Source: Ascidiaceihabitans donghaensis
GTDB lineage: Bacteria; Pseudomonadota; Alphaproteobacteria; Rhodobacterales; Rhodobacteraceae
Assembly (NCBI RefSeq): GCF_900302465.1
Contig: NZ_OMOR01000001.1
Location: forward strand, 2,604,001-2,668,000
Length of the DNA: 64,000 bases
Direction of reading: 5' to 3'
Under the pieces are notes generated by a model. That model saw only the letters and a program-made list of their open reading frames with translations. It did not search any database and had not been told where the DNA came from. The position numbers and the translations under genes are program-made. The first letter of the stretch is position 1. The number at the start of each line of letters is the position of its first letter. This document shows, one piece after another, positions 1 through 64,000 of the stretch.

Positions 1-45
1 AACAATCAGCACCAGCCCGAGGGCCAGAAGAACCACCCCGATCAT
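1..45 (-). CDS. DUF2065 (YjeT-like) small membrane protein, partial
   Basis: Only the first 15 codons lie inside the window; the gene runs off the left edge. The ATG overlaps the hflC stop in an ATGA arrangement, so it is the next gene of the hflK-hflC operon. The visible residues (MIGVVLLALGLVLIV) are entirely hydrophobic and match the start of the small DUF2065/YjeT family, which commonly follows hflC. A signal peptide of a DegP-type protease, another usual neighbour, cannot be excluded from 15 residues. Confidence 0.5.
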   Translation of the reverse strand, partial: MIGVVLLALGLVLIV

Positions 46-926
46 TCGGAGGCGCGGCCCGTGTCGCTTTGCAAGTAGTTGAAAAACTCGCTGTCAGGGG
101 ACATGACCATAGTGGAATTGGCCCCTTTCAGAGAATTTTCATAAGCCGTCAAAGACCGGTAGAATTCAAAGAACTCAGCGTCTTGGCCATAGGCTTCTGC
201 AAAAATTCTGTTCCGTTCGGCATCGGCCTCACCTTCGATGATGCGGGCATCACGACGGGCTTCGGACAGAATTTCTTCGTAGGTCCGGTCCGCTTGGGCC
301 GTCACACGCTGCGCCGCTTCACGTCCACGGGCACGTTCGTCCGTGGCTTCGCGATCCCGTTCCGCGATCATCCGCTGCAACGTCGCGTCGAAGTTCTGCA
401 AAGGAAGGTTTGTTTGACGCAAGCGCACATCCACAATGCTCAGACCCAAAGCGGATGCACGGCTGTTGGCCTGATCTCGGATCAAGTTCATCAAGGCAGA
501 GCGCTCAGGAGACAGGATTGTATTGGATGTCACGCCACGCGAACCCAATACGGTCCGGATCTGCGAATTCAAAATACCCTGCAACTGAACGGCGGCTTCG
601 CGTTCACCACCCGCACCCAAAGCTTGGCGGAACTGGCGAATGTTGGCGATGCGGTACAAAACAAACGCGTCAACTTCCAAACGGCGTTCATCGGCAGGCG
701 TGACTTCGATTAAATCCGTTTCTACGGACAAAATTCGGTCTTCGTAGCGTACAACTTCGTCCAGAAGCGGTACTTTAAAGCCCAAACCGGGTTCGGTGAT
801 TTCCTGTTTGATTTGACCAAAACGCAAAACCAGAACTTTTTCGCGTTCATCCACGATGAACAGGGAAGACAAGACACCGACAGCAATCAGCACGACAATC
901 GGTAGCAAAAATGTAGTGTTGCGCAT
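42..926 (-). CDS. hflC: HflC, SPFH/band 7 modulator of FtsH protease
   Basis: 294 residues. HflC and HflK form a large membrane complex that encloses and modulates the AAA protease FtsH. One N-terminal membrane anchor (about residues 6-24) precedes an SPFH/band 7 domain with the usual 'VDEREKVLVLRFG' entry and the 'PLLDEVVRYEDRIL' segment. A long charged helical region rich in Glu, Arg and Ala (about 190-260) is the coiled coil that builds the cage. The start codon overlaps the hflK stop by one base (TGATG), so the two are translationally coupled. Length is normal for the family. Confidence 0.95.
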   Translation of the reverse strand: MRNTTFLLPIVVLIAVGVLSSLFIVDEREKVLVLRFGQIKQEITEPGLGFKVPLLDEVVRYEDRILSVETDLIEVTPADERRLEVDAFVLYRIANIRQFRQALGAGGEREAAVQLQGILNSQIRTVLGSRGVTSNTILSPERSALMNLIRDQANSRASALGLSIVDVRLRQTNLPLQNFDATLQRMIAERDREATDERARGREAAQRVTAQADRTYEEILSEARRDARIIEGEADAERNRIFAEAYGQDAEFFEFYRSLTAYENSLKGANSTMVMSPDSEFFNYLQSDTGRASE

Positions 927-2146
927 CAGTTCGACCCTCCACGACGTAGTTCATTCAATGGCAGGTATGGCACAACCCCGCTGCCACCGCCGCCACCTGT
1001 GTCTTCAAGAATAATCTTGTCCACATCGCCAAGGACTTTTTCCATGGTTTCAAGGTACAAGCGTTTGCGTGTGACCTCGGGGGCGGCTTTGTATTCCTGC
1101 AATACAGCGACAAAACGGCTTGCTTCACCCACAGCGTCGTTGACGACACGGGCGCGGTAGCCTTCAGCGGCTTCCAAAAGCTGCGCGGATTCACCACGCG
1201 CTTCGGCGGTGCGCCGGTTTGCATAAGCATCCGCCTGACGTTCCAGACGGTCGCGTTCCTGTTCCGCGGCCTGAACATCCCGGAACGCGTCCACAACGGA
1301 CACCACGGATGTGTTGCCTGCCACGTCCTGAACCTGAACCGATTGCTCTGGCGGGTCGACTTTTTTGACGTTCACACGCAGCACGTTGATGCCTGTCTTG
1401 CGGTTATCAAGGGTCGTTTGGATCAAAACCTGAACGTTTTGTTCCACCTGACCACGATCACGCGACAGGATTGGCGCCAGTTCGGATTGGGCAATCACTT
1501 CGCGCATTGCGGCCTCGGCAATCGCGACGACCGACGATTCCGGATCGCGCAACGAGAATTTGAAATCTTTAGCGTTCTTGACGTTCCAAACAACTTCAAA
1601 GTCGATGTCGACGATGTTTTCATCCGTTGTCAGCATCAAGCCCTGATTGCCGCCCACGCCGATGGTTTCGGTGCGGTTGGTGGTCACATTGAACACTTCC
1701 GCTTTGACCAGTGGCCAAGGCGCAAAGTTCAGACCCTCTGTGCCGATGGCGGAAAATTCACCCAGAAACAGTTCGATCGACTGCTGTTCTGGACGCACAG
1801 TATAGAAGCTGGACAGCCCCCAAAGAACGACGGCTGCCACAGCGCCAAGGCCAATCGTGCCGCGTGTCAGAGCAGGACCACCGCCGCCACCTGCACCGCG
1901 ACCGCCACCTGAATTGCCACCGCCACGGCCGCCCATCAGGACGCGCAACTGTTCTTGGCCTTTTTTCATCAGCTCATCAATTTCAGGGATTTGCGGCCCC
2001 TCGCCTTCGGGCCCACGGCCCCCGTTGTTGCCACCGCCATTGTTGCCGCCGTTGTTACGACCACCACCATTGTTGCCGCGATTGCCGCCAGAGTTGCCCC
2101 CTGAATTGCCGCCGCCGCCCCAAGGACCGCCTGAATTGCCAGCCAT
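926..2146 (-). CDS. hflK: HflK, SPFH/band 7 modulator of FtsH protease
   Basis: 406 residues from the ATG at 2146; a longer in-frame start at 2164 is less likely. The first 75 or so residues are very rich in Gly and Asn (NGG and GG repeats), an extended version of the Gly-rich cytoplasmic N-terminus seen in many HflK proteins. A membrane segment at about 96-116 leads into the SPFH domain (starting near 'TVRPEQQSIELFLGEF') and a C-terminal coiled coil. It is the first gene of hflK-hflC in this window, partner of HflC in the FtsH-associated complex. Confidence 0.95.
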   Translation of the reverse strand: MAGNSGGPWGGGGNSGGNSGGNRGNNGGGRNNGGNNGGGNNGGRGPEGEGPQIPEIDELMKKGQEQLRVLMGGRGGGNSGGGRGAGGGGGPALTRGTIGLGAVAAVVLWGLSSFYTVRPEQQSIELFLGEFSAIGTEGLNFAPWPLVKAEVFNVTTNRTETIGVGGNQGLMLTTDENIVDIDFEVVWNVKNAKDFKFSLRDPESSVVAIAEAAMREVIAQSELAPILSRDRGQVEQNVQVLIQTTLDNRKTGINVLRVNVKKVDPPEQSVQVQDVAGNTSVVSVVDAFRDVQAAEQERDRLERQADAYANRRTAEARGESAQLLEAAEGYRARVVNDAVGEASRFVAVLQEYKAAPEVTRKRLYLETMEKVLGDVDKIILEDTGGGGGSGVVPYLPLNELRRGGSN

Positions 2147-2273
2147 ATGTTGTTCTTCCCTCATACTTTGCCGAGATTGCGTACGATATACACGCTGGCC
2201 CCGACGTCCAGTGAATTGCTACGTAGTACCTGTGCTTTCATGCCAAGAAATCAAGCCGCCCGCCCCTTGGTTT

Positions 2274-3635
2274 TCATCCCACAACCCGTGTCGGGGTCTT
2301 CATCGTCACAATTTCTTCCGACATTGTCGGGTGAACAGCCACTGTACGGTCAAAATCCTCTTTTGTGGCGCCCATTTTGACGGCGATCCCCGCCAGTTGG
2401 ATCATTTCACCAGCCGCCGGTGCGACGATGTGACAACCCAAGACCTTACGCGTGGCCTGAGACACCACCAGTTTCATCAACACGCGGTCCGGTTGTCCGG
2501 CAAAGGACGATTGCATCGGCTTGAATGTCGTTGAATAGATTTCAACACGTTCCAGGGCTGCGGCCTCTTCTTCGCCCATGCCAACTGTGCCCATTTCGGG
2601 CTGCGTAAAGATGGCTGACGGAATCAAATCATGGTCAACGGGGGTCGGATTGCTTTTGAAGACTGTTTCGACAAATGCCATGCCTTCGCGGATCGCAACC
2701 GGCGTCAGGTTGACGCGGTTGGTGACGTCACCGATGGCGTAGATCGACGGCACTGCCGTTTGTGAATAGGGCGTCACCTCAACGGCACCGCCTTTGTCCA
2801 AAGCAACGCCCAGCGCTTCTAGGCCCAGACCATCCGTGTTGGGTGCGCGGCCCGTCGCAAACAGCACTTGGTCAAACAAAGCCTCGTCACCATTGGTCGA
2901 TTTGACCCAAATGCCGCCCTCGCGCTTTTCCATTTCCGCGACATTGGTGTTCACTTGCAGATCAATGCCTTTTTCGATCATCTGCTCGGCAACCAACCCA
3001 CGGGCTTCATCGTCAAAACCGCGCAAAATCTGATCCCCACGATAGAATTGGGTCACTTTTGTGCCCAACCCATTCAACACCCCTGCAAATTCGGATGCGA
3101 TGTATCCACCGCCGACAATCAGGATCGACTTGGGCAATTCGGGAAGATCGAACAAATCGTCAGACACGATACCAAGGTCCGCACCCGGCATATCGGGACG
3201 TGTTGGGCGCCCACCTACTGCGACCAGAATGTGTTTGGCAGTTTTTTCGGTTCCATCGGCCAGTACAACAGTATGCGCGTCTTTGACTGTGGCGCGTTGA
3301 TCAAACGTTTCCACGCCGGAATTGGCCAGCAAACGGCGGTAGATGCCTTCCAGACGGTCCAGTTCCGCGTGCAGTTTGACCTTGAATCGGTCCCAGTTGA
3401 AATCGCCCAAAGTGACATCCCAACCATAAGCGCCTGCTTCCGCTTCGATCCCGGCATAGCCGGACGCGAACACCATGAGCTTTTTGGGCACACAGCCGCG
3501 AATAACACAGGTGCCGCCATACCTGCTTTCTTCCGCCAATCCGACTTTTGCGCCATTTTCTCCGGCCGCCACACGGGCCGCACGCACGCCCCCTGATCCG
3601 CCACCAATGACGAAAAGATCAAAATCAAAGTTCAT
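2274..3635 (-). CDS. gor: Glutathione-disulfide reductase
   Basis: 453 residues from the ATG at 3635, which puts the FAD-binding 'GGGSGGVRAAR' motif at the N-terminus as in homologues; the longer frame to 3665 adds no conserved sequence. The enzyme reduces oxidised glutathione with NADPH. The redox-active disulfide lies in 'GGTCVIRGCVPKK', the NADPH-binding motif in 'IVGGGYIASEF', and the C-terminal 'HPTMSEE' carries the catalytic His-Glu pair of the dimer interface. The CVIRGC spacing and the absence of dihydrolipoamide dehydrogenase features favour Gor over other pyridine nucleotide-disulfide oxidoreductases. It follows rpiA in the same direction. Confidence 0.93.
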   Translation of the reverse strand: MNFDFDLFVIGGGSGGVRAARVAAGENGAKVGLAEESRYGGTCVIRGCVPKKLMVFASGYAGIEAEAGAYGWDVTLGDFNWDRFKVKLHAELDRLEGIYRRLLANSGVETFDQRATVKDAHTVVLADGTEKTAKHILVAVGGRPTRPDMPGADLGIVSDDLFDLPELPKSILIVGGGYIASEFAGVLNGLGTKVTQFYRGDQILRGFDDEARGLVAEQMIEKGIDLQVNTNVAEMEKREGGIWVKSTNGDEALFDQVLFATGRAPNTDGLGLEALGVALDKGGAVEVTPYSQTAVPSIYAIGDVTNRVNLTPVAIREGMAFVETVFKSNPTPVDHDLIPSAIFTQPEMGTVGMGEEEAAALERVEIYSTTFKPMQSSFAGQPDRVLMKLVVSQATRKVLGCHIVAPAAGEMIQLAGIAVKMGATKEDFDRTVAVHPTMSEEIVTMKTPTRVVG

Positions 3636-3724
3636 GTTCAGGGTCCTACTTCTAGATAAATTCAAGCTGACGGAAGGCGTTTAGGTGCATCCGGCGTGCC
3701 AGCAAAACGATTGCGTTCCATAAA

Positions 3725-4513
3725 TCAGTCCGCCAAATCGGAAAACAGATTGTCGCTTTCTACAAAGTCGAGCCGATCCGTTTCCACAGTACCTTCATTG
3801 ATGTCGCGCACTTCCACGCGTCCGTCACCATAGCCGATGACAACGGCGTCACAGATATCGATAAACAATCCGTTTTCAACCACCCCCGGCATCTGGTTGA
3901 TCACCATAGAGAGCTGACGGGCGTTGCCAATGCGGTTCAGATGCAGGTCCAGAATGTGGTTGCCTTCGTCGGTGATAAAGGGCCTGTCGCCGTTCATTCG
4001 CAGGGTCGCTTGTCGGCCCAAAACATCCATGGAAATAAGAGTTTCTTCGATCAGGGCCTGCGTGGTCTGCCAGCCGAACGGGATGACCTCTATGGGCAGG
4101 GGAAACGCCCCCAAAGTTTCGACTTCTTTTCCGACGTCGGCGATCACGACCATTTGATCGGATGCCGTGGCTACGATCTTCTCTTGCAGCAACGCACCGC
4201 CGCCGCCCTTGATCAAATTCAGGTCGCCATCAAATTCATCCGCACCATCAATGGTCAGGTCCAGCCATTTGGCTTCATCCAACGAAATAACCTCGATACC
4301 AACTTCACGGGCCAATTGGGCGGTACGGGTAGAGGTGGGTACGCCTTTGATCTTGAGGCCATCGTTTTTGACCTGATCGCCCAGACAACGCACCAGCCAG
4401 GCCGCTGTTGATCCGGTTCCAAGCCCCACCCGCATACCATCTTCAACATAGTCGGCCGCGCGTTTGGCAGCGACAAATTTGGCCTTGTCGATGGGCGATA
4501 GTTCTCCGGACAT
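3725..4513 (-). CDS. rpiA: Ribose-5-phosphate isomerase A
   Basis: 262 residues starting at the ATG at 4513 (MSGELSP). RpiA interconverts ribose 5-phosphate and ribulose 5-phosphate in the pentose phosphate pathway. The phosphate-binding 'GLGTGSTA', the active-site 'DGADEFD' and the 'KGGGGAL' loop are all present and in order. The C-terminal tail after 'IGYGDGRVEVR' is about 30 residues longer and more acidic than in E. coli RpiA, as is common in alphaproteobacteria. gor follows 89 bases downstream on the same strand, and a divergent promoter region of about 220 bases separates it from the GST gene. Confidence 0.95.
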   Translation of the reverse strand: MSGELSPIDKAKFVAAKRAADYVEDGMRVGLGTGSTAAWLVRCLGDQVKNDGLKIKGVPTSTRTAQLAREVGIEVISLDEAKWLDLTIDGADEFDGDLNLIKGGGGALLQEKIVATASDQMVVIADVGKEVETLGAFPLPIEVIPFGWQTTQALIEETLISMDVLGRQATLRMNGDRPFITDEGNHILDLHLNRIGNARQLSMVINQMPGVVENGLFIDICDAVVIGYGDGRVEVRDINEGTVETDRLDFVESDNLFSDLAD

Positions 4514-4736
4514 GTGCCGACTCCCCTGAGTGTATTTGAAAACCTTATAGAAAACCGCGCCCCTGCTGGCGAGGGTAAAGACCACCCTGCGCGTCACAGC
4601 CTTTGCGCGACGAGATGCGTCTTTCTAATCCCAAATACTCAAACGAACCCTAACACGCGCTGCAAACGTCTTAATCAAGGCACACCCCGTCGCAAAGCGT
4701 CCAATAACACAGGCACAATCACTTTATGCATACCTC

Positions 4737-5435
4737 ATGAGCTACATCTTACACTATGCCCCCGACAATGCGTCACTGATCATCCGCATGGCCCTTGAAC
4801 GGTTGGGTGTCGATTACGACACCGTATTGGTGGACCGCAGCACAGCAGCGCAACGCAGTGATGCCTATCTGAAGATCAACCCAAACGGGCTTATTCCAAC
4901 GCTTGAAACCCCGCAGGGGCCCATTTTTGAAACGGGTGCGATCTTGTTGTGGTTGACCGACACACACGGCACCATCGGCCCCGCCCCCGATGATCCGGCG
5001 CGCGGCGCGTTCCTGAAATGGCTGTTCTATTTGTCGAACACGGTGCACCCTGCCCTGCGCATGACGTTCTACCCTGAAAAATACATCGAGGGCGCGGCAG
5101 GCCAATCCGCTTTGCGTCTCGGGCTGCAAAGGGCACTTGTGGCGCAGTTCCAGACGTTAAATACGGTTGCGGACACGCCGCACAACTGGCTGGGACAAGA
5201 CCCCCCCGGAGCACTTGATTACTATCTTGGCGCCCTGCTGCGCTGGCCTGCGTTGTATCCGAATGACACAGACCGGTCGTGGTTTCGTCTGGCAGACTAT
5301 CCGAACCTGAACGCGCTGTGCGCCCGCCTTGAACAGCGACCCGAAGTGCGCATTCTGCAGGACACCGAAGGTTTGGGGTCTCAGCCCTTTACTGCACCTC
5401 GTCCCGCCACACCAAAACACGGAAGCGCCCTTTAA
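4737..5435 (+). CDS. Glutathione S-transferase family protein
   Basis: 232 residues with the two-domain GST architecture. An N-terminal thioredoxin-like domain (about 1-80) carries 'NPNGLIPTLETPQG' with the cis-proline used in glutathione binding, followed by 'ETGAILLWL'. An all-helical C-terminal domain (about 90-210) follows. The catalytic Ser/Tyr/Cys near the N-terminus is not obvious ('HYAPDNASLIIR'); Asn/Ala/Ser occupy the usual position, so the chemistry is open. Its stop is one base before the sdaA start, so the two are almost certainly co-transcribed. The substrate is unknown. Confidence 0.85.
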   Translation: MSYILHYAPDNASLIIRMALERLGVDYDTVLVDRSTAAQRSDAYLKINPNGLIPTLETPQGPIFETGAILLWLTDTHGTIGPAPDDPARGAFLKWLFYLSNTVHPALRMTFYPEKYIEGAAGQSALRLGLQRALVAQFQTLNTVADTPHNWLGQDPPGALDYYLGALLRWPALYPNDTDRSWFRLADYPNLNALCARLEQRPEVRILQDTEGLGSQPFTAPRPATPKHGSAL

Positions 5436-5436
5436 T

Positions 5437-6810
5437 ATGTTTCTATCTGTCTTCGAGATGTTCAAAGTGGGTATTGGCCCGTCCTCGTCACATACCATGG
5501 GTCCGATGGTCGCCGCCGCACGGTTTTTGGATATGATGCGGGCGTCGCCCTTTGAGTTCTCCGGTGTGCGCGCATCGCTGCACGGATCCTTGGCCTTTAC
5601 AGGTGTGGGCCACGCCACTGACCGCGCCACGATCCTGGGTCTGGCAGGCTTTTTGCCCGACACATATGACAATGACCGCGCCGAAGCTGCCCTGACGGCT
5701 TTGGGCGACACCCACACTTTAACCCCGCCTGATCTGCCGCCGTTGGCTTTTGATCCGGCAAAAGACATGATTTTTGACTACGACACCAAACTTGATGGCC
5801 ATGCCAACGGCATGATCCTGATGGCCACCGACGCCCAAGGCGATGTGACCTTGCGCGAAGTGTTCTATTCCATTGGCGGCGGGTTTGTGATGACCGAAAG
5901 CGAATTGGCAGCAGGCAAAGACACCGACGAAGGATCGCCTGTGCCCTTCCCTTTCAAATCCGCTGCAGAAATGCTGGACATGGCGGCCCAGTCCGGCAAA
6001 TCCATCGCCGCAATGAAACGCGCCAACGAAGTGTCGCGGGGCGGCGCCGACACGTTGAAAAAGGGCACTGCCCGTCTGTGGCAAGTGATGAACGATTGCA
6101 TCAATCGCGGGTTGGAGACCGATGGCATTCTGCCCGGTGGTCTGTCGGTCAAACGTCGCGCCAAAGGCATCCATGACGCTTTGCAAGCTGAACGCGGACT
6201 GAACCAACAAGCCCCCCACACCATCAACGACTGGATGAGCGTTTACGCCATGGCCGTGAACGAAGAAAACGCGGCGGGTGGACAAGTGGTCACTGCCCCG
6301 ACAAATGGGGCCGCTGGCGTTTTGCCCGCCACATTGCGCTACTACCTTGACCATGTGCCCGGCGCATCCGAGGCCCATGTGGAAGACTTCTTGTTAACCG
6401 CTGCCGCGATTGGCGGGCTGGTCAAGTTCAACGCCTCGATTTCTGGGGCAGAAGCGGGCTGTCAGGCAGAAGTGGGAAGTGCAGCCGCAATGTCCGCGGC
6501 TGGCCTGTGTGCGGCCATGGGTGGCACACCCGAACAAGTGGAAAATGCAGCTGAGATCGCGTTGGAACACCATCTGGGCATGACGTGCGACCCGGTGCGC
6601 GGCCTTGTGCAAGTGCCGTGCATCGAACGCAACGGGCTGGGTGCGATCAAAGCCGTGTCTGCGGCGTCTTTGGCCCTGCGCGGCGACGGCACCCACCTCG
6701 TGCCGCTCGATGCCTGCATCGAAACAATGCGCCAGACCGGCATGGACATGTCAGAGAAGTACAAAGAAACCTCCCTTGGGGGGCTTGCCGTCAACGTCCC
6801 CAATTGCTGA
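5437..6810 (+). CDS. sdaA: L-serine ammonia-lyase (single chain, iron-sulfur type)
   Basis: 457 residues from the ATG at 5437, one base after the GST stop. The enzyme deaminates L-serine to pyruvate using a [4Fe-4S] cluster. The N-terminal beta domain begins with the diagnostic '[15 protein letters not shown]'. The alpha domain contains '[13 protein letters not shown]', '[14 protein letters not shown]', '[18 protein letters not shown]' and the C-terminal conserved Lys/Thr/Ser region, with Cys residues placed for the cluster. Fused alpha and beta domains are the usual proteobacterial form. A glutathione-transferase gene immediately upstream is unusual but its functional link is unclear. Confidence 0.95.
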
Positions 6811-6936
6811 TTTGCAACGCACGCTTCTAAAGTGACGTCCCCACTGGTTTGCGATGAAAACACGCCCTAGAGTTTGCGCAAAAGAACTGCGCAGACCATC
6901 CAAAAGCGCACAGCCAAGGCAGAGTGGGAGAGCATC

Positions 6937-7620
6937 ATGCTAAGAGCCGTCAATCAATACGGGTTCTACTGTATTCCTGAGCAATACAAAAAACGTGAAG
7001 TTTCGCGTATTTTGCTGAAGGGCGAAGTGAATGAACCCAACACGATCGCCCTGATCAGCAAGTTCGCTGGCGACGGTGACATCATTTCAGGCGGGTGCTT
7101 TATCGGGGATTTCATGCCTGCGTTAGCCCAAGCAGCAGGCAAGCGTCAGGTGCATTCGTTTGAACCAAACCCCGACAGCTTTGACGCCTCGACCACGACA
7201 CTGAAGATGAACAACATCCAGAATGTTAAACTGCACCCAGTTGCAGTGGGCGAAAAAGCAGACACATTGCACCTGCAGATTGCCTCGTTTAAGGGGCGCA
7301 TTCTGGGTGGCATGTCCACAATCGTTGAAGAAGCCGCCGAGGGCCAAACAATCGAAGTCGCGGTGACACCATTGGATGATTTGGTGCCAAAAACCCGGAA
7401 AGTGTCCGTGCTGCATCTGGATGTAGAAGGACATGAATGGCCAGCGGTTTTGGGGGCGCAGCGCATTATCGCGAAAAACACGCCCTTGCTGGTGCTGGAA
7501 GCCACCAAAGACTGGCAACACCGCGCTTACGAAGAAAAGCTCCGCGAAACGTTTCCCGATTTGAACTACACCCTTATGGGCGCAATGGAACGTAACGGGT
7601 TTTACCTGCCACAGGATTAA
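6937..7620 (+). CDS. FkbM family methyltransferase
   Basis: 227 residues. The ATG at 6937 is preceded by GTGGGAG at a good distance; an upstream in-frame TTG at 6874 would add 21 non-conserved residues. The protein is an S-adenosylmethionine-dependent methyltransferase of the FkbM type: a glycine-rich nucleotide-binding region ('DIISGGCFIGDFMPALA'), the acidic loop after 'VHSFEPNP', and the characteristic 'PLDDLV' to 'VLHLDVEGHEW' segment, followed by 'LEATKD'. No sugar or polyketide genes are nearby, so the acceptor (glycan, lipid or peptide) cannot be inferred. It is cytoplasmic, with no signal peptide. Confidence 0.85.
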   Translation: MLRAVNQYGFYCIPEQYKKREVSRILLKGEVNEPNTIALISKFAGDGDIISGGCFIGDFMPALAQAAGKRQVHSFEPNPDSFDASTTTLKMNNIQNVKLHPVAVGEKADTLHLQIASFKGRILGGMSTIVEEAAEGQTIEVAVTPLDDLVPKTRKVSVLHLDVEGHEWPAVLGAQRIIAKNTPLLVLEATKDWQHRAYEEKLRETFPDLNYTLMGAMERNGFYLPQD

Positions 7621-7956
7621 CCAACGCGGCTGTGTGTTTTCGCAACGCGCAGCCGATTGTATTGATGTTGGAAAAGACAGACCGCAATCGGGAAGTTCTG
7701 GGCGATGCGTCAAGTATAGCCCTAACGCCATCGCCTTTTCGCATAGCATATTTCCATGTTTAACCCCCATATCGTCAGTTGTTGTCGCTTCAGCCGGTAC
7801 AGGCGCGGACCGCGCTGCGCGGGTCCACACACCCGTATTCAGACAAAGCCGATAGCAAATTGACGCCATATAGCGTCACACCCTCACCAAAACATACCAC
7901 CGTGCGTTGCAAGTGCTGCGTTGCCTTACCCAAACCCGCGAACTAGGGTCCGCAGC
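7621..7956. other. Gene-free interval of about 335 bases between FkbM and DMT genes
   Basis: No convincing coding region on either strand; the open frames here are shadows or have no recognisable composition. The left end holds a GU-containing hairpin just after the FkbM stop (about 7629-7656) that could terminate or stabilise that transcript. The right end holds a short inverted repeat (7861-7878) upstream of the DMT transporter. Nothing resembling a known riboswitch or small RNA is visible. Confidence 0.5.
7861..7878. promoter_or_regulatory. Inverted repeat TGACGC-N6-GCGTCA upstream of the DMT gene
   Basis: Perfect 6-base arms (TGACGC and GCGTCA) around CATATA, about 80 bases before the start of the DMT transporter. 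The size and symmetry suit a dimeric regulator, but the cognate protein is not identified and no regulator gene is adjacent. It may be chance. Confidence 0.3.
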
Positions 7957-8874
7957 ATGACCCAAGACAAACCCCTATTAGGCGTGATCCTAATGCTCGG
8001 CTTTTGCATCGTCGCACCGGTTGGTGACGCCGTGGCGAAGCTATTGGGGGAAACCGTACCTTTGGGGCAGCTTATTCTGGTGCGATTTGCCGTTCAGGCC
8101 GTTCTTCTTATTCCGCTTGTGTTGGCGACCAAACGCGCGTGGCGCATGTCCGGAATGGTCCTGAAACTGACATTCTTGCGCACTTTACTGCACATTGCGG
8201 GCATAGGTATGATGTTTCGCGCCTTACATTATCTGCCTTTGGCCGATGCGGTGGCTATCGCATTCATTATGCCCTTTTTGATGCTGCTTTTGGGTAAATA
8301 CTACTTGGGCGAAGAAGTCGGACGCCGTCGGGTCATTGCATGTCTTGTGGGCTTTGTAGGCACTTTGTTTGTTGTGCAGCCCAGCTTTGCAGAGGTCGGA
8401 TGGCCGGCGCTTTTGCCTATGGGGGTTGCGGTGAATTTCGCAGTCTTCATGTTGGTTACGCGAAAGATCGCCAAACAGACGGACCCGATTGGACTGCAAG
8501 CCGTCAGCGGTGTGATGGCTGTTTGCATAGTGGGACCAGTGTTGTTTCTAACGCAGTCCTTTGATGTGCCTGCGTTGTCGCTCATTTCGCCGGACACGCG
8601 TGAAACGAGCCTTCTTTTTGCGATCGGTGCATTGGGCACTTTGGCACATCTGTTGATGACATGGTCTTTACGCTATGCGCCATCCGCCACACTGGCGCCG
8701 ATGCAGTATCTGGAAATTCCAATTGCGACCTTGATCGGTTTCCTGGTGTTCAAGGACCTGCCCAACAGTCTCGCCAGCATCGGCATTGTGATTACGATTG
8801 GGGCGGGTCTGTATATTGTGCTGCGCGAGCGGGCCACTGCGCGGGCTTTGGCAAATCAGCCAGCCCCTGTGTGA
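7957..8874 (+). CDS. EamA/DMT family transporter
   Basis: 305 residues from the ATG at 7957; the longer frame begins with a TTG and adds a polar leader. Ten hydrophobic segments arranged as two repeats of five are visible, the EamA-domain pattern of drug/metabolite transporters, with 'LADAVAIAFIMPFLMLLLG' in the first repeat and 'LAPMQYLEIPIATLIGFLVFKD' in the second. The pattern resembles S-adenosylmethionine, amino-acid or riboflavin exporters, and substrate prediction is not possible. Its 3' end overlaps the convergent thiN gene by 83 bases. Confidence 0.88.
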   Translation: MTQDKPLLGVILMLGFCIVAPVGDAVAKLLGETVPLGQLILVRFAVQAVLLIPLVLATKRAWRMSGMVLKLTFLRTLLHIAGIGMMFRALHYLPLADAVAIAFIMPFLMLLLGKYYLGEEVGRRRVIACLVGFVGTLFVVQPSFAEVGWPALLPMGVAVNFAVFMLVTRKIAKQTDPIGLQAVSGVMAVCIVGPVLFLTQSFDVPALSLISPDTRETSLLFAIGALGTLAHLLMTWSLRYAPSATLAPMQYLEIPIATLIGFLVFKDLPNSLASIGIVITIGAGLYIVLRERATARALANQPAPV

Positions 8875-9508
8875 CTTGTGCTAACATGCGGCGGGGCAAA
8901 ATCACCAACATCCCCGGCACGTCCATATGCAGTGCACTTGGGCCTGTAGCCCTGTTAGAAGTGCCCACAAAAACATCCGGTGCGAAATCAAGCCCCTCAA
9001 TCGGCCATTTCAATCCATCTGAACGCCCCGTGACCCGAGCCATCGGAAACAACGACACCACGTCCCCCACCTGTGTCGGAAGATCTATGTGTTTGGGGCA
9101 GTGGAAAACGACTTCCTCTGGGCCCACCAAAACGCAGCGATGATTGCAGCGCGCCACAAGGGTGTGAAAAGCCGCAAGCTGATGATCCACGCGCCCGCCC
9201 ATGCAACCGACCGCCACAACAACAGGGGCGTCAATCAAGCGAAGCGCCTTGTCAAAATCGGTGTAGTTCTGGTCAGGTGTATGGTGTAACAGCCCATCTG
9301 GCAGCGTGTCGCGCAGGGTTTTTGGCAAAGAATCAAAGTCACCTGTCACAGCGTAGGGCATCAATCCCGCCTTAATAACCGGCACCGCGCCGCCGTCCGC
9401 GGCCACAATCGTAGGCGCAATGGTTAACACCTGCGAAAGATCGCTTGCGCCGACCGGACCGCCTCCGACCAGCATGACTGGCTCTAAACTGTGAACAATT
9501 CTATCCAT
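8792..9508 (-). CDS. thiN: Thiamine diphosphokinase
   Basis: 238 residues from the ATG at 9508 (a GTG six codons upstream is possible). The enzyme transfers pyrophosphate from ATP to thiamine to make thiamine diphosphate. The family signatures are clear: 'AADGGA', 'TGDFDSL', 'DQNYTDFDKAL' and 'VGCMGGRVDHQLA', followed by a beta-rich C-terminal substrate-binding domain. No TPP riboswitch is visible upstream. The gene is divergent from the long acidic protein gene (142-base gap) and overlaps the end of the convergent DMT gene. Confidence 0.92.
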   Translation of the reverse strand: MDRIVHSLEPVMLVGGGPVGASDLSQVLTIAPTIVAADGGAVPVIKAGLMPYAVTGDFDSLPKTLRDTLPDGLLHHTPDQNYTDFDKALRLIDAPVVVAVGCMGGRVDHQLAAFHTLVARCNHRCVLVGPEEVVFHCPKHIDLPTQVGDVVSLFPMARVTGRSDGLKWPIEGLDFAPDVFVGTSNRATGPSALHMDVPGMLVILPRRMLAQVTQGLADLPKPAQWPARAAQYTDPPQS

Positions 9509-9650
9509 TTGGAGTGTATTAAACACAAATTAGGAAACTGGCCACATTGTCGCCTAGAAATGATACCGTCCTAGGCACAGATTCGGGCCGCTTTCGCCCG
9601 ACCAAACAGGGTAAACGAATGACTGCACCACCGCAGAGGACGAGCATCCT

Positions 9651-11969
9651 ATGATGAGTAACAATAAAATTTTGACAGTTTCCTACGGCACCTTTTCGTG
9701 CACGTTGGAAGGATTTGATGATTCATTTGGCACTATGAAAGCAATCGCGGAGTATTTTCGCGATCTGGCGTCTGATGATCGCTATTTCGGGGCTGAACCC
9801 CCAATTCCCGATGCAGAAATGCTGGCGCGTATTGCCGAAAAAGAAATTTCGCGACGGGTGGAAGCCCGCGAGGACAAGGGAAAGATTGTTCTAAGCGCCA
9901 CGGACCCCGTAGCGATCGCAGACAGCGATACGTCGTCCACGCACGCACCACACGATAGCACAGCAGATGCAGACGCAGTGCAAGCCGCAGAAGAACAGGC
10001 GCAGGAATTGCGTGCCGACGAAATGCGTGCACAAGAAATGCGTGCACAGGCCGACGCAGTTCAAGCACAGATTGAAGCAAAACGTCTGGCTGACGAAAGC
10101 GCCGCTGCAGAAGCACAACGTGCCGCCGATGCACAGGCTGAAGCGGATGCAGAAACAGCACGCGTGGAAGCAGAAGCTGTAGCGCGGCAGGCAGAACAAG
10201 ATCAGATTGATGATGAAGCTGCACGCACAGCTCACGATGCTGAAGTTCTGGCTGCGACACAAATCGACGTGTCCGCCGATGAAGCTGAAGACGACACCAC
10301 ACCTCCCGCCCGCGATCTCGCTGCGGAATTGCCTGAAGCAGACGCCTTCTTCGCCCAAAGCAATGTTGAAGACGCTGATGACGCGAACTTTGAAGATCTG
10401 GGCGATGCGGGCATTGATAAAGCACCGGTTGTCGCTGGCATCGTGCCACACGCAGACAGCATCGCGGCCAAACTGGAACGCATTCGCGCCGTTGTCTCTA
10501 GCGCGGAAACCAGCTCTGACGATGATGATGACTATTCCGAAGATGAACACGCAGAAGCCGGCGTTGTGTCGGATACACCCGAAGCCGCGGACGTGGATGG
10601 CGGTTTGGAATATGACGGGGCAGACGATGATGACATTCAGGTAGACGCGACAGCCTCTGAAGATGACGACATCGTAGGTGACGCATTGGCAGATATTGAA
10701 GCTGCTTTAGCTGCCGATGAAATGGCTGCGGTAAGCGCGCCCGACGCTCAGATGCCAGATACACAGGCGGAAGACGCGTTTGATCAGGTTGCAGAAACAA
10801 AAACCGAAACCACGCAAACAGCCAGCGATGATCTAGACGGCGATGATGACATTTCGGCCATTCTGGCCGGGTTGGAAAGCAGCTTTGACGCAAACGAAGT
10901 TGCCGAAACCGACGCGGATGACGATGATGATCTGGATGCGATGCTTAACGACACCATGGGTGCGGTTACAGATGCATCCGACAACATCTTTGACGCGGAG
11001 TCTGAAGATGGCACACAGGCACAAGATGAGATCGTTCAAGCCCCGAATGAAGCCGCCCAACCACGCCGGGTTGCCCGCGTTATCAAGGTAAAGCGTGCCG
11101 ATCTTGAAAAGGCAATTGCGGAAGGTGAACTGGAAGAAGTCGAAGAGGACCTTGGCCCAAGTTCATTGTCACCCGAAGACGAAGACGACCTGATGCGTGA
11201 ACTGGCACAGGTCGAAGCGGAAACTGCGCCGTCCGAGGATGTTGTGTCAGACTTGGACATTGCACCGGACGCACCTGTCGAACCGCAGGCTGACATCGCC
11301 GCAGAAAGCAATCCTGACGAAGATGTGTCGCGCCTTATGGCCCAAACAGACGCCGAGATGGACGATGCAGAAGGGGCACAAAATCGCGAAGCCTTTGCGC
11401 ATTTGCGTGCTGCGGTTGCCGCCCAAAAAGCTGACGGCGGGCTTGTGGCCGAAGACAGCGAAAAACAGGAAGTGGCGTATCGCACTGATCTGGCCGAAGC
11501 CGTCAAACCGCGCCGCCCTTCTGCCAATGGTGGGTCCCGGTCGGAACGTCCCGACACAACACCGCGCCCTGCCCCTTTGAAACTGGTGGCAGAGCAACGT
11601 GTCGACACCCCGCAAACCGACCTGCGCGGGCCTGTGCGTCCACGCCGGGTTGCGTCAACTCCCGAAATCGCCAGCGGTGATGCAGATAGCTTTGCTGACT
11701 ACGCTTCCGAATTGGGTGCTGTGAAACTGCCCGATCTTTTGGAAGCCGCGGCATCTTATATGTCCTTCATCGAAGGCCGCGACCAATTTTCGCGCCCGCA
11801 GTTGATGAACAAAGTGCGTCAGGTGGAAAAGGAAGAGTTCAGCCGCGAAGACGGTCTGCGTTCTTTCGGCCAGCTTTTGCGTGCCGGTAAGATCGAAAAG
11901 ATCAAAGGTGGCCGCTTTGCTGTGACAGGCGACATTGGCTACCGACCGGATGCGCGCGCGGCAGGCTAA
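9651..11969 (+). CDS. Very acidic Ala/Asp/Glu-rich protein with short conserved ends
   Basis: 772 residues, function unknown. A conserved N-terminal cap (about 1-85) begins 'KILTVSYGTFSCTLEGFDD' and includes 'MKAIAEYFRDLASDDRYFG'. A long low-complexity middle follows (about 90-600): first an Ala/Gln/Glu stretch likely to form a helix or coiled coil, then Asp/Glu-rich disordered sequence with runs such as DDDDD. A basic hinge and a conserved C-terminal helical domain (about 690-765, around 'YMSFIEGRDQFSRPQLMNKV' and 'LRAGKIEKIKGGRFAVTG') resemble a small winged or scaffold module. It has no signal peptide or membrane segment. The gene is monocistronic with a strong terminator. Confidence 0.8.
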   Translation: MMSNNKILTVSYGTFSCTLEGFDDSFGTMKAIAEYFRDLASDDRYFGAEPPIPDAEMLARIAEKEISRRVEAREDKGKIVLSATDPVAIADSDTSSTHAPHDSTADADAVQAAEEQAQELRADEMRAQEMRAQADAVQAQIEAKRLADESAAAEAQRAADAQAEADAETARVEAEAVARQAEQDQIDDEAARTAHDAEVLAATQIDVSADEAEDDTTPPARDLAAELPEADAFFAQSNVEDADDANFEDLGDAGIDKAPVVAGIVPHADSIAAKLERIRAVVSSAETSSDDDDDYSEDEHAEAGVVSDTPEAADVDGGLEYDGADDDDIQVDATASEDDDIVGDALADIEAALAADEMAAVSAPDAQMPDTQAEDAFDQVAETKTETTQTASDDLDGDDDISAILAGLESSFDANEVAETDADDDDDLDAMLNDTMGAVTDASDNIFDAESEDGTQAQDEIVQAPNEAAQPRRVARVIKVKRADLEKAIAEGELEEVEEDLGPSSLSPEDEDDLMRELAQVEAETAPSEDVVSDLDIAPDAPVEPQADIAAESNPDEDVSRLMAQTDAEMDDAEGAQNREAFAHLRAAVAAQKADGGLVAEDSEKQEVAYRTDLAEAVKPRRPSANGGSRSERPDTTPRPAPLKLVAEQRVDTPQTDLRGPVRPRRVASTPEIASGDADSFADYASELGAVKLPDLLEAAASYMSFIEGRDQFSRPQLMNKVRQVEKEEFSREDGLRSFGQLLRAGKIEKIKGGRFAVTGDIGYRPDARAAG

Positions 11970-11992
11970 CGCCGGCCATCAGCATCTGACCC

Positions 11993-12028
11993 AAAAGGGT
12001 GACGCTTCTGCTCGGGCGTCACCCTTTT
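11993..12028 (+). terminator. Strong intrinsic terminator after the acidic protein gene
   Basis: A perfect 13-base stem (AAAAGGGTGACGC at 11993-12005 against GCGTCACCCTTTT at 12016-12028) around a 10-base loop, continuing into TTTT. The A-run on the left arm also gives a U-tract on the reverse strand, so it can act in both directions. Confidence 0.9.
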
Positions 12029-12180
12029 TTAATGCTGAACGCGTGTGACGCCTTTCATGCAAAGCCACAAATGTGCAGTTGCACGAAGGGGCGACACATA
12101 CCCGTTCCATCAAACGATGCACACGCAGAAACACGTTTGCCCTTGACCTCAACCATGCTTCATCCCCCAACTGGGCATGT

Positions 12181-13488
12181 ATGAAACATATTCTCCCGCT
12201 TTCTCCGTTTTCGCGATTTGTCGCGGCTGCAGGATTAACCAATCTGGCAGACGGCGTTGCCACTGTCGTTTGGGCCTGGATGGCCACTTTGCTGACACGC
12301 GATGCATTTCTGATCGCGTTAATGCCAGTCGCGTTGCGCTTGCCGTGGTTCATTTTCGCATTGCCAGCAGGGGTCATAACCGACCGCGTGGATCGACACC
12401 GGCTGATTGTAGCTATGGATGTGTTACGCGCATTTGGCTTTGCAGCGGCCACTGTTGCGGTGGTTCTTGCGATGCCACTAGCGACTGCCCCTCAGACCGG
12501 TTTGGCGCAACCCGGCCTTTTCTACATGCTTTTGTTGTCGGCCGTTTTGGTGGGCAGCGCAGAAGTTTTCCGTGACAATGCCGCCCAAACCATGCTGCCA
12601 AGCCTTGTTCCCCATGAACGCCTAGAGGCTGCAAATGGCAGGCTGTGGAGTGTCGAATTGGTCGGGAATTCACTGATCGGCCCGGCCTTGGGTGCATTTT
12701 TGATTGCGACGATTGTCCCAATGCCATTTGCTTTGAACACAATGGCCTATCTGGCTGCGTTGTGGCTGGTGTGGCCGATAAAAGGCGCGTTCAAGCCGGA
12801 AATGCAGTCCGCCCCGAACTGGCGATCAGAACTGAAAGAAGGGTTCGATTTTCTGCGGAGGTCACCGTTGTTGCGGTCTATGGCGTGGATCACCGGGGCG
12901 TGGAACCTGCTTTTTCAGATGTCTGCGATAGCGCTTGTTCTACATGTTCAGGAAAACCTGAATTTAGGCGCGACAGCTTACGGTCTTTTGTTGGCCGCTG
13001 GCGCTGTTGGCGGCATTGCCGCGGGTTTTGTCGCAGAAACCATCATAAAACGGTACGGGCCGATGCGCACTGCGCAGGTCTGTTTGGTGGTGTCAGCGCC
13101 CTGCTTTTTTGGGTTCGCATTTGCACCAAATTGGCTGAGCCTTGCTGCGATGATCATGGTATTCGAATTTTCCGGCCTAACGTGGAACACAGTCTCTGTC
13201 AGCTATCGCCAGCGTAGTATTCCGGATGTTTTGCTGGGGCGGGTCAACAGTTTGTACCGCATGTTGGCGTGGGGCTTGATGCCCGTCGGTCTGATCTTGT
13301 CGGGTTTGATCGTGCGGTGGGGTGAAACCGTTTTTTCACGCGATGCCGCTTTGGTTTTGCCATTCTACGCGGCCTCTTCAGGCGCAGTCCTTGTTGGTAT
13401 TTTGGGGTGGCGTGCGCTGGGTCGCGGGTTTTCGCAAAGCCGAAGGATCAGCCTTGCTGATCAGGGTCCGCCTGCCCCACGCCTTTGA
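12181..13488 (+). CDS. MFS transporter (EntS/MFS_3-like exporter)
   Basis: 435 residues from the ATG at 12181; the open frame extends to 12073 but that leader is polar and not conserved in type. Twelve hydrophobic segments are visible. The N-terminal half contains 'LPAGVITDRVDRHRLIVAMD', the signature of the MFS_3 branch (enterobactin exporter EntS and macrolide exporters). 'FRDNAAQTMLPSLVPHERLEAANGR' is also typical of this branch. It is an inner-membrane proton-driven efflux protein, and the substrate is unknown. The last 41 bases overlap the convergent DUF2842 gene. Confidence 0.88.
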   Translation: MKHILPLSPFSRFVAAAGLTNLADGVATVVWAWMATLLTRDAFLIALMPVALRLPWFIFALPAGVITDRVDRHRLIVAMDVLRAFGFAAATVAVVLAMPLATAPQTGLAQPGLFYMLLLSAVLVGSAEVFRDNAAQTMLPSLVPHERLEAANGRLWSVELVGNSLIGPALGAFLIATIVPMPFALNTMAYLAALWLVWPIKGAFKPEMQSAPNWRSELKEGFDFLRRSPLLRSMAWITGAWNLLFQMSAIALVLHVQENLNLGATAYGLLLAAGAVGGIAAGFVAETIIKRYGPMRTAQVCLVVSAPCFFGFAFAPNWLSLAAMIMVFEFSGLTWNTVSVSYRQRSIPDVLLGRVNSLYRMLAWGLMPVGLILSGLIVRWGETVFSRDAALVLPFYAASSGAVLVGILGWRALGRGFSQSRRISLADQGPPAPRL

Positions 13489-13684
13489 AAATCTTGCGCA
13501 AAGGCACAGCCCAGACCACACCCAACCCGATATAGATCAACAATTGCACCAAAAATGGCAACGGTGCGTCGCCTTCACCGGTCAACCATGCCATCACGAC
13601 CGTACACATAATGATGTAAACCGGCAGACCAACCAACAGAACGACCAGCGCCCAGCGCCTGCGTGCTTTATATGACAACGCCAT
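13448..13684 (-). CDS. DUF2842 small membrane protein
   Basis: 78 residues with two membrane helices (about 11-33 and 46-64) and a basic start, matching the DUF2842 family of alphaproteobacteria. It lies 12 bases downstream of purA on the same strand and is probably co-transcribed with it, an arrangement recurrent in this group. Function is unknown. Confidence 0.8.
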   Translation of the reverse strand: MALSYKARRRWALVVLLVGLPVYIIMCTVVMAWLTGEGDAPLPFLVQLLIYIGLGVVWAVPLRKIFKGVGQADPDQQG

Positions 13685-13696
13685 AGAGTTCCCTTT

Positions 13697-14992
13697 TCAA
13701 TCGGCGAACGGATCCGTCACAAGGATTGTGTCTTCGCGTTCCGGTGAAGTGGAAACTAGGGCCACAGGACATTCAATCAACTCTTCGATGCGACGTACAT
13801 ATTTGATAGCTTGCGCAGGCAGGTCCGCCCAGGACCGCGCACCCTCGGTGCTTTCCGACCAGCCGGAGATTTCTTCATAGACTGGTGTGCAACGGGCCTG
13901 TTCGTCCGCGGCTGTGGGTAGGTAATCCAATGCCTTGCCGTCCAGCATGTAGCCCGTGCAGATTTTCAATGTATCGAAGCCATCCAAAACATCTAATTTG
14001 GTCAGAGAGATACCCGATACACCTGACGTCGCGCATGTTTGTCGCACAAGGCAGGCATCGAACCAGCCACACCGGCGTTTGCGGCCTGTCACTGTGCCAA
14101 ATTCATGTCCGCGTTCGCCCAGACGTTGACCATCGGCATCGTCCAGTTCTGTTGGGAATGGGCCTTCACCGACGCGGGTTGTGTAGGCTTTGACGATACC
14201 CAGAACAAAATCGATTGATGTTGGTCCAAGACCGACGCCTGTGGCGGCCTGACCTGCGATGACGTTAGACGATGTCACAAACGGGTAGGTGCCGAAATCA
14301 ATGTCCAGCAATGCGCCTTGTGCGCCTTCAAACAAGATACGTTTTCCAGCTTTACGCTTTTCGCCAAGAACCTTCCAAACCGGTGCTGCATATTCCAAAA
14401 TGGCTGGTGCAATTTCTTTCAACTGCGCCACAAGCGCATCGCGGTCGATAGGATCAATGCCAAGGCCCTTACGCAGAGGGTCATGGTGCTGCAAAGCGCG
14501 GTCCACGCGGGCTTCCAGCGTGGCTGCGTCGGCAAGATCAGCGACGCGCACAGACCGACGGCCCACTTTATCCTCATAGGCCGGCCCGATGCCGCGCCCT
14601 GTCGTGCCGATTTTGGTGCCCTTCGACGACGCCTCTTCGCGGGCACGGTCCAATTCGCCGTGGATCGGCAAGATCAATGGCGTGTTTTCCGCAATCATCA
14701 GAGTTTGGGGCGTAATTTCAACGCCCTGTTCGCGAATCGTTTTGATTTCATTCAGCAAATGCCACGGATCAAGGACAACGCCGTTGCCGATGACCGACAG
14801 TTTCCCACCGCGCACGACACCGGACGGCAGCGCGTTCAGCTTATAAACCTTGCCATCAATGACCAGCGTGTGACCCGCGTTGTGTCCCCCTTGGAACCGC
14901 GCAATCACATCGGCGCGCTCTGACAGCCAATCGACAATTTTGCCTTTTCCTTCGTCACCCCATTGGGCACCGACAACAACAACATTCGCCAT
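13697..14992 (-). CDS. purA: Adenylosuccinate synthase
   Basis: 431 residues from the ATG at 14992; the frame extends upstream to 15103 but the conserved protein starts at '[18 protein letters not shown]', the GTP-binding P-loop with the catalytic Asp. The enzyme joins IMP and aspartate using GTP in the first step from IMP to AMP. Other signatures are present: '[11 protein letters not shown]', '[14 protein letters not shown]', '[11 protein letters not shown]', and the C-terminal aspartate-binding region. Normal length. Confidence 0.96.
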
Positions 14993-15159
14993 GGCTTTTC
15001 GTCCTTCATTCGCTGAGTCTTTGATCAAACCCGCGTCGGTATACCCACGCAAGGCGCAGGGCGAAACCAGAAATATGCCCGAAACCCACATTGGTCGCAC
15101 CATCTGGACACACGGCGCCAGAACAGGCAGGTTCAGCAGACAGACGAATGGAGTGTTTT

Positions 15160-15555
15160 ATGGGTTTTCTTTTGCGTTGGGTTTGCGCCTTTGTGTTGCT
15201 GGCTGCCACATATAACCCGACCCCGTACAACTATATTGCGTGGGTGTCCGAGAACGGCAGCGCCCAATTGTCCGTGGCCGTCTTGGCCGGACTGCTTTTG
15301 TTGGTCGGCTACATCATATACCTGCGCGCCACACTTCGATCGATCGGGGCTTTTGGCATGGGGTTGGTTCTGGCGCTGGTTGGTGCAATTTTATGGGTGC
15401 TTTATGATTTTGGGCTGCTCAATCTGGAGAATCCGGGATTGAACACCTGGCTGGGTCTGGTTGCCCTGTCCGTGGTTTTAGGAATCGGCCTGAGTTGGAG
15501 CCATGTGCGCCGCGCCCTGTCTGGTCAAGCTGATATGGACGACGTCGATGAGTAG
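15160..15555 (+). CDS. DUF6524-type small membrane protein
   Basis: 131 residues from the ATG at 15160, chosen because GGAG lies six bases upstream; an in-frame ATG at 15148 would add four residues. Four hydrophobic segments are visible (about 5-20, 36-54, 62-82, 92-110), with 'TYNPTPYNYIAWV' after the first, which I recognise from the uncharacterised DUF6524 family. An acidic tail (ADMDDVDE) ends the protein. The gene is divergent from purA and overlaps the next small gene by an ATGAGTAG junction. Function is unknown. Confidence 0.7.
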   Translation: MGFLLRWVCAFVLLAATYNPTPYNYIAWVSENGSAQLSVAVLAGLLLLVGYIIYLRATLRSIGAFGMGLVLALVGAILWVLYDFGLLNLENPGLNTWLGLVALSVVLGIGLSWSHVRRALSGQADMDDVDE

Positions 15556-15760
15556 AATTGCGAAACGCCCTGAAGATTTCACAAAATTTTACTATACCCA
15601 AGTCGCGAACGCCGAGGGTTGTGGGTGCGCGGAAAAAATCATCGACGTACATGAATTCAATAGGCTGGCGGGCACGGCGCGGCGCAAGCGCCGCTTGTGG
15701 CCACAAAAGGGCGCTTGGCAACGTTTTTTGTTTAAAGCGGGTCTGTTTTCGCGCGAATGA
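15548..15760 (+). CDS. Small conserved-looking basic protein with a CGC motif
   Basis: 70 residues; the ATG lies inside the end of the DUF6524 gene (8-base overlap), indicating translational coupling. The sequence has a CGC pair in 'AEGCGCAEKIIDVHEFN', then a strongly basic middle (RRKRRLW) and an aromatic C-terminus. No membrane segment or signal peptide. I do not recognise a family. The paired Cys could bind a metal or form a disulfide, but this is inference. It may be a cytosolic partner of the membrane protein encoded just upstream. Confidence 0.5.
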   Translation: MSRIAKRPEDFTKFYYTQVANAEGCGCAEKIIDVHEFNRLAGTARRKRRLWPQKGAWQRFLFKAGLFSRE

Positions 15761-15766
15761 CTGCCC

Positions 15767-15783
15767 GATTGGGGCTCTGCCCC
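15767..15783. repeat. Intergenic repeat GATTGGGGCTCTGCCCC, copy 1
   Basis: A 17-base word containing a GGGGC/GCCCC hairpin that recurs exactly at 41728-41744. It is followed by a CCCC-GAGG-TTTTATT-GGCGAGATGAAC stretch with similarity to the sequence after copy 2. Both copies sit between convergent genes. I recall similar dispersed elements in Rhodobacterales genomes. A role as a two-way terminator or mRNA-end element is inferred. Confidence 0.6.
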
Positions 15784-15833
15784 AAACCCCGAGGTTTTAT
15801 TGGCGAGATGAACAAGGGGCCGTTCCTAGTCCC

Positions 15834-16154
15834 CTAAGACTCGGCGGGTAACTTGACCGGCGCCCCGTGGGCCGTGGTTTGATAGGCCTGTGCCCAAGCG
15901 TTCCGCGTCGTTTCCACCTCAGCCGATGCTGCCGCCCCGGTCTGGTCGAGATATGTTTCAAGCGTTTCAAGCCACGCTTTGAAATAGTCATCCCCGCCGT
16001 TCAGGTTCTTGTTCACCCCATGCCGTTTTAACGTGGCCCCGAACCGGTCTGCCCAATCGGCCCAGACAAAATGCCCTGCTTCGTTCAGATGCACTGTCAG
16101 TGCAAACAGCTGGGCATGCCATGGGGTTTCAAATACGGGTTCCGGTTGCGTCAT
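15834..16154 (-). CDS. Nitrile hydratase accessory protein (activator)
   Basis: 106 residues from the ATG at 16154, which overlaps the beta-subunit stop (ATGA). It belongs to the small accessory family related to the N-terminal part of the beta subunit, seen in 'FETPWHAQLFALTVHLNEAG' and 'WADWADRFGATL'. Such proteins assist cobalt insertion and maturation of the alpha subunit. As third gene of the alpha-beta-activator operon, its position supports this role. Confidence 0.85.
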   Translation of the reverse strand: MTQPEPVFETPWHAQLFALTVHLNEAGHFVWADWADRFGATLKRHGVNKNLNGGDDYFKAWLETLETYLDQTGAAASAEVETTRNAWAQAYQTTAHGAPVKLPAES

Positions 16155-16828
16155 GCCGGCTCCAGATAGCTTTGCCAAAGATCCAAGACCACTTCATCTT
16201 TGGGGTGTTCGGGGTTTGCCCAAAGCTCTGATGCGGCGAAGGCCACGGCATACAGCGACTCTGCCCCGTCGCCCAAGCGATGGGCGCTGCTGTCAGGCAA
16301 GATATGTGTCCCATGTATCCGCACAATTCGCCCTACTGCCCCAGCGGCATACAGCGGCAACCGTGTGTGACCGCCGTCGACAAGCCGGTTGCCGGTTATC
16401 TTGCGCGTTCTCACTTGGTCCGCGGGTTTGAAAGCCACCGGAATGTCGCTTGGTCTGTCGGCGGGCCCGCCAGACGCAAGAACACCCGCCACGTTTTCCG
16501 CTTTCAGCCGTTTGTCAGTCAGCACGCTTTCGCCTTGGCCGATCCCTTCAGCGAGTTCAGCCCGGGTCACGACGCCTGTATCGACAAGCAAGCCTGCAAG
16601 TCCGGCCATCCACTTTTCATAGTAGGAAAACCGCGCATAATCTATGGGTGGCAAACATTCGCGGGCGTGTCTGCTGATGTCGATATTCCATTGCCCCAAT
16701 CCACCCGCTGCCAGCGTCAGTGCCAACGCACGGGCATGCCAGTCTTCGTGGAAAACTGGGGCGTTCTCGGTCTCTGGGACAATGGCCCCATCCCCGAAGC
16801 GCCCCCCCATATCATGAACACGGGTCAT
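16151..16828 (-). CDS. nthB: Nitrile hydratase beta subunit
   Basis: 225 residues, normal length. The beta subunit packs against alpha to form the active site that hydrates nitriles to amides. The family start '[14 protein letters not shown]' (usually DMGGMHGFG) and '[13 protein letters not shown]' are visible. The C-terminal SH3-like barrel runs from about residue 125 ('[10 protein letters not shown]') to '[15 protein letters not shown]'. It overlaps both the alpha stop and the activator start by ATGA junctions, indicating tight co-expression of the complex. Confidence 0.92.
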
Positions 16829-17442
16829 GGCTGGCCTGCCAATCCAGTGCCGATCATGCTGTCGCGACTGATCAGCTCAACAAGCTCTGATTGCGTCAAA
16901 TCTTCGGTGTTTGTGGGACGCATCGGAACAACCAGATACCGGACTTCGGCTGTGGAATCCCAAACACGTATGGATGTGTCTTCCGGTAAGGTAACTCCGA
17001 ATTCTGCCAGAACCTTGCGCGGTTCGCGCACCGCGCGCGCGCGGTAAGCGTCTGATTTGTACCACCCCGGCGGAATGCCCAGCAGCGGCCACGGGTAGCA
17101 AGAACACAAAGTGCAAACGACCATATTATGCACATCTTTGGTGTTCTCGACAGCGACCATGTGTTCACCTTGCCGACCGTAAAACCCCAATTCGGAAACC
17201 ACTTTTGTGGCATCTTCAAGCAAGGCTTCCCGAAAGGCGGGATCGGTCCAAGCCCGTGCCACAACTTCGGCACCGTTGCGCGGGCCGATCTTGGTTTCGT
17301 AGGTTTCGATGATCTCATCCAGCGCCGCAGGATCAATCAGACCCTTTTGAGTCAAGATCGTTTCCAGTGCCTTAACGCGCAAAGCGGGGTCAGAGGGCAA
17401 CAATGCATGCGGGTGATCGTGGTCAGAATGGTCATGTGGCAT
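16825..17442 (-). CDS. nthA: Nitrile hydratase alpha subunit, cobalt type
   Basis: 205 residues from the ATG at 17442; the open frame continues upstream to 17535 without conserved sequence. The metal-binding claw is 'CTLCSC' at residues 110-115 followed by Tyr-Pro-Trp. Thr after the first Cys and Tyr after the last are the mark of the non-corrin cobalt class; iron enzymes have Ser and Thr. The two later Cys are normally oxidised to sulfinic and sulfenic acids. The N-terminus is unusually rich in His and Asp ([12 protein letters not shown]), a possible metal-loading tail. First gene of the alpha-beta-activator operon. No amidase gene is adjacent. Confidence 0.93.
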
Positions 17443-17582
17443 GCCGCGACCATGGCGCGGTGCGGGCACGCTGTCCAGCCCAAGCCACACAAAAGAAGCA
17501 CCCTTTGGCAATCGCCCACTTGCCCCATCGCGCAAACTTGCATAGATACCCCGCGAAGCGCTTAACCGAAGTCAGGTTCCTT

Positions 17583-17945
17583 ATGGAAAACGTCGTCCTT
17601 ATCATCCATCTTATCCTATCCTTGGGGTTGGTCGGCATCGTGCTGGTTCAACGCTCTGAAGGCGGCGGGCTTGGCATGGGCGGCGGCGGCGGTGGCAATA
17701 TGTCGGGACGCCCACCTGCGTCACCGATGGCAAAGTTCACATGGATCTTGGCAGTCGGATTTATTATCACATCCGTCACCCTGACGATCATTGCTGCGCA
17801 AAATGCGTCTGGATCGTCTGTTGTAGACCGCTTGGGGGTCACACCTTCACAAGCCGGTGCAGAAGCACCCGCCCTTCCCGGTGTCGATGATCTGCTTCCA
17901 CCCTCAGAAGGCGAAAACGCACCTTTGGTGCCATCCGCTGACTAA
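17583..17945 (+). CDS. secG: Preprotein translocase subunit SecG
   Basis: 120 residues from the ATG at 17583; the longer frame to 17403 is antisense to nthA. SecG is the small accessory subunit of the SecYEG protein-export channel. Two membrane helices (about 2-22 and 53-74) flank the typical 'LVQRSEGGGLGMGGGGGG' glycine-rich loop. The C-terminal extension is acidic and Pro-rich (residues 85-120), as in many alphaproteobacteria. It precedes pyrG in the same direction with a gap of about 175 bases, a common order in this group. Confidence 0.93.
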   Translation: MENVVLIIHLILSLGLVGIVLVQRSEGGGLGMGGGGGGNMSGRPPASPMAKFTWILAVGFIITSVTLTIIAAQNASGSSVVDRLGVTPSQAGAEAPALPGVDDLLPPSEGENAPLVPSAD

Positions 17946-18119
17946 ACCTATACCTTGAGGTCAGGCAAAAACCTGTAACACGATGTTGCGGTTTGCCTTG
18001 CCTCGCCCATCCGAATCCTGTTAGGCTTAAATCCCGTGATACTGCGAATTTCGCAGTGGATTGCGGCTGCCTATTCAGCCCACATCTTACGTTTGACGCA
18101 CACGGGAGCGACCCTGCAT

Positions 18120-19766
18120 ATGGCACGATATATTTTCATCACCGGTGGTGTTGTATCCTCATTGGGCAAAGGACTGGCATCTGCCGCCTTGGGGGCTTTG
18201 CTGCAAGCCCGTGGATTTTCGGTACGTTTGCGCAAACTTGATCCTTACCTGAACGTTGATCCCGGCACGATGTCACCGTTTGAACATGGCGAAGTCTTTG
18301 TGACCGACGATGGGGCTGAGACCGACCTTGATCTGGGCCACTACGAACGCTTCACTGGTGTGCCTGCACAAAACACCGATTCCGTCAGTTCCGGGCGCAT
18401 TTATTCCACGGTTCTCGAAAAGGAACGGCGCGGCGATTATCTGGGAAAAACCATCCAAGTCGTCCCCCACGTCACCAACCAAATCAAAGACTTCCTGAAT
18501 GTTGGCGGTGATGATGTGGACTTTATGTTGTGCGAAATCGGCGGCACCGTTGGCGACATCGAAGGGCTGCCCTTCTTTGAAGCCATCCGTCAGTTTTCCC
18601 ACGACAAACCGCGTGGGCAGTGTATCTTCATGCATCTGACGTTGCTGCCTTATCTTGCAGCATCCGGAGAATTGAAAACAAAGCCGACGCAGCACTCTGT
18701 CAAAGAATTGCAAAGCATTGGCATCGCACCGGATATTCTTGTGTGCCGCTCGGAACACCCGATCCCCGAAAAGGAGCGCGAGAAAATCGCGTTATTCTGC
18801 AACGTTCGCAAAGAATCCGTGGTGGCAGCCTATGATCTGCCGTCGATTTACGATGCGCCATTGGCGTACCATGCCCAAGGGTTGGATCAGGCTGTTCTGG
18901 ATGCCTTCCAAATCTCGCCTGCGCCCAAACCGGACCTCAGCGTGTGGCGCGATGTGTCGGACCGCGTGAACAATCCGGAAGGCGAAGTGAACGTGGCGAT
19001 TGTGGGCAAGTACACACAGTTGGAAGACGCCTACAAATCCATCAAAGAGGCGCTGACCCATGGTGGCATGGCCAACCGCGTAAAGGTCAACGTCGAATGG
19101 GTCGATGCCGAGGTGTTCGACAAATCGGACGACGTCGCCACCAAGCTGGAAGGTTTTCAAGCGATCCTTGTCCCTGGTGGCTTTGGCGAACGCGGCACCG
19201 AAGGCAAGATCAAAGCGGCGCAATTTGCCCGCGAACGCAATGTCCCCTATCTGGGCATCTGTCTGGGCATGCAAATGGCCGTTATTGAAGCTGCCCGAAA
19301 TGTGGCGGGTATCAAGACTGCGGGCTCAGAAGAATTTGACCATGAATCAGGGAAAAAACGCTTTGAACCCGTGGTCTATCACCTGAAGGAATGGGTTCAG
19401 GGCAATGCCAAAGTCAGCCGCAAACTGGGCGACGACAAAGGTGGCACCATGCGCCTTGGTGCCTATGATGCGACGCTTATGGCCGGGTCTAAAGTGGCCG
19501 AAGTTTACGGAAAAACCGCCATCGACGAACGTCACCGCCACCGTTACGAAGTCGACATCGCCTACCGCGAACAGCTTGAAAAGGCCGGACTTCGTTTTTC
19601 GGGCATGTCTCCGGATGGCTCTTTGCCTGAAATCGTGGAATGGCCGGATCACCCATGGTTTATCGGCGTACAATTCCACCCCGAATTGAAATCCAAGCCC
19701 TTCGATCCACACCCCTTGTTCCGCGACTTTGTACGGGCCGCCAAGGATGTGTCACGGTTGGTCTAA
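18120..19766 (+). CDS. pyrG: CTP synthase (glutamine hydrolysing)
   Basis: 548 residues from the ATG at 18120; upstream in-frame codons to 18036 are not conserved. The enzyme aminates UTP to CTP using ATP and glutamine-derived ammonia. The amidoligase domain begins with '[18 protein letters not shown]' and includes '[20 protein letters not shown]'. The class I glutamine amidotransferase domain has the nucleophile in '[10 protein letters not shown]' and the His-Glu pair in '[12 protein letters not shown]'. Normal length and motif order. Confidence 0.96.
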
Positions 19767-19867
19767 ACCGTCCCGCGGTTGTTCAATCGCCAGCCGGATA
19801 GAACGCGACACTCGCCAAACTGACTAAAATGGGTAAACTTGTTTGCATTTAACAAACGAGTTTTCCC

Positions 19868-20683
19868 ATGTCCCTTTTTCAAACAAGCAGCCACCGTTAC
19901 CAACAAGCCCCCGATCACAACGGATATGCTGCAATCAGCTCAAAGAAGCTGGCCTTTGTTGTTGGCCTTTTGGCCTTGTGTCTGCCCTTTGTGATGATTG
20001 TTGGTGCCCACTACCAAACATTCACTGGCCCTATTTCCGGCATTCCGCCTGCCTGCTTCCGAGATTCCATCAGCCACACCTACTATTCGCCATTTCTGGG
20101 CAGTATTTTTATCGGCACACTCGTGTTCATCGGGGGGTACTTGCTGGTCTATCAGGGCGAAGACGAAAAGGGCGCGGAAAAGCGGTTGTCCGGTCTGGCC
20201 GGGATCGCGGCCATCGGTGTCGCCCTGTTTCCCACAAGCGGTGATGGCTGTGACGATCCGACATTTCTGGCCCGCCCCATCATGGCCTTTTCGCAAGGCG
20301 CGGGCGACGCAACCGCCCTGCCGGATGTGGTGACGCCTTTTGCGCTTTTCTCGTTCGCAGACAGCTTGCATTACCTAAGCGCTGCGATACTCTTTGTGTT
20401 TCTCGCGTGGTTTGCCTTGTTTGTGTTCACCGCCGCAGATCCACATCAAAAAAACAGCGATGGCAGTCTGACCCAGACAAAACGCATCCGCAACGCGCTT
20501 TACTATGCCATGGGCGCTGTGATGATTGCATCTATTGGGGCGTTGGCCGTTAGTTTTGTGTTCAAACCGACGTGGTGGAACCTGTACAATGTCACCTTCT
20601 GGGTAGAAGCTGCTGCACTATGGGCGTTCGGGCTGTCGTGGATGGTCAAGGGCCGCTTTCTTGGCCGTTGGATCGGAGATTGA
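19868..20683 (+). CDS. Multi-pass membrane protein, unknown function
   Basis: 271 residues with about six membrane helices (near 28-48, 75-95, 105-122, 165-190, 210-233, 245-262). The loop after the first helix has a 'GIPPACFRDSISHTYYSP' segment, and another loop reads 'FPTSGDGCDDPTF' with two Cys that may pair outside the membrane. It somewhat resembles uncharacterised DUF998-like membrane proteins, but I cannot name a family. The start of the next gene is five bases beyond its stop, so the two are probably co-transcribed. Confidence 0.65.
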   Translation: MSLFQTSSHRYQQAPDHNGYAAISSKKLAFVVGLLALCLPFVMIVGAHYQTFTGPISGIPPACFRDSISHTYYSPFLGSIFIGTLVFIGGYLLVYQGEDEKGAEKRLSGLAGIAAIGVALFPTSGDGCDDPTFLARPIMAFSQGAGDATALPDVVTPFALFSFADSLHYLSAAILFVFLAWFALFVFTAADPHQKNSDGSLTQTKRIRNALYYAMGAVMIASIGALAVSFVFKPTWWNLYNVTFWVEAAALWAFGLSWMVKGRFLGRWIGD

Positions 20684-20687
20684 TCAC

Positions 20688-21767
20688 ATGTTGAAACCTA
20701 TCTTAAAAACAAGTGCCGTTCTTTTGGGGGCGGGGGCGTTGTATCTGACGCTTTGGCCCGTCCCTATTGATCCGCAGCCATGGGAAGCGCCGCAAAATCA
20801 AGGATACACAGGGGCGTTTTCCCCCAACACAGCCCTACACGCCATAGACCGCATTGCGCTGAACGGTGAATTTGGCCCCGAAGATGCGGCCATCGGTGTA
20901 GATGGCAGGCTTTATATGGCCAGCCATTCCGGTGCAATTCTGGCCTATGATCCTACAGACGGCACAGTCAGCGAATTTGCAAACACGGGCGGGTTGCCTT
21001 TGGGCATTTCGGCTACAGATGACGGGGTTTTGTACATCGCAGACGCCGCAAAAGGGTTGGTACAAGTGGATACGGCAGGCACTGTAACTGTGCTGACAAA
21101 TACCGTCGACGGCACCCCTATCGACTACGCCGATGATTTGGATATTGCGCCTGACGGCTCCGTGTATTTCACCGATGCCTCCACAAAATTCGGGGCTGTG
21201 GCCAACGGCGGCACCTTTCCGGCATCTTTTCTGGATCTGATGGAACACGGCGGCCATGGCCGCGTGCTGCGCTATGACCCTGCAACAGGCCAGACCCGTG
21301 TGATCCTGGATGGCTTACAATTTGCAAACGGGCTGGCGATCAACGCCGCAGGGACACATTTTCTGTTGATCGAAACCGGCGCCTATGCCGTACGACGCGT
21401 GTCCCTTGACGGGGCATCCGTTGAAACCGTTTTGGAAAATACCCCAAGCTTTCCTGACAATATCAGCCGCGCCCCCGACGGCACATTCTGGATGGGGTTC
21501 GTCAGCCCCAGATCACAACAGGCAGACGATTTGGCCCCCAAGCCCTTCTTGCGCAAACTGGTGATGCGCCTGCCCGCCGCAATGCGCCCCAAGGCCACAC
21601 GCTATGGATTGGTTGCACGGATCAGCGAAACCGGTGAGGTTCTGGAAACCCTACACGACCCGGATGGGGGCTTTGCATTTACAACGGGCGTGATCGAGGC
21701 CGCGGACGGGACTAAATACATCACCAGTTTGCGCGAAGACACTTTGGGGCGCTTGGCCGCCCCCTAA
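20688..21767 (+). CDS. SMP-30/gluconolactonase/strictosidine-synthase-like beta-propeller protein
   Basis: 359 residues from the ATG at 20688. An N-terminal hydrophobic segment (about 8-24) suggests membrane anchoring or export, so the domain probably lies in the periplasm. The rest is a six-bladed beta-propeller of the SMP-30/strictosidine synthase superfamily, with blades marked by 'GPEDAAIGVDGRLYMASHSG', 'ADDLDIAPDGSVYFTDAS', 'LQFANGLAINAAGTHFLLIE' and 'PDNISRAPDGTFWMG'. Members are metal-dependent lactonases or esterases; the substrate is unknown. A membrane protein gene lies directly upstream. Confidence 0.82.
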   Translation: MLKPILKTSAVLLGAGALYLTLWPVPIDPQPWEAPQNQGYTGAFSPNTALHAIDRIALNGEFGPEDAAIGVDGRLYMASHSGAILAYDPTDGTVSEFANTGGLPLGISATDDGVLYIADAAKGLVQVDTAGTVTVLTNTVDGTPIDYADDLDIAPDGSVYFTDASTKFGAVANGGTFPASFLDLMEHGGHGRVLRYDPATGQTRVILDGLQFANGLAINAAGTHFLLIETGAYAVRRVSLDGASVETVLENTPSFPDNISRAPDGTFWMGFVSPRSQQADDLAPKPFLRKLVMRLPAAMRPKATRYGLVARISETGEVLETLHDPDGGFAFTTGVIEAADGTKYITSLREDTLGRLAAP

Positions 21768-21838
21768 CCGCATAAAAACCCAGTCCGCCACTGCGTTTTC
21801 CATTGCGCACGGCAGCTGCTTCGCCTCATATCGCCGAC

Positions 21839-22612
21839 ATGCTCAGTTACCAACATATCTACCACGCCGGAAATCTTGCGGATGTCCATAAACACAGCCT
21901 GATGGCTTGGATGCTGCGGTATCTAGCGGCCAAGGACAAACCGTTAAGCTACATTGAAACACATGCGGGGCGCGCATTGTACGATTTGACCGACGCGGAG
22001 GCTTTGAAGACCGCCGAAGCGGCTGCCGGTATTCAACGGCTGCGCCAAGCATTTGTGGATCATCCATACGGGGATGCGTTGTTGCAAATCGCCGAGACCT
22101 ACGGAGAAAACGCCTATCCCGGATCGCCGTTGATCGCGTCCAGCCTGTTGCGTCCCACAGACAGCATTCATCTGTGCGAATTGCATCCAGCAGAACATGC
22201 GGCACTGGAGTTGAACATGTCGCCCTACCCTGCCACCTGCCACAAGGCGGATGGGTTTGCGATGGCGCATAGCCTGCTGCCACCCACCCCGAGGCGCGGT
22301 GTCATGCTGATTGACCCAAGTTATGAAATTAAAGCAGATTACGTCAGCATTCCCAAAGACTTGCGCAAATATGCACGTGCTTGGAATGTCGGCATCATCG
22401 CAATCTGGTATCCGGTTCTGGCCAACAACGCACAGGAGGGCATGGTCAATTTGCTACGTCAAACCTATCCCGATGCGCTGTGCCATGAGGTGCGATTTGC
22501 CCCCGCAAAACCCGGCCATGGCATGACCGGGTCCGGCATGTTCGTGCTAAACCCTCCTTATGGCGCGGCCGAAGAAGCAAAACGCATATCGAAGATATTC
22601 TCAAAGATTTAG
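21839..22612 (+). CDS. rlmJ: 23S rRNA (adenine(2030)-N(6))-methyltransferase RlmJ
   Basis: 257 residues from the ATG at 21839, beginning 'MLSYQHIYHAGNLADVHKH', the RlmJ hallmark. The enzyme methylates N6 of A2030 in 23S rRNA using S-adenosylmethionine. Further signatures: 'YIETHAGRALYDL', 'YPGSPLIASSLLR', 'CELHPAEHAAL', the catalytic 'LIDPSYE' (DPPY-like) loop, and 'GSGMFVLNPPYG' near the C-terminus. Length is normal. The DUF1330 gene starts 13 bases downstream. Confidence 0.93.
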   Translation: MLSYQHIYHAGNLADVHKHSLMAWMLRYLAAKDKPLSYIETHAGRALYDLTDAEALKTAEAAAGIQRLRQAFVDHPYGDALLQIAETYGENAYPGSPLIASSLLRPTDSIHLCELHPAEHAALELNMSPYPATCHKADGFAMAHSLLPPTPRRGVMLIDPSYEIKADYVSIPKDLRKYARAWNVGIIAIWYPVLANNAQEGMVNLLRQTYPDALCHEVRFAPAKPGHGMTGSGMFVLNPPYGAAEEAKRISKIFSKI

Positions 22613-22625
22613 AAAGGTCTGCCTC

Positions 22626-22922
22626 ATGACTGCAAAAGGATATTGGATCGCGCATAACGTCGTGCACGATGTCGAAGCTTACGACAAGTATCGCGCCGCC
22701 AACGCCGCACCGCTCGCTGAATACGGCGCCAAATTTCTGGTACGCGGCGGCCAACAAGAGGTACGCGAAGGCACCTGGAACACACGCACCGTTGTCATTG
22801 AATTTCCCAGCTATGCCGACGCCGTGGCCTGCTATGAAAGTGACGGCTACCAATTGGCAAAGGCCATGCGCGTCGACGTCTCAGACGGCAATATGATCAT
22901 CGTCGAAGGTTATTTGGGCTAA
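22626..22922 (+). CDS. DUF1330 domain protein
   Basis: 98 residues from the ATG at 22626, preceded by AGAAAGG. It has the ferredoxin-like alpha/beta fold pattern of DUF1330: 'KGYWIAHNVVHDVEAYDKY', 'YGAKFLVRGGQQEVREG' and 'IEFPSYADAVACYESDGY'. Small cytoplasmic proteins of this family are related to dimeric alpha/beta barrel enzymes, but their function is not established. Probably co-transcribed with rlmJ. Confidence 0.88.
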   Translation: MTAKGYWIAHNVVHDVEAYDKYRAANAAPLAEYGAKFLVRGGQQEVREGTWNTRTVVIEFPSYADAVACYESDGYQLAKAMRVDVSDGNMIIVEGYLG

Positions 22923-22947
22923 AGCCAACCTGTGGTATAAGGCAGGC

Positions 22948-23595
22948 ATGTTACGCTTTGCCCTGCCTTTTGCCCTTTTTGCCGCGCCCGCATTTGCCTG
23001 TGAGACACCGGTTTGTCAGGTCGATCCAAATACGCTTGCCTTGCCCCGTGTCATCACGTTTGAAGATCAAAGCGCCACGATGGGTCCCGGTCATCTGATA
23101 AACGATCCATGGGTTCTGCCCGGCGTGGTTCTGGCAGAGCGTTTTGTTGGGCAAACGCTGGGCTACACAGGCGATTTCGACACAGTTCGCGGGCCTGCGA
23201 ACAATCCGCTGACCCCTCAGGCAGGTCTGCCGGGCCAGACGATGTCACTGGTTATGATGAGCGGCAACAAGGTGCTAAACGGCTATGGCCGCGCAGCGTT
23301 TCCGTCCCGTGACGGTCAAGGCGAAGGGGCGATTTCCATCCTGTTTGATAAAGACCAAGCGGCGTTGGCTTTTGATATTCGCGGCGGTGAAGGCGGACGC
23401 GCCCGCGTGATGTTTCTGCGCCGTGATGGTTCGGTTATCACAACTTTGCGTGTCCAGCGGCTGCATGAGTATGCCGTTGGTTTTGAACGCAGCAATGGCG
23501 TCGTCGATATTGCAGGCGTCATCATAATGAACGATGACCCGCAGGGGTTGGCACTGGACAACCTGCGGTTTGGAAACATCAATATTTTGGGTTAA
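22948..23595 (+). CDS. Secreted beta-rich protein, unknown function
   Basis: 215 residues with a clean signal peptide (residues 1-17, MLRFALPFALFAAPAFA) followed at once by two close Cys ('CETPVCQV') that could form a disulfide. The mature part is beta-rich, with a 'VITFEDQ' start and a 'GGEGGRARVMFLRRDG' core, resembling a lectin-like or jelly-roll domain found in PEP-CTERM-type proteins, but without a sorting tail. It is predicted to be periplasmic or secreted. No catalytic motif is recognised. It starts 25 bases after the DUF1330 gene. Confidence 0.7.
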   Translation: MLRFALPFALFAAPAFACETPVCQVDPNTLALPRVITFEDQSATMGPGHLINDPWVLPGVVLAERFVGQTLGYTGDFDTVRGPANNPLTPQAGLPGQTMSLVMMSGNKVLNGYGRAAFPSRDGQGEGAISILFDKDQAALAFDIRGGEGGRARVMFLRRDGSVITTLRVQRLHEYAVGFERSNGVVDIAGVIIMNDDPQGLALDNLRFGNINILG

Positions 23596-23622
23596 CCATT
23601 GGCGCGGCCGGACAGTAAGGCT

Positions 23623-24069
23623 ATGTCCGTTCGTATGTTTGGAGATTTCTTAAAAAGGCTGACACAGCCCGAGCCCGCCCCTTTGCCTGAAACCGATGCC
23701 CGACTTGCGCTGACTGCGCTGTTGATCCGGGTTGCCCGTTCGGATGGTCACTATGATGCCGCCGAACGCGCACGCGTCGAATCCATTGCCAAAATGCGTT
23801 ATGATCTTGATCCGGCGGCCGTCGCAGCACTTTGCGAAAATGCGGAACAACTTGAAACCGAAGCCCCGGACACCGTTCGCTTTACCCGCGCAATCAAAGA
23901 CGCTGTTGCCTACGATGAACGCCTGTCTGTGATCGAAGCACTATGGCAAGTCGCGTTGGCAGATGGCAGCCGGTCCGATGAAGAAGATGCGCTTTTGCGC
24001 CTTGTTGCCAACCTTTTGGGTGTCACGGATCGTGACAGTGCGCTGGCACGGCAAAGGGTTTCAGTTTGA
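23623..24069 (+). CDS. TerB-like tellurite-resistance-family protein
   Basis: 148 residues from the ATG at 23623 (a TTG at 23599 is in frame). The all-helical TerB fold is recognised by 'ALTALLIRVARSDGHYDAAERARVESI' (quoted as two pieces: 'ALTALLIRVARSDGHYDA' and 'ERARVESI') and by the second acidic helix 'ALWQVALADGSRSDEEDALL' with its metal-binding Asp/Glu residues. Family members are linked to metal sensing and tellurite or stress resistance, but single TerB proteins like this are of unknown role. The stop codon overlaps the start of the PhnD-like gene (TTGA). Confidence 0.82.
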   Translation: MSVRMFGDFLKRLTQPEPAPLPETDARLALTALLIRVARSDGHYDAAERARVESIAKMRYDLDPAAVAALCENAEQLETEAPDTVRFTRAIKDAVAYDERLSVIEALWQVALADGSRSDEEDALLRLVANLLGVTDRDSALARQRVSV

Positions 24070-24803
24070 TCGCTTTTTTGGGCATGTATGACATGCCCTA
24101 TGCCACCGCTGCGACAGACGCTTTGTGGCGAAACATCAGCGAAACACTGGGCGACGCCCCCAATGATCTGACGCGCGGCCGAGATGCTTGGGACATCTGG
24201 CAAAGCCCGGATCTACTGTTGGCCCAAACCTGTGGCCTGCCCTACCGCGCCCATTTGCACGCGAAGGTGCAGCTTGTCGGCACGCCGGATTACGCGATTG
24301 AAGGCTGCCCGCCGGGGTTTTACCGCAGCGTCATCGTGGTGCGCAAAAACGATGCCGCGCACGCGCTTTGCGATCTTGAACATCGCAGCATGGCGTATAA
24401 CGAAGGGCTTTCGCAATCGGGGTGGGCAGCACCTGTGGCGCATTTCAAACAGGCTGGAATTGCCTTCGAAACCGGCCCTGCCACAGGGGGCCATGCGCTT
24501 TCCGCTCAGTCTGTCGCAAAGGGACATGCGGATTTCGCATCGCTGGACGCGCTGACATGGCGCATGTTGCATCGTCAGGATCCACAGCTTGTGAAGCAGT
24601 TGCGTGTTATCGACCAAACCGTCCCGACGCCGGGCCTGCCCTATATCACGTCGTGTTCAGCGGACGCTGATATGATCGCGCGTGCTGTTCAAGCCGGGAT
24701 CAAAGCCACGACCCCCGAAGATTTGGGTCTTTTGCACCTCAAAGGGTTGGTTCATATCCCGAAGGCTGCGTACCTCGCGTTGGACATTCCAAAGTTGCCC
24801 TGA
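24066..24803 (+). CDS. PhnD-like substrate-binding fold protein without signal peptide
   Basis: 245 residues. The TTG at 24066 overlaps the TerB stop and gives 'MIAFLGMYDMP', a family-like start; the ATG at 24084 is an alternative. The body resembles PhnD-type periplasmic phosphonate/phosphite-binding proteins: 'LLLAQTCGLPYR', 'GFYRSVIVVRKND', 'MAYNEGLSQSGW', 'TGGHALSAQSVAKGHADFAS' and 'TPGLPYITS'. No signal peptide or lipobox precedes it, so it is predicted to be cytoplasmic. No ABC permease or ATPase of the phosphonate type is adjacent. It may be a sensor or an adapted enzyme. Confidence 0.78.
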   Translation: MIAFLGMYDMPYATAATDALWRNISETLGDAPNDLTRGRDAWDIWQSPDLLLAQTCGLPYRAHLHAKVQLVGTPDYAIEGCPPGFYRSVIVVRKNDAAHALCDLEHRSMAYNEGLSQSGWAAPVAHFKQAGIAFETGPATGGHALSAQSVAKGHADFASLDALTWRMLHRQDPQLVKQLRVIDQTVPTPGLPYITSCSADADMIARAVQAGIKATTPEDLGLLHLKGLVHIPKAAYLALDIPKLP

Positions 24804-24913
24804 CGGCAAGCGAAAGGTAAATTGCTGAAAAACCGTCGTTTTCAAGTTGCAAAGTAACACAATTTGCCGCCTTATATTTCATCGACAGACTCAGCAAAGA
24901 TGCATCTCACATC

Positions 24914-25690
24914 GTGACAGACACAACCACACCCGTCATAGACATATCCGGCTTGCACAAAGCATACGGCGCCCTTGAGGTGCTTAAAGGCGTTGATATC
25001 ACAGCGAAACGTGGCGACGTGGTGTCTTTGATCGGTTCCTCGGGGTCCGGCAAATCAACGCTGCTGCGATGCTGCAACCTTTTGGAAGACAGCCAGAAAG
25101 GCGAGATCGTCTTCAAAGGCGAACCCGTGTCCTGGAAGGGCCAGGGGCATGGGCGACGCCCCGCAGACAGCCGCCAAGTTTTGCGTATTCGCACCAACCT
25201 GTCGATGGTCTTTCAGCAGTTTAATCTTTGGTCGCACATGACAATTCTTCAAAATGTCATGGAAGCGCCGCTGACCGTATTGGGACGTGACAAGGCCGAA
25301 GTGGAAAAGTCCGCACGAGCGTATCTGGACAAGGTGGGCATTGGCGACAAATGCGACGTGTTTCCCGCACAGCTTTCGGGTGGGCAACAACAACGTGCGG
25401 CGATTGCACGCGCACTTTGCATGGAGCCCGAAGCTTTGCTGTTTGATGAGCCGACAAGTGCGCTGGATCCTGAGCTGGAACAAGAAGTTATCAAAGTGAT
25501 CAAAGACTTGGCCGCAGAAGGCCGCACCATGATCATCGTCACACACGATATGAAACTGGCCGCTGATGTATCAGACCACGTGGTCTTTCTGCATCAAGGT
25601 CTTATTGAAGAACAAGGGGCGCCAAAGGCACTGTTTGGCGCACCCAAATCCGAACGCCTGCGCGGCTTTCTTTCATCCACCGCGCACTGA
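24914..25690 (+). CDS. Polar amino acid ABC transporter ATP-binding protein (HisP/GlnQ type)
   Basis: 258 residues starting at a GTG (24914). Walker A is 'GSSGSGKST', the signature motif 'LSGGQQQRAAIARAL', Walker B 'ALLFDEPTSALDPEL', and the H-loop 'MIIVTHDMKLA'. An insert containing 'GQGHGRRPADSRQVLRIRT' before the Q-loop is typical of the HisP/OccP subgroup for basic amino acids and opines. It is the first gene of a transporter operon followed by a binding protein and two permeases, then amine-catabolic genes, so the likely cargo is an amine or basic amino acid. Confidence 0.93.
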   Translation: MTDTTTPVIDISGLHKAYGALEVLKGVDITAKRGDVVSLIGSSGSGKSTLLRCCNLLEDSQKGEIVFKGEPVSWKGQGHGRRPADSRQVLRIRTNLSMVFQQFNLWSHMTILQNVMEAPLTVLGRDKAEVEKSARAYLDKVGIGDKCDVFPAQLSGGQQQRAAIARALCMEPEALLFDEPTSALDPELEQEVIKVIKDLAAEGRTMIIVTHDMKLAADVSDHVVFLHQGLIEEQGAPKALFGAPKSERLRGFLSSTAH

Positions 25691-25723
25691 CGTAAACTAA
25701 AAAACCAAAACGGGAGAATACGT

Positions 25724-26449
25724 ATGAAAAAACTGATCTTGGGCACCGCCGCGCTGGCACTGACAGCTGGCATGGCATTCGCAGACGGCCACGGCAAAAC
25801 CGTGCGCATGGGCACAGAGGGCGCCTACCCCCCCTACAACTTCATCAATGACGCAGGCGAAGTTGACGGCTTTGAGCGCGAATTGGGCGACGAGCTGTGC
25901 AAGCGCGCGGAACTGACCTGCGAATGGGTCACAAACGAGTGGGACAGCATCATCCCGAACCTCGTGTCTGGCAACTACGACACGATCATCGCGGGCATGT
26001 CCATCACAGCCGAGCGTGACGAAGTGATTGATTTCACACAAGGCTACACATTGCCTGACCCCTCCGCATACTTGGCAATGTCCGCAGACGCAGACATCAA
26101 AGGTGGCGTGATTGCGGCCCAAACAAACACCATTCAGGCGTCTTTCATCGCAGCGTCCGGTGCGACTTTGGTTGAATTTGCAACGCCAGAAGAAACAATC
26201 GCGGCCGTTGAAAACGGTGAAGCAGACGCTGTTCTGGCCGACAAAGCGTTCCTGACGCCGATCGCAGACGAAAAAGCGGATATGATGCTTTTGGCCCAAG
26301 AAGAAATGATCGGCGGCGGCGTCGGCATGGGTCTGCGTGAAAGCGACGGCGAATTGCGCGCCAAATTCGATGCGGCCATCGGCTCCATGAAAGAAGACGG
26401 CACCTTGAATGCTCTGTTGACCAAATGGGAAATCGGCGGTCAATTCTAA
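25724..26449 (+). CDS. Periplasmic polar amino acid/amine-binding protein
   Basis: 241 residues with a signal peptide (residues 1-20, ending 'MAFADG'). The mature protein is a cluster 3 solute-binding protein: 'VRMGTEGAYPPYNFINDAGE', 'GFERELGDELCKRA', and 'WDSIIPNLVSGNYDTIIAGM' with 'SITAERDEVIDFTQ'. A conserved Cys pair ('LCKRAELTC') matches the disulfide of HisJ/ArgT-type proteins. It supplies the ABC transporter encoded around it. A GC-rich hairpin with a pyrimidine tract follows the stop, probably raising its expression above that of the permeases. Confidence 0.92.
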   Translation: MKKLILGTAALALTAGMAFADGHGKTVRMGTEGAYPPYNFINDAGEVDGFERELGDELCKRAELTCEWVTNEWDSIIPNLVSGNYDTIIAGMSITAERDEVIDFTQGYTLPDPSAYLAMSADADIKGGVIAAQTNTIQASFIAASGATLVEFATPEETIAAVENGEADAVLADKAFLTPIADEKADMMLLAQEEMIGGGVGMGLRESDGELRAKFDAAIGSMKEDGTLNALLTKWEIGGQF

Positions 26450-26462
26450 GACCTCAAACGGC

Positions 26463-26487
26463 GGGGGCTGGATGAATTTCAGCCCCC
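26463..26487 (+). terminator. Hairpin after the binding-protein gene (attenuating terminator)
   Basis: An eight-base GC-rich stem (GGGGGCTG at 26463-26470 against CAGCCCCC at 26480-26487) followed by TCTTTCCTTTCT. It sits between the solute-binding protein gene and the permease genes of the same operon, a usual place for partial termination that keeps the binding protein in excess. Confidence 0.7.
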
Positions 26488-26577
26488 TCTTTCCTTTCTA
26501 CAGCCGTCTCTTAGTTCTTTAATCGCGCCGCACCACGAGGCATTCCCATTTTTAGCTTTTGCACAGATCCAAGCCTC

Positions 26578-27429
26578 TTGCCTGATTGGCAATGGATGGC
26601 GTGTTACCTGACCACCGGCAAACATATGTCGATTTATTGGTCGGTGCTGACGGTTCTGTTGCTTCTTGCCATCACAGCCCCTGCAGCCCTTGCATTCGGC
26701 TTTGCCGGTGCCTCCGCCGCACGCAGCCGCTTGACTCCGCTGTCGTGGTTGGGCCGCGGATATATCGCCGTTGTGCGCGGCGTACCTGACATCGCGTTTT
26801 TCTTGTTTTTCGTGATCGCTCTTGATCAAATGATCGAATGGGCCCGCCACAAAATCAAATGCCCCGATTGGGATCAACCCATCCGTCAGGGCAGCGATTT
26901 TGTTGTTTGCCAAGCGGCCAAAATGCCGCTGGGGAACGCGCCGCAATGGGTTCATGAAAGTTATGGTTTTATGATCGCGGTGTTCACCTTTGCGATTGTT
27001 TTTGGTGCTTTTGCCGCAAATGTTCTGTTCGGTGCGATGCGCGCCGTGCCCAAGGCGCAGTTGGAAACCGCCGAAAGCTACGGCATGACGCCACGCCAAA
27101 CGTTCTGGCGCATTTTGGTGCCACAGATGTGGGTCTATGCCCTGCCCGGTTTGTCAAACCTGTGGATGGTCCTGATCAAAGCCACCCCGTTGCTTTTCCT
27201 GCTGGGTATCGAAGACATCGTTTATTGGGCCCGCGAACTGGGTGGCAATAAAACTGCGCGGTTCACGGATTATCCGCACGGCGATTGGCGGATGTGGTAT
27301 TTCCTTGCATTGCTGGTGTTTTATTTGGCCTTCACCAAAGTATCCGAAGTTATTTTGTCTCGGATCATGACCCGGTTGACCAAAGGCCAAGCCACATCTG
27401 GCGGTGAAGCCCAAAGGAAAGCGGCATGA
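26578..27429 (+). CDS. Polar amino acid ABC transporter permease (HisQ/HisM type)
   Basis: 283 residues from a TTG at 26578; ATG codons at 26596 and 26626 are alternatives, and homologue-like 'LTTGKH' sequence precedes the last, so I prefer one of the first two. It is an inner-membrane permease with about five helices and the EAA loop around 'QLETAESYGMTPRQTFWRI'. A long hydrophilic insert (about 85-120, with 'KCPDWDQP' and 'VVCQAAKMP') after the second helix is characteristic of HisM/OccM-like members. Its stop overlaps the next permease start (ATGA). Confidence 0.85.
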   Translation: MPDWQWMACYLTTGKHMSIYWSVLTVLLLLAITAPAALAFGFAGASAARSRLTPLSWLGRGYIAVVRGVPDIAFFLFFVIALDQMIEWARHKIKCPDWDQPIRQGSDFVVCQAAKMPLGNAPQWVHESYGFMIAVFTFAIVFGAFAANVLFGAMRAVPKAQLETAESYGMTPRQTFWRILVPQMWVYALPGLSNLWMVLIKATPLLFLLGIEDIVYWARELGGNKTARFTDYPHGDWRMWYFLALLVFYLAFTKVSEVILSRIMTRLTKGQATSGGEAQRKAA

Positions 27430-28232
27430 CCTGCTACGAGACCATTATGGCCTACGGGCTGCGTGCTGTAGGCTACGGAGAACGCCTGCTGCCGCGTGAT
27501 GATTTTACGCTGTGCCAGCAGTTTACATTGATCGGGTCCGGCATGATCTGGAACGTGTACTTCGGCATTGTCGCCCTGATCGCGGGATTTGTCTTTGCAA
27601 CGGCTTTGGCTGTCGGCAAGGCCTCTGGCAATATCTGGTTCCGCAAACCCGCAGAATGGTTCATCTTCTTGTTTCGCGGATCACCTTTGTTCATCCAGTT
27701 CTTTTTCGGGTACTTCCTGTTTTTGCAGCTAAAGACCGTATCCCCCTTCTTTGATGCGTTCACGGCCGCATGGCTGGGGGCTTTGATCGTCTTGTTTTGC
27801 AACACGGCTGCCTACTCGGGCGAGATTTTTTACGGCGCACTACAGTCCATCCCCAAAGGTGACGTTGAAGCCGCAGATGCCTATGGGCTATCGGGTTGGT
27901 CACGCTTCAAACGCGTGATCTGGCCCACCATGCTGCGTCTTGCGTGGCCTGCTTATACCAACGAAGCCATCTTTCTGTTTCACGCCACCACATTGGTCTT
28001 TTTCAGTGGTTTTCCGGCGTGGCAGCAACGCGGCGATGCCCTTTACTATGCAAGCTACTTTGCCGACAAGACCTTCAACCCGTTTATTCCCTATCCCATT
28101 CTGGCAATGTACTTCATTGTTCTGACGTTGATCGTGATTTCTATTTTTGGCGCGATCAACCGCCGTTTAAATCGTCATTTGCCGTCAAACGTACGCCCAA
28201 AACTACGCTTGCGCCCAAATCTTATCCGGTGA
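27426..28232 (+). CDS. Polar amino acid ABC transporter permease (HisM/HisQ type)
   Basis: 268 residues, second membrane subunit of the transporter, overlapping the first permease gene by four bases. It has five or so membrane helices, the 'FIFLFRGSPLFIQFFFGYF' segment common to this family, and the EAA loop in 'DVEAADAYGLSGWSRFKRVI'. 'NTAAYSGEIFYGALQSIPKG' is the typical motif before the loop. It pairs with the upstream permease and the ATPase. The first GS-like gene starts 27 bases downstream, linking uptake with catabolism. Confidence 0.9.
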   Translation: MTCYETIMAYGLRAVGYGERLLPRDDFTLCQQFTLIGSGMIWNVYFGIVALIAGFVFATALAVGKASGNIWFRKPAEWFIFLFRGSPLFIQFFFGYFLFLQLKTVSPFFDAFTAAWLGALIVLFCNTAAYSGEIFYGALQSIPKGDVEAADAYGLSGWSRFKRVIWPTMLRLAWPAYTNEAIFLFHATTLVFFSGFPAWQQRGDALYYASYFADKTFNPFIPYPILAMYFIVLTLIVISIFGAINRRLNRHLPSNVRPKLRLRPNLIR

Positions 28233-28259
28233 ATCCGAGAATTTAGGACTGGAAGGCCC

Positions 28260-29576
28260 ATGGACTTAGGACAATTTCAAACGTTTCGGGTCGCTGCATG
28301 TGATTTGAACGGACAGATGCGTGGCAAAGTGGTTCCTGGATCCTACGCTGAGAAACTGGAAAGCGGCGCGGTTCGTATGCCCTTGTCCGTGTTAAATCTG
28401 GACCTGTGGGGGGAAGACATCGAAGACAGCCCATTGGTCTTTGAAACCGGCGACGCAGACGGCGTTTTGCGTCCCACGGGCCGCGCACCGATGCCCGTGC
28501 CTTGGCTAGATGCGCAATCCGCTTTGGTGCCAATGTCGATGTACACCGATGAAGGGGCTGCTTTTGAAGGCGACCCGCGCCACGCATTGGCCCGTGTTTT
28601 AACCCGTTTCAAAGCGCGCGGCTGGACACCCATCGCCGCCACTGAAATGGAATTTACCCTTCTCGACGACAGCGGTGCGCATCCCCAAGCCCCCGTTAAC
28701 CCGCGCAGTGGGCGTCCGCTGGATGGGTCTGCCATCTTGTCCATGTCCCAGATGGACGCTTTTGCGCCATTTTTTGACGATCTTTATGCGGGTGCCTTTG
28801 CGATGGGCATCCCTGCCGAAACCGCCATTTCCGAAGCGGGCGTCGGCCAGTTCGAAGTGACCATGCGCCATGGTCCAGCAATGGAGATGGCGGACAACGC
28901 CTGGGCCTTCAAAGCCTTGGTGCGGGGATTGGCGCGCAAACACGCAATGGCTGCCACCTTTATGGCGAAACCATATCCCGGCGATGCTGGCAATGGCATG
29001 CATGTGCATGTGTCGGTTGTGGATCAGGACGGCAACAACGTATTTGACAATGGCGGCCCAGACGGCACCGAAACCATGCGACAGGCCGTTGCCGGATGTT
29101 TGGCCGCAATGCCCGGCAGTTCGTTGATCTTTGCACCACACACCAATTCTTACGACCGGTTTGTCGCGGGGGCCCATGCGCCCACCGCTGCCGCTTGGGG
29201 CTATGAGAACCGCACCGTCGCTGTCCGTATTCCGGGCGGTCCAAACGCAGCGCGGCGTGTTGAACACCGCACCGCTGGCGGAGACATCAACCCCTATCTG
29301 TTGCTAAGCGCCGTGTTGGGTAGTGTTATGATTGGAATAGACGACCAGATGGTGCCTCCGGCCCCGGTTGTCGGCAATGCCTATGACGCAAATCTGCCGG
29401 GCCTTGCCACCAATTTATCAGATGCCATCGACGCCTTTGAAACGGACCCCTTCATGGCCCGCATCTTTCATCCGCAATTGATCGACAATCTGATCATGAC
29501 CAAACGCCAAGAGTTGAAAAAGATGATGGATGTTCCGGCTGATCAGCGGTGGAAAGCTATGCTGGAACGGGTCTGA
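28260..29576 (+). CDS. Glutamine-synthetase-family ligase (gamma-glutamylamine synthetase-like), first copy
   Basis: 438 residues. The N-terminal beta-grasp part starts 'FRVAACDLNGQMRGKVV', and the catalytic barrel has 'ATEMEFTLLD' (metal and substrate Glu), 'EAGVGQFEVTMRHGP', 'FMAKPYPGDAGNGMHVHVS' and 'AWGYENRTVAVRIP'. These are GS-fold ligase residues, but the protein lacks the adenylylation-loop context and tetrapeptide regions of assimilatory GlnA. Enzymes of this branch join glutamate to amines, for example PuuA on putrescine. It is followed by an amidotransferase and a second, distinct GS-like gene. Substrate is inferred only from context. Confidence 0.85.
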   Translation: MDLGQFQTFRVAACDLNGQMRGKVVPGSYAEKLESGAVRMPLSVLNLDLWGEDIEDSPLVFETGDADGVLRPTGRAPMPVPWLDAQSALVPMSMYTDEGAAFEGDPRHALARVLTRFKARGWTPIAATEMEFTLLDDSGAHPQAPVNPRSGRPLDGSAILSMSQMDAFAPFFDDLYAGAFAMGIPAETAISEAGVGQFEVTMRHGPAMEMADNAWAFKALVRGLARKHAMAATFMAKPYPGDAGNGMHVHVSVVDQDGNNVFDNGGPDGTETMRQAVAGCLAAMPGSSLIFAPHTNSYDRFVAGAHAPTAAAWGYENRTVAVRIPGGPNAARRVEHRTAGGDINPYLLLSAVLGSVMIGIDDQMVPPAPVVGNAYDANLPGLATNLSDAIDAFETDPFMARIFHPQLIDNLIMTKRQELKKMMDVPADQRWKAMLERV

Positions 29577-29631
29577 CCCCATTGCCGCGGCATCCATCCA
29601 TGCCTAGACTGCCAAAAACAAAGAGGTTTCT

Positions 29632-30309
29632 ATGAAGATCGGTATTTTGCAAGCGGGCCATTTCGTTCCCGAATTGCAGCCAGAGCTGGGCGACTACGAA
29701 GCGCTTTACAGCACACTTCTGCAGGGTCACGGCTTCACATTCGAGACTTTCAGCGTTGTAGATATGCAGTTCCCGACAGGCCCGGATGACGCTGACGGAT
29801 GGCTTATTTCCGGATCTAAACACGGGGCTTACGAAAGCCATCCCTTCATAGATCCGCTGGAAAATTTAATCCGCGCCATTCACGCCAGTGGCAAACCCAT
29901 GATCGGGGTCTGTTTTGGCCACCAGATTATCGCCCAAGCCCTCGGCGGAGGCGTCGAAAAATTTGACGGCGGGTGGTCCGTTGGACGCGTAGAATATGAC
30001 ATCAACGGGCAAAAGCTTGCTTTGAATGCGTGGCATCAGGATCAGGTTGTGACCCCGCCCCCCGGATCGCGTACCGTTGGTCGCAGCGATTTTTGCGCCC
30101 ATGCATCGCTTGTGTACGGCGACCAAATCTGGACAATCCAGCCCCATCCCGAATTTGAAAGCCCCGCCATCGAAGGTCTGATCCGCCTGAAAGGCGACGG
30201 CGTCGAAGAAGACCGACTGGCCCACGCCACATCGCAACTGGACGCGGCCAACAACAACGCCACAATGGGTCAATACATGGCCGAATTTTTCAAGAAAGAG
30301 AGGGCCTGA
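29632..30309 (+). CDS. Class I glutamine amidotransferase-type hydrolase
   Basis: 225 residues. Nucleophile elbow 'GVCFGHQIIAQALGG' with Cys 94, and the His-Glu pair in 'IQPHPEFE'. It is similar to stand-alone GATase1 proteins. In the surrounding gene set its likely task is hydrolysis of a gamma-glutamyl bond, for example in a gamma-glutamyl aminobutyrate-like intermediate, although PuuD itself belongs to a separate peptidase C26 family, so this is inference. Its stop and the start of the second GS-like gene overlap by one base (TGATG). Confidence 0.85.
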   Translation: MKIGILQAGHFVPELQPELGDYEALYSTLLQGHGFTFETFSVVDMQFPTGPDDADGWLISGSKHGAYESHPFIDPLENLIRAIHASGKPMIGVCFGHQIIAQALGGGVEKFDGGWSVGRVEYDINGQKLALNAWHQDQVVTPPPGSRTVGRSDFCAHASLVYGDQIWTIQPHPEFESPAIEGLIRLKGDGVEEDRLAHATSQLDAANNNATMGQYMAEFFKKERA

Positions 30310-31670
30310 TGGCCTCCGACTGGATTTCCAAACTTCCCGCTCCTGCCAAAGAGTATTTGAATGGCAGGACTTTGGACGAGGTGGAATGCATCATTTCAGA
30401 CCTGCCCGGCATTGCGCGCGGCAAAGCAGTTCCTGCAAAGAAATTCGCACGTCAAGATTACTTTCATTTGCCAGACAGCATCTTTTATCAAACAATCACA
30501 GGAGGTTGGGGTGAAGCTGCGGGTGAAGAAGGGTTCACTGAAAAGGACATGATCTTAAAGCCGGACATGGCCACAACAACCGCGGCCCCATGGACCGGGG
30601 ACTGGACTTTGCAGGTCATCCACGACGCGTACGACCGCAAAGGCAACCCCGTTGGGTTTAGTCCGCGCAATGTATTGAAACGTGTTGTGCAGCTTTATCG
30701 TGACCAAGGGTGGGAACCTGTTGTCGCCCCTGAAATGGAGTTCTTTCTGGTTGCGCGCAACATTGATCCCGCCAAACAGATTGAACCAATGATGGGGCGT
30801 TCGGGCCGTCCGGCCGCGGCGCGTCAGGCCTATTCGATGACGGCTGTGGATGAATTTGGTCCTGTGATTGATGACATCTATGACTTTGCCGAAGCGCAGG
30901 GCTTTGAGATTGACGGCATCACACAGGAAGGCGGCGCAGGGCAGTTGGAAATCAATTTGCTGCATGGAGACCCCGTAAAGCTTGCCGACGAGGTGTTTTA
31001 TTTCAAACGTCTGATCCGCGAAGCCGCATTGCGTCACAATTGCTTTGCCACCTTCATGGCGAAACCGATCAAAGATGAACCCGGTTCAGCCATGCACATC
31101 CATCATTCCATTCTGGACATCGAAACGGGGCAAAACATCTTTTCCGGGCCGCAAGGCGGAGAAACTGATGCGTTTTTCCATTACATTGCAGGTCTGCAAA
31201 ACCATATGCCAAACGCGCTGGCTGTTATGGCGCCTTACGTGAACAGCTATCGCCGCTACGTCAAAGATCACGCGGCCCCCATCAACCTTGAATGGGGCCG
31301 TGACAATCGCACCACCGGCATTCGTATTCCGCTGTCAGACCCCAATGCGCGTCGCGTTGAAAACCGCTTGGCTGGCATGGATTGCAACCCGTATCTGGGC
31401 ATCGCTGCATCATTGGCCTGTGGGTATTTGGGCCTTATGGAAGAACGTCGCCCCGACAAGCAATTCAAAGGCGACGCCTATGACGGCGAAGGTGACATTC
31501 CGCGTACTTTGGGTGAAGCTTTGGACGTTTTTGATGAAGCGACCGATTTACACGAGGTTCTGGGCACAGAATTTGCCCGCGTGTATTCCATCGTGAAGCG
31601 AGCCGAGTATGATGAGTTCTTACAAGAAATCTCTCCTTGGGAACGTGAGCATCTTTTGATCAATGTCTAG
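30309..31670 (+). CDS. Glutamine-synthetase-family ligase (gamma-glutamylputrescine synthetase-like), second copy
   Basis: 453 residues. Clear GS-fold motifs: 'CIISDLPGIARGKAVPAKKF', 'APEMEFFLVARN', 'EGGAGQLEINLLHGDP', 'FMAKPIKDEPGSAMHIHHS' and 'EWGRDNRTTGIRIP', ending in 'ARRVENRLAGMDCNPYLGIA'. It is closer to PuuA-type gamma-glutamylputrescine synthetases than the first copy 28260-29576, with which it shares only family-level similarity, so the two are not a recent duplication. It overlaps the amidotransferase gene and precedes a PuuB-like oxidase. Confidence 0.88.
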   Translation: MASDWISKLPAPAKEYLNGRTLDEVECIISDLPGIARGKAVPAKKFARQDYFHLPDSIFYQTITGGWGEAAGEEGFTEKDMILKPDMATTTAAPWTGDWTLQVIHDAYDRKGNPVGFSPRNVLKRVVQLYRDQGWEPVVAPEMEFFLVARNIDPAKQIEPMMGRSGRPAAARQAYSMTAVDEFGPVIDDIYDFAEAQGFEIDGITQEGGAGQLEINLLHGDPVKLADEVFYFKRLIREAALRHNCFATFMAKPIKDEPGSAMHIHHSILDIETGQNIFSGPQGGETDAFFHYIAGLQNHMPNALAVMAPYVNSYRRYVKDHAAPINLEWGRDNRTTGIRIPLSDPNARRVENRLAGMDCNPYLGIAASLACGYLGLMEERRPDKQFKGDAYDGEGDIPRTLGEALDVFDEATDLHEVLGTEFARVYSIVKRAEYDEFLQEISPWEREHLLINV

Positions 31671-31738
31671 GTGTTTTCTGGCTTGGGACCCTCCGGGGGA
31701 GGTTTATTAAGCAAGGTGAAGCGGACCCGGGGGGTGCC

Positions 31739-33040
31739 ATGCAGTTGATTTATTCCAATGACCGGCGCGGGGCCTACCCTGACAGTTGGTACGCGGCGAC
31801 AACCACGCCCTTGCAGCCCTTTGCCCCATTGAAAGGTTCTGCGACAGCGGATGTTTGTGTCGTCGGCGCTGGATACACAGGCCTTTCAACTGCTTTGCAC
31901 TTGGCCCAAGCTGGGCGCGATGTTGTTTTGATCGATGCGCAACGCGTAGGTTTTGGCGCCTCTGGGCGCAATGGCGGGCAGTTGGGCACAGGGCAGCGTG
32001 TAGACCAAAAGGGTCTTGAGGCACTGGTCGGCCGCGATGACGCCAAACATTTGTGGGGCATGGGCCTGGATGCCGTCGCCCTGTGTCTGGATCTGATCAA
32101 GGATCATTCCATCGATGCCCACGTCAAACCAGGCGTGGCTTGGAGCGGGTCCAGCCAAGCCGATGTGGACGATTTACATCGGTACGCAGATCATATGGAC
32201 ACGCATTACGCCTATTCTTTGGAACGTTTTGATGCACAGGGTTTCGCCCAGATTTGCCCCTCGCCCGACTACAAGGGCGGGATTTTGGATATGGGCAGTT
32301 ACCACCTGCATCCTTTGGCATTCGCGCTGGGTCTGGCCCGCGCTTGCGTTGCAGCCGGAGTGCGCATTTTCGAAGGTACGCACGCGCAGTCAATTGAACA
32401 TGGCACACCAGCTACAGTGCGCACCGATGCAGGACGTATCACCGCCACGCATGTGGTTCTGGCAGGCAACGGGTATTTGGGGGATTTGGACCGCAAAGTT
32501 GCCAGTCGCGTGATGCCCATCAATAATTTCATAGCAGCCACCGCCCCTTTGGGTGACGAAGCAGTACGTGTTCTAGCGCGTGATGTTGCCGTCGCCGACA
32601 GTCGGTTTGTGGTCAACTATTTCCGCCTCAGCCATGATCGCCGGCTTTTGTTTGGCGGAGGTGAAAGCTATGGCTACCGTTTTCCCAAAGACATCGCGGC
32701 CAAAGTGCGTGGGCCAATGACACAAGTGTTCCCTCACTTGAAAGACATTCCCATCGACTATGCGTGGGGCGGCACATTGGCCATCACGATGAAACGGTTG
32801 CCATTTTTGTACCGAGCAGCCCCCAATGTTTTAAGTGCAGGCGGGTATTCGGGACACGGGTTGGGGAATGCTGTGCAAGCAGGACAATTGATGGCGCAGG
32901 CCGTTGAAGGACAAACAGACGGCTTTGATGCGATGGCTGCGATTCCATCGACACCCTTTCCTGGAGGTGGTGCAATGCGCACACCTTTGCTGGCCCTTGC
33001 GATGACCTGGTACGCTTTGAGGGACCGTTTGGGGATCTAG
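31739..33040 (+). CDS. FAD-dependent amine oxidoreductase (PuuB-like)
   Basis: 433 residues. The N-terminus carries 'GAYPDSWYAATT' followed by the FAD dinucleotide motif 'VVGAGYTGLSTALHLAQAG' and 'GFGASGRNGGQLG', the DAO-family pattern shared by gamma-glutamylputrescine oxidoreductase PuuB and related amine oxidases. The C-terminal 'AGGYSGHGLGNAVQAGQLMA' closes the flavin site. In the pathway it would oxidise the gamma-glutamylated amine to the aldehyde. An aldehyde dehydrogenase (PuuC) and a gamma-glutamyl-GABA hydrolase are not adjacent and may be elsewhere. Confidence 0.87.
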   Translation: MQLIYSNDRRGAYPDSWYAATTTPLQPFAPLKGSATADVCVVGAGYTGLSTALHLAQAGRDVVLIDAQRVGFGASGRNGGQLGTGQRVDQKGLEALVGRDDAKHLWGMGLDAVALCLDLIKDHSIDAHVKPGVAWSGSSQADVDDLHRYADHMDTHYAYSLERFDAQGFAQICPSPDYKGGILDMGSYHLHPLAFALGLARACVAAGVRIFEGTHAQSIEHGTPATVRTDAGRITATHVVLAGNGYLGDLDRKVASRVMPINNFIAATAPLGDEAVRVLARDVAVADSRFVVNYFRLSHDRRLLFGGGESYGYRFPKDIAAKVRGPMTQVFPHLKDIPIDYAWGGTLAITMKRLPFLYRAAPNVLSAGGYSGHGLGNAVQAGQLMAQAVEGQTDGFDAMAAIPSTPFPGGGAMRTPLLALAMTWYALRDRLGI

Positions 33041-33135
33041 GGACCGCGCCAAAACGCCACGCGTGTTAAAACAATTTGGAAAAGCTTTCCTTGTGTATTA
33101 AGCATCATCAAAGATGCACATAAGGAATATGAAAT

Positions 33136-34323
33136 ATGACTTTGCCAAATATGCATGATGCTGATTCAATCCCAGCCGCCGCACGCACAGAAATTGACCG
33201 TTTGCTGCAAAGTGGCGACCTATTCCGCTATACAGCAGCACAGGGTGCTCCGGTTTCTTTGCTTGAAGCTGAATTCGCTCAAATGATGGGCAGTCAGTAT
33301 GCGCTGGCTGTGTCGTCATGTTCTGCCGCATTGTTTTTATCGCTCAAGGCGCTTGATCTGCCCCGCGACGCCCGGGTTTTGATCCCTGGCTTTACATTTG
33401 CCGCTGTGCCCTCTGCCGTCATGCATGCCGACTGCCTGCCAGTGCTGTGTGAAGTGGGCGACGACTACCGCGTTGATTTAAAAGACTTTGAGGCCAAGCT
33501 ACCCACAGTCAAAGCTGTCATTATCAGCCACATGCGGGGTCATACATCCGATATGGATGCTATCATGGCGCTTTGTGACGCGGCCGACATTCCGGTGATA
33601 GAAGATGCAGCGCACAGCTTGGGCACCCTTTGGAATGGCCGCAAAATCGGGACGATCGGCAAAGTTGGTTGCTTTTCCTTTCAGTCCTACAAGATGATTA
33701 ATGCAGGCGAAGGCGGCATCTTGATCACGGATGACGCAAACCTTGTGGCACGTGCGATTATCATGTCGGGCGCATACGAGCATAACTGGAAAAAACACCC
33801 GGTGCTGCAGGATGCCTTTGCCACATGGCAAAACAAGTTGCCGCTGTATAACTTGCGTCTGTCCAATTTGTCAGCAGCCGTGATCCGGCCGCAACTTCCC
33901 GCGTTAGGACAGCGTGTTGCAGACGGACGACGCAACCATGACTATCTGGCTGAGATCCTTGAACAATCGCCGCATATCACCGTGCCAAACCCTTTGCCCG
34001 GCGAGGAACGCGCGCCTGACTCTATTCAGTTCAATCTGATAGGCATGGATGATACGCAGGCGTATGGATTTGCAGAAGTGGCAGCGCAAGCAGGCGTCAA
34101 AGTACAAATTTTCGGCTTATCTGACGACAACGCACGGGCGTTTTGGAATTGGCAGTTCATTCCCGACCTGCCAAAATTGCCGCAGACCAAGCGCATGTTA
34201 ATGCGGGCGTGTGACGTACGTCTGCCTGTGCGTTTGACCCAATCCGAATTGGATGAAGTGGCAAGCGTCTTGTTGCAAGCGATTTCTGAAAGTGTTGACT
34301 CACCAAGAGCTTACGGCACTTGA
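33136..34323 (+). CDS. DegT/DnrJ/EryC1/StrS family aminotransferase
   Basis: 395 residues. The PLP lysine is K186 in 'GCFSFQSYKMINAGEGG'. Other fold-type I motifs are 'YALAVSSCSAALFLSLKA', 'VLIPGFTFAAVPSAV' and 'VIEDAAHSLGTLWNGRKIG'. Members transfer amino groups to keto-sugars, or act as dehydratases, in the synthesis of amino sugars for glycans or antibiotics. No sugar-nucleotide genes flank it; it lies alone between the amine-catabolic operon and phaR. The substrate cannot be inferred, and a role in amine metabolism is possible. Confidence 0.85.
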   Translation: MTLPNMHDADSIPAAARTEIDRLLQSGDLFRYTAAQGAPVSLLEAEFAQMMGSQYALAVSSCSAALFLSLKALDLPRDARVLIPGFTFAAVPSAVMHADCLPVLCEVGDDYRVDLKDFEAKLPTVKAVIISHMRGHTSDMDAIMALCDAADIPVIEDAAHSLGTLWNGRKIGTIGKVGCFSFQSYKMINAGEGGILITDDANLVARAIIMSGAYEHNWKKHPVLQDAFATWQNKLPLYNLRLSNLSAAVIRPQLPALGQRVADGRRNHDYLAEILEQSPHITVPNPLPGEERAPDSIQFNLIGMDDTQAYGFAEVAAQAGVKVQIFGLSDDNARAFWNWQFIPDLPKLPQTKRMLMRACDVRLPVRLTQSELDEVASVLLQAISESVDSPRAYGT

Positions 34324-34359
34324 TGTATCAATTTTGAGGTCCGCAATAGGGGGCAGTAA

Positions 34360-34377
34360 GGTGGGTTTAAACCCACC
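34360..34377. terminator. Palindromic hairpin GGTGGGTTTAAACCCACC between convergent genes
   Basis: A perfect 18-base palindrome in the 70-base gap between the DegT gene (+) and phaR (-), followed by CTTCCCTT on the right and preceded by purines on the left. A related hairpin (GGTGGGTC-TG-GACCCACC) follows phaZ at 41669-41686. It probably ends both transcripts. Confidence 0.65.
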
Positions 34378-34393
34378 CTTCCCTTGGTCAAAT

Positions 34394-34966
34394 TCAAGAC
34401 AGCTTTGACAGCTTTTCCTGCAAATCCGCCAACTGCTTCTTGATCGCATCCAGATCCTCGGTATCGCCAGACGGCTGCGATGGCGTTTCATTTTGCGTAT
34501 CTGCAGTGCCACCTGCCCAACCGGGTGTTCCAATGCCGCCAGTCATGGCTTTCATGAACGCTTCTTGCTGCGCTTGCATCATGTCGAAACCGGGCACTTT
34601 GGACATCGGATTCATGGCAGACATATTGTTCATCATCTTGCTTTGCCCATCCCGCAGCATGTCAAAAGACGCTTGCAGGAATTGAGGCACGACCGATGCA
34701 CCACCGCCCATATAGCTGCGGACAAGATCGTTCAAAACATCTACGGGCAATACGCTTTCACCACGGCTCTCGTGTTCTGCGATAATCTGAAGCAGATACT
34801 GGCGGGTCAAATCATCACCAGATTTCAAATCAACGATTTTGACTTCGCGCCCGTCGCGGATAAATCCTGCGATATCTTCCAGTGTCACGTAATCACTTGT
34901 TTCGGTGTTATACAGCCGACGGCTGGCGTAACGCTTGATCAACAATGGTGTTTGAGTGGCTGCCAC
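34394..34966 (-). CDS. phaR: Polyhydroxyalkanoate synthesis regulator PhaR
   Basis: 190 residues from a GTG at 34966 preceded by CGGGGAG; the frame upstream to 35017 is not conserved. PhaR represses PHA genes and binds the polymer granule, releasing DNA when PHB is present. The N-terminal DNA-binding part 'LLIKRYASRRLYNTETSDYV' with 'LEDIAGFIRDGREV' is diagnostic, followed by the PHB-accumulation domain to about residue 120. The Gln/Met-rich tail ends in a coiled coil 'DAIKKQLADLQEKL'. A CTGC-N3-GCAG site upstream suggests autoregulation. Confidence 0.95.
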   Translation of the reverse strand: MAATQTPLLIKRYASRRLYNTETSDYVTLEDIAGFIRDGREVKIVDLKSGDDLTRQYLLQIIAEHESRGESVLPVDVLNDLVRSYMGGGASVVPQFLQASFDMLRDGQSKMMNNMSAMNPMSKVPGFDMMQAQQEAFMKAMTGGIGTPGWAGGTADTQNETPSQPSGDTEDLDAIKKQLADLQEKLSKLS

Positions 34967-35011
34967 AAAAATTCTCCCCGAACGCGTGCTGCGCTGCACC
35001 CATAAATAGTG

Positions 35012-35022
35012 CTGCAACGCAG
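35012..35022. promoter_or_regulatory. PhaR-type site CTGC-AAC-GCAG upstream of phaR
   Basis: An exact match to CTGC-N3-GCAG, the TGC-rich palindrome reported for PhaR of Paracoccus denitrificans. It lies about 46 bases upstream of the phaR GTG. A further GCTGCGCTGCA stretch lies just downstream of it. It is consistent with autoregulation by PhaR. Confidence 0.65.
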
Positions 35023-35065
35023 CTTAGGCAGATCATTGGCGAAAGGAAAGGGTATTGCGCATACG

Positions 35066-35983
35066 CTACCGTATGTCTTTTCGCAAAGCGATGCGCATCG
35101 CATCCTTTAGTGGCGTTGGCGTGAACCCGGGCAAAGCTTGCAACAGTTTTCGCCCGTCCATCACGTGGGGCACATTCCAAAGATAGCGCAGTTCTGCCAA
35201 CTCTCGCATTGTTGGATTAACCAACCCCATCACTTTGATCAGTTTCCAAGGCACTCCAACCACCTTTTGTGGGCGATTTGCTTCGACGGCGATCGCATCG
35301 GCCAATTGCTGGCCTGTCAAACTGTACCCGTCAAATCCGAACTCTTCAAATGCGTGAAAAGCGTCGCGTTGTTCACATAGCAGAACAGTTGCCGCAGCGA
35401 CATCCGGCAAAAACGCCCAAGGATGCAAAGCATCCAACACGCCCGGATAGCTTGTGCGCCCTTTGTGCGCATTTTTGGCAATCTGCACGTCAAACCAATT
35501 GCCCGATTGTTCCGTATCAATATAGTCGCCCGCCCGCACCACAATGGTACGCACCCCGGAAGCGCGATAGGCATTTTCCATGTCCACTCGCATGTGCCCC
35601 TTTCGTGCGGTCGGACGCCACGCCGTGTCTTCACGTAACACAGGCGGGCACCCTGCCCCGTAGTTATAAAGATTGCCTGGAATGACCACGGTGGCGCCTG
35701 CCTTCTTTGCGGCCTTTATTACGGCGTTTGTGATCGAAGGCAGCGTAGCGGCCCAGTCTTCATAGGGTGGGTTGACCGCGTTGATGATCAGGTCGCACCC
35801 CGCACAGGCCGCATTCAGGGCCGCTTCGTCCATCACGTCACCGGTTATCCGCTTCACGCCTGCTTCCGCTATGCCGGTCCAATTGCGCCCAAATGCCCGC
35901 ACCTGCCAGCCGCTGGCCTGAAATGCCGTCACAGCAGAGCGCCCAAAACGCCCTTTTGCCCCAAGAACCACGACTTGTTTCAT
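35066..35983 (-). CDS. NAD(P)-dependent oxidoreductase, SDR/NmrA-like
   Basis: 305 residues from the ATG at 35983. The Rossmann motif 'VVVLGAKGRFGRSAVTAF' is at the N-terminus, followed by 'GDVMDEAALNAACAGCDLII', typical of extended or atypical short-chain dehydrogenases that act as epimerases or quinone/NADPH sensors. 'VVIPGNLYNYG' replaces the classical YxxxK helix, so catalysis is uncertain. It is divergent from a LysR regulator, which probably controls it. Confidence 0.85.
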   Translation of the reverse strand: MKQVVVLGAKGRFGRSAVTAFQASGWQVRAFGRNWTGIAEAGVKRITGDVMDEAALNAACAGCDLIINAVNPPYEDWAATLPSITNAVIKAAKKAGATVVIPGNLYNYGAGCPPVLREDTAWRPTARKGHMRVDMENAYRASGVRTIVVRAGDYIDTEQSGNWFDVQIAKNAHKGRTSYPGVLDALHPWAFLPDVAAATVLLCEQRDAFHAFEEFGFDGYSLTGQQLADAIAVEANRPQKVVGVPWKLIKVMGLVNPTMRELAELRYLWNVPHVMDGRKLLQALPGFTPTPLKDAMRIALRKDIR

Positions 35984-36091
35984 TTGTTTTCTCCCGAAAT
36001 GGTGTTTCAATGAAGACTGGATAACCCACCGCAATTTGAATATCATTTGGGGAAATTCGGATTATATCATTCAAAAATGGATGCGTAGACT

Positions 36092-36985
36092 ATGGACTGG
36101 TCCTTGTTACAATCTTTCGCGGCTGTTGCGCAGCATGGTTCATTGACAGCAGCGGCACAGGCCACTGGCGCCACGCAACCCACATTAAGCAGACATATTT
36201 CCGTTCTTGAACAACAACTTGGCACCCGACTGTTTGAACGCAGCAAAACCGGTGTCACCCTTACTGACCCCGGTTTCCGTTTGGTCGAGCATGCAAGGGA
36301 CATGGCGGATGCCGCCCATAAATTGACAATGGCGCATGAAGGTCAAAACGATGGCCTGACTGGCACGGTGCGCATCACTGCCAGCCAGATCATGGCCACG
36401 TACATTCTGCCGGATCTGGTGACAGCCCTGCATCTGAAACACCCTGAAATCGCGTTTGAAATCGTCGCATCGGACGAAACAAACAACTTGTCGCGACGCG
36501 AAGCCGATATCGCTGTCCGCATGTACCGCCCCACGCAAAACGATGTGGTGGCGCAGCATGTGGGCGATATGTTGATCGGGGCCTATGCCACCCCTGCCTA
36601 TATCCAGCGCAATGGCGGACTGGCTGAACCGCAAGATCTGCTGCATCATTCTTTGGTCGGGTATGATCGCAGCACCCAGATCTTGGACGGTTTGCGCGAA
36701 AGAGGCATCGAAGCCACGCGCGATCACTTCAAATTCCGGTCCGACGATCAGGTTGTATGTTGGCAAATGGTGCGTGCGGGGTTTGGCGTCGGGTTTAACC
36801 AAATTGCCATAGGTGACGCCGACACAACGGTCATCAATCTGATACCATCGCAAAATGTGGCCTCTATCCCCGTCTGGCTGACAGCGCATCCAGAGGTGCG
36901 CAACACGGCCCGTATTCGCAAGGTTGTCGACGGGCTTCGGGACGGCTTGAAGTCAGTGATCCAAATGCAAAAGGCGGACCCTTAA
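36092..36985 (+). CDS. LysR family transcriptional regulator
   Basis: 297 residues. The N-terminal winged helix-turn-helix is clear: 'LLQSFAAVAQHGSLTAAAQA', then 'TQPTLSRHISVLEQQLGTRL' and 'FERSKTGVTLTDPG'. The C-terminal part is the two-lobed LysR effector domain ('GTVRITASQIMATYILPDLV', 'DIAVRMYRPTQND'). It is transcribed divergently from the neighbouring oxidoreductase across a 108-base gap, the classic arrangement for a LysR protein and its target. The effector is unknown. Confidence 0.93.
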   Translation: MDWSLLQSFAAVAQHGSLTAAAQATGATQPTLSRHISVLEQQLGTRLFERSKTGVTLTDPGFRLVEHARDMADAAHKLTMAHEGQNDGLTGTVRITASQIMATYILPDLVTALHLKHPEIAFEIVASDETNNLSRREADIAVRMYRPTQNDVVAQHVGDMLIGAYATPAYIQRNGGLAEPQDLLHHSLVGYDRSTQILDGLRERGIEATRDHFKFRSDDQVVCWQMVRAGFGVGFNQIAIGDADTTVINLIPSQNVASIPVWLTAHPEVRNTARIRKVVDGLRDGLKSVIQMQKADP

Positions 36986-36997
36986 AAAGGATCCGCC
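36973..36997 (+). terminator. Hairpin at the end of the LysR gene
   Basis: GGCGGACC (36973-36980) pairs with GGATCCGCC (36989-36997) with one bulged base, and the stop codon lies in the loop. The following CATTTG is only weakly T-rich, so termination may be partial. Confidence 0.5.
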
Positions 36998-37061
36998 CAT
37001 TTGTTCGCGCGTGTCAGGGAGGAGACGTGCGCGAAAACTCTTTACACTAAGCTTGTGACGC

Positions 37062-37511
37062 TTATTTCGCTGCGGCTTTTTTCGCGGCTGTTGTCACGTC
37101 TTTTGTCGCTTTGTTGACTGCAGCTGTTGCATCTTCGGAGATGTCTTTGCCTGCGGCCATCATCAGCTCAACTGTTTCCATCTGAACTTTTTTGGCGATT
37201 TCAGCGAAAGCGGCCATGTTTTCAGCAGCAACTTCGGCAGAAGCAGACGCGAAGTCTGTCATCGCTTTTGCATAATCGGCTGGCTCGGATTTTGCTTTGG
37301 ACATGTCGGACAGTTTTGCCAACGTGTCTTGTGTCCATTTGCTGGAAACTTCAGCGGATTTTTCAGCAGCTGTCAGAGCAACTGTAGACAGTTTTTCGTT
37401 CAGGGACGCTGTTGTTTTGAACGCGTCATCCATTGCTGTCATGTCGACAGGGAAAGAACCCATAACGTCTTTGAACATCGCTGTCATGTCTTGTGTCTTA
37501 GCCATTGTCAT
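37062..37511 (-). CDS. phaP: Phasin family granule-associated protein
   Basis: 149 residues from the ATG at 37511 (MTMAKTQ), preceded by AAAGGA; the ATG at 37505 is a near alternative. Phasins coat PHA granules and set their size and number. The protein is small, helical and Ala/Lys-rich, with an amphipathic centre ('AEVAAENMAAFAEIAKKVQM') and a Lys/Ala C-terminus ('TTAAKKAAAK'), the Phasin_2 pattern. CTGC-N3-GCAG sites lie about 95 and 240 bases upstream, consistent with PhaR repression. Confidence 0.92.
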   Translation of the reverse strand: MTMAKTQDMTAMFKDVMGSFPVDMTAMDDAFKTTASLNEKLSTVALTAAEKSAEVSSKWTQDTLAKLSDMSKAKSEPADYAKAMTDFASASAEVAAENMAAFAEIAKKVQMETVELMMAAGKDISEDATAAVNKATKDVTTAAKKAAAK

Positions 37512-37605
37512 AATTCCTTTTGCATTGTGAGACCCCGTTTCAGAGCATCTCGTTTCGCTTCTGTAGAAAGTTATAGATGCTGCAGCGCGGCATTGCAATG
37601 TTTTT

Positions 37606-37616
37606 CTGCGTTGCAG
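37606..37616. promoter_or_regulatory. PhaR-type site CTGC-GTT-GCAG upstream of phaP
   Basis: An exact CTGC-N3-GCAG palindrome 95 bases before the phaP start. It is surrounded by more TGC/GCA words (TGCTGCAG at 37579, TTGCAATG at 37593), so several PhaR contacts are possible. Confidence 0.7.
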
Positions 37617-37749
37617 CGCAATTTTTCTGCAACCGCATAAATCCGAAATAAATCGTTTATATACAATAGATTATCGAGCACCTTGACGAAATTCACACGA
37701 GCAAAGCACAGAAATCTTCAACAATTTCCGCACTTACCGAAGCGAAATG

Positions 37750-37760
37750 CTGCAATGCAG
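37750..37760. promoter_or_regulatory. PhaR-type site CTGC-AAT-GCAG, distal to phaP
   Basis: A second exact CTGC-N3-GCAG palindrome, in the same intergenic region just after the stop of the unknown gene 37771-38373. It lies 239 bases from phaP, far enough to suggest looping or granule-sensing cooperativity, or it may simply be an extra site. Confidence 0.5.
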
Positions 37761-37770
37761 CAATATAGAA

Positions 37771-38373
37771 TCAAGCCTGCTGAAGGTATTTCTGAAATTC
37801 GGCGCGCTGCGGATAATCATTTGCGAAATTGCCGCTGTTTAGCTGAAAGGTCTGTCCCGGCACCGAAACCAAACCGTCTTTTGCCACCTGCGCGGCGCAA
37901 AAGAACGACAGCCCCGGTTTCTTGAGCGTCCACTGCAAAAAACCTCCGCCCATCGGGTATTGCTGGCTGGGCGACATGTCTGTGTTGTGCCGGATGTCCG
38001 GCATAATCTTGACCAGACGTTGTGGCCCTTTGACCTGAATATTTTGCAGCGCCGCTTGTTGCATTGCCGCATATCCATCAGCCCCGCGTGCCCCCATGAT
38101 CCCGTCATGGATGCGCGTACGCTCTTTGTCTTTCTTGTCGGTGTCTGCGGGCAGCCCCTCGCGTCCGCCGGATCGCAGGGTCGTGCCGGAAAATTCAAAA
38201 TCGCTGGCTTGTGGACGCCGGTTTAGAACCAGTATTTTGTATCCTCCCGACAATCGTCCCAGATGAAAGCCAAGATTGGCTTCCGTTCTGCGCGCATCGG
38301 CCAAGATGATGGCGTTCAACTGCGTGATATCCCCTGAAATGGGAGATGTCATTTGACCCAACACGATATTCAT
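37771..38373 (-). CDS. Conserved-looking PHA-locus protein, unknown function
   Basis: 200 residues from the ATG at 38373, preceded by GGAGG. It has no membrane segment or signal peptide. It begins 'MNIVLGQMTSPISGDITQLN', contains Gly-rich 'LGRLSGGYKILVLNRRP', a charged stretch (KKDKERTRIHD) and a C-terminus ending 'NDYPQRAEFQKYLQQA'. The gene lies between phaP and phaC on the same strand, so it may be a granule or synthase accessory protein. I do not recognise a family; the placement is the only functional hint. Confidence 0.65.
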   Translation of the reverse strand: MNIVLGQMTSPISGDITQLNAIILADARRTEANLGFHLGRLSGGYKILVLNRRPQASDFEFSGTTLRSGGREGLPADTDKKDKERTRIHDGIMGARGADGYAAMQQAALQNIQVKGPQRLVKIMPDIRHNTDMSPSQQYPMGGGFLQWTLKKPGLSFFCAAQVAKDGLVSVPGQTFQLNSGNFANDYPQRAEFQKYLQQA

Positions 38374-38444
38374 CACTTTACCTCCGACAGCATTGCAGTG
38401 AACGTGGCGTACCAAAAGCGCTGTGGCAAGGCCGCAAAGCTGAT

Positions 38445-40256
38445 CTATTGCGGCGCTTTACCAACAACGTAGGTCCCGGGCGCGTCACACAGAACAGGAT
38501 GAGAGGCATCACCGGGAACACGTGCTGCGACTTGTTTGCCGGATCGTTTTTTCAACCAGCTTTCCCAACGCGGCCACCATGATCCTTCATGAAAATCGGC
38601 GCCTTCCAGCCAGTCTTCGTGGCCAAGCCCCATGTCATCGTTTGTGTAGTGGCCATATTTCTTTTTGGACGGCGGGTTAACGATACCTGCGATATGCCCC
38701 GATTGGGTCATGATAAAGGTCTTGTTCTTGGCCCCCATCTTTTGCACGCCACGGTAACTGTCTTTCCACGGGGCAATGTGATCGGTTTCACAGGCGACAG
38801 CACACAAAGGCACATCCACTTCATCCAATACCAGATGATGCCCCATCAGATCGTATCCTGTGGTCGCCAATTCGTTGCGCTGACACAAGCCGCGCAGATA
38901 CTGCCGCGCCATCTTGCCCGGTAGGTTCGCGCCATCCCCGTTCCAATACAGCAAATCGAAAGCTGGCGGAGTTTCCCCAAGCATGTAGCTTTTGATTGCA
39001 GGCGTGTAGACCAGATCATTGGAGCGCAAAAACGAAAATGTACGCGCCATAATAACGGACGGCAGCATGCCCTTGTCGTCGATCTCTGCTTCGATGCCGT
39101 CAATGAAATCATCCGTCAGGAAGGGCGTGAATTCGCCTTGGTCTCCGAAATCTGTCAGGGCTGTGAAGAATGTGGCCGATTTGATCGATGTGTCGCCCTG
39201 TTGCTTCATATAGGACAAAGTCAAAGATAACGTCGTGCCAGCGATGCAATATCCGATTGCGTTCACCTGATCTTCGCCAGTAATTGATTTGACTTCGCGC
39301 ACCGCGGCCAGATAGCCATCGACAATATAGTCTTCCATGCCGACGTCCGCGTAGGTTGCGTCCGGATTGACCCAAGACACAATAAACAACGTGTAGCCCT
39401 GATCGGTGACCCATTTTACAAAACTGTTTTGCTCTTTCAGGTCGAGGATATAGTATTTGTTGATCCAGGGCGGGAAGCAGATCACAGGCGTGGCATGCAC
39501 AGTGTCCGTGGTCGGGCTGAATTGGATCAGCTCCATCATGCGATTGCGGTAGACGACCTTACCGGGTGTTGTCGCGATGTTGCCCCCAAGTTCAAACGCG
39601 CTTTCGTCCGCCAGACGCACCACCATCTCGCCATTGTTGGCCTCAAGATCCGACACGAGGTTTTCCAACCCTGTCACAAGGCTTTGCCCTTCGGTGGCCA
39701 CTGCCTTTTCCAATGCGTCCGGATTGGTGGCCAAAAAGTTGGTGGGGCTCATCATGTCGACGATCTGACGGCTGAAATAGGCCAGACGCTGCTTTTCCAA
39801 TGGTTCCATGTCGGTGACATCATCAACTGCTTGCTCAAGGGCTGCGGCGTTCAGTTGATACTGTCGTTTGACATAGTTGAAATATGGATGCGTGTCCCAA
39901 AGCGGATTGGCAAAGCGGCGATCCTTCGGGCCAGCGTCTGGGACGTGAGGCGCTTCCAGCTTCCCTTTGGCGAGGGTTTGTTGAGCTTCGACAAAATGCT
40001 GCACCGTCTTGGACCAGTAATCCAATTGGTGCTCGAGTACCTTTGCGGGGTTTTGCACGGCCTCGGACCAATAGGCTGTCGCGGCCTGCCCAAACAAGGA
40101 TTGGTCCGGGCCATCCAGGCTTTTCTGGTGCCCCGCACGGTTCTTCATGACATGGGTCAGACGCGCCGATAAATCTTCTACTTTACGTAGATTTTCGTTC
40201 ATTTTCTCGAGGTTTTGTCCAGAGAACTCCGTATTGGCGGTGTCTTTGGTTGTCAT
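38445..40256 (-). CDS. phaC: Class I poly(3-hydroxyalkanoate) synthase
   Basis: 603 residues from the ATG at 40256. The enzyme polymerises (R)-3-hydroxyacyl-CoA to PHB. The catalytic Cys is about residue 337 in 'GYCIAGTT', the variant lipase box with Cys in place of Ser. The catalytic Asp is in 'ETDHIAPW' and the His in 'SGHIAGIVNPP'. The PhaC N-terminal domain 'WDTHPYFNYVKRQYQL' and the 'PPWINKYYILDL' segment are typical class I features. The first 70 residues are low-complexity and basic, as usual. Divergent from phaZ across a 125-base region with TGC repeats. Confidence 0.95.
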   Translation of the reverse strand: MTTKDTANTEFSGQNLEKMNENLRKVEDLSARLTHVMKNRAGHQKSLDGPDQSLFGQAATAYWSEAVQNPAKVLEHQLDYWSKTVQHFVEAQQTLAKGKLEAPHVPDAGPKDRRFANPLWDTHPYFNYVKRQYQLNAAALEQAVDDVTDMEPLEKQRLAYFSRQIVDMMSPTNFLATNPDALEKAVATEGQSLVTGLENLVSDLEANNGEMVVRLADESAFELGGNIATTPGKVVYRNRMMELIQFSPTTDTVHATPVICFPPWINKYYILDLKEQNSFVKWVTDQGYTLFIVSWVNPDATYADVGMEDYIVDGYLAAVREVKSITGEDQVNAIGYCIAGTTLSLTLSYMKQQGDTSIKSATFFTALTDFGDQGEFTPFLTDDFIDGIEAEIDDKGMLPSVIMARTFSFLRSNDLVYTPAIKSYMLGETPPAFDLLYWNGDGANLPGKMARQYLRGLCQRNELATTGYDLMGHHLVLDEVDVPLCAVACETDHIAPWKDSYRGVQKMGAKNKTFIMTQSGHIAGIVNPPSKKKYGHYTNDDMGLGHEDWLEGADFHEGSWWPRWESWLKKRSGKQVAARVPGDASHPVLCDAPGTYVVGKAPQ

Positions 40257-40283
40257 ATTAACTTTTCCCTCGTATCTTCGCAC

Positions 40284-40311
40284 TTGCAGCATTTGTGTTC
40301 AAATGCAGCAT
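40284..40311. promoter_or_regulatory. TGC-rich inverted/direct repeats between phaC and phaZ
   Basis: On the reverse strand two TGCTGCA words are separated by about 12 bases, and the region also forms an inverted repeat GCATTTG-TGTT-CAAATGC. It is TGC-rich like PhaR targets but lacks an exact CTGC-N3-GCAG. Placed between the divergent synthase and depolymerase genes, it is a candidate shared operator. Confidence 0.45.
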
Positions 40312-40381
40312 TTATAGTTTGGTTGCTAAGGGACATAACGACGCAAAGTCGCCCCAAAGGCAGTAAATACAGGAGTTACCG

Positions 40382-41662
40382 ATGCGGTACATGGCCACTT
40401 ACGATCTGATGGAGACCATCAGAAATACGAATCAGTGGCTTGGCGCATCTGCTGCTGCTCTTGGAGCATACCCCGCAATGTCACTGTTCCCAAACCCTGC
40501 GATGGAATGGATGCGGGCGTGGGGCGAAGTGACGGAACGTACTTTCCAGCGCATGGTCGTAAAGCCCGACTGGAACATCCCCACGATTGTCGGTGCGTCC
40601 GGCAAGGACCGCATTATTACTGTCGAAAAAGAGATCGAAGGCGCATTTGGCGATTTGATCCATTTTAAGGTGGCAAAGCGTACATCCAAAAAGCCACGCG
40701 TCTTGCTGGTGGCGCCAATGTCGGGTCACTACGCAACGCTGCTGCGGTCAACAGTGCATTCTTTGCTGCCCGATTGCGAACTTTACGTCACCGACTGGCA
40801 CAACGCACGCGACATCCCTGTGAGTGCAGGCAAATTCGACGTTGAAGATTATACAATGTATCTGGTCGATTACCTGCGCCACCTTGGTCCGGACACACAT
40901 GTTATTGCAGTGTGCCAACCTGCCCCGCTGACATTGGCCGCGACGGCCTATTTGGCTGAAGATGAACCTGACGCACAGCCAAAGTCCCTGACCTTGATCG
41001 GTGGACCGATCGACCCCGATGCAAATGCGACCGATGTTACGGATTTCGGGCACCGCGTCACGATGGGCCAGCTGGAAGAAATGATGATCCAACGGGTGGG
41101 CTTTAAGTACCCCGGCGTGGGACGCATGGTGTACCCGGGCCTTTTGCAGCTGTCTTCATTCATGTCGATGAACTCGGAAAAACACTCAAAAGCGTTTTCT
41201 GACCAGATTGCCCGTGCCGCGCGTGGCGATGCATCCGAGCACGACAAACACAACAACTTTTATGATGAATATCTGGCAGTCATGGACATGACCGCCGAAT
41301 TTTACCTGTCCACCGTTGAACGCATTTTCAAAAATGGCGAAATCGCGAAGAACGAATTTGTGGTCAACGGTAAGAAAATCGACATCGGTAAAATCACCAC
41401 CGTTGCGGTGAAAACAGTCGAGGGCGGCAATGACGACATTTCCGCGCCTGGCCAATGCATCGCTGCGCTGGATCTGTGCACGGGATTGCCCGACGCCAAA
41501 AAGGCAAGCCACGTTGAACCCGGTGCAGGCCATTACGGTATTTTTGCAGGTAGCGGCTGGCGCAACAATATCCGTCCCTTGGTGATGGACTTTATCCACG
41601 CAAATGGCGGCGTCGCCAAAAAGCCGGTCAAGAAACCCGCCAATAAAAACGCGGCCGCATAA
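40382..41662 (+). CDS. phaZ: Intracellular poly(3-hydroxybutyrate) depolymerase PhaZ
   Basis: 426 residues from the ATG at 40382 (GGAG six bases upstream). It degrades stored PHB granules. The nucleophile region reads 'VIAVCQPAPLTLAA' with Cys 178; a Cys nucleophile in this position is known for intracellular PhaZ1 enzymes. Other family pieces: 'VLLVAPMSGHYATLLR', 'YVTDWHNARDIP', and the C-terminal 'EPGAGHYGIFAGSGWRN' carrying the catalytic His. The tail ends in a Lys/Ala/Pro-rich stretch. Divergent from phaC. Confidence 0.93.
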   Translation: MRYMATYDLMETIRNTNQWLGASAAALGAYPAMSLFPNPAMEWMRAWGEVTERTFQRMVVKPDWNIPTIVGASGKDRIITVEKEIEGAFGDLIHFKVAKRTSKKPRVLLVAPMSGHYATLLRSTVHSLLPDCELYVTDWHNARDIPVSAGKFDVEDYTMYLVDYLRHLGPDTHVIAVCQPAPLTLAATAYLAEDEPDAQPKSLTLIGGPIDPDANATDVTDFGHRVTMGQLEEMMIQRVGFKYPGVGRMVYPGLLQLSSFMSMNSEKHSKAFSDQIARAARGDASEHDKHNNFYDEYLAVMDMTAEFYLSTVERIFKNGEIAKNEFVVNGKKIDIGKITTVAVKTVEGGNDDISAPGQCIAALDLCTGLPDAKKASHVEPGAGHYGIFAGSGWRNNIRPLVMDFIHANGGVAKKPVKKPANKNAAA

Positions 41663-41668
41663 AGGCTT

Positions 41669-41686
41669 GGTGGGTCTGGACCCACC
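41669..41686 (+). terminator. Hairpin GGTGGGTC-TG-GACCCACC after phaZ
   Basis: An eight-base perfect stem with a two-base centre starts seven bases after the phaZ stop, followed by TTACCTGCTTTT. It closely matches the palindrome at 34360-34377, which also sits at a gene end, so this may be a recurring terminator type in this genome. Confidence 0.65.
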
Positions 41687-41727
41687 TTACCTGCTTTTCG
41701 GGTGGGATGTGTAAGAGTTGCTCCGTT

Positions 41728-41744
41728 GATTGGGGCTCTGCCCC
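41728..41744. repeat. Intergenic repeat GATTGGGGCTCTGCCCC, copy 2
   Basis: Identical over 17 bases to copy 1 at 15767-15783. Here it is followed by GGCGCTATGCGCC, which forms a second hairpin, and then by CCCCGGAATATTTTTGGCG-AAAAGAATG, similar to the tail of copy 1. Again it lies between convergent genes (phaZ and an alpha/beta hydrolase). Confidence 0.6.
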
Positions 41745-41801
41745 GGCGCTATGCGCCTCCCCGGAATATTTTTGGCGAAAAGAATGCCTGCACGGGGGCG
41801 G

Positions 41802-42512
41802 TTACCGCAGCACCAACGGCATCGCCATCCATTTGCGAAGGGCTGCCGTTGTTTGGTCCGGGCACTCAAGTGTTGGCAGGTGTCCGGCGTCTTCGATCAC
41901 TTCGAGTTCCGCATAGGGTATCAATTCCGCCATAAACGTGTGGCGTTTGATCGGGCACAACGCATCATGTGCCCCACACAGGATCATTGTCGGCACTTTG
42001 CATTTGCGCAATGTGCCCTGCTGATCCCGCCGGCGTTGAAGTGCCCTTGATTGCCGCACAAAAACCTCTGCGCCAAGCGTCATGGCCATATCCATCACCA
42101 AGTCTAGCACTTCGTGTCGGTAAGGTCCGGGCGCCAGATAGTTTGGTTTCATTTCTTCCCGCATCACCTGTTCAAGCCGCCCTGTGCGGGCGCCGATAAT
42201 CTGTGGTTCCCGCGCCGCAGCGACAACGGGTGTTTCCGCCAGTGGATTCGTATCCATCAAAGCCAGCCGCGTGATACGGTCGGGGGCGCGGCGCAATATT
42301 TCCATTGCGACAATCCCGCCCATGCTTAGCCCTGCCAACGCGAACCGCGCAGGCAATTCATCCAACAGCCCAGAGGCGATTTCCTCGATGCGTTCGCCGC
42401 GTGTTACAGGGGCCACCGTCACCGTCATATCCGCAGAAAGCTCGGCGATTTGTGGCCCGAACAGCCGCGCGTCGCACATCATGCCGGGAAGAAGAACCAG
42501 AGGTTCAGCCAT
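41802..42512 (-). CDS. Alpha/beta fold hydrolase
   Basis: 236 residues. The nucleophile elbow is 'ALAGLSMGGIVAM' (Ser in GLSMG). The oxyanion-hole segment is 'LVLLPGMMCDARLFG' and the catalytic His lies in 'IEDAGHLPTLECPDQT', with the Asp in 'ILCGAHDALCPIKRH'. A single-domain esterase or lactonase-like enzyme with a short cap. The substrate is unknown. It has no signal peptide, so it is cytoplasmic. Confidence 0.9.
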   Translation of the reverse strand: MAEPLVLLPGMMCDARLFGPQIAELSADMTVTVAPVTRGERIEEIASGLLDELPARFALAGLSMGGIVAMEILRRAPDRITRLALMDTNPLAETPVVAAAREPQIIGARTGRLEQVMREEMKPNYLAPGPYRHEVLDLVMDMAMTLGAEVFVRQSRALQRRRDQQGTLRKCKVPTMILCGAHDALCPIKRHTFMAELIPYAELEVIEDAGHLPTLECPDQTTAALRKWMAMPLVLR

Positions 42513-42627
42513 TCTGCCTGCCTTTTGAGTTGGAATCGTTGCCGGTTTTATCCGCGCATCCGTTTGATTGCACTTTCGCGCACTTTGGCCCGAAGCTGCA
42601 CTTTGTGCAAGCGGCCCAAAGCGCTTT

Positions 42628-43272
42628 TCAGCGCGTTGCAGTGGGGTAGCTGATCCCCCGAAACTTTGGAAAATCCGAATACCGCATGGCCCGGGTCTTT
42701 GGGTCTTCTTCTGGCCTTTGCCCGGCCCGCAACAACGTCCCGCGCGGCGCGATATAGCTAGAAATCGTCACCAAAGGTGTCTTGCGCCAAACCAGATTGA
42801 ACGCGGCGAGTTTTGGAAAAAACCACATGTCCGAATAGGGCAAGTGATCGTGGATCCACCATGCCAGATCACGCCAGTCGCGGCCCTTGTCGTACTGATC
42901 CGCAAACCACGGCACCACGATGGACGCCCCCGCAATAGCGTCTGCGCCGTCCGCACGGTCCCAGATGTGACATTCCAAAGGATTGTCATTGCGTGCACAA
43001 TTCAATTTGTTCTGATTGCCAAAGGCATTCAAAGCTGGCGCACGGTAGCCTGAGCGGATCGCGATCCGTCCAAAGGTCTCTTCCAATGGATCAAGCAATT
43101 GCGTGCAAAACGCAGTTCCGTTTTCCACAGTCAGATCAGGGTTCTCGGGGATGTTGGGCACACCGTGAAACGCACTGATTTCCGACATCAAAAAGTCGCG
43201 CATATAGAAGTGTTTGGACAAGCGCACACGTCCGAGTGTTTCCAAGCTCCACATGCTGCGCGGTTGCCGCAT
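42628..43272 (-). CDS. Putative M15-like peptidase-fold protein
   Basis: 214 residues from the ATG at 43272, which overlaps the VOC stop (TGATG); an earlier ATG at 43293 is possible. It begins 'MRQPRSMWSLETLGRVRLSK'. 'HFYMRDFLMSEI' and 'IAIRSGYRAPALNAFGNQ' resemble the start of M15A-type (D-Ala-D-Ala carboxypeptidase-like) metallo-domains, and 'HIWDRADGADAI' offers the His and Asp expected for zinc. No signal peptide, so a cell-wall role would need another export route. It is the last gene of a four-gene overlapping operon. Confidence 0.6.
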   Translation of the reverse strand: MRQPRSMWSLETLGRVRLSKHFYMRDFLMSEISAFHGVPNIPENPDLTVENGTAFCTQLLDPLEETFGRIAIRSGYRAPALNAFGNQNKLNCARNDNPLECHIWDRADGADAIAGASIVVPWFADQYDKGRDWRDLAWWIHDHLPYSDMWFFPKLAAFNLVWRKTPLVTISSYIAPRGTLLRAGQRPEEDPKTRAMRYSDFPKFRGISYPTATR

Positions 43273-43703
43273 CAGCCGTGCCCGTTCCAGCAAAACGCAC
43301 CATTTGCGGCCAAGGGACTGAACGGGTTGTGGGCGACTTCCCAGATATTTCCCTCAGGATCAGCGAAATAGCCGTGATGCCCGCCCCAGAATACGTCTTG
43401 GGCGGCTTTAACTACTTTGCCACCGGCCGCTTCAGCCGCGCCGAGTATAGGGGCCACATCGGCCTTTTCGCGTACATTGTAGCCAAAGGTCGATGCCCCG
43501 CGCCCCAAATCTTCAAGGGCGAGCCCCAAGTCGTCTGCCAAAGCCTGCATTGGGTACAAACCCAATGTTTGCCCGATCAGATCAAAAGCAACCACACCGT
43601 CTTGGGTGTCCACCCGCGACCATCCCAGTGCAGTGTAAAAGTCCGCCATCAAACCGATGTCCGACACACCCAGCGTGATCAAGCTGATGCGTTGCTCCAT
43701 CAT
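43272..43703 (-). CDS. VOC family (glyoxalase/bleomycin-resistance fold) protein
   Basis: 143 residues. A VOC beta-alpha-beta-beta-beta module pair is recognisable: 'ISLITLGVSDIGLMADFYTA', 'DTQDGVVAFDLIGQTLGL' and 'YFADPEGNIWEVAHNP'. Family members use metal to act on small electrophiles or bind drugs. The start overlaps the upstream hydrolase stop (ATGA), and its stop overlaps the M15-like gene. The substrate is unknown. Confidence 0.85.
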   Translation of the reverse strand: MMEQRISLITLGVSDIGLMADFYTALGWSRVDTQDGVVAFDLIGQTLGLYPMQALADDLGLALEDLGRGASTFGYNVREKADVAPILGAAEAAGGKVVKAAQDVFWGGHHGYFADPEGNIWEVAHNPFSPLAANGAFCWNGHG

Positions 43704-44683
43704 TGCAAGCCGCCGATCCAGTTCAAAAGTGTCGTTGTGGCTGCTGCCGTCATGGCGGGTGACATGATGTCGCCTGCAATCACATGGCCCATCGGATCGA
43801 CACCTGCCCCCAACACAGGGCGTTCGACCGTGACAGGTCCCCCCCAGTTTTCGACAATCTTGTCGGTCTCGGAAGCAATCACCACCTGATCTTCTGCTGC
43901 GTAGAAGAACAACGCAGGTATAGCCACATCCTTGTAATCACGCCCAACGGCTTCCTGAACGGCGGCGGCCATAGGCACTGCGGCGACGGTTGGGTAGGTT
44001 GTGGTCCATTCACGGCCTTGCCCGTCGTTCAAGGGTGTGAAGCTGCGTGTTTTTCCGGCAACCACAGGCCCCCAAACGCGCACACCGGGCATGGTCAAAA
44101 GCGCGGCGGCAGGATTGTTCACCCCGAAGTTGGGCGCAACGAAAGCAACCCCCGCGACCTGTTGTTGAAGTTCGGGGTGCGTCATGGCCAAGGCCGCCAA
44201 AGTGCCGCCGGTCGAAGTGGTCAAGACGATGATTTTGTCACCAATTTTCCGCGCAATGGCCAAGGCCTCAACGGTATCACGCATCCATCCGTTCACGGTG
44301 CCTTCACCCATGGCATCTGCTGTGCGGCCATGCCCCTGAAAGCGTGTGTAAACAAGATTGGCCCCTAAATTGGTTGCAACAGCATCAGGCACCGGGCGGA
44401 TTTCCTGCGAAGACGCAGAGAACCCATGCAAATACACAAGCACATAGTCCGTTTTCGCCCTTTGCGAACCTGCCCACACAACGCGTTTTTCGCTGTCGGG
44501 GCGAATGTCATCAAAGCGTGCTTCTTGTGTGGCAAGATAGGCATCAACGCCGTCTTCCAGTTGTGTTTCGTCAAAGTCTGTCGCGTAATCAACGGGTTCA
44601 TAGGGTCCGAACACCCACATCGCAAAACCCAAAGCCACAAGCGTTAGGACAAAGCGGATAAAAAACCGACCTATCAATTTCAT
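43700..44683 (-). CDS. Membrane-anchored alpha/beta hydrolase
   Basis: 327 residues from the ATG at 44683. An N-terminal hydrophobic segment (about 7-28) looks like a membrane anchor or uncleaved signal. The hydrolase domain has 'VLVYLHGFSASSQEIRPV', 'YTRFQGHGRTAD', the nucleophile in 'IIVLTTSTGGTLAALA' (Ser in STSTGG), and Asp/His in 'FFYAAEDQVVIASE' and 'GHVIAGDIMSP'. This resembles carboxylesterase or monoglyceride-lipase-like serine hydrolases facing the periplasm. It overlaps both neighbours by ATGA. Confidence 0.87.
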   Translation of the reverse strand: MKLIGRFFIRFVLTLVALGFAMWVFGPYEPVDYATDFDETQLEDGVDAYLATQEARFDDIRPDSEKRVVWAGSQRAKTDYVLVYLHGFSASSQEIRPVPDAVATNLGANLVYTRFQGHGRTADAMGEGTVNGWMRDTVEALAIARKIGDKIIVLTTSTGGTLAALAMTHPELQQQVAGVAFVAPNFGVNNPAAALLTMPGVRVWGPVVAGKTRSFTPLNDGQGREWTTTYPTVAAVPMAAAVQEAVGRDYKDVAIPALFFYAAEDQVVIASETDKIVENWGGPVTVERPVLGAGVDPMGHVIAGDIMSPAMTAAATTTLLNWIGGLQ

Positions 44684-45426
44684 GGATTCATGACCTCCAA
44701 AACAGCATTTTCCAAAAGTTTCAAACACGTACCATCGGAAAACCGGTGATCGGCATCCTTGACGAGGGTCAGCCGCATGTCAGGGCTGGTGGCATGGTCC
44801 AGCAATGCAGTGGCGCGCTCTGTTGACACGGCGGAGTCTGCGGTGCCTTGCAGCATGCGCACAGGGAACGGCAAATCCAGCGGCGTGCGCAACACAAGCT
44901 GTGTGCGGCCGTCTTCGATCATGCGCCGCGTGACAATGTAGGGGTCCATATAATCTGATGGCAGTTCTACCTGCCCGTCTTGCTGCAGTGCAGCTTTCTG
45001 GGCATCCGTAAATGATGCCCAATAACCATCTTCGGTAAAATCCGGGGCTGCAGCAATAGTAACCAACCCGCCCATCCGGTCGGGGTGCGCCCGCGCGAAC
45101 AGTAAAGACTGCCAGCCCCCCATGCTGGAGCCAACCAAAATAACACGCCCTTCTGTCAGTGCAGAAAGTGCGGCGGCTGTATCTTCGGCCCAATCCCCGA
45201 TGCAGCCTTCTTCGAAACGGCCAGAGCTTTGTCCATGACCGGAATAATCAAAACGCAAAAACGCCTGTCCACGGGATTTGGCCCAGGCTTCAAGATGGAT
45301 GGCTTTGGTGCCTTCCATATCAGACTTCAAACCACCCAAGAACACCAACCAAGGGCCTTTGCCTTCGGTACGGTGGTAAGCAATCCGCCGTCCGGCGTCG
45401 GTGTTTAAATATTCAACTTCAGCCAA
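44680..45426 (-). CDS. Alpha/beta hydrolase (palmitoyl-thioesterase/ABHD10-like)
   Basis: 248 residues from a TTG at 45426 preceded by GGGAG; a GTG at 45465 is in frame but poorly placed. The conserved part starts 'EYLNTDAGRRIAYHRTEG'. The elbow is 'VILVGSSMGGWQSLL' (Ser in GSSMG), the Gly-rich turn 'FLRFDYSGHGQSSG', and Asp/His in the C-terminal 'VKDADHRFSDG'. The pattern resembles ABHD10-type and bacterial thioesterases. First gene of the operon with a second hydrolase, VOC and M15-like genes. The substrate is unknown. Confidence 0.85.
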   Translation of the reverse strand: MAEVEYLNTDAGRRIAYHRTEGKGPWLVFLGGLKSDMEGTKAIHLEAWAKSRGQAFLRFDYSGHGQSSGRFEEGCIGDWAEDTAAALSALTEGRVILVGSSMGGWQSLLFARAHPDRMGGLVTIAAAPDFTEDGYWASFTDAQKAALQQDGQVELPSDYMDPYIVTRRMIEDGRTQLVLRTPLDLPFPVRMLQGTADSAVSTERATALLDHATSPDMRLTLVKDADHRFSDGTCLKLLENAVLEVMNP

Positions 45427-45538
45427 TGCCGTCTCTCCCTTTGGGACAGACAATGCGCGTTGCACCCATCAGGTGCAATGCAGGTGTTGAAGTTTTCCGG
45501 CGTTCAAGGGTTGTAGAACACCATTGGTGTCGTCTGTG

Positions 45539-45763
45539 TCAGCCGCTGACAAACACACCCTGACGCGGGCGGAAAAACTGTTTTTGATTGTGCAAACGGC
45601 CCAGAAGATCATGGATGCGACGGGCCCCGCCATCTTGCGGCGCTTCGGATTTGTTTTCTTTCAACTGCTTTTGCGTCAGCGACAGTTTGTTTTTGAGCAA
45701 TGCGTCCTCGATCAGTTCGAGGTCTTCGACGGAAAGTTCAAATGACGTGTTGTATGCAGGCAT
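45539..45763 (-). CDS. Small conserved hypothetical protein
   Basis: 74 residues, beginning 'MPAYNTSFELSVEDLELIED' followed by a basic, Gln/Lys-rich stretch ('LSLTQKQLKENKSEAP') and ending 'NQKQFFRPRQGVFVSG'. It is helical and soluble by composition. I recognise the N-terminal pattern only as a hypothetical protein seen in this bacterial group. A Shine-Dalgarno-like CGAGGG lies upstream of the start. Function is unknown. Confidence 0.6.
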   Translation of the reverse strand: MPAYNTSFELSVEDLELIEDALLKNKLSLTQKQLKENKSEAPQDGGARRIHDLLGRLHNQKQFFRPRQGVFVSG

Positions 45764-45951
45764 GTGACCCTCGGGCGTTGGTTGCGAAAAGTTTCCTATA
45801 GTGGACTATTTAAGGGGCTGGCCCCCAGAGTCCACAGCAAATCGTCGCAAATCAAGGACATTTTGTCGCTTTTTACACCATTCACCCTAAACGGGTTGCG
45901 CGACGCGACGATGTGCTTGCTCTTTTTTTGTGTCGCTTCGTATCGTGCGCC

Positions 45952-47133
45952 ATGACATCCACCGACACCCCGCCCCCCAAAATGATCCTGCCCGTCATTT
46001 CGACATGCAACTTCCTGATCGGTGTTGGCGCGTTTGTCATCATCGGCGTGCTAGAGCCATTGGGCGCAGGATTGAACGTGGCGCCGGAACGCGCAGGTAT
46101 CTTGATGACCGTGTATGCGTTGGCCTACGCAGTTTTGTCGCCGGTGTTGGTCAGCATGACAGGGCATATCGGACGGCGGCGTGTGATGGCCTTTGGTCTA
46201 AGCCTCTTTTTGATCTCTGGCATCTTGTCTGCTGTCGCAACGTCGCTTGGCATGCTGGGGGCCGCGCGGGTGTTGGCGGCTGCCGGTGCGGGCATGTTCA
46301 CCCCCGTCGGGGCGGCTGTGGTTGCGGGACTGTACCCCCCCGAACAACGGGCGCGTGTTCTGGCCGCGGCCATGTTCGGTTTTAGTTTGGCGCAGGTCAT
46401 TGGTGTGCCAGCCGGCGCGTGGATTGCCTATACTTTTGGATGGCGTTTCGCATTTTGGGGTGTTGTGGTTCTGAATATCCCCTGCATCTTTCTGATCTGG
46501 CATTTCGTACCTGCAGGTCTGAAATTTCAGGCGGTGACCTTTGGCGATCTGCGCACAACCCTGAAAGACGGACGCATGATGTTTGCGATTGCCTTTACGG
46601 GGCTATTTTTGGGCTCGATCTATGTGATCTTCACCTACATGACGCCCCTGTTCAGCCAAAGCATGGGCATGGGGCGCGACATGATCTCGATTACGCTGAT
46701 TGTGGCAGGGGTCGGGGCCGTAATGGGCAACATTCTTGGGGGCTTTATGGCGGACAGGCTGGGGTGGTACAAAACCCTGATCATTCTGTGTTGTGCACAA
46801 ATGATCATCATGCCGCTGTATTCCCATCTGCCCGTTGGTGTGCCCGCATTTTTTGCCTTGTCTGTGATCTGGGCCATGGCAGGTTGGTCGTTTATGGCAG
46901 GCCAGCAGATGCGGTTGATCGGGTTGGCAGGCCCGAAAGCACCGGTGGTTTTGGCCCTGACCGCCGCTTGTATCTACATCGGCGCAGCTATTGGATCCGC
47001 GATTGGCAGTTTCGTCATCACCACATGGTCCATCGATGCCCTTGGATATGCCGCTGGGTTTTGCATGATCTTTGCGCTGCTCAATCTGGTGATTTCGGCA
47101 CGCTTCCCACCAAACAGTTACGGCCCCTCTTGA
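45952..47133 (+). CDS. MFS transporter (AraJ/DHA1-like)
   Basis: 393 residues from the ATG at 45952; the frame opens at 45913 but that leader is Cys-rich and not conserved. Twelve helices. The DHA1-type loop 'GHIGRRRVMAFGLSLFLISG' (motif A variant) and 'AGMFTPVGAAVVAGLYPPEQ' (motif C region) are visible. Likely an inner-membrane proton antiporter for a small molecule or sugar. The next gene is thrS, 90 bases downstream, probably a separate unit. Confidence 0.88.
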   Translation: MTSTDTPPPKMILPVISTCNFLIGVGAFVIIGVLEPLGAGLNVAPERAGILMTVYALAYAVLSPVLVSMTGHIGRRRVMAFGLSLFLISGILSAVATSLGMLGAARVLAAAGAGMFTPVGAAVVAGLYPPEQRARVLAAAMFGFSLAQVIGVPAGAWIAYTFGWRFAFWGVVVLNIPCIFLIWHFVPAGLKFQAVTFGDLRTTLKDGRMMFAIAFTGLFLGSIYVIFTYMTPLFSQSMGMGRDMISITLIVAGVGAVMGNILGGFMADRLGWYKTLIILCCAQMIIMPLYSHLPVGVPAFFALSVIWAMAGWSFMAGQQMRLIGLAGPKAPVVLALTAACIYIGAAIGSAIGSFVITTWSIDALGYAAGFCMIFALLNLVISARFPPNSYGPS

Positions 47134-47223
47134 CCATAGACTTGTCGCCCGTCTAAACACCGCCCGAACACATAACCCGCAACCGGGCGTTTCGTAGGCG
47201 CCAAACTGACGAGGAGTGCCCAG

Positions 47224-49170
47224 ATGGCATCAGTCTCTCTTACCTTTCCCGACGGCAATGCACGCGACTATGACGCAGGGGTCACCCCCGCGCAGGTTGC
47301 CGAGAGCATTTCCAAATCATTGGCCAAAAAGGCAATCAGCGCGACCGTGAACGGTGCACATCATGACCTGCAATGGCCCATCGACGCCGACGCCTCCATC
47401 GCCCTGCACACCATGGCCGACGAAGATCAAGCCAACGAACTGGTCCGCCACGATCTGGCCCACATCATGGCCCGTGCGGTGCAGGAAATCTGGCCCGACA
47501 CAAAGGTCACCATCGGCCCTGTCATCAAAGACGGCTGGTACTATGACTTCGACCGCAAGGACCCGTTCACACCCGAAGATCTTTTGACCATCGAAAAGAA
47601 GATGAAAGAGATCATCAACAAACGCGAACCCGTGCGCACCGAAGTCTGGGACCGCGACCGCGCGGTGCAGTTCTACAAAGACAACAACGAGCCCTATAAA
47701 GTTGAACTGATCGACGCCATTCCGGGCGATGAGCCGCTGCGCATGTACTGGCACGGCGACTGGCAGGACCTGTGCCGTGGTCCGCACCTGCAACACACAG
47801 GCCAAGTGCCGGGTGACGCGTTCAAGCTGATGTCCATCGCAGGTGCCTATTGGCGTGGCGACAGTGACCGCGAAATGCTGCAACGCATCTACGGCGTGGC
47901 CTTCACCGGCAAGGAAAAACTGAAAGCCCACCTGCACATGCTGGAAGAGGCCGCCAAACGCGACCACCGCAAGCTGGGCCGTGAAATGGACCTGTTCCAC
48001 ATGCAGGAAGAGGCGCCGGGCCAGATTTTCTGGCACGCCAACGGCTGGCTGATCTACACCCAATTGCAAGACTTCATGCGTCGCAAACAACGCGCGGGCG
48101 GTTATGTTGAGGTAAACACACCGCAGGTCGTGGACCGCAAGCTGTGGGAAGCGTCAGGCCACTGGGAGAAATACCAGGAAAACATGTTCATCGTCGAAGT
48201 CGACGAAGATCATGCGCGCGAAAAGGCTGTGAACGCCCTGAAACCCATGAACTGCCCCTGCCATGTGCAAATCTTTAATCAGGGCCTCAAATCCTACCGC
48301 GATCTGCCCCTGCGGATGGCCGAATTTGGATCGTGCAACCGCTATGAACCCTCGGGCGCTTTGCACGGCATCATGCGCGTGCGCGGGTTTACCCAAGACG
48401 ATGGGCATATTTTCTGCCGCGAAGACCAGATTGAATCGGAAACCGCCGTCTACATCGAATTTCTAACCTCGATCTACAAAGACCTTGGGTTCGAAAACTT
48501 CCGCGTGAAATTCTCGGACCGTCCCGAAACACGCTCTGGCAGCGACGAGGTTTGGGACAAAGCCGAACAAGCGCTTTTGGCGGCCACACGCGCCGCCGGG
48601 ATCGAACCCGAAATGAACCCCGGCGAAGGAGCGTTCTACGGGCCCAAACTGGAGTTTGTCTTGACCGACGCCATCGGGCGCGACTGGCAATGTGGCACAC
48701 ACCAAGTCGATTTCGTGCTGCCGGAACGTTTGGACGCGACCTATGTGGGCTCAGACGGCGACAAACACCGCCCTGTCATGTTGCACCGCGCAACGTTGGG
48801 CAGCTTTGAACGTTTCATCGGCATCTTGATCGAAGAACACGCCGGCAAGTTGCCATTTTGGTTGGCTCCGCGTCAGGTGGTTGTGGCCTCCATCATTTCG
48901 GACGCCGATGACTACGTGCATGATGTGGTTGCACAACTGAAAGCCGCAGGCGTGCGCGCGGAAGCCGACATTCGCAACGAAAAGATCAACTACAAGGTGC
49001 GCGAGCACTCCGTGGGCAAAGTCCCGGTTATCTTGGCCGTCGGTGCGCGCGAAGTTGAAGAACGCACTGTCACAGTACGCCGCCTTGGCGAAAAACAGAC
49101 ACGCGTCGAAGCGTTGGACGCTGTAACAAAAACGTTGCAGGCCGATGCAACGCCGCCTGACTTGCGCTGA
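47224..49170 (+). CDS. thrS: Threonyl-tRNA synthetase
   Basis: 648 residues, full length. It charges tRNA-Thr. The TGS domain is at about 1-62 ('[20 protein letters not shown]'), the editing domain at 65-225 (starts '[12 protein letters not shown]'), and the class II catalytic core has '[20 protein letters not shown]', '[10 protein letters not shown]' with the zinc-binding Cys, '[19 protein letters not shown]' and '[19 protein letters not shown]'. The anticodon-binding domain follows ('PRQVVVASI'). The cognate tRNA-Thr(TGT) gene lies about 3.7 kb downstream on the opposite strand. Confidence 0.97.
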
Positions 49171-49181
49171 AATATTACAAG

Positions 49182-49206
49182 GTCGGGCGGATCAACCCTG
49201 CCCGAC
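49182..49206 (+). terminator. Hairpin after thrS
   Basis: GTCGGGC (49182-49188) pairs with GCCCGAC (49200-49206), flanked by TTACA and TGTAA that extend the symmetry. The following sequence is only weakly T-rich. It separates thrS from the bufferin-type locus. Confidence 0.6.
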
Positions 49207-49365
49207 TGTAACATTTCATCACGAAACACCTGTTTTATGGGTGGAAAAAAGTCCATTCCCTGACGCGCATGTGACACACAGGCTCGTGAATGGTAATATC
49301 GCCTGCATACATCCAGACTGATCTTCACAAGTTCAGTTTAAACCTGCCCTAGAAGGACGTAAAAC

Positions 49366-49671
49366 ATGTCAAACACAATGAAATCTGTAGCCCTCGCGTC
49401 TGCTGTTGCCGCTGCAATGACAGCTGCCACCACAACAACAACACACGCTGCTTCCAAAGAAAAATGCTACGGCGTTTCCTTGGCTGGCGAAAATGATTGC
49501 GCCGCAGGTGCTGGCACGACATGCGCCGGAACCTCTACAGTGGATTATCAAGGTAACGCATGGACACTTGTCGACGCAGGCACATGTGCAGAAATCGAAT
49601 TGCCTGCACAAGCAGACGGCTCCGCCCGTGAAGGGTCGCTGAAAGAACTGTCACGCGACATTCCTGCGTAA
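49366..49671 (+). CDS. bufA: Bufferin-type metallophore precursor (DUF2282)
   Basis: 101 residues. A signal peptide (residues 1-29, Ala/Thr-rich with '[12 protein letters not shown]') directs export. The mature peptide has exactly four Cys at 34, 45, 53 and 74 in '[13 protein letters not shown]', '[10 protein letters not shown]' and 'VDAGTCAE', matching the DUF2282 bufferin family. In characterised bufferins of Caulobacter, Cys residues are converted to thiooxazoles by the MNIO enzyme and the product binds copper in the periplasm. The enzyme genes follow directly, separated by a 13-base hairpin. Modification pattern and metal are inferred from family knowledge. Confidence 0.9.
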
Positions 49672-49690
49672 TTTTCTGACCGGACGGTTT

Positions 49691-49720
49691 TGGTTTGGGC
49701 GTTCAACAACGCCCAAACCA
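49691..49720 (+). terminator. Thirteen-base hairpin between bufA and bufB (attenuator or mRNA-processing stem)
   Basis: TGGTTTGGGCGTT (49691-49703) and AACGCCCAAACCA (49708-49720) form a perfect 13-base stem around a CAAC loop. It is not followed by a U-tract, so full termination is unlikely. In operons of this sort such a stem often keeps the precursor message stable and abundant relative to the enzyme genes. Confidence 0.6.
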
Positions 49721-49748
49721 CCCAATACGACAGACGAAAGGGCCTGCC

Positions 49749-50609
49749 ATGCTGGACACTTCACCTGCACACCGCCCTTTGCCCGACGCGGTCGGCGTCG
49801 GCTATAAATCCCAACATTTCAGCGACCTGTTGCACGCCCCCGGTCCTGTCCGGTGGTTGGAAATACATGCCGAGAATTACATGGGCGATGGCGGAAGGCC
49901 GTTGGCGCAGCTGCGCCGCCTTGCAGAAACATTTGCAATTTCTGTGCACGGGGTTGGGTTGTCGATCGGCGGCGAAACCCCGTTAGACCCCGACCATCTT
50001 GCCCGTCTTAAACATCTGATTACATGGGCCAATCCTGCAAGTTTTTCGGAACATCTGGCTTGGTCCACCCATGGTGCAGAGTTCATGAACGACCTTTTGC
50101 CCCTTCCCTACACAAACGCCACTCTTGCCCGTGTGGCGGCCCATGTTTCCCAGGTCCAAGACACGCTTGGACGGCAAATGCTGTTGGAAAACCCCTCTAG
50201 CTATTTGGCCTTTGCAGAAAGCACATGGTCCGAAACAGACTTTCTGGCAGAGCTTGCCCAGCGCACCGGCTGCGGGTTGTTACTGGATGTGAACAACGTC
50301 TTTATCTCTGCCACAAACCTTGGGTATTCCCCGCAAAGCTACATCGACGCTTATCCGTTGGCAGCTGTTGGCGAAATCCACGTTGGTGGACACGACGAAG
50401 ACCAAGATGATCACGGCGCCCCGTTGCTGATCGACAGCCACGGATGTGAAGCAGCAGACCCCGTTTGGGATCTATTGGACTATGCGCTGGTAAAAACCGG
50501 CCCCCGCCCTGTGTTGATCGAATGGGACAACGATGTGCCGGATTGGGCGACATTGCGTCTTGAAGCCCAGCGCGGCGCCGATGCATTGGTTCACTTGGCA
50601 GCGCGATGA
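49749..50609 (+). CDS. bufB: MNIO family enzyme BufB (DUF692)
   Basis: 286 residues from the ATG at 49749; a frame extends to 49695 across the hairpin without conservation. DUF692/MNIO enzymes use two or three iron ions in a TIM barrel to convert Cys of a precursor to oxazolone/thioamide or thiooxazole. Candidate metal ligands in order: 'EIHAENY', 'SVHGVGLSIG', 'FSEHLAWSTHG', 'LLENPSSYL', 'LLDVNNVF', 'GEIHVGGHDED', 'DSHG' and 'LIEWDND'. The close MbnB relative of methanobactin clusters has the same fold, but the DUF2282 precursor and DUF2063 partner point to bufferin. Confidence 0.92.
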   Translation: MLDTSPAHRPLPDAVGVGYKSQHFSDLLHAPGPVRWLEIHAENYMGDGGRPLAQLRRLAETFAISVHGVGLSIGGETPLDPDHLARLKHLITWANPASFSEHLAWSTHGAEFMNDLLPLPYTNATLARVAAHVSQVQDTLGRQMLLENPSSYLAFAESTWSETDFLAELAQRTGCGLLLDVNNVFISATNLGYSPQSYIDAYPLAAVGEIHVGGHDEDQDDHGAPLLIDSHGCEAADPVWDLLDYALVKTGPRPVLIEWDNDVPDWATLRLEAQRGADALVHLAAR

Positions 50610-51373
50610 CGGGCCATCCTTCCACCACGCTGTCTACCTTTCGCAGCGCACTACTGGATGGCGCGGCCCCCGTGCCGGACAACGTGCAAGACGGCGCAGG
50701 CGCCCCCGCCGGTCGTCGATACGATGTGTACCGCAACAACGTGTCTGTGGCGTTGCGCGATGCGCTGCGCGCCAGCTTTCCGGTCCTTGTCAAATTGATT
50801 GGCGACCAGAACTTTGACATGTTGGCGGGACTATTTTTAAGGTCCCACCCTCCGTCCTCGCCTTTGATGATGTTCTATGGCGGGCAAATGCCTGATTTTC
50901 TGGATGGCTTCGCACCACTTGCCCATATCGGTTATCTTCCGGATGTGGCCCGTCTGGAAATCGCAATCCGCGAAAGTTATCATGCGGCAGACAGCACTGC
51001 CATGAATCCCGGCCGCTTTGCCGAGGTGCCCGCAGAGGCGCTGAACGACGCGACTTTGCTGCTTGCACCGCATTTGCGGGTGATACCGTCCGAATGGCCC
51101 CTGCATGACATCTGGCGCTTCAACATGGTAAGCGGCGCGGAAAAACCGCGCAATATTGCACAATCGGTTTTGATTTTGCGACGCGAATTTGACCCCGAAC
51201 CCCATGCCATAACAGCTGCAGACACGGCGTGGCTCAGTATCACAGCCAAAGGGGGATCAATGGGGGATGCCCAAGACGCAGCCGCCGCTGTTTCGCCTGA
51301 CTACGATCTTGGCCCGCTTCTGACGCTGCTTATCCAGAACAACGCATTGACTGATTTGACCACAAAGGACTGA
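50606..51373 (+). CDS. bufC: BufC partner protein (DUF2063 family)
   Basis: 255 residues, overlapping bufB by four bases (ATGA). The N-terminal DUF2063 domain starts 'STFRSALLDGAAPVPDNV' and 'RYDVYRNNVSVALRDALR', with 'FPVLVKLIGDQNFDMLAGLF' and 'GYLPDVARLEIAIRESYHA'. In bufferin and related MNIO clusters this protein binds the precursor and forms a complex with the MNIO enzyme. The C-terminal half (about 150-255) is probably the recognition or winged-helix-like module. Annotations of the family as DNA-binding are likely to be misleading here. Confidence 0.88.
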   Translation: MTGHPSTTLSTFRSALLDGAAPVPDNVQDGAGAPAGRRYDVYRNNVSVALRDALRASFPVLVKLIGDQNFDMLAGLFLRSHPPSSPLMMFYGGQMPDFLDGFAPLAHIGYLPDVARLEIAIRESYHAADSTAMNPGRFAEVPAEALNDATLLLAPHLRVIPSEWPLHDIWRFNMVSGAEKPRNIAQSVLILRREFDPEPHAITAADTAWLSITAKGGSMGDAQDAAAAVSPDYDLGPLLTLLIQNNALTDLTTKD

Positions 51374-51377
51374 ACTG

Positions 51378-51917
51378 ATGAAAAAGCTGCACACTGCCAT
51401 TTTTGGCGCGATCGAACGCAACGACTGGATTTTGCCCACACTGGCACGGATCGTGTTTGCAGGTGTTTTGTTTTCCTATTTTTGGGTCTCGGCAAAAACC
51501 AAACTGGGCGATGGGATTATGGGCATTTTCCAACTGTCCGACAGCGCCTATATCCAGATCTTCCCCAAGGCGGTTGAAGCCGTGGGCTATGACACAAGCC
51601 AATTGGGCATTTTGCACTATCTGATTGCTTTGGGCGGCACTTGGGCAGAGTTTATTCTGCCGGTCCTGATTGTCGTCGGGCTTTTGACGCGTTTGTCTGC
51701 CCTTGGCATGATCGGCTTCGTTGCTGTGCAATCCATCGTGGATGTCACAGGTCATGGCGTGGGCGGCAAAGACCTTGGCGCGTGGTTCGACAAGGCGTCT
51801 GGTGCATTGATTGCCGACCAACGCGCATTGTGGGTTCTGTTGCTTTTGATATTGGTGATCAAAGGGGCGGGCCCGCTGTCATTTGACCGTGCTTTACAGC
51901 CGCGCTCAGAGACCTAA
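51378..51917 (+). CDS. DoxX family membrane protein (BufD-like)
   Basis: 179 residues with about four helices; 'LARIVFAGVLFSYFWVSAKT', 'GGTWAEFILPVLIVVGLLTR' and 'LSALGMIGFVAVQSIVDVTG' are DoxX-family features. It starts four bases after the bufC stop. DoxX proteins accompany many bufferin clusters, and may handle quinone redox or assist oxidative modification at the membrane, although its exact role is not established. The end overlaps the convergent ArsC-like gene by 12 bases. Confidence 0.85.
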   Translation: MKKLHTAIFGAIERNDWILPTLARIVFAGVLFSYFWVSAKTKLGDGIMGIFQLSDSAYIQIFPKAVEAVGYDTSQLGILHYLIALGGTWAEFILPVLIVVGLLTRLSALGMIGFVAVQSIVDVTGHGVGGKDLGAWFDKASGALIADQRALWVLLLLILVIKGAGPLSFDRALQPRSET

Positions 51918-52220
51918 AGCGGCTTGCGTGTCTTTGGTCCAACCAAGATAAAGCGCGTCGCCCGTATCTATCAGCGGGCGCTTCATCAAAGCAGGGTGTG
52001 CTGCGATCAAATCCAGCGGCGCACCTTCGCGGTCTTTATCAGACAGGCCCCGCCAAGTCGTCGACCGCGTGTTCAACAAAGCCTCTTCAAACTGTTGAAA
52101 AGCACGTTCCAATACGTCTTTGGGCATACCATCCGCACGCACATCTACCAATTCCAAAGCAGGCAAAGCCTTTAAGGCTTTGCGGCAGGTATCGCAGTTC
52201 TTCAATCCGTACAGTTTCAT
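51906..52220 (-). CDS. ArsC/Spx-family (YffB-like) reductase-fold protein
   Basis: 104 residues from the ATG at 52220. The redox site is 'YGLKNCDTCRKALKAL', a CxxC variant with a downstream Arg ('TRSTTWRGLSD') as in ArsC-like proteins, and 'MKRPLIDTG' near the C-terminus. It is closer to the YffB/ArsC-like branch than to true arsenate reductase. Its 3' end overlaps the DoxX gene by 12 bases, so expression is independent. Confidence 0.88.
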   Translation of the reverse strand: MKLYGLKNCDTCRKALKALPALELVDVRADGMPKDVLERAFQQFEEALLNTRSTTWRGLSDKDREGAPLDLIAAHPALMKRPLIDTGDALYLGWTKDTQAALGL

Positions 52221-52409
52221 TTCGTGCCTCTCGGTCAGGGATGCGCTTTTGGTATACAAAAGAATACCAAGTCGTTTCCTTGATTTAGTTGGTTATCGGA
52301 CAATCTTGTTATCCGTGGGTGATTTTTTGGCAAGGCGAATTGTTCGAAACGCCCACAGGAATGGCTCTGTACTTTCAGAGTGGGCGTAAAGGTAAAAGGA
52401 GGCACGGAC

Positions 52410-52616
52410 ATGCCCAATGGCACCGTGAAGTGGTTTAACACCACAAAAGGCTATGGATTTATTGCACCTGATGGTGGCGGCAATGACGTTTTTGTTCACA
52501 TCTCAGCCGTAGAGCAGTCAGGCTTGACCGGACTGGCAGACAATCAAAAAGTGACGTTTGAAATGTCCGAAGGTCGCGATGGGCGACAAATGGCGAGCGA
52601 CCTAACGCTGGTCTAA
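52410..52616 (+). CDS. Cold-shock protein (CspA family)
   Basis: 68 residues from the ATG at 52410, behind a strong AAAGGAGG. It binds single-stranded RNA and DNA. RNP1-like 'KGYGFIAP' and RNP2-like 'DVFVHIS' lie in one OB-fold. The 190-base divergent region upstream is long enough to hold a structured 5' leader, but no cold-shock element was identified. Confidence 0.94.
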   Translation: MPNGTVKWFNTTKGYGFIAPDGGGNDVFVHISAVEQSGLTGLADNQKVTFEMSEGRDGRQMASDLTLV

Positions 52617-52636
52617 AGCTGCGGCCCCCAACTTGA

Positions 52637-52668
52637 ACACCGGCGCCAGAGATCCTCTACGCCGGTGT
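52637..52668 (+). terminator. Hairpin after the cold-shock gene
   Basis: A nine-base stem, ACACCGGCG (52637-52645) against CGCCGGTGT (52660-52668), with a 14-base loop. No clear U-tract follows, so it may act as a 3' stability element rather than a classical terminator. The remaining sequence to the tRNA gene shows nothing identifiable. Confidence 0.5.
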
Positions 52669-52882
52669 CGTTCAGCGCACTATTCGGATGTACTGTCGGT
52701 CGCTGTTCATACATTTGAACCACTACACATTTTTTGGCCTCTGCATACGCCGAAGCAGCCGAATAAAACCTGCACTCTATCGAAACGTCAATTCTTCTAA
52801 GCTATCCATCATCTCTAGATGCCAAACACAGCAGAAATCCGCGTGAATACTCGGACATGAACACTCTGGTGTTGTGATGGTA

Positions 52883-52958
52883 TGGTGCCCCCACACGGAC
52901 TCGAACCGCGGACCTATTGATTACAAATCAATTGCTCTACCAGCTGAGCTATAGGGGC
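52883..52958 (-). tRNA. tRNA-Thr (anticodon TGT)
   Basis: 76 bases with encoded CCA. The reverse strand starts GCCCCTATAGCTCAGC, the anticodon loop reads TTTGTAA with anticodon TGT, and the T-loop contains GGTTCGAATCC, closing with TGGGGGCACCA. All four stems can be drawn. It reads ACA codons and others by wobble. Confidence 0.97.
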
Positions 52959-53085
52959 ACTGGAGCGTCGTTTAAGGGAAGTTTTCGTACCGCGCAAGAC
53001 GAAAAATGCACGGACTTTGATGGTTTTATTAACCTGTAAACCAGATATAAGAAATATCAGGTTCAGCAGGGTAAATTGACGCAAA

Positions 53086-53961
53086 ATGCAACTGGTTCTT
53101 CACACAGGCGCGCACTTCACCGAAGAAGAACGGCTCATGAAGTGTTTGTTGCGCAACACAAGCATGTTGTCGAAAAAAGGCGTCGTTGTCCCTGGTCCAA
53201 GCAGATACCGCAAATTGCTGAAAGAAATTCTGAATGCTTTGCAAACAGCACCCGCCTCGGATGCAGCAAGGGACGTGGTTCTTGACGCAATTCTGGACGA
53301 TGAAACGGCTGACCGGGTTGTTCTAAGCCATCCCTTTATTTTCGGAGCGCCGCGTGCATCTGTGTCTCGTGGGATGATTTTCCACACAGCGCCTGAACGG
53401 ATGCGGCATTTTTGCGATCTGTTTCCACACGATGACATCGAAATGTTCATAGCGATTCGCAATCCGGCAACATTGCTGCCTGCGCTGTTACAACATTCGC
53501 CGAAAGATGACATGGCCGGCTTCATCGGCGGGACCGATCCGCGCATGGTGCGTTGGTCGGAGACATTGAAAGCCATTCGCGAAGCGGCTCCACGCCTTTC
53601 TATCACTGTTTGGTGCAATGAAGACGCGCCTTTGATTTGGTCACAGATCATTCGCGATATGTCAGGTCTTGAGCACGGTGAAAAAATCACGGGCGGTTTC
53701 GATTTACTCAGCAGCATCATGAGCGATGAGGGCATGAAGCGTTTTCGAACCTACCTAAAAACCCACAAGGGCATGTCAGAAATGCAAAAACGCCGTGTCA
53801 TAGCGGCGTTTTTGGATAAATTCGCTTTGGAAGACGAGATCGAAGAAGAACTGGACGTCTACGGTTGGACAGAAGCCCTGATAGACGAGATGAGCGACAT
53901 CTACGACGAAGACGTTTTGGAAATTCAGCGCATTCCAGGCGTTACTATGATAACGCCCTGA
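53086..53961 (+). CDS. Sulfotransferase-like hypothetical protein
   Basis: 291 residues. The start 'MQLVLHTGAHFTEEERLMKC' resembles the P-loop region of sulfotransferases and similar kinases ('HIGAHKTGTT'), with the phosphate-binding residues replaced by Glu. 'FIAIRNPATLLPALL' resembles the Arg-rich PAPS 3'-phosphate segment. The body is helical, and the C-terminus is acidic ('LEDEIEEELDVYGWTEAL'). With both binding segments degenerate, activity as a PAPS-dependent sulfotransferase is doubtful. The gene stands alone downstream of tRNA-Thr. Confidence 0.65.
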   Translation: MQLVLHTGAHFTEEERLMKCLLRNTSMLSKKGVVVPGPSRYRKLLKEILNALQTAPASDAARDVVLDAILDDETADRVVLSHPFIFGAPRASVSRGMIFHTAPERMRHFCDLFPHDDIEMFIAIRNPATLLPALLQHSPKDDMAGFIGGTDPRMVRWSETLKAIREAAPRLSITVWCNEDAPLIWSQIIRDMSGLEHGEKITGGFDLLSSIMSDEGMKRFRTYLKTHKGMSEMQKRRVIAAFLDKFALEDEIEEELDVYGWTEALIDEMSDIYDEDVLEIQRIPGVTMITP

Positions 53962-53971
53962 AACGGCGCGT

Positions 53972-54235
53972 TTACCCCATGCCCAAGGCTTCTTTGTACA
54001 TTTCAAGCACCGCTTCTTCTTCCGCGATGTCGTCTTTGTCGCGTTTACGCAACGCAATCACCTTGCGCATCACTTTTGTGTCGTAACCACGTGCCTTGGC
54101 TTCAGCCATCACTTCTTTTTGCTGTTCGGCAAGGTCTTTCTTTTCGGCATCAAGCCGCTCTACCCGTTCGATGAACTGGCGCAATTCGTCAGCGGTCACG
54201 CGGTAGCTTTCGGCGTTTGTGGCGGTGTCGGTCAT
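53972..54235 (-). CDS. gapR: GapR family DNA-binding protein (DUF2312)
   Basis: 87 residues from the ATG at 54235; the frame upstream to 54442 is not conserved. GapR is a nucleoid protein that binds over-twisted AT-rich DNA ahead of replication and transcription and stimulates topoisomerases in Caulobacter. The coiled-coil part 'RVTADELRQFIERVERLDAE' with 'KKDLAEQQKEVMAEAKARGY' is nearly diagnostic, followed by 'DTKVMRKVIALRKRD'. Normal length. Confidence 0.93.
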   Translation of the reverse strand: MTDTATNAESYRVTADELRQFIERVERLDAEKKDLAEQQKEVMAEAKARGYDTKVMRKVIALRKRDKDDIAEEEAVLEMYKEALGMG

Positions 54236-54350
54236 GGCCTTGGTTCCTTTGTCGAATAACTCTGTGGCAAGGGCTTCGAGATACCGCCCCGTCCCAGTCG
54301 GGGCAATGGGTGATCTTGCCCCAATGTATGATTTAGGGTAGCCCGCCCGC

Positions 54351-54590
54351 ATGGAAACAAAAACTCTATCTCTGTTCGAAGGCATTATTTGGGGCGGCGC
54401 ATGCGTCTCAATCGTCGGTTTGGTTGGAATTTTGTGGTGCATCGTAAAGGTGGCTCGCGCAAAACGTGCTGATCTGGACGATGCGGCGCTGCAATCGGTG
54501 ATGCAATCTGTTCTGCCTATGAATCTCGGCGCTTTGTTTTTGTCCGTGATCGGGCTGATGATGGTCGGCGTCGGAATTGCATTCTCATAG
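54351..54590 (+). CDS. Small two-helix membrane protein
   Basis: 79 residues, with membrane helices at about 8-33 and 59-79 joined by a basic and acidic loop ('KVARAKRADLDD'). The short loop and N-terminal 'METKTLSLFEG' are reminiscent of small hypothetical proteins of this group. It is divergent from gapR. Function unknown. Confidence 0.6.
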   Translation: METKTLSLFEGIIWGGACVSIVGLVGILWCIVKVARAKRADLDDAALQSVMQSVLPMNLGALFLSVIGLMMVGVGIAFS

Positions 54591-54788
54591 ATTTTGAGAC
54601 GTCCATGTTCCTTTTGAATGGCTCTGGACAGAGTGTCGGTGGAATTGACGCAAGCTTGGTATGTGGCTGTTGCAGGTGGCCTATCGGGGCGCCTTTGTAT
54701 TCTTTGACAGGACCGGCACCCGCAAGAAACAAGTGTTTTTGAATATTTTTGTCATCTGGCCTTGGGCACATTATTTTTAGCAGCCGCT

Positions 54789-54846
54789 CTGACGGATATG
54801 ATCTTGGCGTCAAAAACCAGTGTGCAACTGGACACCCATCCGTCAG
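54789..54846. repeat. Nine-base inverted repeat with inner hairpin upstream of the TIGR01244 gene
   Basis: CTGACGGAT (54789-54797) and ATCCGTCAG (54838-54846) are perfect complements 40 bases apart and enclose a second small stem, CCAGT against ACTGG (about 54818-54832). The element ends 17 bases before the start at 54864, so it lies in the leader or promoter. It could be an operator, a structured leader, or an old mobile-element remnant. Confidence 0.4.
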
Positions 54847-54863
54847 GGACTTAATACATCGAA

Positions 54864-55292
54864 ATGGATATACGTGAAATCACCCCCGCCTATAGTGTTG
54901 CGCCGCAAATCGACCTAAACGATTTCCCAGCGATTGCCGCCGCAGGGTTCAAAGCTGTGATTTGCAACCGCCCGGACCCTGAGATCCCGCCAAGCCATCA
55001 TGCTGCAGAAATGCAAAAAGCAGCCCATGCAGCCGGTTTGGTCTTTTATAATCTGCCGTTGACGCATCATACGATGACAGCCGAAGTCATCGCCCAACAC
55101 ATGGCCTATGCGGAAGAAAACACACCCGTTCTGGCCTACTGTGCCTCAGGTACCCGTTGCACAGTTGCTTGGGCGTTGGGATCTGCGGCAAAGGGCGTGG
55201 ATATTTCAGAAATTCTGACAAAATCAAGTGCTGCCGGCTATGCACTGGATGCTTTACGCCCATCGCTTGAAGTGGCCGCCGCCCAGTCTTGA
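54864..55292 (+). CDS. TIGR01244 family phosphatase/sulfurtransferase-like protein (DUF442)
   Basis: 142 residues. The active-site loop is 'CASGTRC' with Cys 93 and the downstream Arg, the CX5R pattern of protein tyrosine phosphatase-type folds. 'DFPAIAAAGFKAVICNRPDP' and 'HAAGLVFYNLPL' are characteristic of the DUF442/TIGR01244 family, which also occurs fused to beta-lactamase-like persulfide dioxygenase (Blh). As a stand-alone domain it may act on sulfur compounds or phosphate esters. Confidence 0.87.
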   Translation: MDIREITPAYSVAPQIDLNDFPAIAAAGFKAVICNRPDPEIPPSHHAAEMQKAAHAAGLVFYNLPLTHHTMTAEVIAQHMAYAEENTPVLAYCASGTRCTVAWALGSAAKGVDISEILTKSSAAGYALDALRPSLEVAAAQS

Positions 55293-55372
55293 AGTAAGTT
55301 AAAACTGCTTTCTCAAACGATGCGTTTGGTCAGCCAACTTTTGTGTTCGCGGTTTCGTCTTGGCCGCAGCAC

Positions 55373-56710
55373 TTATCCTGTTTTCGTCAGATCAGCGAGA
55401 TCCGGAAGGCTGGCCAGATCAGGCAGATCGTCCAATTCAGGCAATGCGTCTACTTCGGGCAGCACATCAGGAAGTGTTGCTAAGTCAGGCAAATCGTTCA
55501 GGTCTGGCAACTCCGTCAATGCCGGGTCTTCTGCGGATGGCAGATCGTTTAGATCCGGTAATTCAAGTGCTGTCGGCGCCGCGTCCGGTGTGAGTGCTGG
55601 CAGCGATTCAATCACGGGCGGGCTTGTATCCAGAGCTGCGGGTGCATCTCCACTTCGTTGTTTGGTTCCAGGCAATGCTTCTATTTCAGGCAGGTCCAAT
55701 CCCGCACGGTCTGCCGTTCGGCGGCGGGGCTGGGATGCATAAATCGGTTCTTGTTTAAGTCGCATAGCGCGGGTGCCTTCGACTTGTCCCACAGTTCCGC
55801 TGCCGATAACGCGCCCCGTCAATGTTGTGATATTCGCCTCTGGAAAGCCATTTTGCGGCAGTTGTAAGACGTGTCCCACTTTAAGGGCTTCCAAGTCCAT
55901 CAAAGGCATTGTCAGTTTACAGACATCTACCCGCAACTCAGCAGGAACGGACAAAACAGCGTCACTCAGAGAGGGTGCCTGTTCGGGATCACCATCTGCA
56001 TCCTGCGCACCCGCGTCAGAGGACATCGCATCGAAATCTTCAACTACGGGCAAGATAAATACCATCTGCCCCTGTCGGACCCCCCCGGCCATATCTAACG
56101 TCATCCGAATGACGTGAAACTCGGGGGCCTCCAGCCACATGCTAAGAATGCGGGCTTCATCAGCCCGCGCCCCGAAAGCAAACCCCGACATCATGGCCTG
56201 TTCTTCTTTCACCTCTAACTGGGGTGGCACGCGTTCAAACAAGGCATCCACCAACGGTGCGCACATCGCCGCATCGGTTGACGTCATTTTTCTGGGATCC
56301 CCTAAGGGGGCCGAAACCAAAGACATCGTTTGTTGTTGGATTAACCCGCCAACAATATCCGCACCGATCACCACACCGCCACGCGTCCGGTTGGGACCAT
56401 CCAAAGCGGCTAAAAGGGACTGTTCATCCAAAAGTTCCAAACAACCATCAAGGTCACGTTTTTCGGAAACGATACCAATCACTGACATCGACATATCGAA
56501 AATTTCATCGGCAATCTTTGCTACGGTCAAGCGCAAAGCCTTGGCGGCGGTCATCGCCCGCGCCTGATGCTCTTGCAGCCCGACAGACGCTTTGCGCCGC
56601 AGGATGGTTTGTGTTTCGCTTGAACCCATCGCCTCCGCCCGTTTTTCGCGGGATGCTGTTATGGCACCAGATAAACCACCATTCGTTACCATCGGATTTA
56701 AGCTGTTCAT
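55373..56710 (-). CDS. FliM/FliN-type SpoA-domain protein with LPDL-repeat tail
   Basis: 445 residues from the ATG at 56710 ('MNSLNPMVTNGG'). The N-terminal two thirds resembles a FliM middle domain without CheC motifs ('LRRKASVGLQEHQARAM', 'ILSMWLEAPEFHVIRMTLDM'). A SpoA/surface presentation domain of about 70 residues follows ('VDVCKLTMPLMDLEALKVGH', 'TGRVIGSGTVGQ'). The last 85 or so residues are repeats built on LPDL/DLP/ELP units rich in Asp, Leu and Pro ('DLNDLPDLATLPDV', 'LPELDDLPDLASLPDL'). No flagellar genes are nearby. It could be a diverged motor-switch protein or part of another secretion or switching device. Confidence 0.72.
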   Translation of the reverse strand: MNSLNPMVTNGGLSGAITASREKRAEAMGSSETQTILRRKASVGLQEHQARAMTAAKALRLTVAKIADEIFDMSMSVIGIVSEKRDLDGCLELLDEQSLLAALDGPNRTRGGVVIGADIVGGLIQQQTMSLVSAPLGDPRKMTSTDAAMCAPLVDALFERVPPQLEVKEEQAMMSGFAFGARADEARILSMWLEAPEFHVIRMTLDMAGGVRQGQMVFILPVVEDFDAMSSDAGAQDADGDPEQAPSLSDAVLSVPAELRVDVCKLTMPLMDLEALKVGHVLQLPQNGFPEANITTLTGRVIGSGTVGQVEGTRAMRLKQEPIYASQPRRRTADRAGLDLPEIEALPGTKQRSGDAPAALDTSPPVIESLPALTPDAAPTALELPDLNDLPSAEDPALTELPDLNDLPDLATLPDVLPEVDALPELDDLPDLASLPDLADLTKTG

Positions 56711-56743
56711 TTTAAGCAAATTTGTTTGCCCAAAAAATGTCGC

Positions 56744-59443
56744 CTATTGTGCTGCCAAAGATTTTGCCTGGGGCAAACGCACGACAAAACAATTGCCATC
56801 AGGAATGGGTTCGTAAAAAATCGCACCTTGCAAACGGGTCATGATTTCGAGGCAAATTGCCAACCCAAGGCCTGCTCCCTTGCCTTCCTGGTCGTTAATT
56901 CGCGCAAATTTCTCAAAAATCACGTCCCGGGCGTTTCCGGGGATTGGCGTTCCGTTGTCGCTGAAACGCACGAATGTTCCGTCCGCGTCTTGTTCCACGT
57001 CTATTGTCAGTTCGGGTTGCGGGGCTGTGCAGTATTTATGTGCATTTGTAATCAAATTGATGAAAACCTGCGCAAGCCGGTCCAAATCAGTATGAATCAC
57101 AACATTTTCGCGCGACCGATGCCGCGTCACGATCAGTTTCTGGCGTTGCCCCACACCACACGTGGCCACTGCGTGTTCAATCACATCGCCCAATGATCCA
57201 ACGCTTTGGTTCAGACTGACTTGCCCGTTTTCCAGAACACTCAAGTCCAGCAAATCATCCAACAACCGCGTCAGGCGAATGGATTCGACATGAATGATTG
57301 ACGCGTACTTCGTCTGCTCGGACCGGTCCAAACCATCTGTGTCACGCAAAATCTCGGAAAATGAGCGGATAGAAGTCATCGGCGTGCGCAATTCATGACT
57401 GATCTGGCTTAAAAATGCATCTTTTTGCACCGACAACTGCGTCAACTTGGCATTGGCATTGCGCAGTTTCCGCGCTGTTTGGCTCAGTTCGGCCGATTGC
57501 TCTTCCAGCCTGTTGGAATATTCCAACATCTGCGCGGATTCGTCGGCCACCGCCATCAAGTCTTGCACCGACACAGTTGCCCCCCCCACAAGCTGGCCTA
57601 TCATGGCATGCGCGGTTGCGGCTCCGACCGAAGCGGAAAGCTCGCGTTCCAGTCTTTGCAAAAAGTCAGGCGTAGGTTCGGGCAAAAATCCTTGCACCCC
57701 TTGGGTTCTCGCCACATCCCGAAACAGGGTTTGTGCTTCTTTTGCCCCCAGAATGCGCTGGGTCATAATCATCAAATCTTCGCTTTCCGCCACCGACGCG
57801 GACCACCCCTTGGCCTGACCGGAATGCGCAAAAACATTCACGAATTGCGCACCCTGCAACCGCTCCAACGGCGTTGGAAATGACACCAGTGACCCTAGAA
57901 TAAAAGCGATAATATTCAGGGCGATAGACCAGATAACCGCATGGACGGTGGGGTCGATCCCCTCAATGCCAAACAAGGCATGAGGCCGCAAAACGTTCAA
58001 TCCCAACGCCCCGTGTTCAAACACCGCGCTGCTGATCAGACCATCACTGCCAAAGCTGGGAAGAAACGACGTAAAGCTCCAGACGGCGAACCCCGTCACC
58101 AGTCCGCACATCGCCCCGATGCGGGTGGCGCCACGCCAAATGATACCGCCCAGCATGGCAGGCAAAAACTGCGCAACGCCGACAAAGGAAATCAAGCCAA
58201 TGGCGGCCAAAGCCCCACCGCCCCCCGACAAGCGATAGTAAAAGTAGCCCAGTGCAATAATCACCAGAACTGACAGTCGCCGCGACAAGATGACCACGTG
58301 GCGCACGTCGCCCGACACAGAGGCCCCCTGCCCTTGTGCAGACAAATAAATCGGCATCACCACGTGGTTGGACACCATCGTAGACAAGGCCAAAGTCGCC
58401 ACGATCACCATAGACGTGGCGGACGAAAACCCACCCAAAAAGCTGAGCATCGCAAGTGTATTCTGCCCCTGCGACAAAGGCACAGTCAGAACGAAAAAGT
58501 CAGGATTGCTGCCTGCGGGCAAAAGATCCAATCCGACGACCGCGATGGGCACAACAAACAAGCTCATCAGCATCAGGTATAGTGGAAAGGCCCAAGATGC
58601 TGTTTGCAGGTGTCGTTCATCGTCGTTTTCGACCACAAGAACCTGAAACATGCGTGGCAGGCATAGGAATGCAGCCCCCGCCAAAGCCGTCAAAGCCGCC
58701 CAGCGGCTGCCATCCATTTGCCAGGCTCCGATGGGGGACGCGTCGATACGCGCCATCATTTGCGACGGGCCGCCGGCAACCCCCCACACAACAAAAACAC
58801 CAACAGCCAGCAGCGCCAGAAGTTTCACCACAGCTTCCACTGCGATGGCCATAACAACCCCGTCATGGCGTTCGTTGGCATTGAGGTTGCGTGTCCCGAA
58901 CAGCAATGTGAACAAAGCCAAGCCAAGGGCGATCCAAAAGCCTGCCGATATCTGGTTCATGCCCGCCTGCACGCCCGTCGCGGCCGTTTCAAATGGATCG
59001 GCAAAAATGGACAATGACGTGGTAACCGATTGCAATTGCAAAGCAATATAAGGCGTGACGCCCAGCACAGCCATAACCGTCACCACGATGGCCAATGCGT
59101 TGGATTTACCGTAACGCGACGAAATCAAATCCGCGACTGATGTTGCGCGTTGCGCACGGCCGATCCGCACCAGTTTGCGCAACACCCACCACCAGCCAAT
59201 CATCACAAGGGATGGTCCCAGATAAATCGTGACAAACTCCATCCCGGACCGTGCAGCGTAGCCCACAGCGCCATAGAACGTCCAACCTGTGCAGTAGATG
59301 GACAAGGACAGCGTATAGACCAGCGGTGATCTTAACCACGGGCGGCGGCCCTTGGATGCGGCCCGTTCCGCCAAGAAAGCAATGCCAAACAAACCCGTCA
59401 CATAAAGCAGACACACCCCGATCAGAAGATTGACGCTTGCCAT
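56744..59443 (-). CDS. Sodium/solute symporter-domain sensor histidine kinase
   Basis: 899 residues. The N-terminal half is a sodium/solute symporter-like module with about 12-13 helices (to about 530), followed by a STAC-like region and a coiled coil (about 600-660), then HisKA with the phosphorylated His 683 in 'QISHELRTPMTSIRSF' and an HATPase domain ('VFINLITNAHKYC', 'RFSDNGTPIP', 'GAGLGLAIC'). The architecture matches CrbS/CbrA-type sensors of acetate or amino acids. It is co-transcribed with a small membrane protein and a receiver protein. The start overlaps the preceding gene's stop. Confidence 0.92.
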   Translation of the reverse strand: MASVNLLIGVCLLYVTGLFGIAFLAERAASKGRRPWLRSPLVYTLSLSIYCTGWTFYGAVGYAARSGMEFVTIYLGPSLVMIGWWWVLRKLVRIGRAQRATSVADLISSRYGKSNALAIVVTVMAVLGVTPYIALQLQSVTTSLSIFADPFETAATGVQAGMNQISAGFWIALGLALFTLLFGTRNLNANERHDGVVMAIAVEAVVKLLALLAVGVFVVWGVAGGPSQMMARIDASPIGAWQMDGSRWAALTALAGAAFLCLPRMFQVLVVENDDERHLQTASWAFPLYLMLMSLFVVPIAVVGLDLLPAGSNPDFFVLTVPLSQGQNTLAMLSFLGGFSSATSMVIVATLALSTMVSNHVVMPIYLSAQGQGASVSGDVRHVVILSRRLSVLVIIALGYFYYRLSGGGGALAAIGLISFVGVAQFLPAMLGGIIWRGATRIGAMCGLVTGFAVWSFTSFLPSFGSDGLISSAVFEHGALGLNVLRPHALFGIEGIDPTVHAVIWSIALNIIAFILGSLVSFPTPLERLQGAQFVNVFAHSGQAKGWSASVAESEDLMIMTQRILGAKEAQTLFRDVARTQGVQGFLPEPTPDFLQRLERELSASVGAATAHAMIGQLVGGATVSVQDLMAVADESAQMLEYSNRLEEQSAELSQTARKLRNANAKLTQLSVQKDAFLSQISHELRTPMTSIRSFSEILRDTDGLDRSEQTKYASIIHVESIRLTRLLDDLLDLSVLENGQVSLNQSVGSLGDVIEHAVATCGVGQRQKLIVTRHRSRENVVIHTDLDRLAQVFINLITNAHKYCTAPQPELTIDVEQDADGTFVRFSDNGTPIPGNARDVIFEKFARINDQEGKGAGLGLAICLEIMTRLQGAIFYEPIPDGNCFVVRLPQAKSLAAQ

Positions 59444-59739
59444 CAGCTGTCGGTGTCCGGCGCGTGGATGCGCGCCACGTCATCGCGTGTCATGCGCCAC
59501 AAGGCAGCCGACAACACGATCAAACCAAGCCACACCCAAAATACGTATTTGATTGCACTGGACAGTGTTGTCTGCACAGTTTCACCGTCCAAAGCACCTT
59601 GCGGCCCTTCAGCCCAAAGCAACGGAACCATCCAAAGCAGTGCACCCAGAACAGGGGTCAGCCGTATCGCGTCCATCATGCGGCGCTTGCGGTAGCTGCG
59701 CCGATCCAGAAACACAGGCGGCGTATTTTGATCAGCCAT
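59443..59739 (-). CDS. Small two-helix membrane protein linked to the SSS kinase
   Basis: 98 residues with helices at about 25-43 and 62-84, N-terminal basic region 'LDRRSYRKRRMMDAIRLTP', and an Arg/Asp-rich cytoplasmic tail ('RMTRDDVARIHAPDTDS'). It overlaps the receiver gene by eight bases upstream and the kinase gene by one base downstream. Its conserved placement in the middle suggests a subunit or regulator of the symporter-type sensor, comparable in size to DUF485/DUF4212 partners of symporters, but I cannot assign a family. Confidence 0.65.
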   Translation of the reverse strand: MADQNTPPVFLDRRSYRKRRMMDAIRLTPVLGALLWMVPLLWAEGPQGALDGETVQTTLSSAIKYVFWVWLGLIVLSAALWRMTRDDVARIHAPDTDS

Positions 59740-60115
59740 CAGCCGAATGAACCCGCATCAAATCGCGCACAGCGTTCAGCACTTCGGTGTTGGAAAAAGG
59801 TTTTGTCATAAAGCGGCTCACTCCAGCCTCTTCGGCCAAGGCGCGGTCTCGCATTTGTCCGCGTGCCGTCAACATCAGAATAGGCAAGTCCCGGAATGCA
59901 TCGTCGCTGCGCAATTCTGTCAGGATATCCATACCACTTTTGCCAGGTAACATGTGATCCAGCACAACCAAATCCGGGGAAAGTTCATGCACACGCGCCA
60001 CAGCCGTTGCGCCGTCCACATGTGTGTCGACACGCCACCCGTCACGGCTCAGAAGAAAGCTCACCGCTTCGATGATGTTTGGCTCATCCTCTACCAGCAG
60101 CACATGCTTGCCCAT
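59732..60115 (-). CDS. Stand-alone response regulator receiver protein
   Basis: 127 residues from the ATG at 60115. A single receiver domain: acidic pair 'LLVEDEPN', phosphoacceptor Asp 53 in 'DLVVLDHMLPGKSG', Thr in 'ILMLTARG' and Lys in 'FMTKPFSN'. No output domain is present, so signal transfer must go to another protein. It is the first gene of an overlapping trio with a small membrane protein and a symporter-type kinase. In CrbSR-like systems the regulator has a LuxR-type output domain, which is missing here. Confidence 0.92.
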   Translation of the reverse strand: MGKHVLLVEDEPNIIEAVSFLLSRDGWRVDTHVDGATAVARVHELSPDLVVLDHMLPGKSGMDILTELRSDDAFRDLPILMLTARGQMRDRALAEEAGVSRFMTKPFSNTEVLNAVRDLMRVHSADG

Positions 60116-60193
60116 CGCGGCGTCTCCTCCCCAAAAGCGCACGGTTCCGTCACCTGAAACTATCGCCGCTTTTATGCGTCATGTCAAAACGCG

Positions 60194-61549
60194 TTAGAAG
60201 CCTTCGCTCAAGATTGAAGGCTCACGGCGTCCGGGACAGGCGCTGCGGGCACACACACGGCAGGTCGAGCCAACGTGCAAAGGCGTTTGGGTCCCGTCTT
60301 GGTGTCCGCCTTTGCCTTCGTGCGATCCGCTTCCCTGCTTTGAACGATCTTCGCGATTTAATGTTGCAGGCAAGATCAGCATCATGCCCTGCACCAAAGG
60401 CGGCGTGTTATACCCCGCAGGCTGCGTTTGCTCTGCCACGGCATAACACGAAAACTCTGCATTGTTGCGCCCGACCTGCTGAACGGTATGCGACACAAAG
60501 ACCCCCGGCGTCGCAATCGCCTGAAACATTGGCCAAAGCGGACAGGCTGCCCCGAAACGCGGCAGTGCAAAATGGTCAATCGGTTTGCGCACAAGCAAAC
60601 TGCCTGCCCTGTCACATGCAACAAATCCGGATGCCAAATCCGGCAACGTGGCCAGCCGGCGCAAAATAACAGACGCAGGCGCATTGAAGTGATGCGCAAG
60701 CTGCAAGGGGTCTGGCCCCACATCTGACCAAGCCTGTTGAAGTGCCCCCAGATCCACCAGACGCGCATCGCGCTGCATTTGCTTCAAAATCCCCAAAGCA
60801 ATGTGCTTGCCCGCCATCGAGGTCAACTGGGTTGCGTCTTCTATCAAAGCTTCCGGAGTTTGTGCGCCACTTTCCAAAAACGCAAAATGATAGCCATGTT
60901 CGATCAAAAACGCGTCGACTTCTTCCTGCGGAGAGCTGGCAAGATCCGACCCATCCTGACCGTCCGTTGCATCCAGATACCCAACCAATGCTTTGGAACT
61001 GTCTGACAATCGCCGACTGTCCTGATCAATATTGGTGTGAAACCGGTCCCGCCACTCGTCTGAAATGTCTTTGCTTTCCGCCAGAATGGAGGCCGTTGAC
61101 CGGATGGCAGCGGCCGTTGACAAAACTTCGTGCAGGGATGCGGCAAGTTGGGGATCATGGGCCAGGCGGTCGGTCAAAGTTTCTATCGTGCGTTCCAGCG
61201 CATTCACGCGGCGGTGTGCGCCTGCCAAAATTTCGGCCCATCCCGGAAACCGGCCCGCAAATTCATCCGCACGTTCCAATTCGGCTTCCGATATTGCGTT
61301 GCCCACGGCAGCTTCGCGCAATGTGGCGATCAAAGCGGCCTCTGCACCTTCGCTAAGGGCTGCCGGTTCAACCCCAAGGGCAGAAGCAATGTTGACCAAC
61401 AGTTTGCCACCGATTCTCCGGCGATTGTGTTCAATCAAGTTCAGATAGGACGCGGAAATGCCAATTTCACGGGCCAAATCGGCTTGCCGCATGCCGGACA
61501 TGGTCCGTCTTTCTCTGATCCTGCTTCCGGTTAGCCCTTCACGTGCCAT
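60194..61549 (-). CDS. RamB/ScfR-type short-chain fatty acyl transcriptional regulator
   Basis: 451 residues from the ATG at 61549. An N-terminal XRE helix-turn-helix ('RIRERRTMSGMRQADLAREI' and 'GISASYLNLIEHNRRRIGG') is followed by the RamB/ScfR effector regions (DUF955 IrrE-like part, then DUF2083), with the C-terminal Cys cluster 'CRVCARSACPGRREPSIL' that may bind metal. Family members sense acyl-CoA and control acetate, propionate and glyoxylate-cycle genes. Divergent from an ABC substrate-binding protein gene across a region with repeated TGCAAA/TTTACA words. Confidence 0.87.
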   Translation of the reverse strand: MAREGLTGSRIRERRTMSGMRQADLAREIGISASYLNLIEHNRRRIGGKLLVNIASALGVEPAALSEGAEAALIATLREAAVGNAISEAELERADEFAGRFPGWAEILAGAHRRVNALERTIETLTDRLAHDPQLAASLHEVLSTAAAIRSTASILAESKDISDEWRDRFHTNIDQDSRRLSDSSKALVGYLDATDGQDGSDLASSPQEEVDAFLIEHGYHFAFLESGAQTPEALIEDATQLTSMAGKHIALGILKQMQRDARLVDLGALQQAWSDVGPDPLQLAHHFNAPASVILRRLATLPDLASGFVACDRAGSLLVRKPIDHFALPRFGAACPLWPMFQAIATPGVFVSHTVQQVGRNNAEFSCYAVAEQTQPAGYNTPPLVQGMMLILPATLNREDRSKQGSGSHEGKGGHQDGTQTPLHVGSTCRVCARSACPGRREPSILSEGF

Positions 61550-61640
61550 TGCCTTCTCCACTCAAATCTTGCGTAAACCCTGCCTTTTCAACAACTTTCT
61601 GCAACGCGGCATAAAACTATTTACAAGGTATACCGAGGTA

Positions 61641-61734
61641 TTGTGCAAATATTTACAAAATAATCGTGATTTTCAAGGGACTTATTGCGCAATTTACGCA
61701 AAGCAAGCGATAACCTCTTTGCATGTAAAATGCA
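61641..61734. promoter_or_regulatory. Three related TTGC/TTTAC-type words in the ScfR-SBP divergent region
   Basis: TTGTGCAAATATTTACAAAA (61641-61660), TTGCGCAATTTACGCAAA (61685-61702) and TTTGCATGTAAAATGCA (61718-61734) are imperfect palindromes of similar pattern. RamB of actinobacteria binds words of the AA/GTTTGCAAA type, so these are candidate operators for the adjacent regulator, both on itself and on the ABC transporter. Confidence 0.5.
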
Positions 61735-61792
61735 CGCGCAGGCACGGCTGAGGAGACGTCGTCTGAGCTAATCAATCCATGGGAGGATTTTT

Positions 61793-63136
61793 ATGTCCAA
61801 ATCAAACATCACACGTCGCGGCGTGCTGAAGACGGGTGCTGCCGCTGGTGCAGGCCTCGCGCTTCCAACTTACCTCAGCGCCGATGGCCATGCGTACACC
61901 AACGCACCGCAGGGCGACACAGTCACTCTGGGCTTCAACGTACCACAGTCTGGCCCTTATGCCGACGAAGGTGCCGATGAACTGCGCGCATACGAACTGG
62001 CCGTTGAGCACCTGAACGGCGAAGGCGACGCCGGGATGATGAACACGTTCTCGTCCAAAGCCCTTAAGGGCAACGGTATCCTGGGCAAGAAAGTAACATA
62101 CGTCACAGGCGACACGCAGACAAAGTCTGATGCGGCGCGTGCGTCTGCCAAATCCATGATCGAAAAAGACGGCGCTGTGATGATCACAGGCGGCTCTTCT
62201 TCCGGTGTTGCGGTTGCGGTTCAGGCACTTTGCCAAGACGCGGGCGTCATCTTTATGGCCGGCCTCACGCACTCCAACGACACAACGGGTAAAGACAAGC
62301 GGGCCAACGGCTTCCGCCACTTCTTTAACTCATACATGTCCGGTGCGGCATTGGCGCCAGTTTTGGCGGCAAACTACGGTACAGACCGTAAAGCCTACCA
62401 CCTGACAGCCGACTACAACTGGGGCTACACAACGGAAGAAGCGGTTCGCTCTTCCACGGAAGCCATGGGTTGGGAAACAGTAAACGCAGTGAAAACACCA
62501 CTGGCGTCCACAGACTTCTCGTCCTACATCGCGCCAGTTTTGAACTCCGGTGCTGACGTTCTGGTTCTGAACCACTACGGCGGGAACATGGTAAACTCGC
62601 TCACAAACGCCGTTCAGTTCGGTCTGCGTGACAAAACAATCAACAACAAGAACTTCGAAATTGTTGTTCCATTGTACTCTCGCCTGATGGCGAAAGGTGC
62701 GGGCGCCAACGTTAAGGGCATCTTCGGCTCTACAAACTGGCACTGGTCCTTGACGGATGAAGGTTCCAAAGCCTTCGTTAAATCCTTCGGCACCAAGTAC
62801 GGCTTCCCACCCTCGCAGGCAGCGCACACATGCTACGTGCAGACTATGCTCTATGCTGATGCGTGTGAACGTGCAGGCACATTCAACCCTTGTGGCGTTG
62901 TTGAAGCGCTTGAAGGCTTTGAATTCGACGGCATGGGCAACGGCAAAACGCTGTACCGCGCCGAAGATCACCAGTGCTTCAAAGACGTTCTGGTTGTGAA
63001 GGGTAAAGAGAACCCGACAAGCGAATTCGACCTTCTCGAAATCGTTGAAGTCACACCAGTTGAGCAAGTGACATACGCGCCAGACCACCCACAAGTGGCA
63101 GGCGGTTCCTTGGGTGCATGTAACCCGGGCGCATAA
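61793..63136 (+). CDS. ABC transporter substrate-binding protein (branched-chain amino acid/amide type) with Tat signal
   Basis: 447 residues, preceded by GGGAGG. A twin-arginine motif 'NITRRGVLKTGAAAG' starts a Tat-type leader that ends near 'LSADGHA'. The mature part is a type I periplasmic binding fold of the Leu/Ile/Val or urea/short-chain-amide type ('LGFNVPQSGPYADEGADELR', 'VTYVTGDTQTKSDAARASAK', 'MITGGSSSGVAVAVQALC' and 'HLTADYNWGYT'). The substrate is uncertain. A terminator-like hairpin follows the stop, before the permease gene. Confidence 0.9.
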   Translation: MSKSNITRRGVLKTGAAAGAGLALPTYLSADGHAYTNAPQGDTVTLGFNVPQSGPYADEGADELRAYELAVEHLNGEGDAGMMNTFSSKALKGNGILGKKVTYVTGDTQTKSDAARASAKSMIEKDGAVMITGGSSSGVAVAVQALCQDAGVIFMAGLTHSNDTTGKDKRANGFRHFFNSYMSGAALAPVLAANYGTDRKAYHLTADYNWGYTTEEAVRSSTEAMGWETVNAVKTPLASTDFSSYIAPVLNSGADVLVLNHYGGNMVNSLTNAVQFGLRDKTINNKNFEIVVPLYSRLMAKGAGANVKGIFGSTNWHWSLTDEGSKAFVKSFGTKYGFPPSQAAHTCYVQTMLYADACERAGTFNPCGVVEALEGFEFDGMGNGKTLYRAEDHQCFKDVLVVKGKENPTSEFDLLEIVEVTPVEQVTYAPDHPQVAGGSLGACNPGA

Positions 63137-63148
63137 GCGTAACACTTT

Positions 63149-63173
63149 GAGGGCGGGACTGGTTTCCGCCCTC
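63149..63173 (+). terminator. Hairpin after the substrate-binding protein gene
   Basis: GAGGGCGG (63149-63156) pairs with CCGCCCTC (63166-63173) around ACTGGTTTC, followed by TTCTTAA. It lies between the substrate-binding protein gene and the permease gene and probably attenuates downstream expression. Confidence 0.75.
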
Positions 63174-63254
63174 TTCTTAAGCGGCATTTCAAAGCCGATC
63201 TTTCCCGATTTTCGGCCATAAAGGGCCGGTCTTTCGCTTCATGAGGGTGGCACC

Positions 63255-64000
63255 ATGGACGCAATAGTCTTGCAAATTCTAAACGGTCTGGACAAAGGAT
63301 CCGCGTATGCGTTGATCGCTTTGGGCCTGACCCTGATCTTCGGCACATTGGGTGTTGTGAACTTCGCACACGGTGCCTTGTTCATGATTGGCGCGTTCTG
63401 CGCCGTGACCCTCAGCCGCATCCTGACCTGGAGCCACATCGTTGTGGACGAAAGCCAAAAGGACTTCCTGGGCAACCCGCTCAAGGTCGAAGTCCCTTAT
63501 CTGTATGACTGGTTTGGACAGGCAACCGGAGATGTCATCATTGATTGGGCCGTGCCACTGTCCATTCTGTTCTCGATCCCTGTCATGATCGCCATTGGTT
63601 TCATCATGGAACGTGGCTTGATCAAGCACTTTTACAAACGCCCCCACGCGGATCAGATCCTTGTAACATTCGGCCTTGCCATCGTTTTGCAAGAGGTCAT
63701 CAAGTATTACTATGGTGCCAACCCGATCCCGACACCGGCGCCTGCCGCCTTTGCGGGGTCCTATGATTTCGGATCGCTTTTGGGCTTTGATCCCAACACC
63801 ATCATCTACCCCTACTGGCGCTTGGTATACTTTGCCTTTGCCGCTGTGATCATCGGGGCCGTCTTTGCCTTCTTGCAGTTCACCACCTTCGGGATGGTGG
63901 TGCGTGCGGGCATGGCAGACCGCGAAACCGTTGGCCTGCTGGGTATCAACATCGACAAACGTTTTACCATCATGTTCGGCATTGCGGCCGCAGTCGCGGG
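63255..64000 (+). CDS. Branched-chain amino acid-type ABC permease (LivH-like), 3' end outside window
   Basis: About 248 codons are visible, beginning at the ATG at 63255 and open to the right edge. Its N-terminus has 'GLDKGSAYALIALGLTLIFG' and 'VVNFAHGALFMIGAFCAVTL', the LivH/UrtB permease signature, with further helices at about 95-120 and 190-215. A family-specific 'RPHADQILVTFGLAIVLQEV' lies in the middle. An insert with 'DESQKDFLGNPLKVEVPYLY' after helix 2 is longer than in LivH. It follows the binding-protein gene and presumably precedes LivM- and ATPase-type genes. Confidence 0.9.
   Translation, partial: MDAIVLQILNGLDKGSAYALIALGLTLIFGTLGVVNFAHGALFMIGAFCAVTLSRILTWSHIVVDESQKDFLGNPLKVEVPYLYDWFGQATGDVIIDWAVPLSILFSIPVMIAIGFIMERGLIKHFYKRPHADQILVTFGLAIVLQEVIKYYYGANPIPTPAPAAFAGSYDFGSLLGFDPNTIIYPYWRLVYFAFAAVIIGAVFAFLQFTTFGMVVRAGMADRETVGLLGINIDKRFTIMFGIAAAVA

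Follow-up and report, generated by a model that had tools for sequence, protein, structure and literature searches.

Does the tight array of four genes at positions 49366-51917 of the window, by which we mean the whole 64,000-nucleotide stretch of Ascidiaceihabitans donghaensis DNA that was analysed, encode a complete copper bufferin system, and how is it controlled? A sequence-only reading had proposed such a system, consisting of a precursor, an MNIO enzyme, its partner and a DoxX protein. Here we present comparisons which make it probable, on the strength of sequence, that this is a Buf1 copper-bufferin operon in which a putative regulator acting at a palindrome would replace sigma-F/NrsF and a stem-loop would favour the precursor over the enzyme. 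The genes and their upstream neighbour are as follows.

47224-49170, + strand: thrS, threonyl-tRNA synthetase (TIGR00418, 663 bits), a neighbour outside the operon
49181-49207, + strand: stem-loop after thrS, a hairpin of -17.6 kcal/mol
49366-49671, + strand: bufA, DUF2282 (Buf1) precursor of 101 residues (PF10048, 85 bits, cut-off 22.4)
49749-50609, + strand: bufB, MNIO enzyme of 286 residues from ATG 49749 (PF05114, 337.4 bits, cut-off 25)
50606-51373, + strand: bufC, MNIO partner with DUF2063 and an RRE-like domain (PF09836, 76.9 bits, cut-off 27.2)
51378-51917, + strand: bufD, DoxX-family membrane protein (PF07681, 25.3 bits, cut-off 23.6)

The four genes are all encoded on the + strand and belong to the families that had been named, and their order, DUF2282-DUF692-DUF2063-DoxX, is as claimed that of Caulobacter CC3254-CC3257 in the available part of the source (PMC3511200). 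Also, the profile comparison places the 101-residue protein inside DUF2282. The stop of bufB and the start of bufC overlap by four bases (50606-50609) and another four (51374-51377) separate the bufC stop from the bufD start; the sequence-only reading had reported the overlap and the four-base spacing before the DoxX gene. The DoxX match of bufD is weak, barely over its cut-off, and the NCBIfam HvfX score of 28.9 bits lies under the cut-off of 80. The longest bufB frame begins at TTG 49695, within the bufA-bufB stem-loop described below; because of this, and because GAAAGGG (49736-49742) stands six bases ahead of ATG 49749, the ATG is probably the true start, which makes the bufA-bufB gap 77 bases. 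The stem-loop after thrS is probably the thrS terminator. The gene itself precedes the operon, in the same orientation, in 59 of 95 family loci and in 78 of 80 named relatives. On the other side, a convergent gene of the ArsC/Spx family (51906-52259, - strand) and bufD share about 12 bases at their ends, and a 291-residue reading frame at 53086-53961 has no Pfam match at E 0.001.

The four cysteines of BufA are where the sequence-only reading had placed them, at 34, 45, 53 and 74, and are invariant in 34 aligned precursors. By eye, the N-terminus is signal-peptide-like, with Lys6 followed by hydrophobic residues up to about position 21 and THAAS at about residues 26-30. Additionally, the same 34 Roseobacter-group precursors revealed a conserved segment at the other end of the protein, beyond the PF10048 domain.

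49627-49668, + strand: C-terminal tail of BufA, residues 88-101, conserved in 34 precursors

The constancy of this tail comes near that of the cysteine core, with R88, G90, S91, L92, R97, D98 and P100 invariant. In 80 of the 95 family precursors the pattern [RKD]D[LIV]P falls among the final 30 residues, and GSLxxLxRDLPA is absent in this form from the seven out-of-family precursors compared. The tail may be a recognition segment, possibly a follower for BufC. The structure model of BufA (mean pLDDT 50.3, pTM 0.29) is too poor to inform on a disulfide, and a phmmer search with BufA found no solved relative. Precursor genes also occur in other arrangements: one locus (L016, genome G018) has a tandem pair of bufA copies upstream of bufB, and at two others (L162, L167) the DUF2282 gene lacks an MNIO gene directly downstream and is followed by a strong hairpin.

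BufB scored 364 bits against the NCBIfam model NF050167 MNIO_BufB, over the equivalog cut-off of 310. The HvfA/HvfB oxazolin system was not supported as an alternative, since the score of 227.6 bits against NF003818, the HvfB (oxazolin) maturase, did not reach the cut-off of 360. BufB matches 3bww (E = 2.2e-44), and its residues H102, E147, D180, N183, H211, D229, H231 and E258 align with 3bww, TglH and MbnB. These eight residues, which we take to be ligand-like and of the iron-binding type, are invariant in 100 BufB sequences; the sequence-only reading had noticed a full set of candidate His, Asp, Asn and Glu ligands in the enzyme. For BufC, a phmmer search found no solved relative. Its AlphaFold2 model (mean pLDDT 94.7) has as best Foldseek matches in the PDB the MNIO partner TglI (8hci_A, E 1.3e-5; 8hi7_A) and NGO1945 (3dee, E 4.9e-4), the latter being the reference for proteins that combine DUF2063 with an RRE. 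On this model, BufC is predicted to be an MNIO partner composed of a DUF2063 domain and an RRE-like fold. The equivalog-level BufB, the DUF2282 precursor and the TglI/NGO1945-like BufC together substantiate the assignment as a bufferin-type locus.

The best-matching named relatives place the operon in a Roseobacter-group bacterium of the family Rhodobacteraceae. Using profile searches, we found DUF2282 in 215 of 296 family genomes; the genome of A. donghaensis itself has one DUF2282 gene and one MNIO gene. The first comparison comprised 102 loci, of which 95 are in the family and seven from other families. The 95 consist of the top-scoring search set, 12 more from the same search and the best 60 further matches listed, with G338 skipped at a contig edge. 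A second set of 80 named Roseobacter-group loci was fetched by similarity to BufB, and includes Ruegeria, Tateyamaria, Sulfitobacter, Roseovarius and Leisingera; some loci are common to both sets (for example L018/L244 and L020/L190). The order A-B-C-D on one strand was found in 80/80 named relatives and in 62/62 family loci where all four genes were found. A further 31 family loci gave A-B-C only, mostly where the fetched stretch ended ahead of bufD, and two loci at contig ends gave only A-B and only A, respectively. In eight loci (L040, L046, L049, L050, L052, L057, L059 and L063) a bufD match is missing although the fetched stretch reached 3.3 kb or more past bufA; here bufD may have been lost, moved or diverged. 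In the plasmid collection 138 records matched the query in part, at 60-80% identity and in no case over 80% of its length, and the phage collection gave no match. Taken as a gene cluster, the locus is an ordinary Buf1-type bufferin locus, of a widespread and well-described class.

What merits follow-up is the control of the locus, beginning with the bufA-bufB gap.

49691-49720, + strand: stem-loop of 13 base pairs with a loop of 4, between bufA and bufB

The stem-loop is present and conserved across the family. In 94 family loci, the 70 bases after the bufA stop had a mean folding z-score of -2.39, with 57 loci below -2, and four control regions had means of -0.20, 0.00, 0.01 and -0.16; a 5'UTR control gave -1.03, somewhat better folding than shuffles. 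A single hairpin of -15 kcal/mol or lower followed bufA in 91/95 family loci vs 17/94 coding controls, and in 78/80 named relatives vs 16/80 controls. Four family loci lack it: L032, which is of the same genus and has only 8 bases between the genes, L049, L076, which lies at a contig end, and L078. Among 16 loci of other families with an MNIO gene adjoining bufA, six have gaps below 20 bases, and only two of the remaining ten have a hairpin of this strength. Hairpins as such are not rare, since five of the 16 other co-directional gaps of the window hold one of -15 kcal/mol or lower; the stem-loop stands out by its constancy at the bufA-bufB position.

It is the structure and not the sequence that is kept: 78 distinct stem sequences were found among the 80 named loci. 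Compensatory changes altered six of nine stem pairs on both sides in 15 stems, which were picked for being in register, a choice that favours complete pairing, and the same stems gave 23 double-sided-change cells vs 7.8 after shuffling and 0 to 3 after sliding. Covariation analysis of 20 stems with MAFFT and RNAalifold found no structure, because stems that lack sequence conservation do not align.

As to function, the conserved stem-loop probably leaves more bufA than bufBCD message, which would suit a stoichiometric metal binder made alongside a catalytic enzyme pair. This excess might instead arise if the stem-loop acted as a leaky intrinsic terminator, past which only some transcripts continue into bufBCD, and not as a stabilizer of the bufA 3' end. 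We regard this as a serious, if doubtful, alternative. At least four T within eight bases follow 28 of the 91 family hairpins, as a terminator would have it, but 34 of the 91 are followed by none or one; here, the eight bases after the stem (CCCAATAC) hold one T. Given these counts, the element is not a textbook terminator, and a device that yields an excess of bufA message is the reading that we prefer.

The predicted chemistry of that binder follows characterised relatives. According to the available part of PMC12452194, Buf1 proteins are DUF2282 precursors in which the two central cysteines are modified and the outer two form a disulfide, and the products of related MNIO enzymes are assigned as 5-thiooxazole and tied to copper in the part of PMC13097082 at hand. 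By analogy, BufBC would oxidise the central Cys 45 and 53 of BufA to thiooxazoles, Cys 34 and 74 may be joined in a disulfide, and the product would be exported by Sec and chelate excess periplasmic copper. It is unlikely, in our estimate, that the operon answers another stress (chromate, cadmium, gold or oxidants) and that copper is, in this lineage, not its chief ligand or signal. Such a role would fit with the way the Caulobacter homologues were first found, as targets of sigma-F in cells exposed to chromium and cadmium, as described in the part of PMC3511200 available, and with a regulator here that differs from that of Caulobacter; however, the bufferins and captophorins that have been characterised bind copper, as far as the accessible parts of PMC12452194 and PMC13097082 go. 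Copper remains the ligand of the reading that we favour.

Control of the operon was approached through the region between thrS and bufA.

49261-49293, + strand: tandem palindrome TGACG-CGCA-TGTGA / ACACA-GGCT-CGTGA, predicted operator upstream of bufA

A Gibbs search of the 59 family loci with thrS upstream returned a motif of 26.9 bits vs 9.0 in shuffled sequence, not convincing in four of the 59. In the 55 aligned sites the motif resolved into a pair of TNACG-N4-CGTNA palindromes whose centres are 15 bases apart; about 26 bases beyond the second of them comes a -10-like signal, which is poor in this window. This spacing would suit an activator, and the palindrome may resemble the CusR/CopR boxes (TGACA-N4-TGTCA). 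A sequence-only operator model, R1, was built from 42 of the 55 sites, and 22 of the 64 loci of the palindrome class defined below lie outside it. In this genome R1 found the buf site at E = 8.2e-6 and the next best at 0.68, making it the sole strong copy found. R1 matched in 76/80 named relatives, always upstream of bufA, and in 61 relatives every match below E = 1e-3 (11 genomes) was the bufA site, with stricter filters applied in R1 searches of more than 40 genomes; 11 weaker matches inspected elsewhere in the relatives overlap or abut long reading frames.

Two candidates for a wider regulon were tried and rejected. Further operator targets were sought with CGTGANNCACRNNNNCGTGANT, which at up to two mismatches occurs in 9 places in the genome vs 9 for a control pattern; the eight near-matches other than the buf site all overlap reading frames. 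Single palindromes of the form TNACGNNNNCGTNA are rarer than their control, at 53 vs 97 per strand.

Transcription probably starts downstream of the tandem palindrome, which a putative dimeric regulator would bind. We think it improbable, even more so than a stress other than copper, that the palindrome is part of an ordinary sigma-70 promoter, GTGACA-N17-TAATAT (49271-49299), that needs no regulator: a consensus scan did report this site, but three such sites were found vs 2.0 expected in shuffles, and across the 55 loci the conserved positions are the palindromes and the -10-like signal about 26 bases on, not TAATAT.

The regulator reading draws further weight from the distribution of promoter types. 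The 95 family loci fell into 64 with the palindrome (P class), 20 with a GTAAC-N16-CGAA-like promoter (F class), 11 with neither and none with both; the lowest P locus scored 12.3 bits for the palindrome and the highest other locus 7.0. The stem-loop is found in each class (62/64 P, 19/20 F and 10/11 unclassed). NrsF scored over its cut-off in 37 of 296 family genomes and was found in 20/20 F-class, 2/62 P-class (L060, L102) and 2/10 unclassed genomes (Fisher p = 3.7e-17, uncorrected for kinship); three loci whose genomes are outside the NrsF survey were left out of this count, and sub-cut-off matches in the P-class genomes G172 and G254 were counted as absent. On a BufB tree of 96 rows, from which five sequences were dropped for stops in the matched stretch and L076 for lack of bufB, the P and F classes need five changes. 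The classes follow the tree in part, so that shared descent explains part of the association and the loci are not independent.

In the A. donghaensis genome NrsF was not found and the best sigma-F match has 24% identity; furthermore, no sigma-F-type promoter lies within 260 bases of bufA. Membership in a sigma-F/NrsF regulon was therefore rejected for this locus. In 16 of the 20 F-class loci a single palindrome stands 4-6 bases upstream of GTAAC; the three F-type loci of other families that were compared lack it. The position of this palindrome suggests that a co-regulator in the family acted before sigma-F was lost and then took over. The putative palindrome regulator would replace sigma-F under its anti-sigma factor NrsF.

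Least probable of the alternatives, and in our view very improbable, is that the bufA 3'UTR gives rise to a small regulatory RNA, with the stem-loop as its 3' end or precursor: Rhodobacter has RNAs of this kind, SorX (from RSP_0847) being the example in the available part of PMC6238624, but the 78 distinct stems in 80 loci and the lack of any Rfam family at the position argue against one. For the reading of a palindrome-bound regulator together with a ratio-setting stem-loop, we put an even chance on its extension to the group, namely that most of the examined Roseobacter-group loci left sigma-F/NrsF for a dedicated, possibly single-target regulator and that a stem-loop free of sequence constraint sets the precursor:enzyme ratio. 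If true, this would be a second, sigma-independent control route for a widespread metal-binding RiPP.

The bufferins are among the largest RiPP groups, and in the literature examined their control has been worked out around sigma-F only. The stem-loop and palindrome around the buf genes may be new to description: a literature search, with most subscription papers outside its reach, found no text joining bufferins and hairpin or DUF2282 and roseobacter, and the words 'promoter' and 'terminator' are absent from the accessible text of PMC12452194. A clean promoter swap within one family would make a metal-sensing regulator, and an excess of substrate over enzyme from one operon, testable ideas, and Ruegeria pomeroyi (locus L237) is a tractable marine strain with the operon.

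Among known systems, the captophorins (fontiphorin, oxazolin and gonophorin; FonABC, HvfABC) also use an MNIO enzyme with a DUF2063/RRE partner on cysteines, as set out in the part of PMC13097082 available; their precursors are EGKCG repeats, whereas the precursor here is a four-Cys DUF2282 protein. The Caulobacter Buf1 operon (bufA1-bufB1-bufC1-doxX) has the same four families in the same order, as far as the material at hand describes it, but is under sigma-F (GTAACC-N16-CGAA) and NrsF control, whereas the tandem palindrome occupies the promoter position here. Rhodobacteraceae loci with a divergent sigma-F gene (for example L003, L008 and L024) carry the operon and, as in 19 of the 20 F-class loci, the stem-loop as here. 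Unlike here, the F-class loci have a sigma-F-type promoter, a genomic NrsF and no second palindrome. Finally, Klug and colleagues reportedly described, in 1987, an intercistronic hairpin in the puf operon of Rhodobacter. In that analogy, where the genes differ, a stem-loop comes after the gene for the product required in the larger amount, as bufA would be here.
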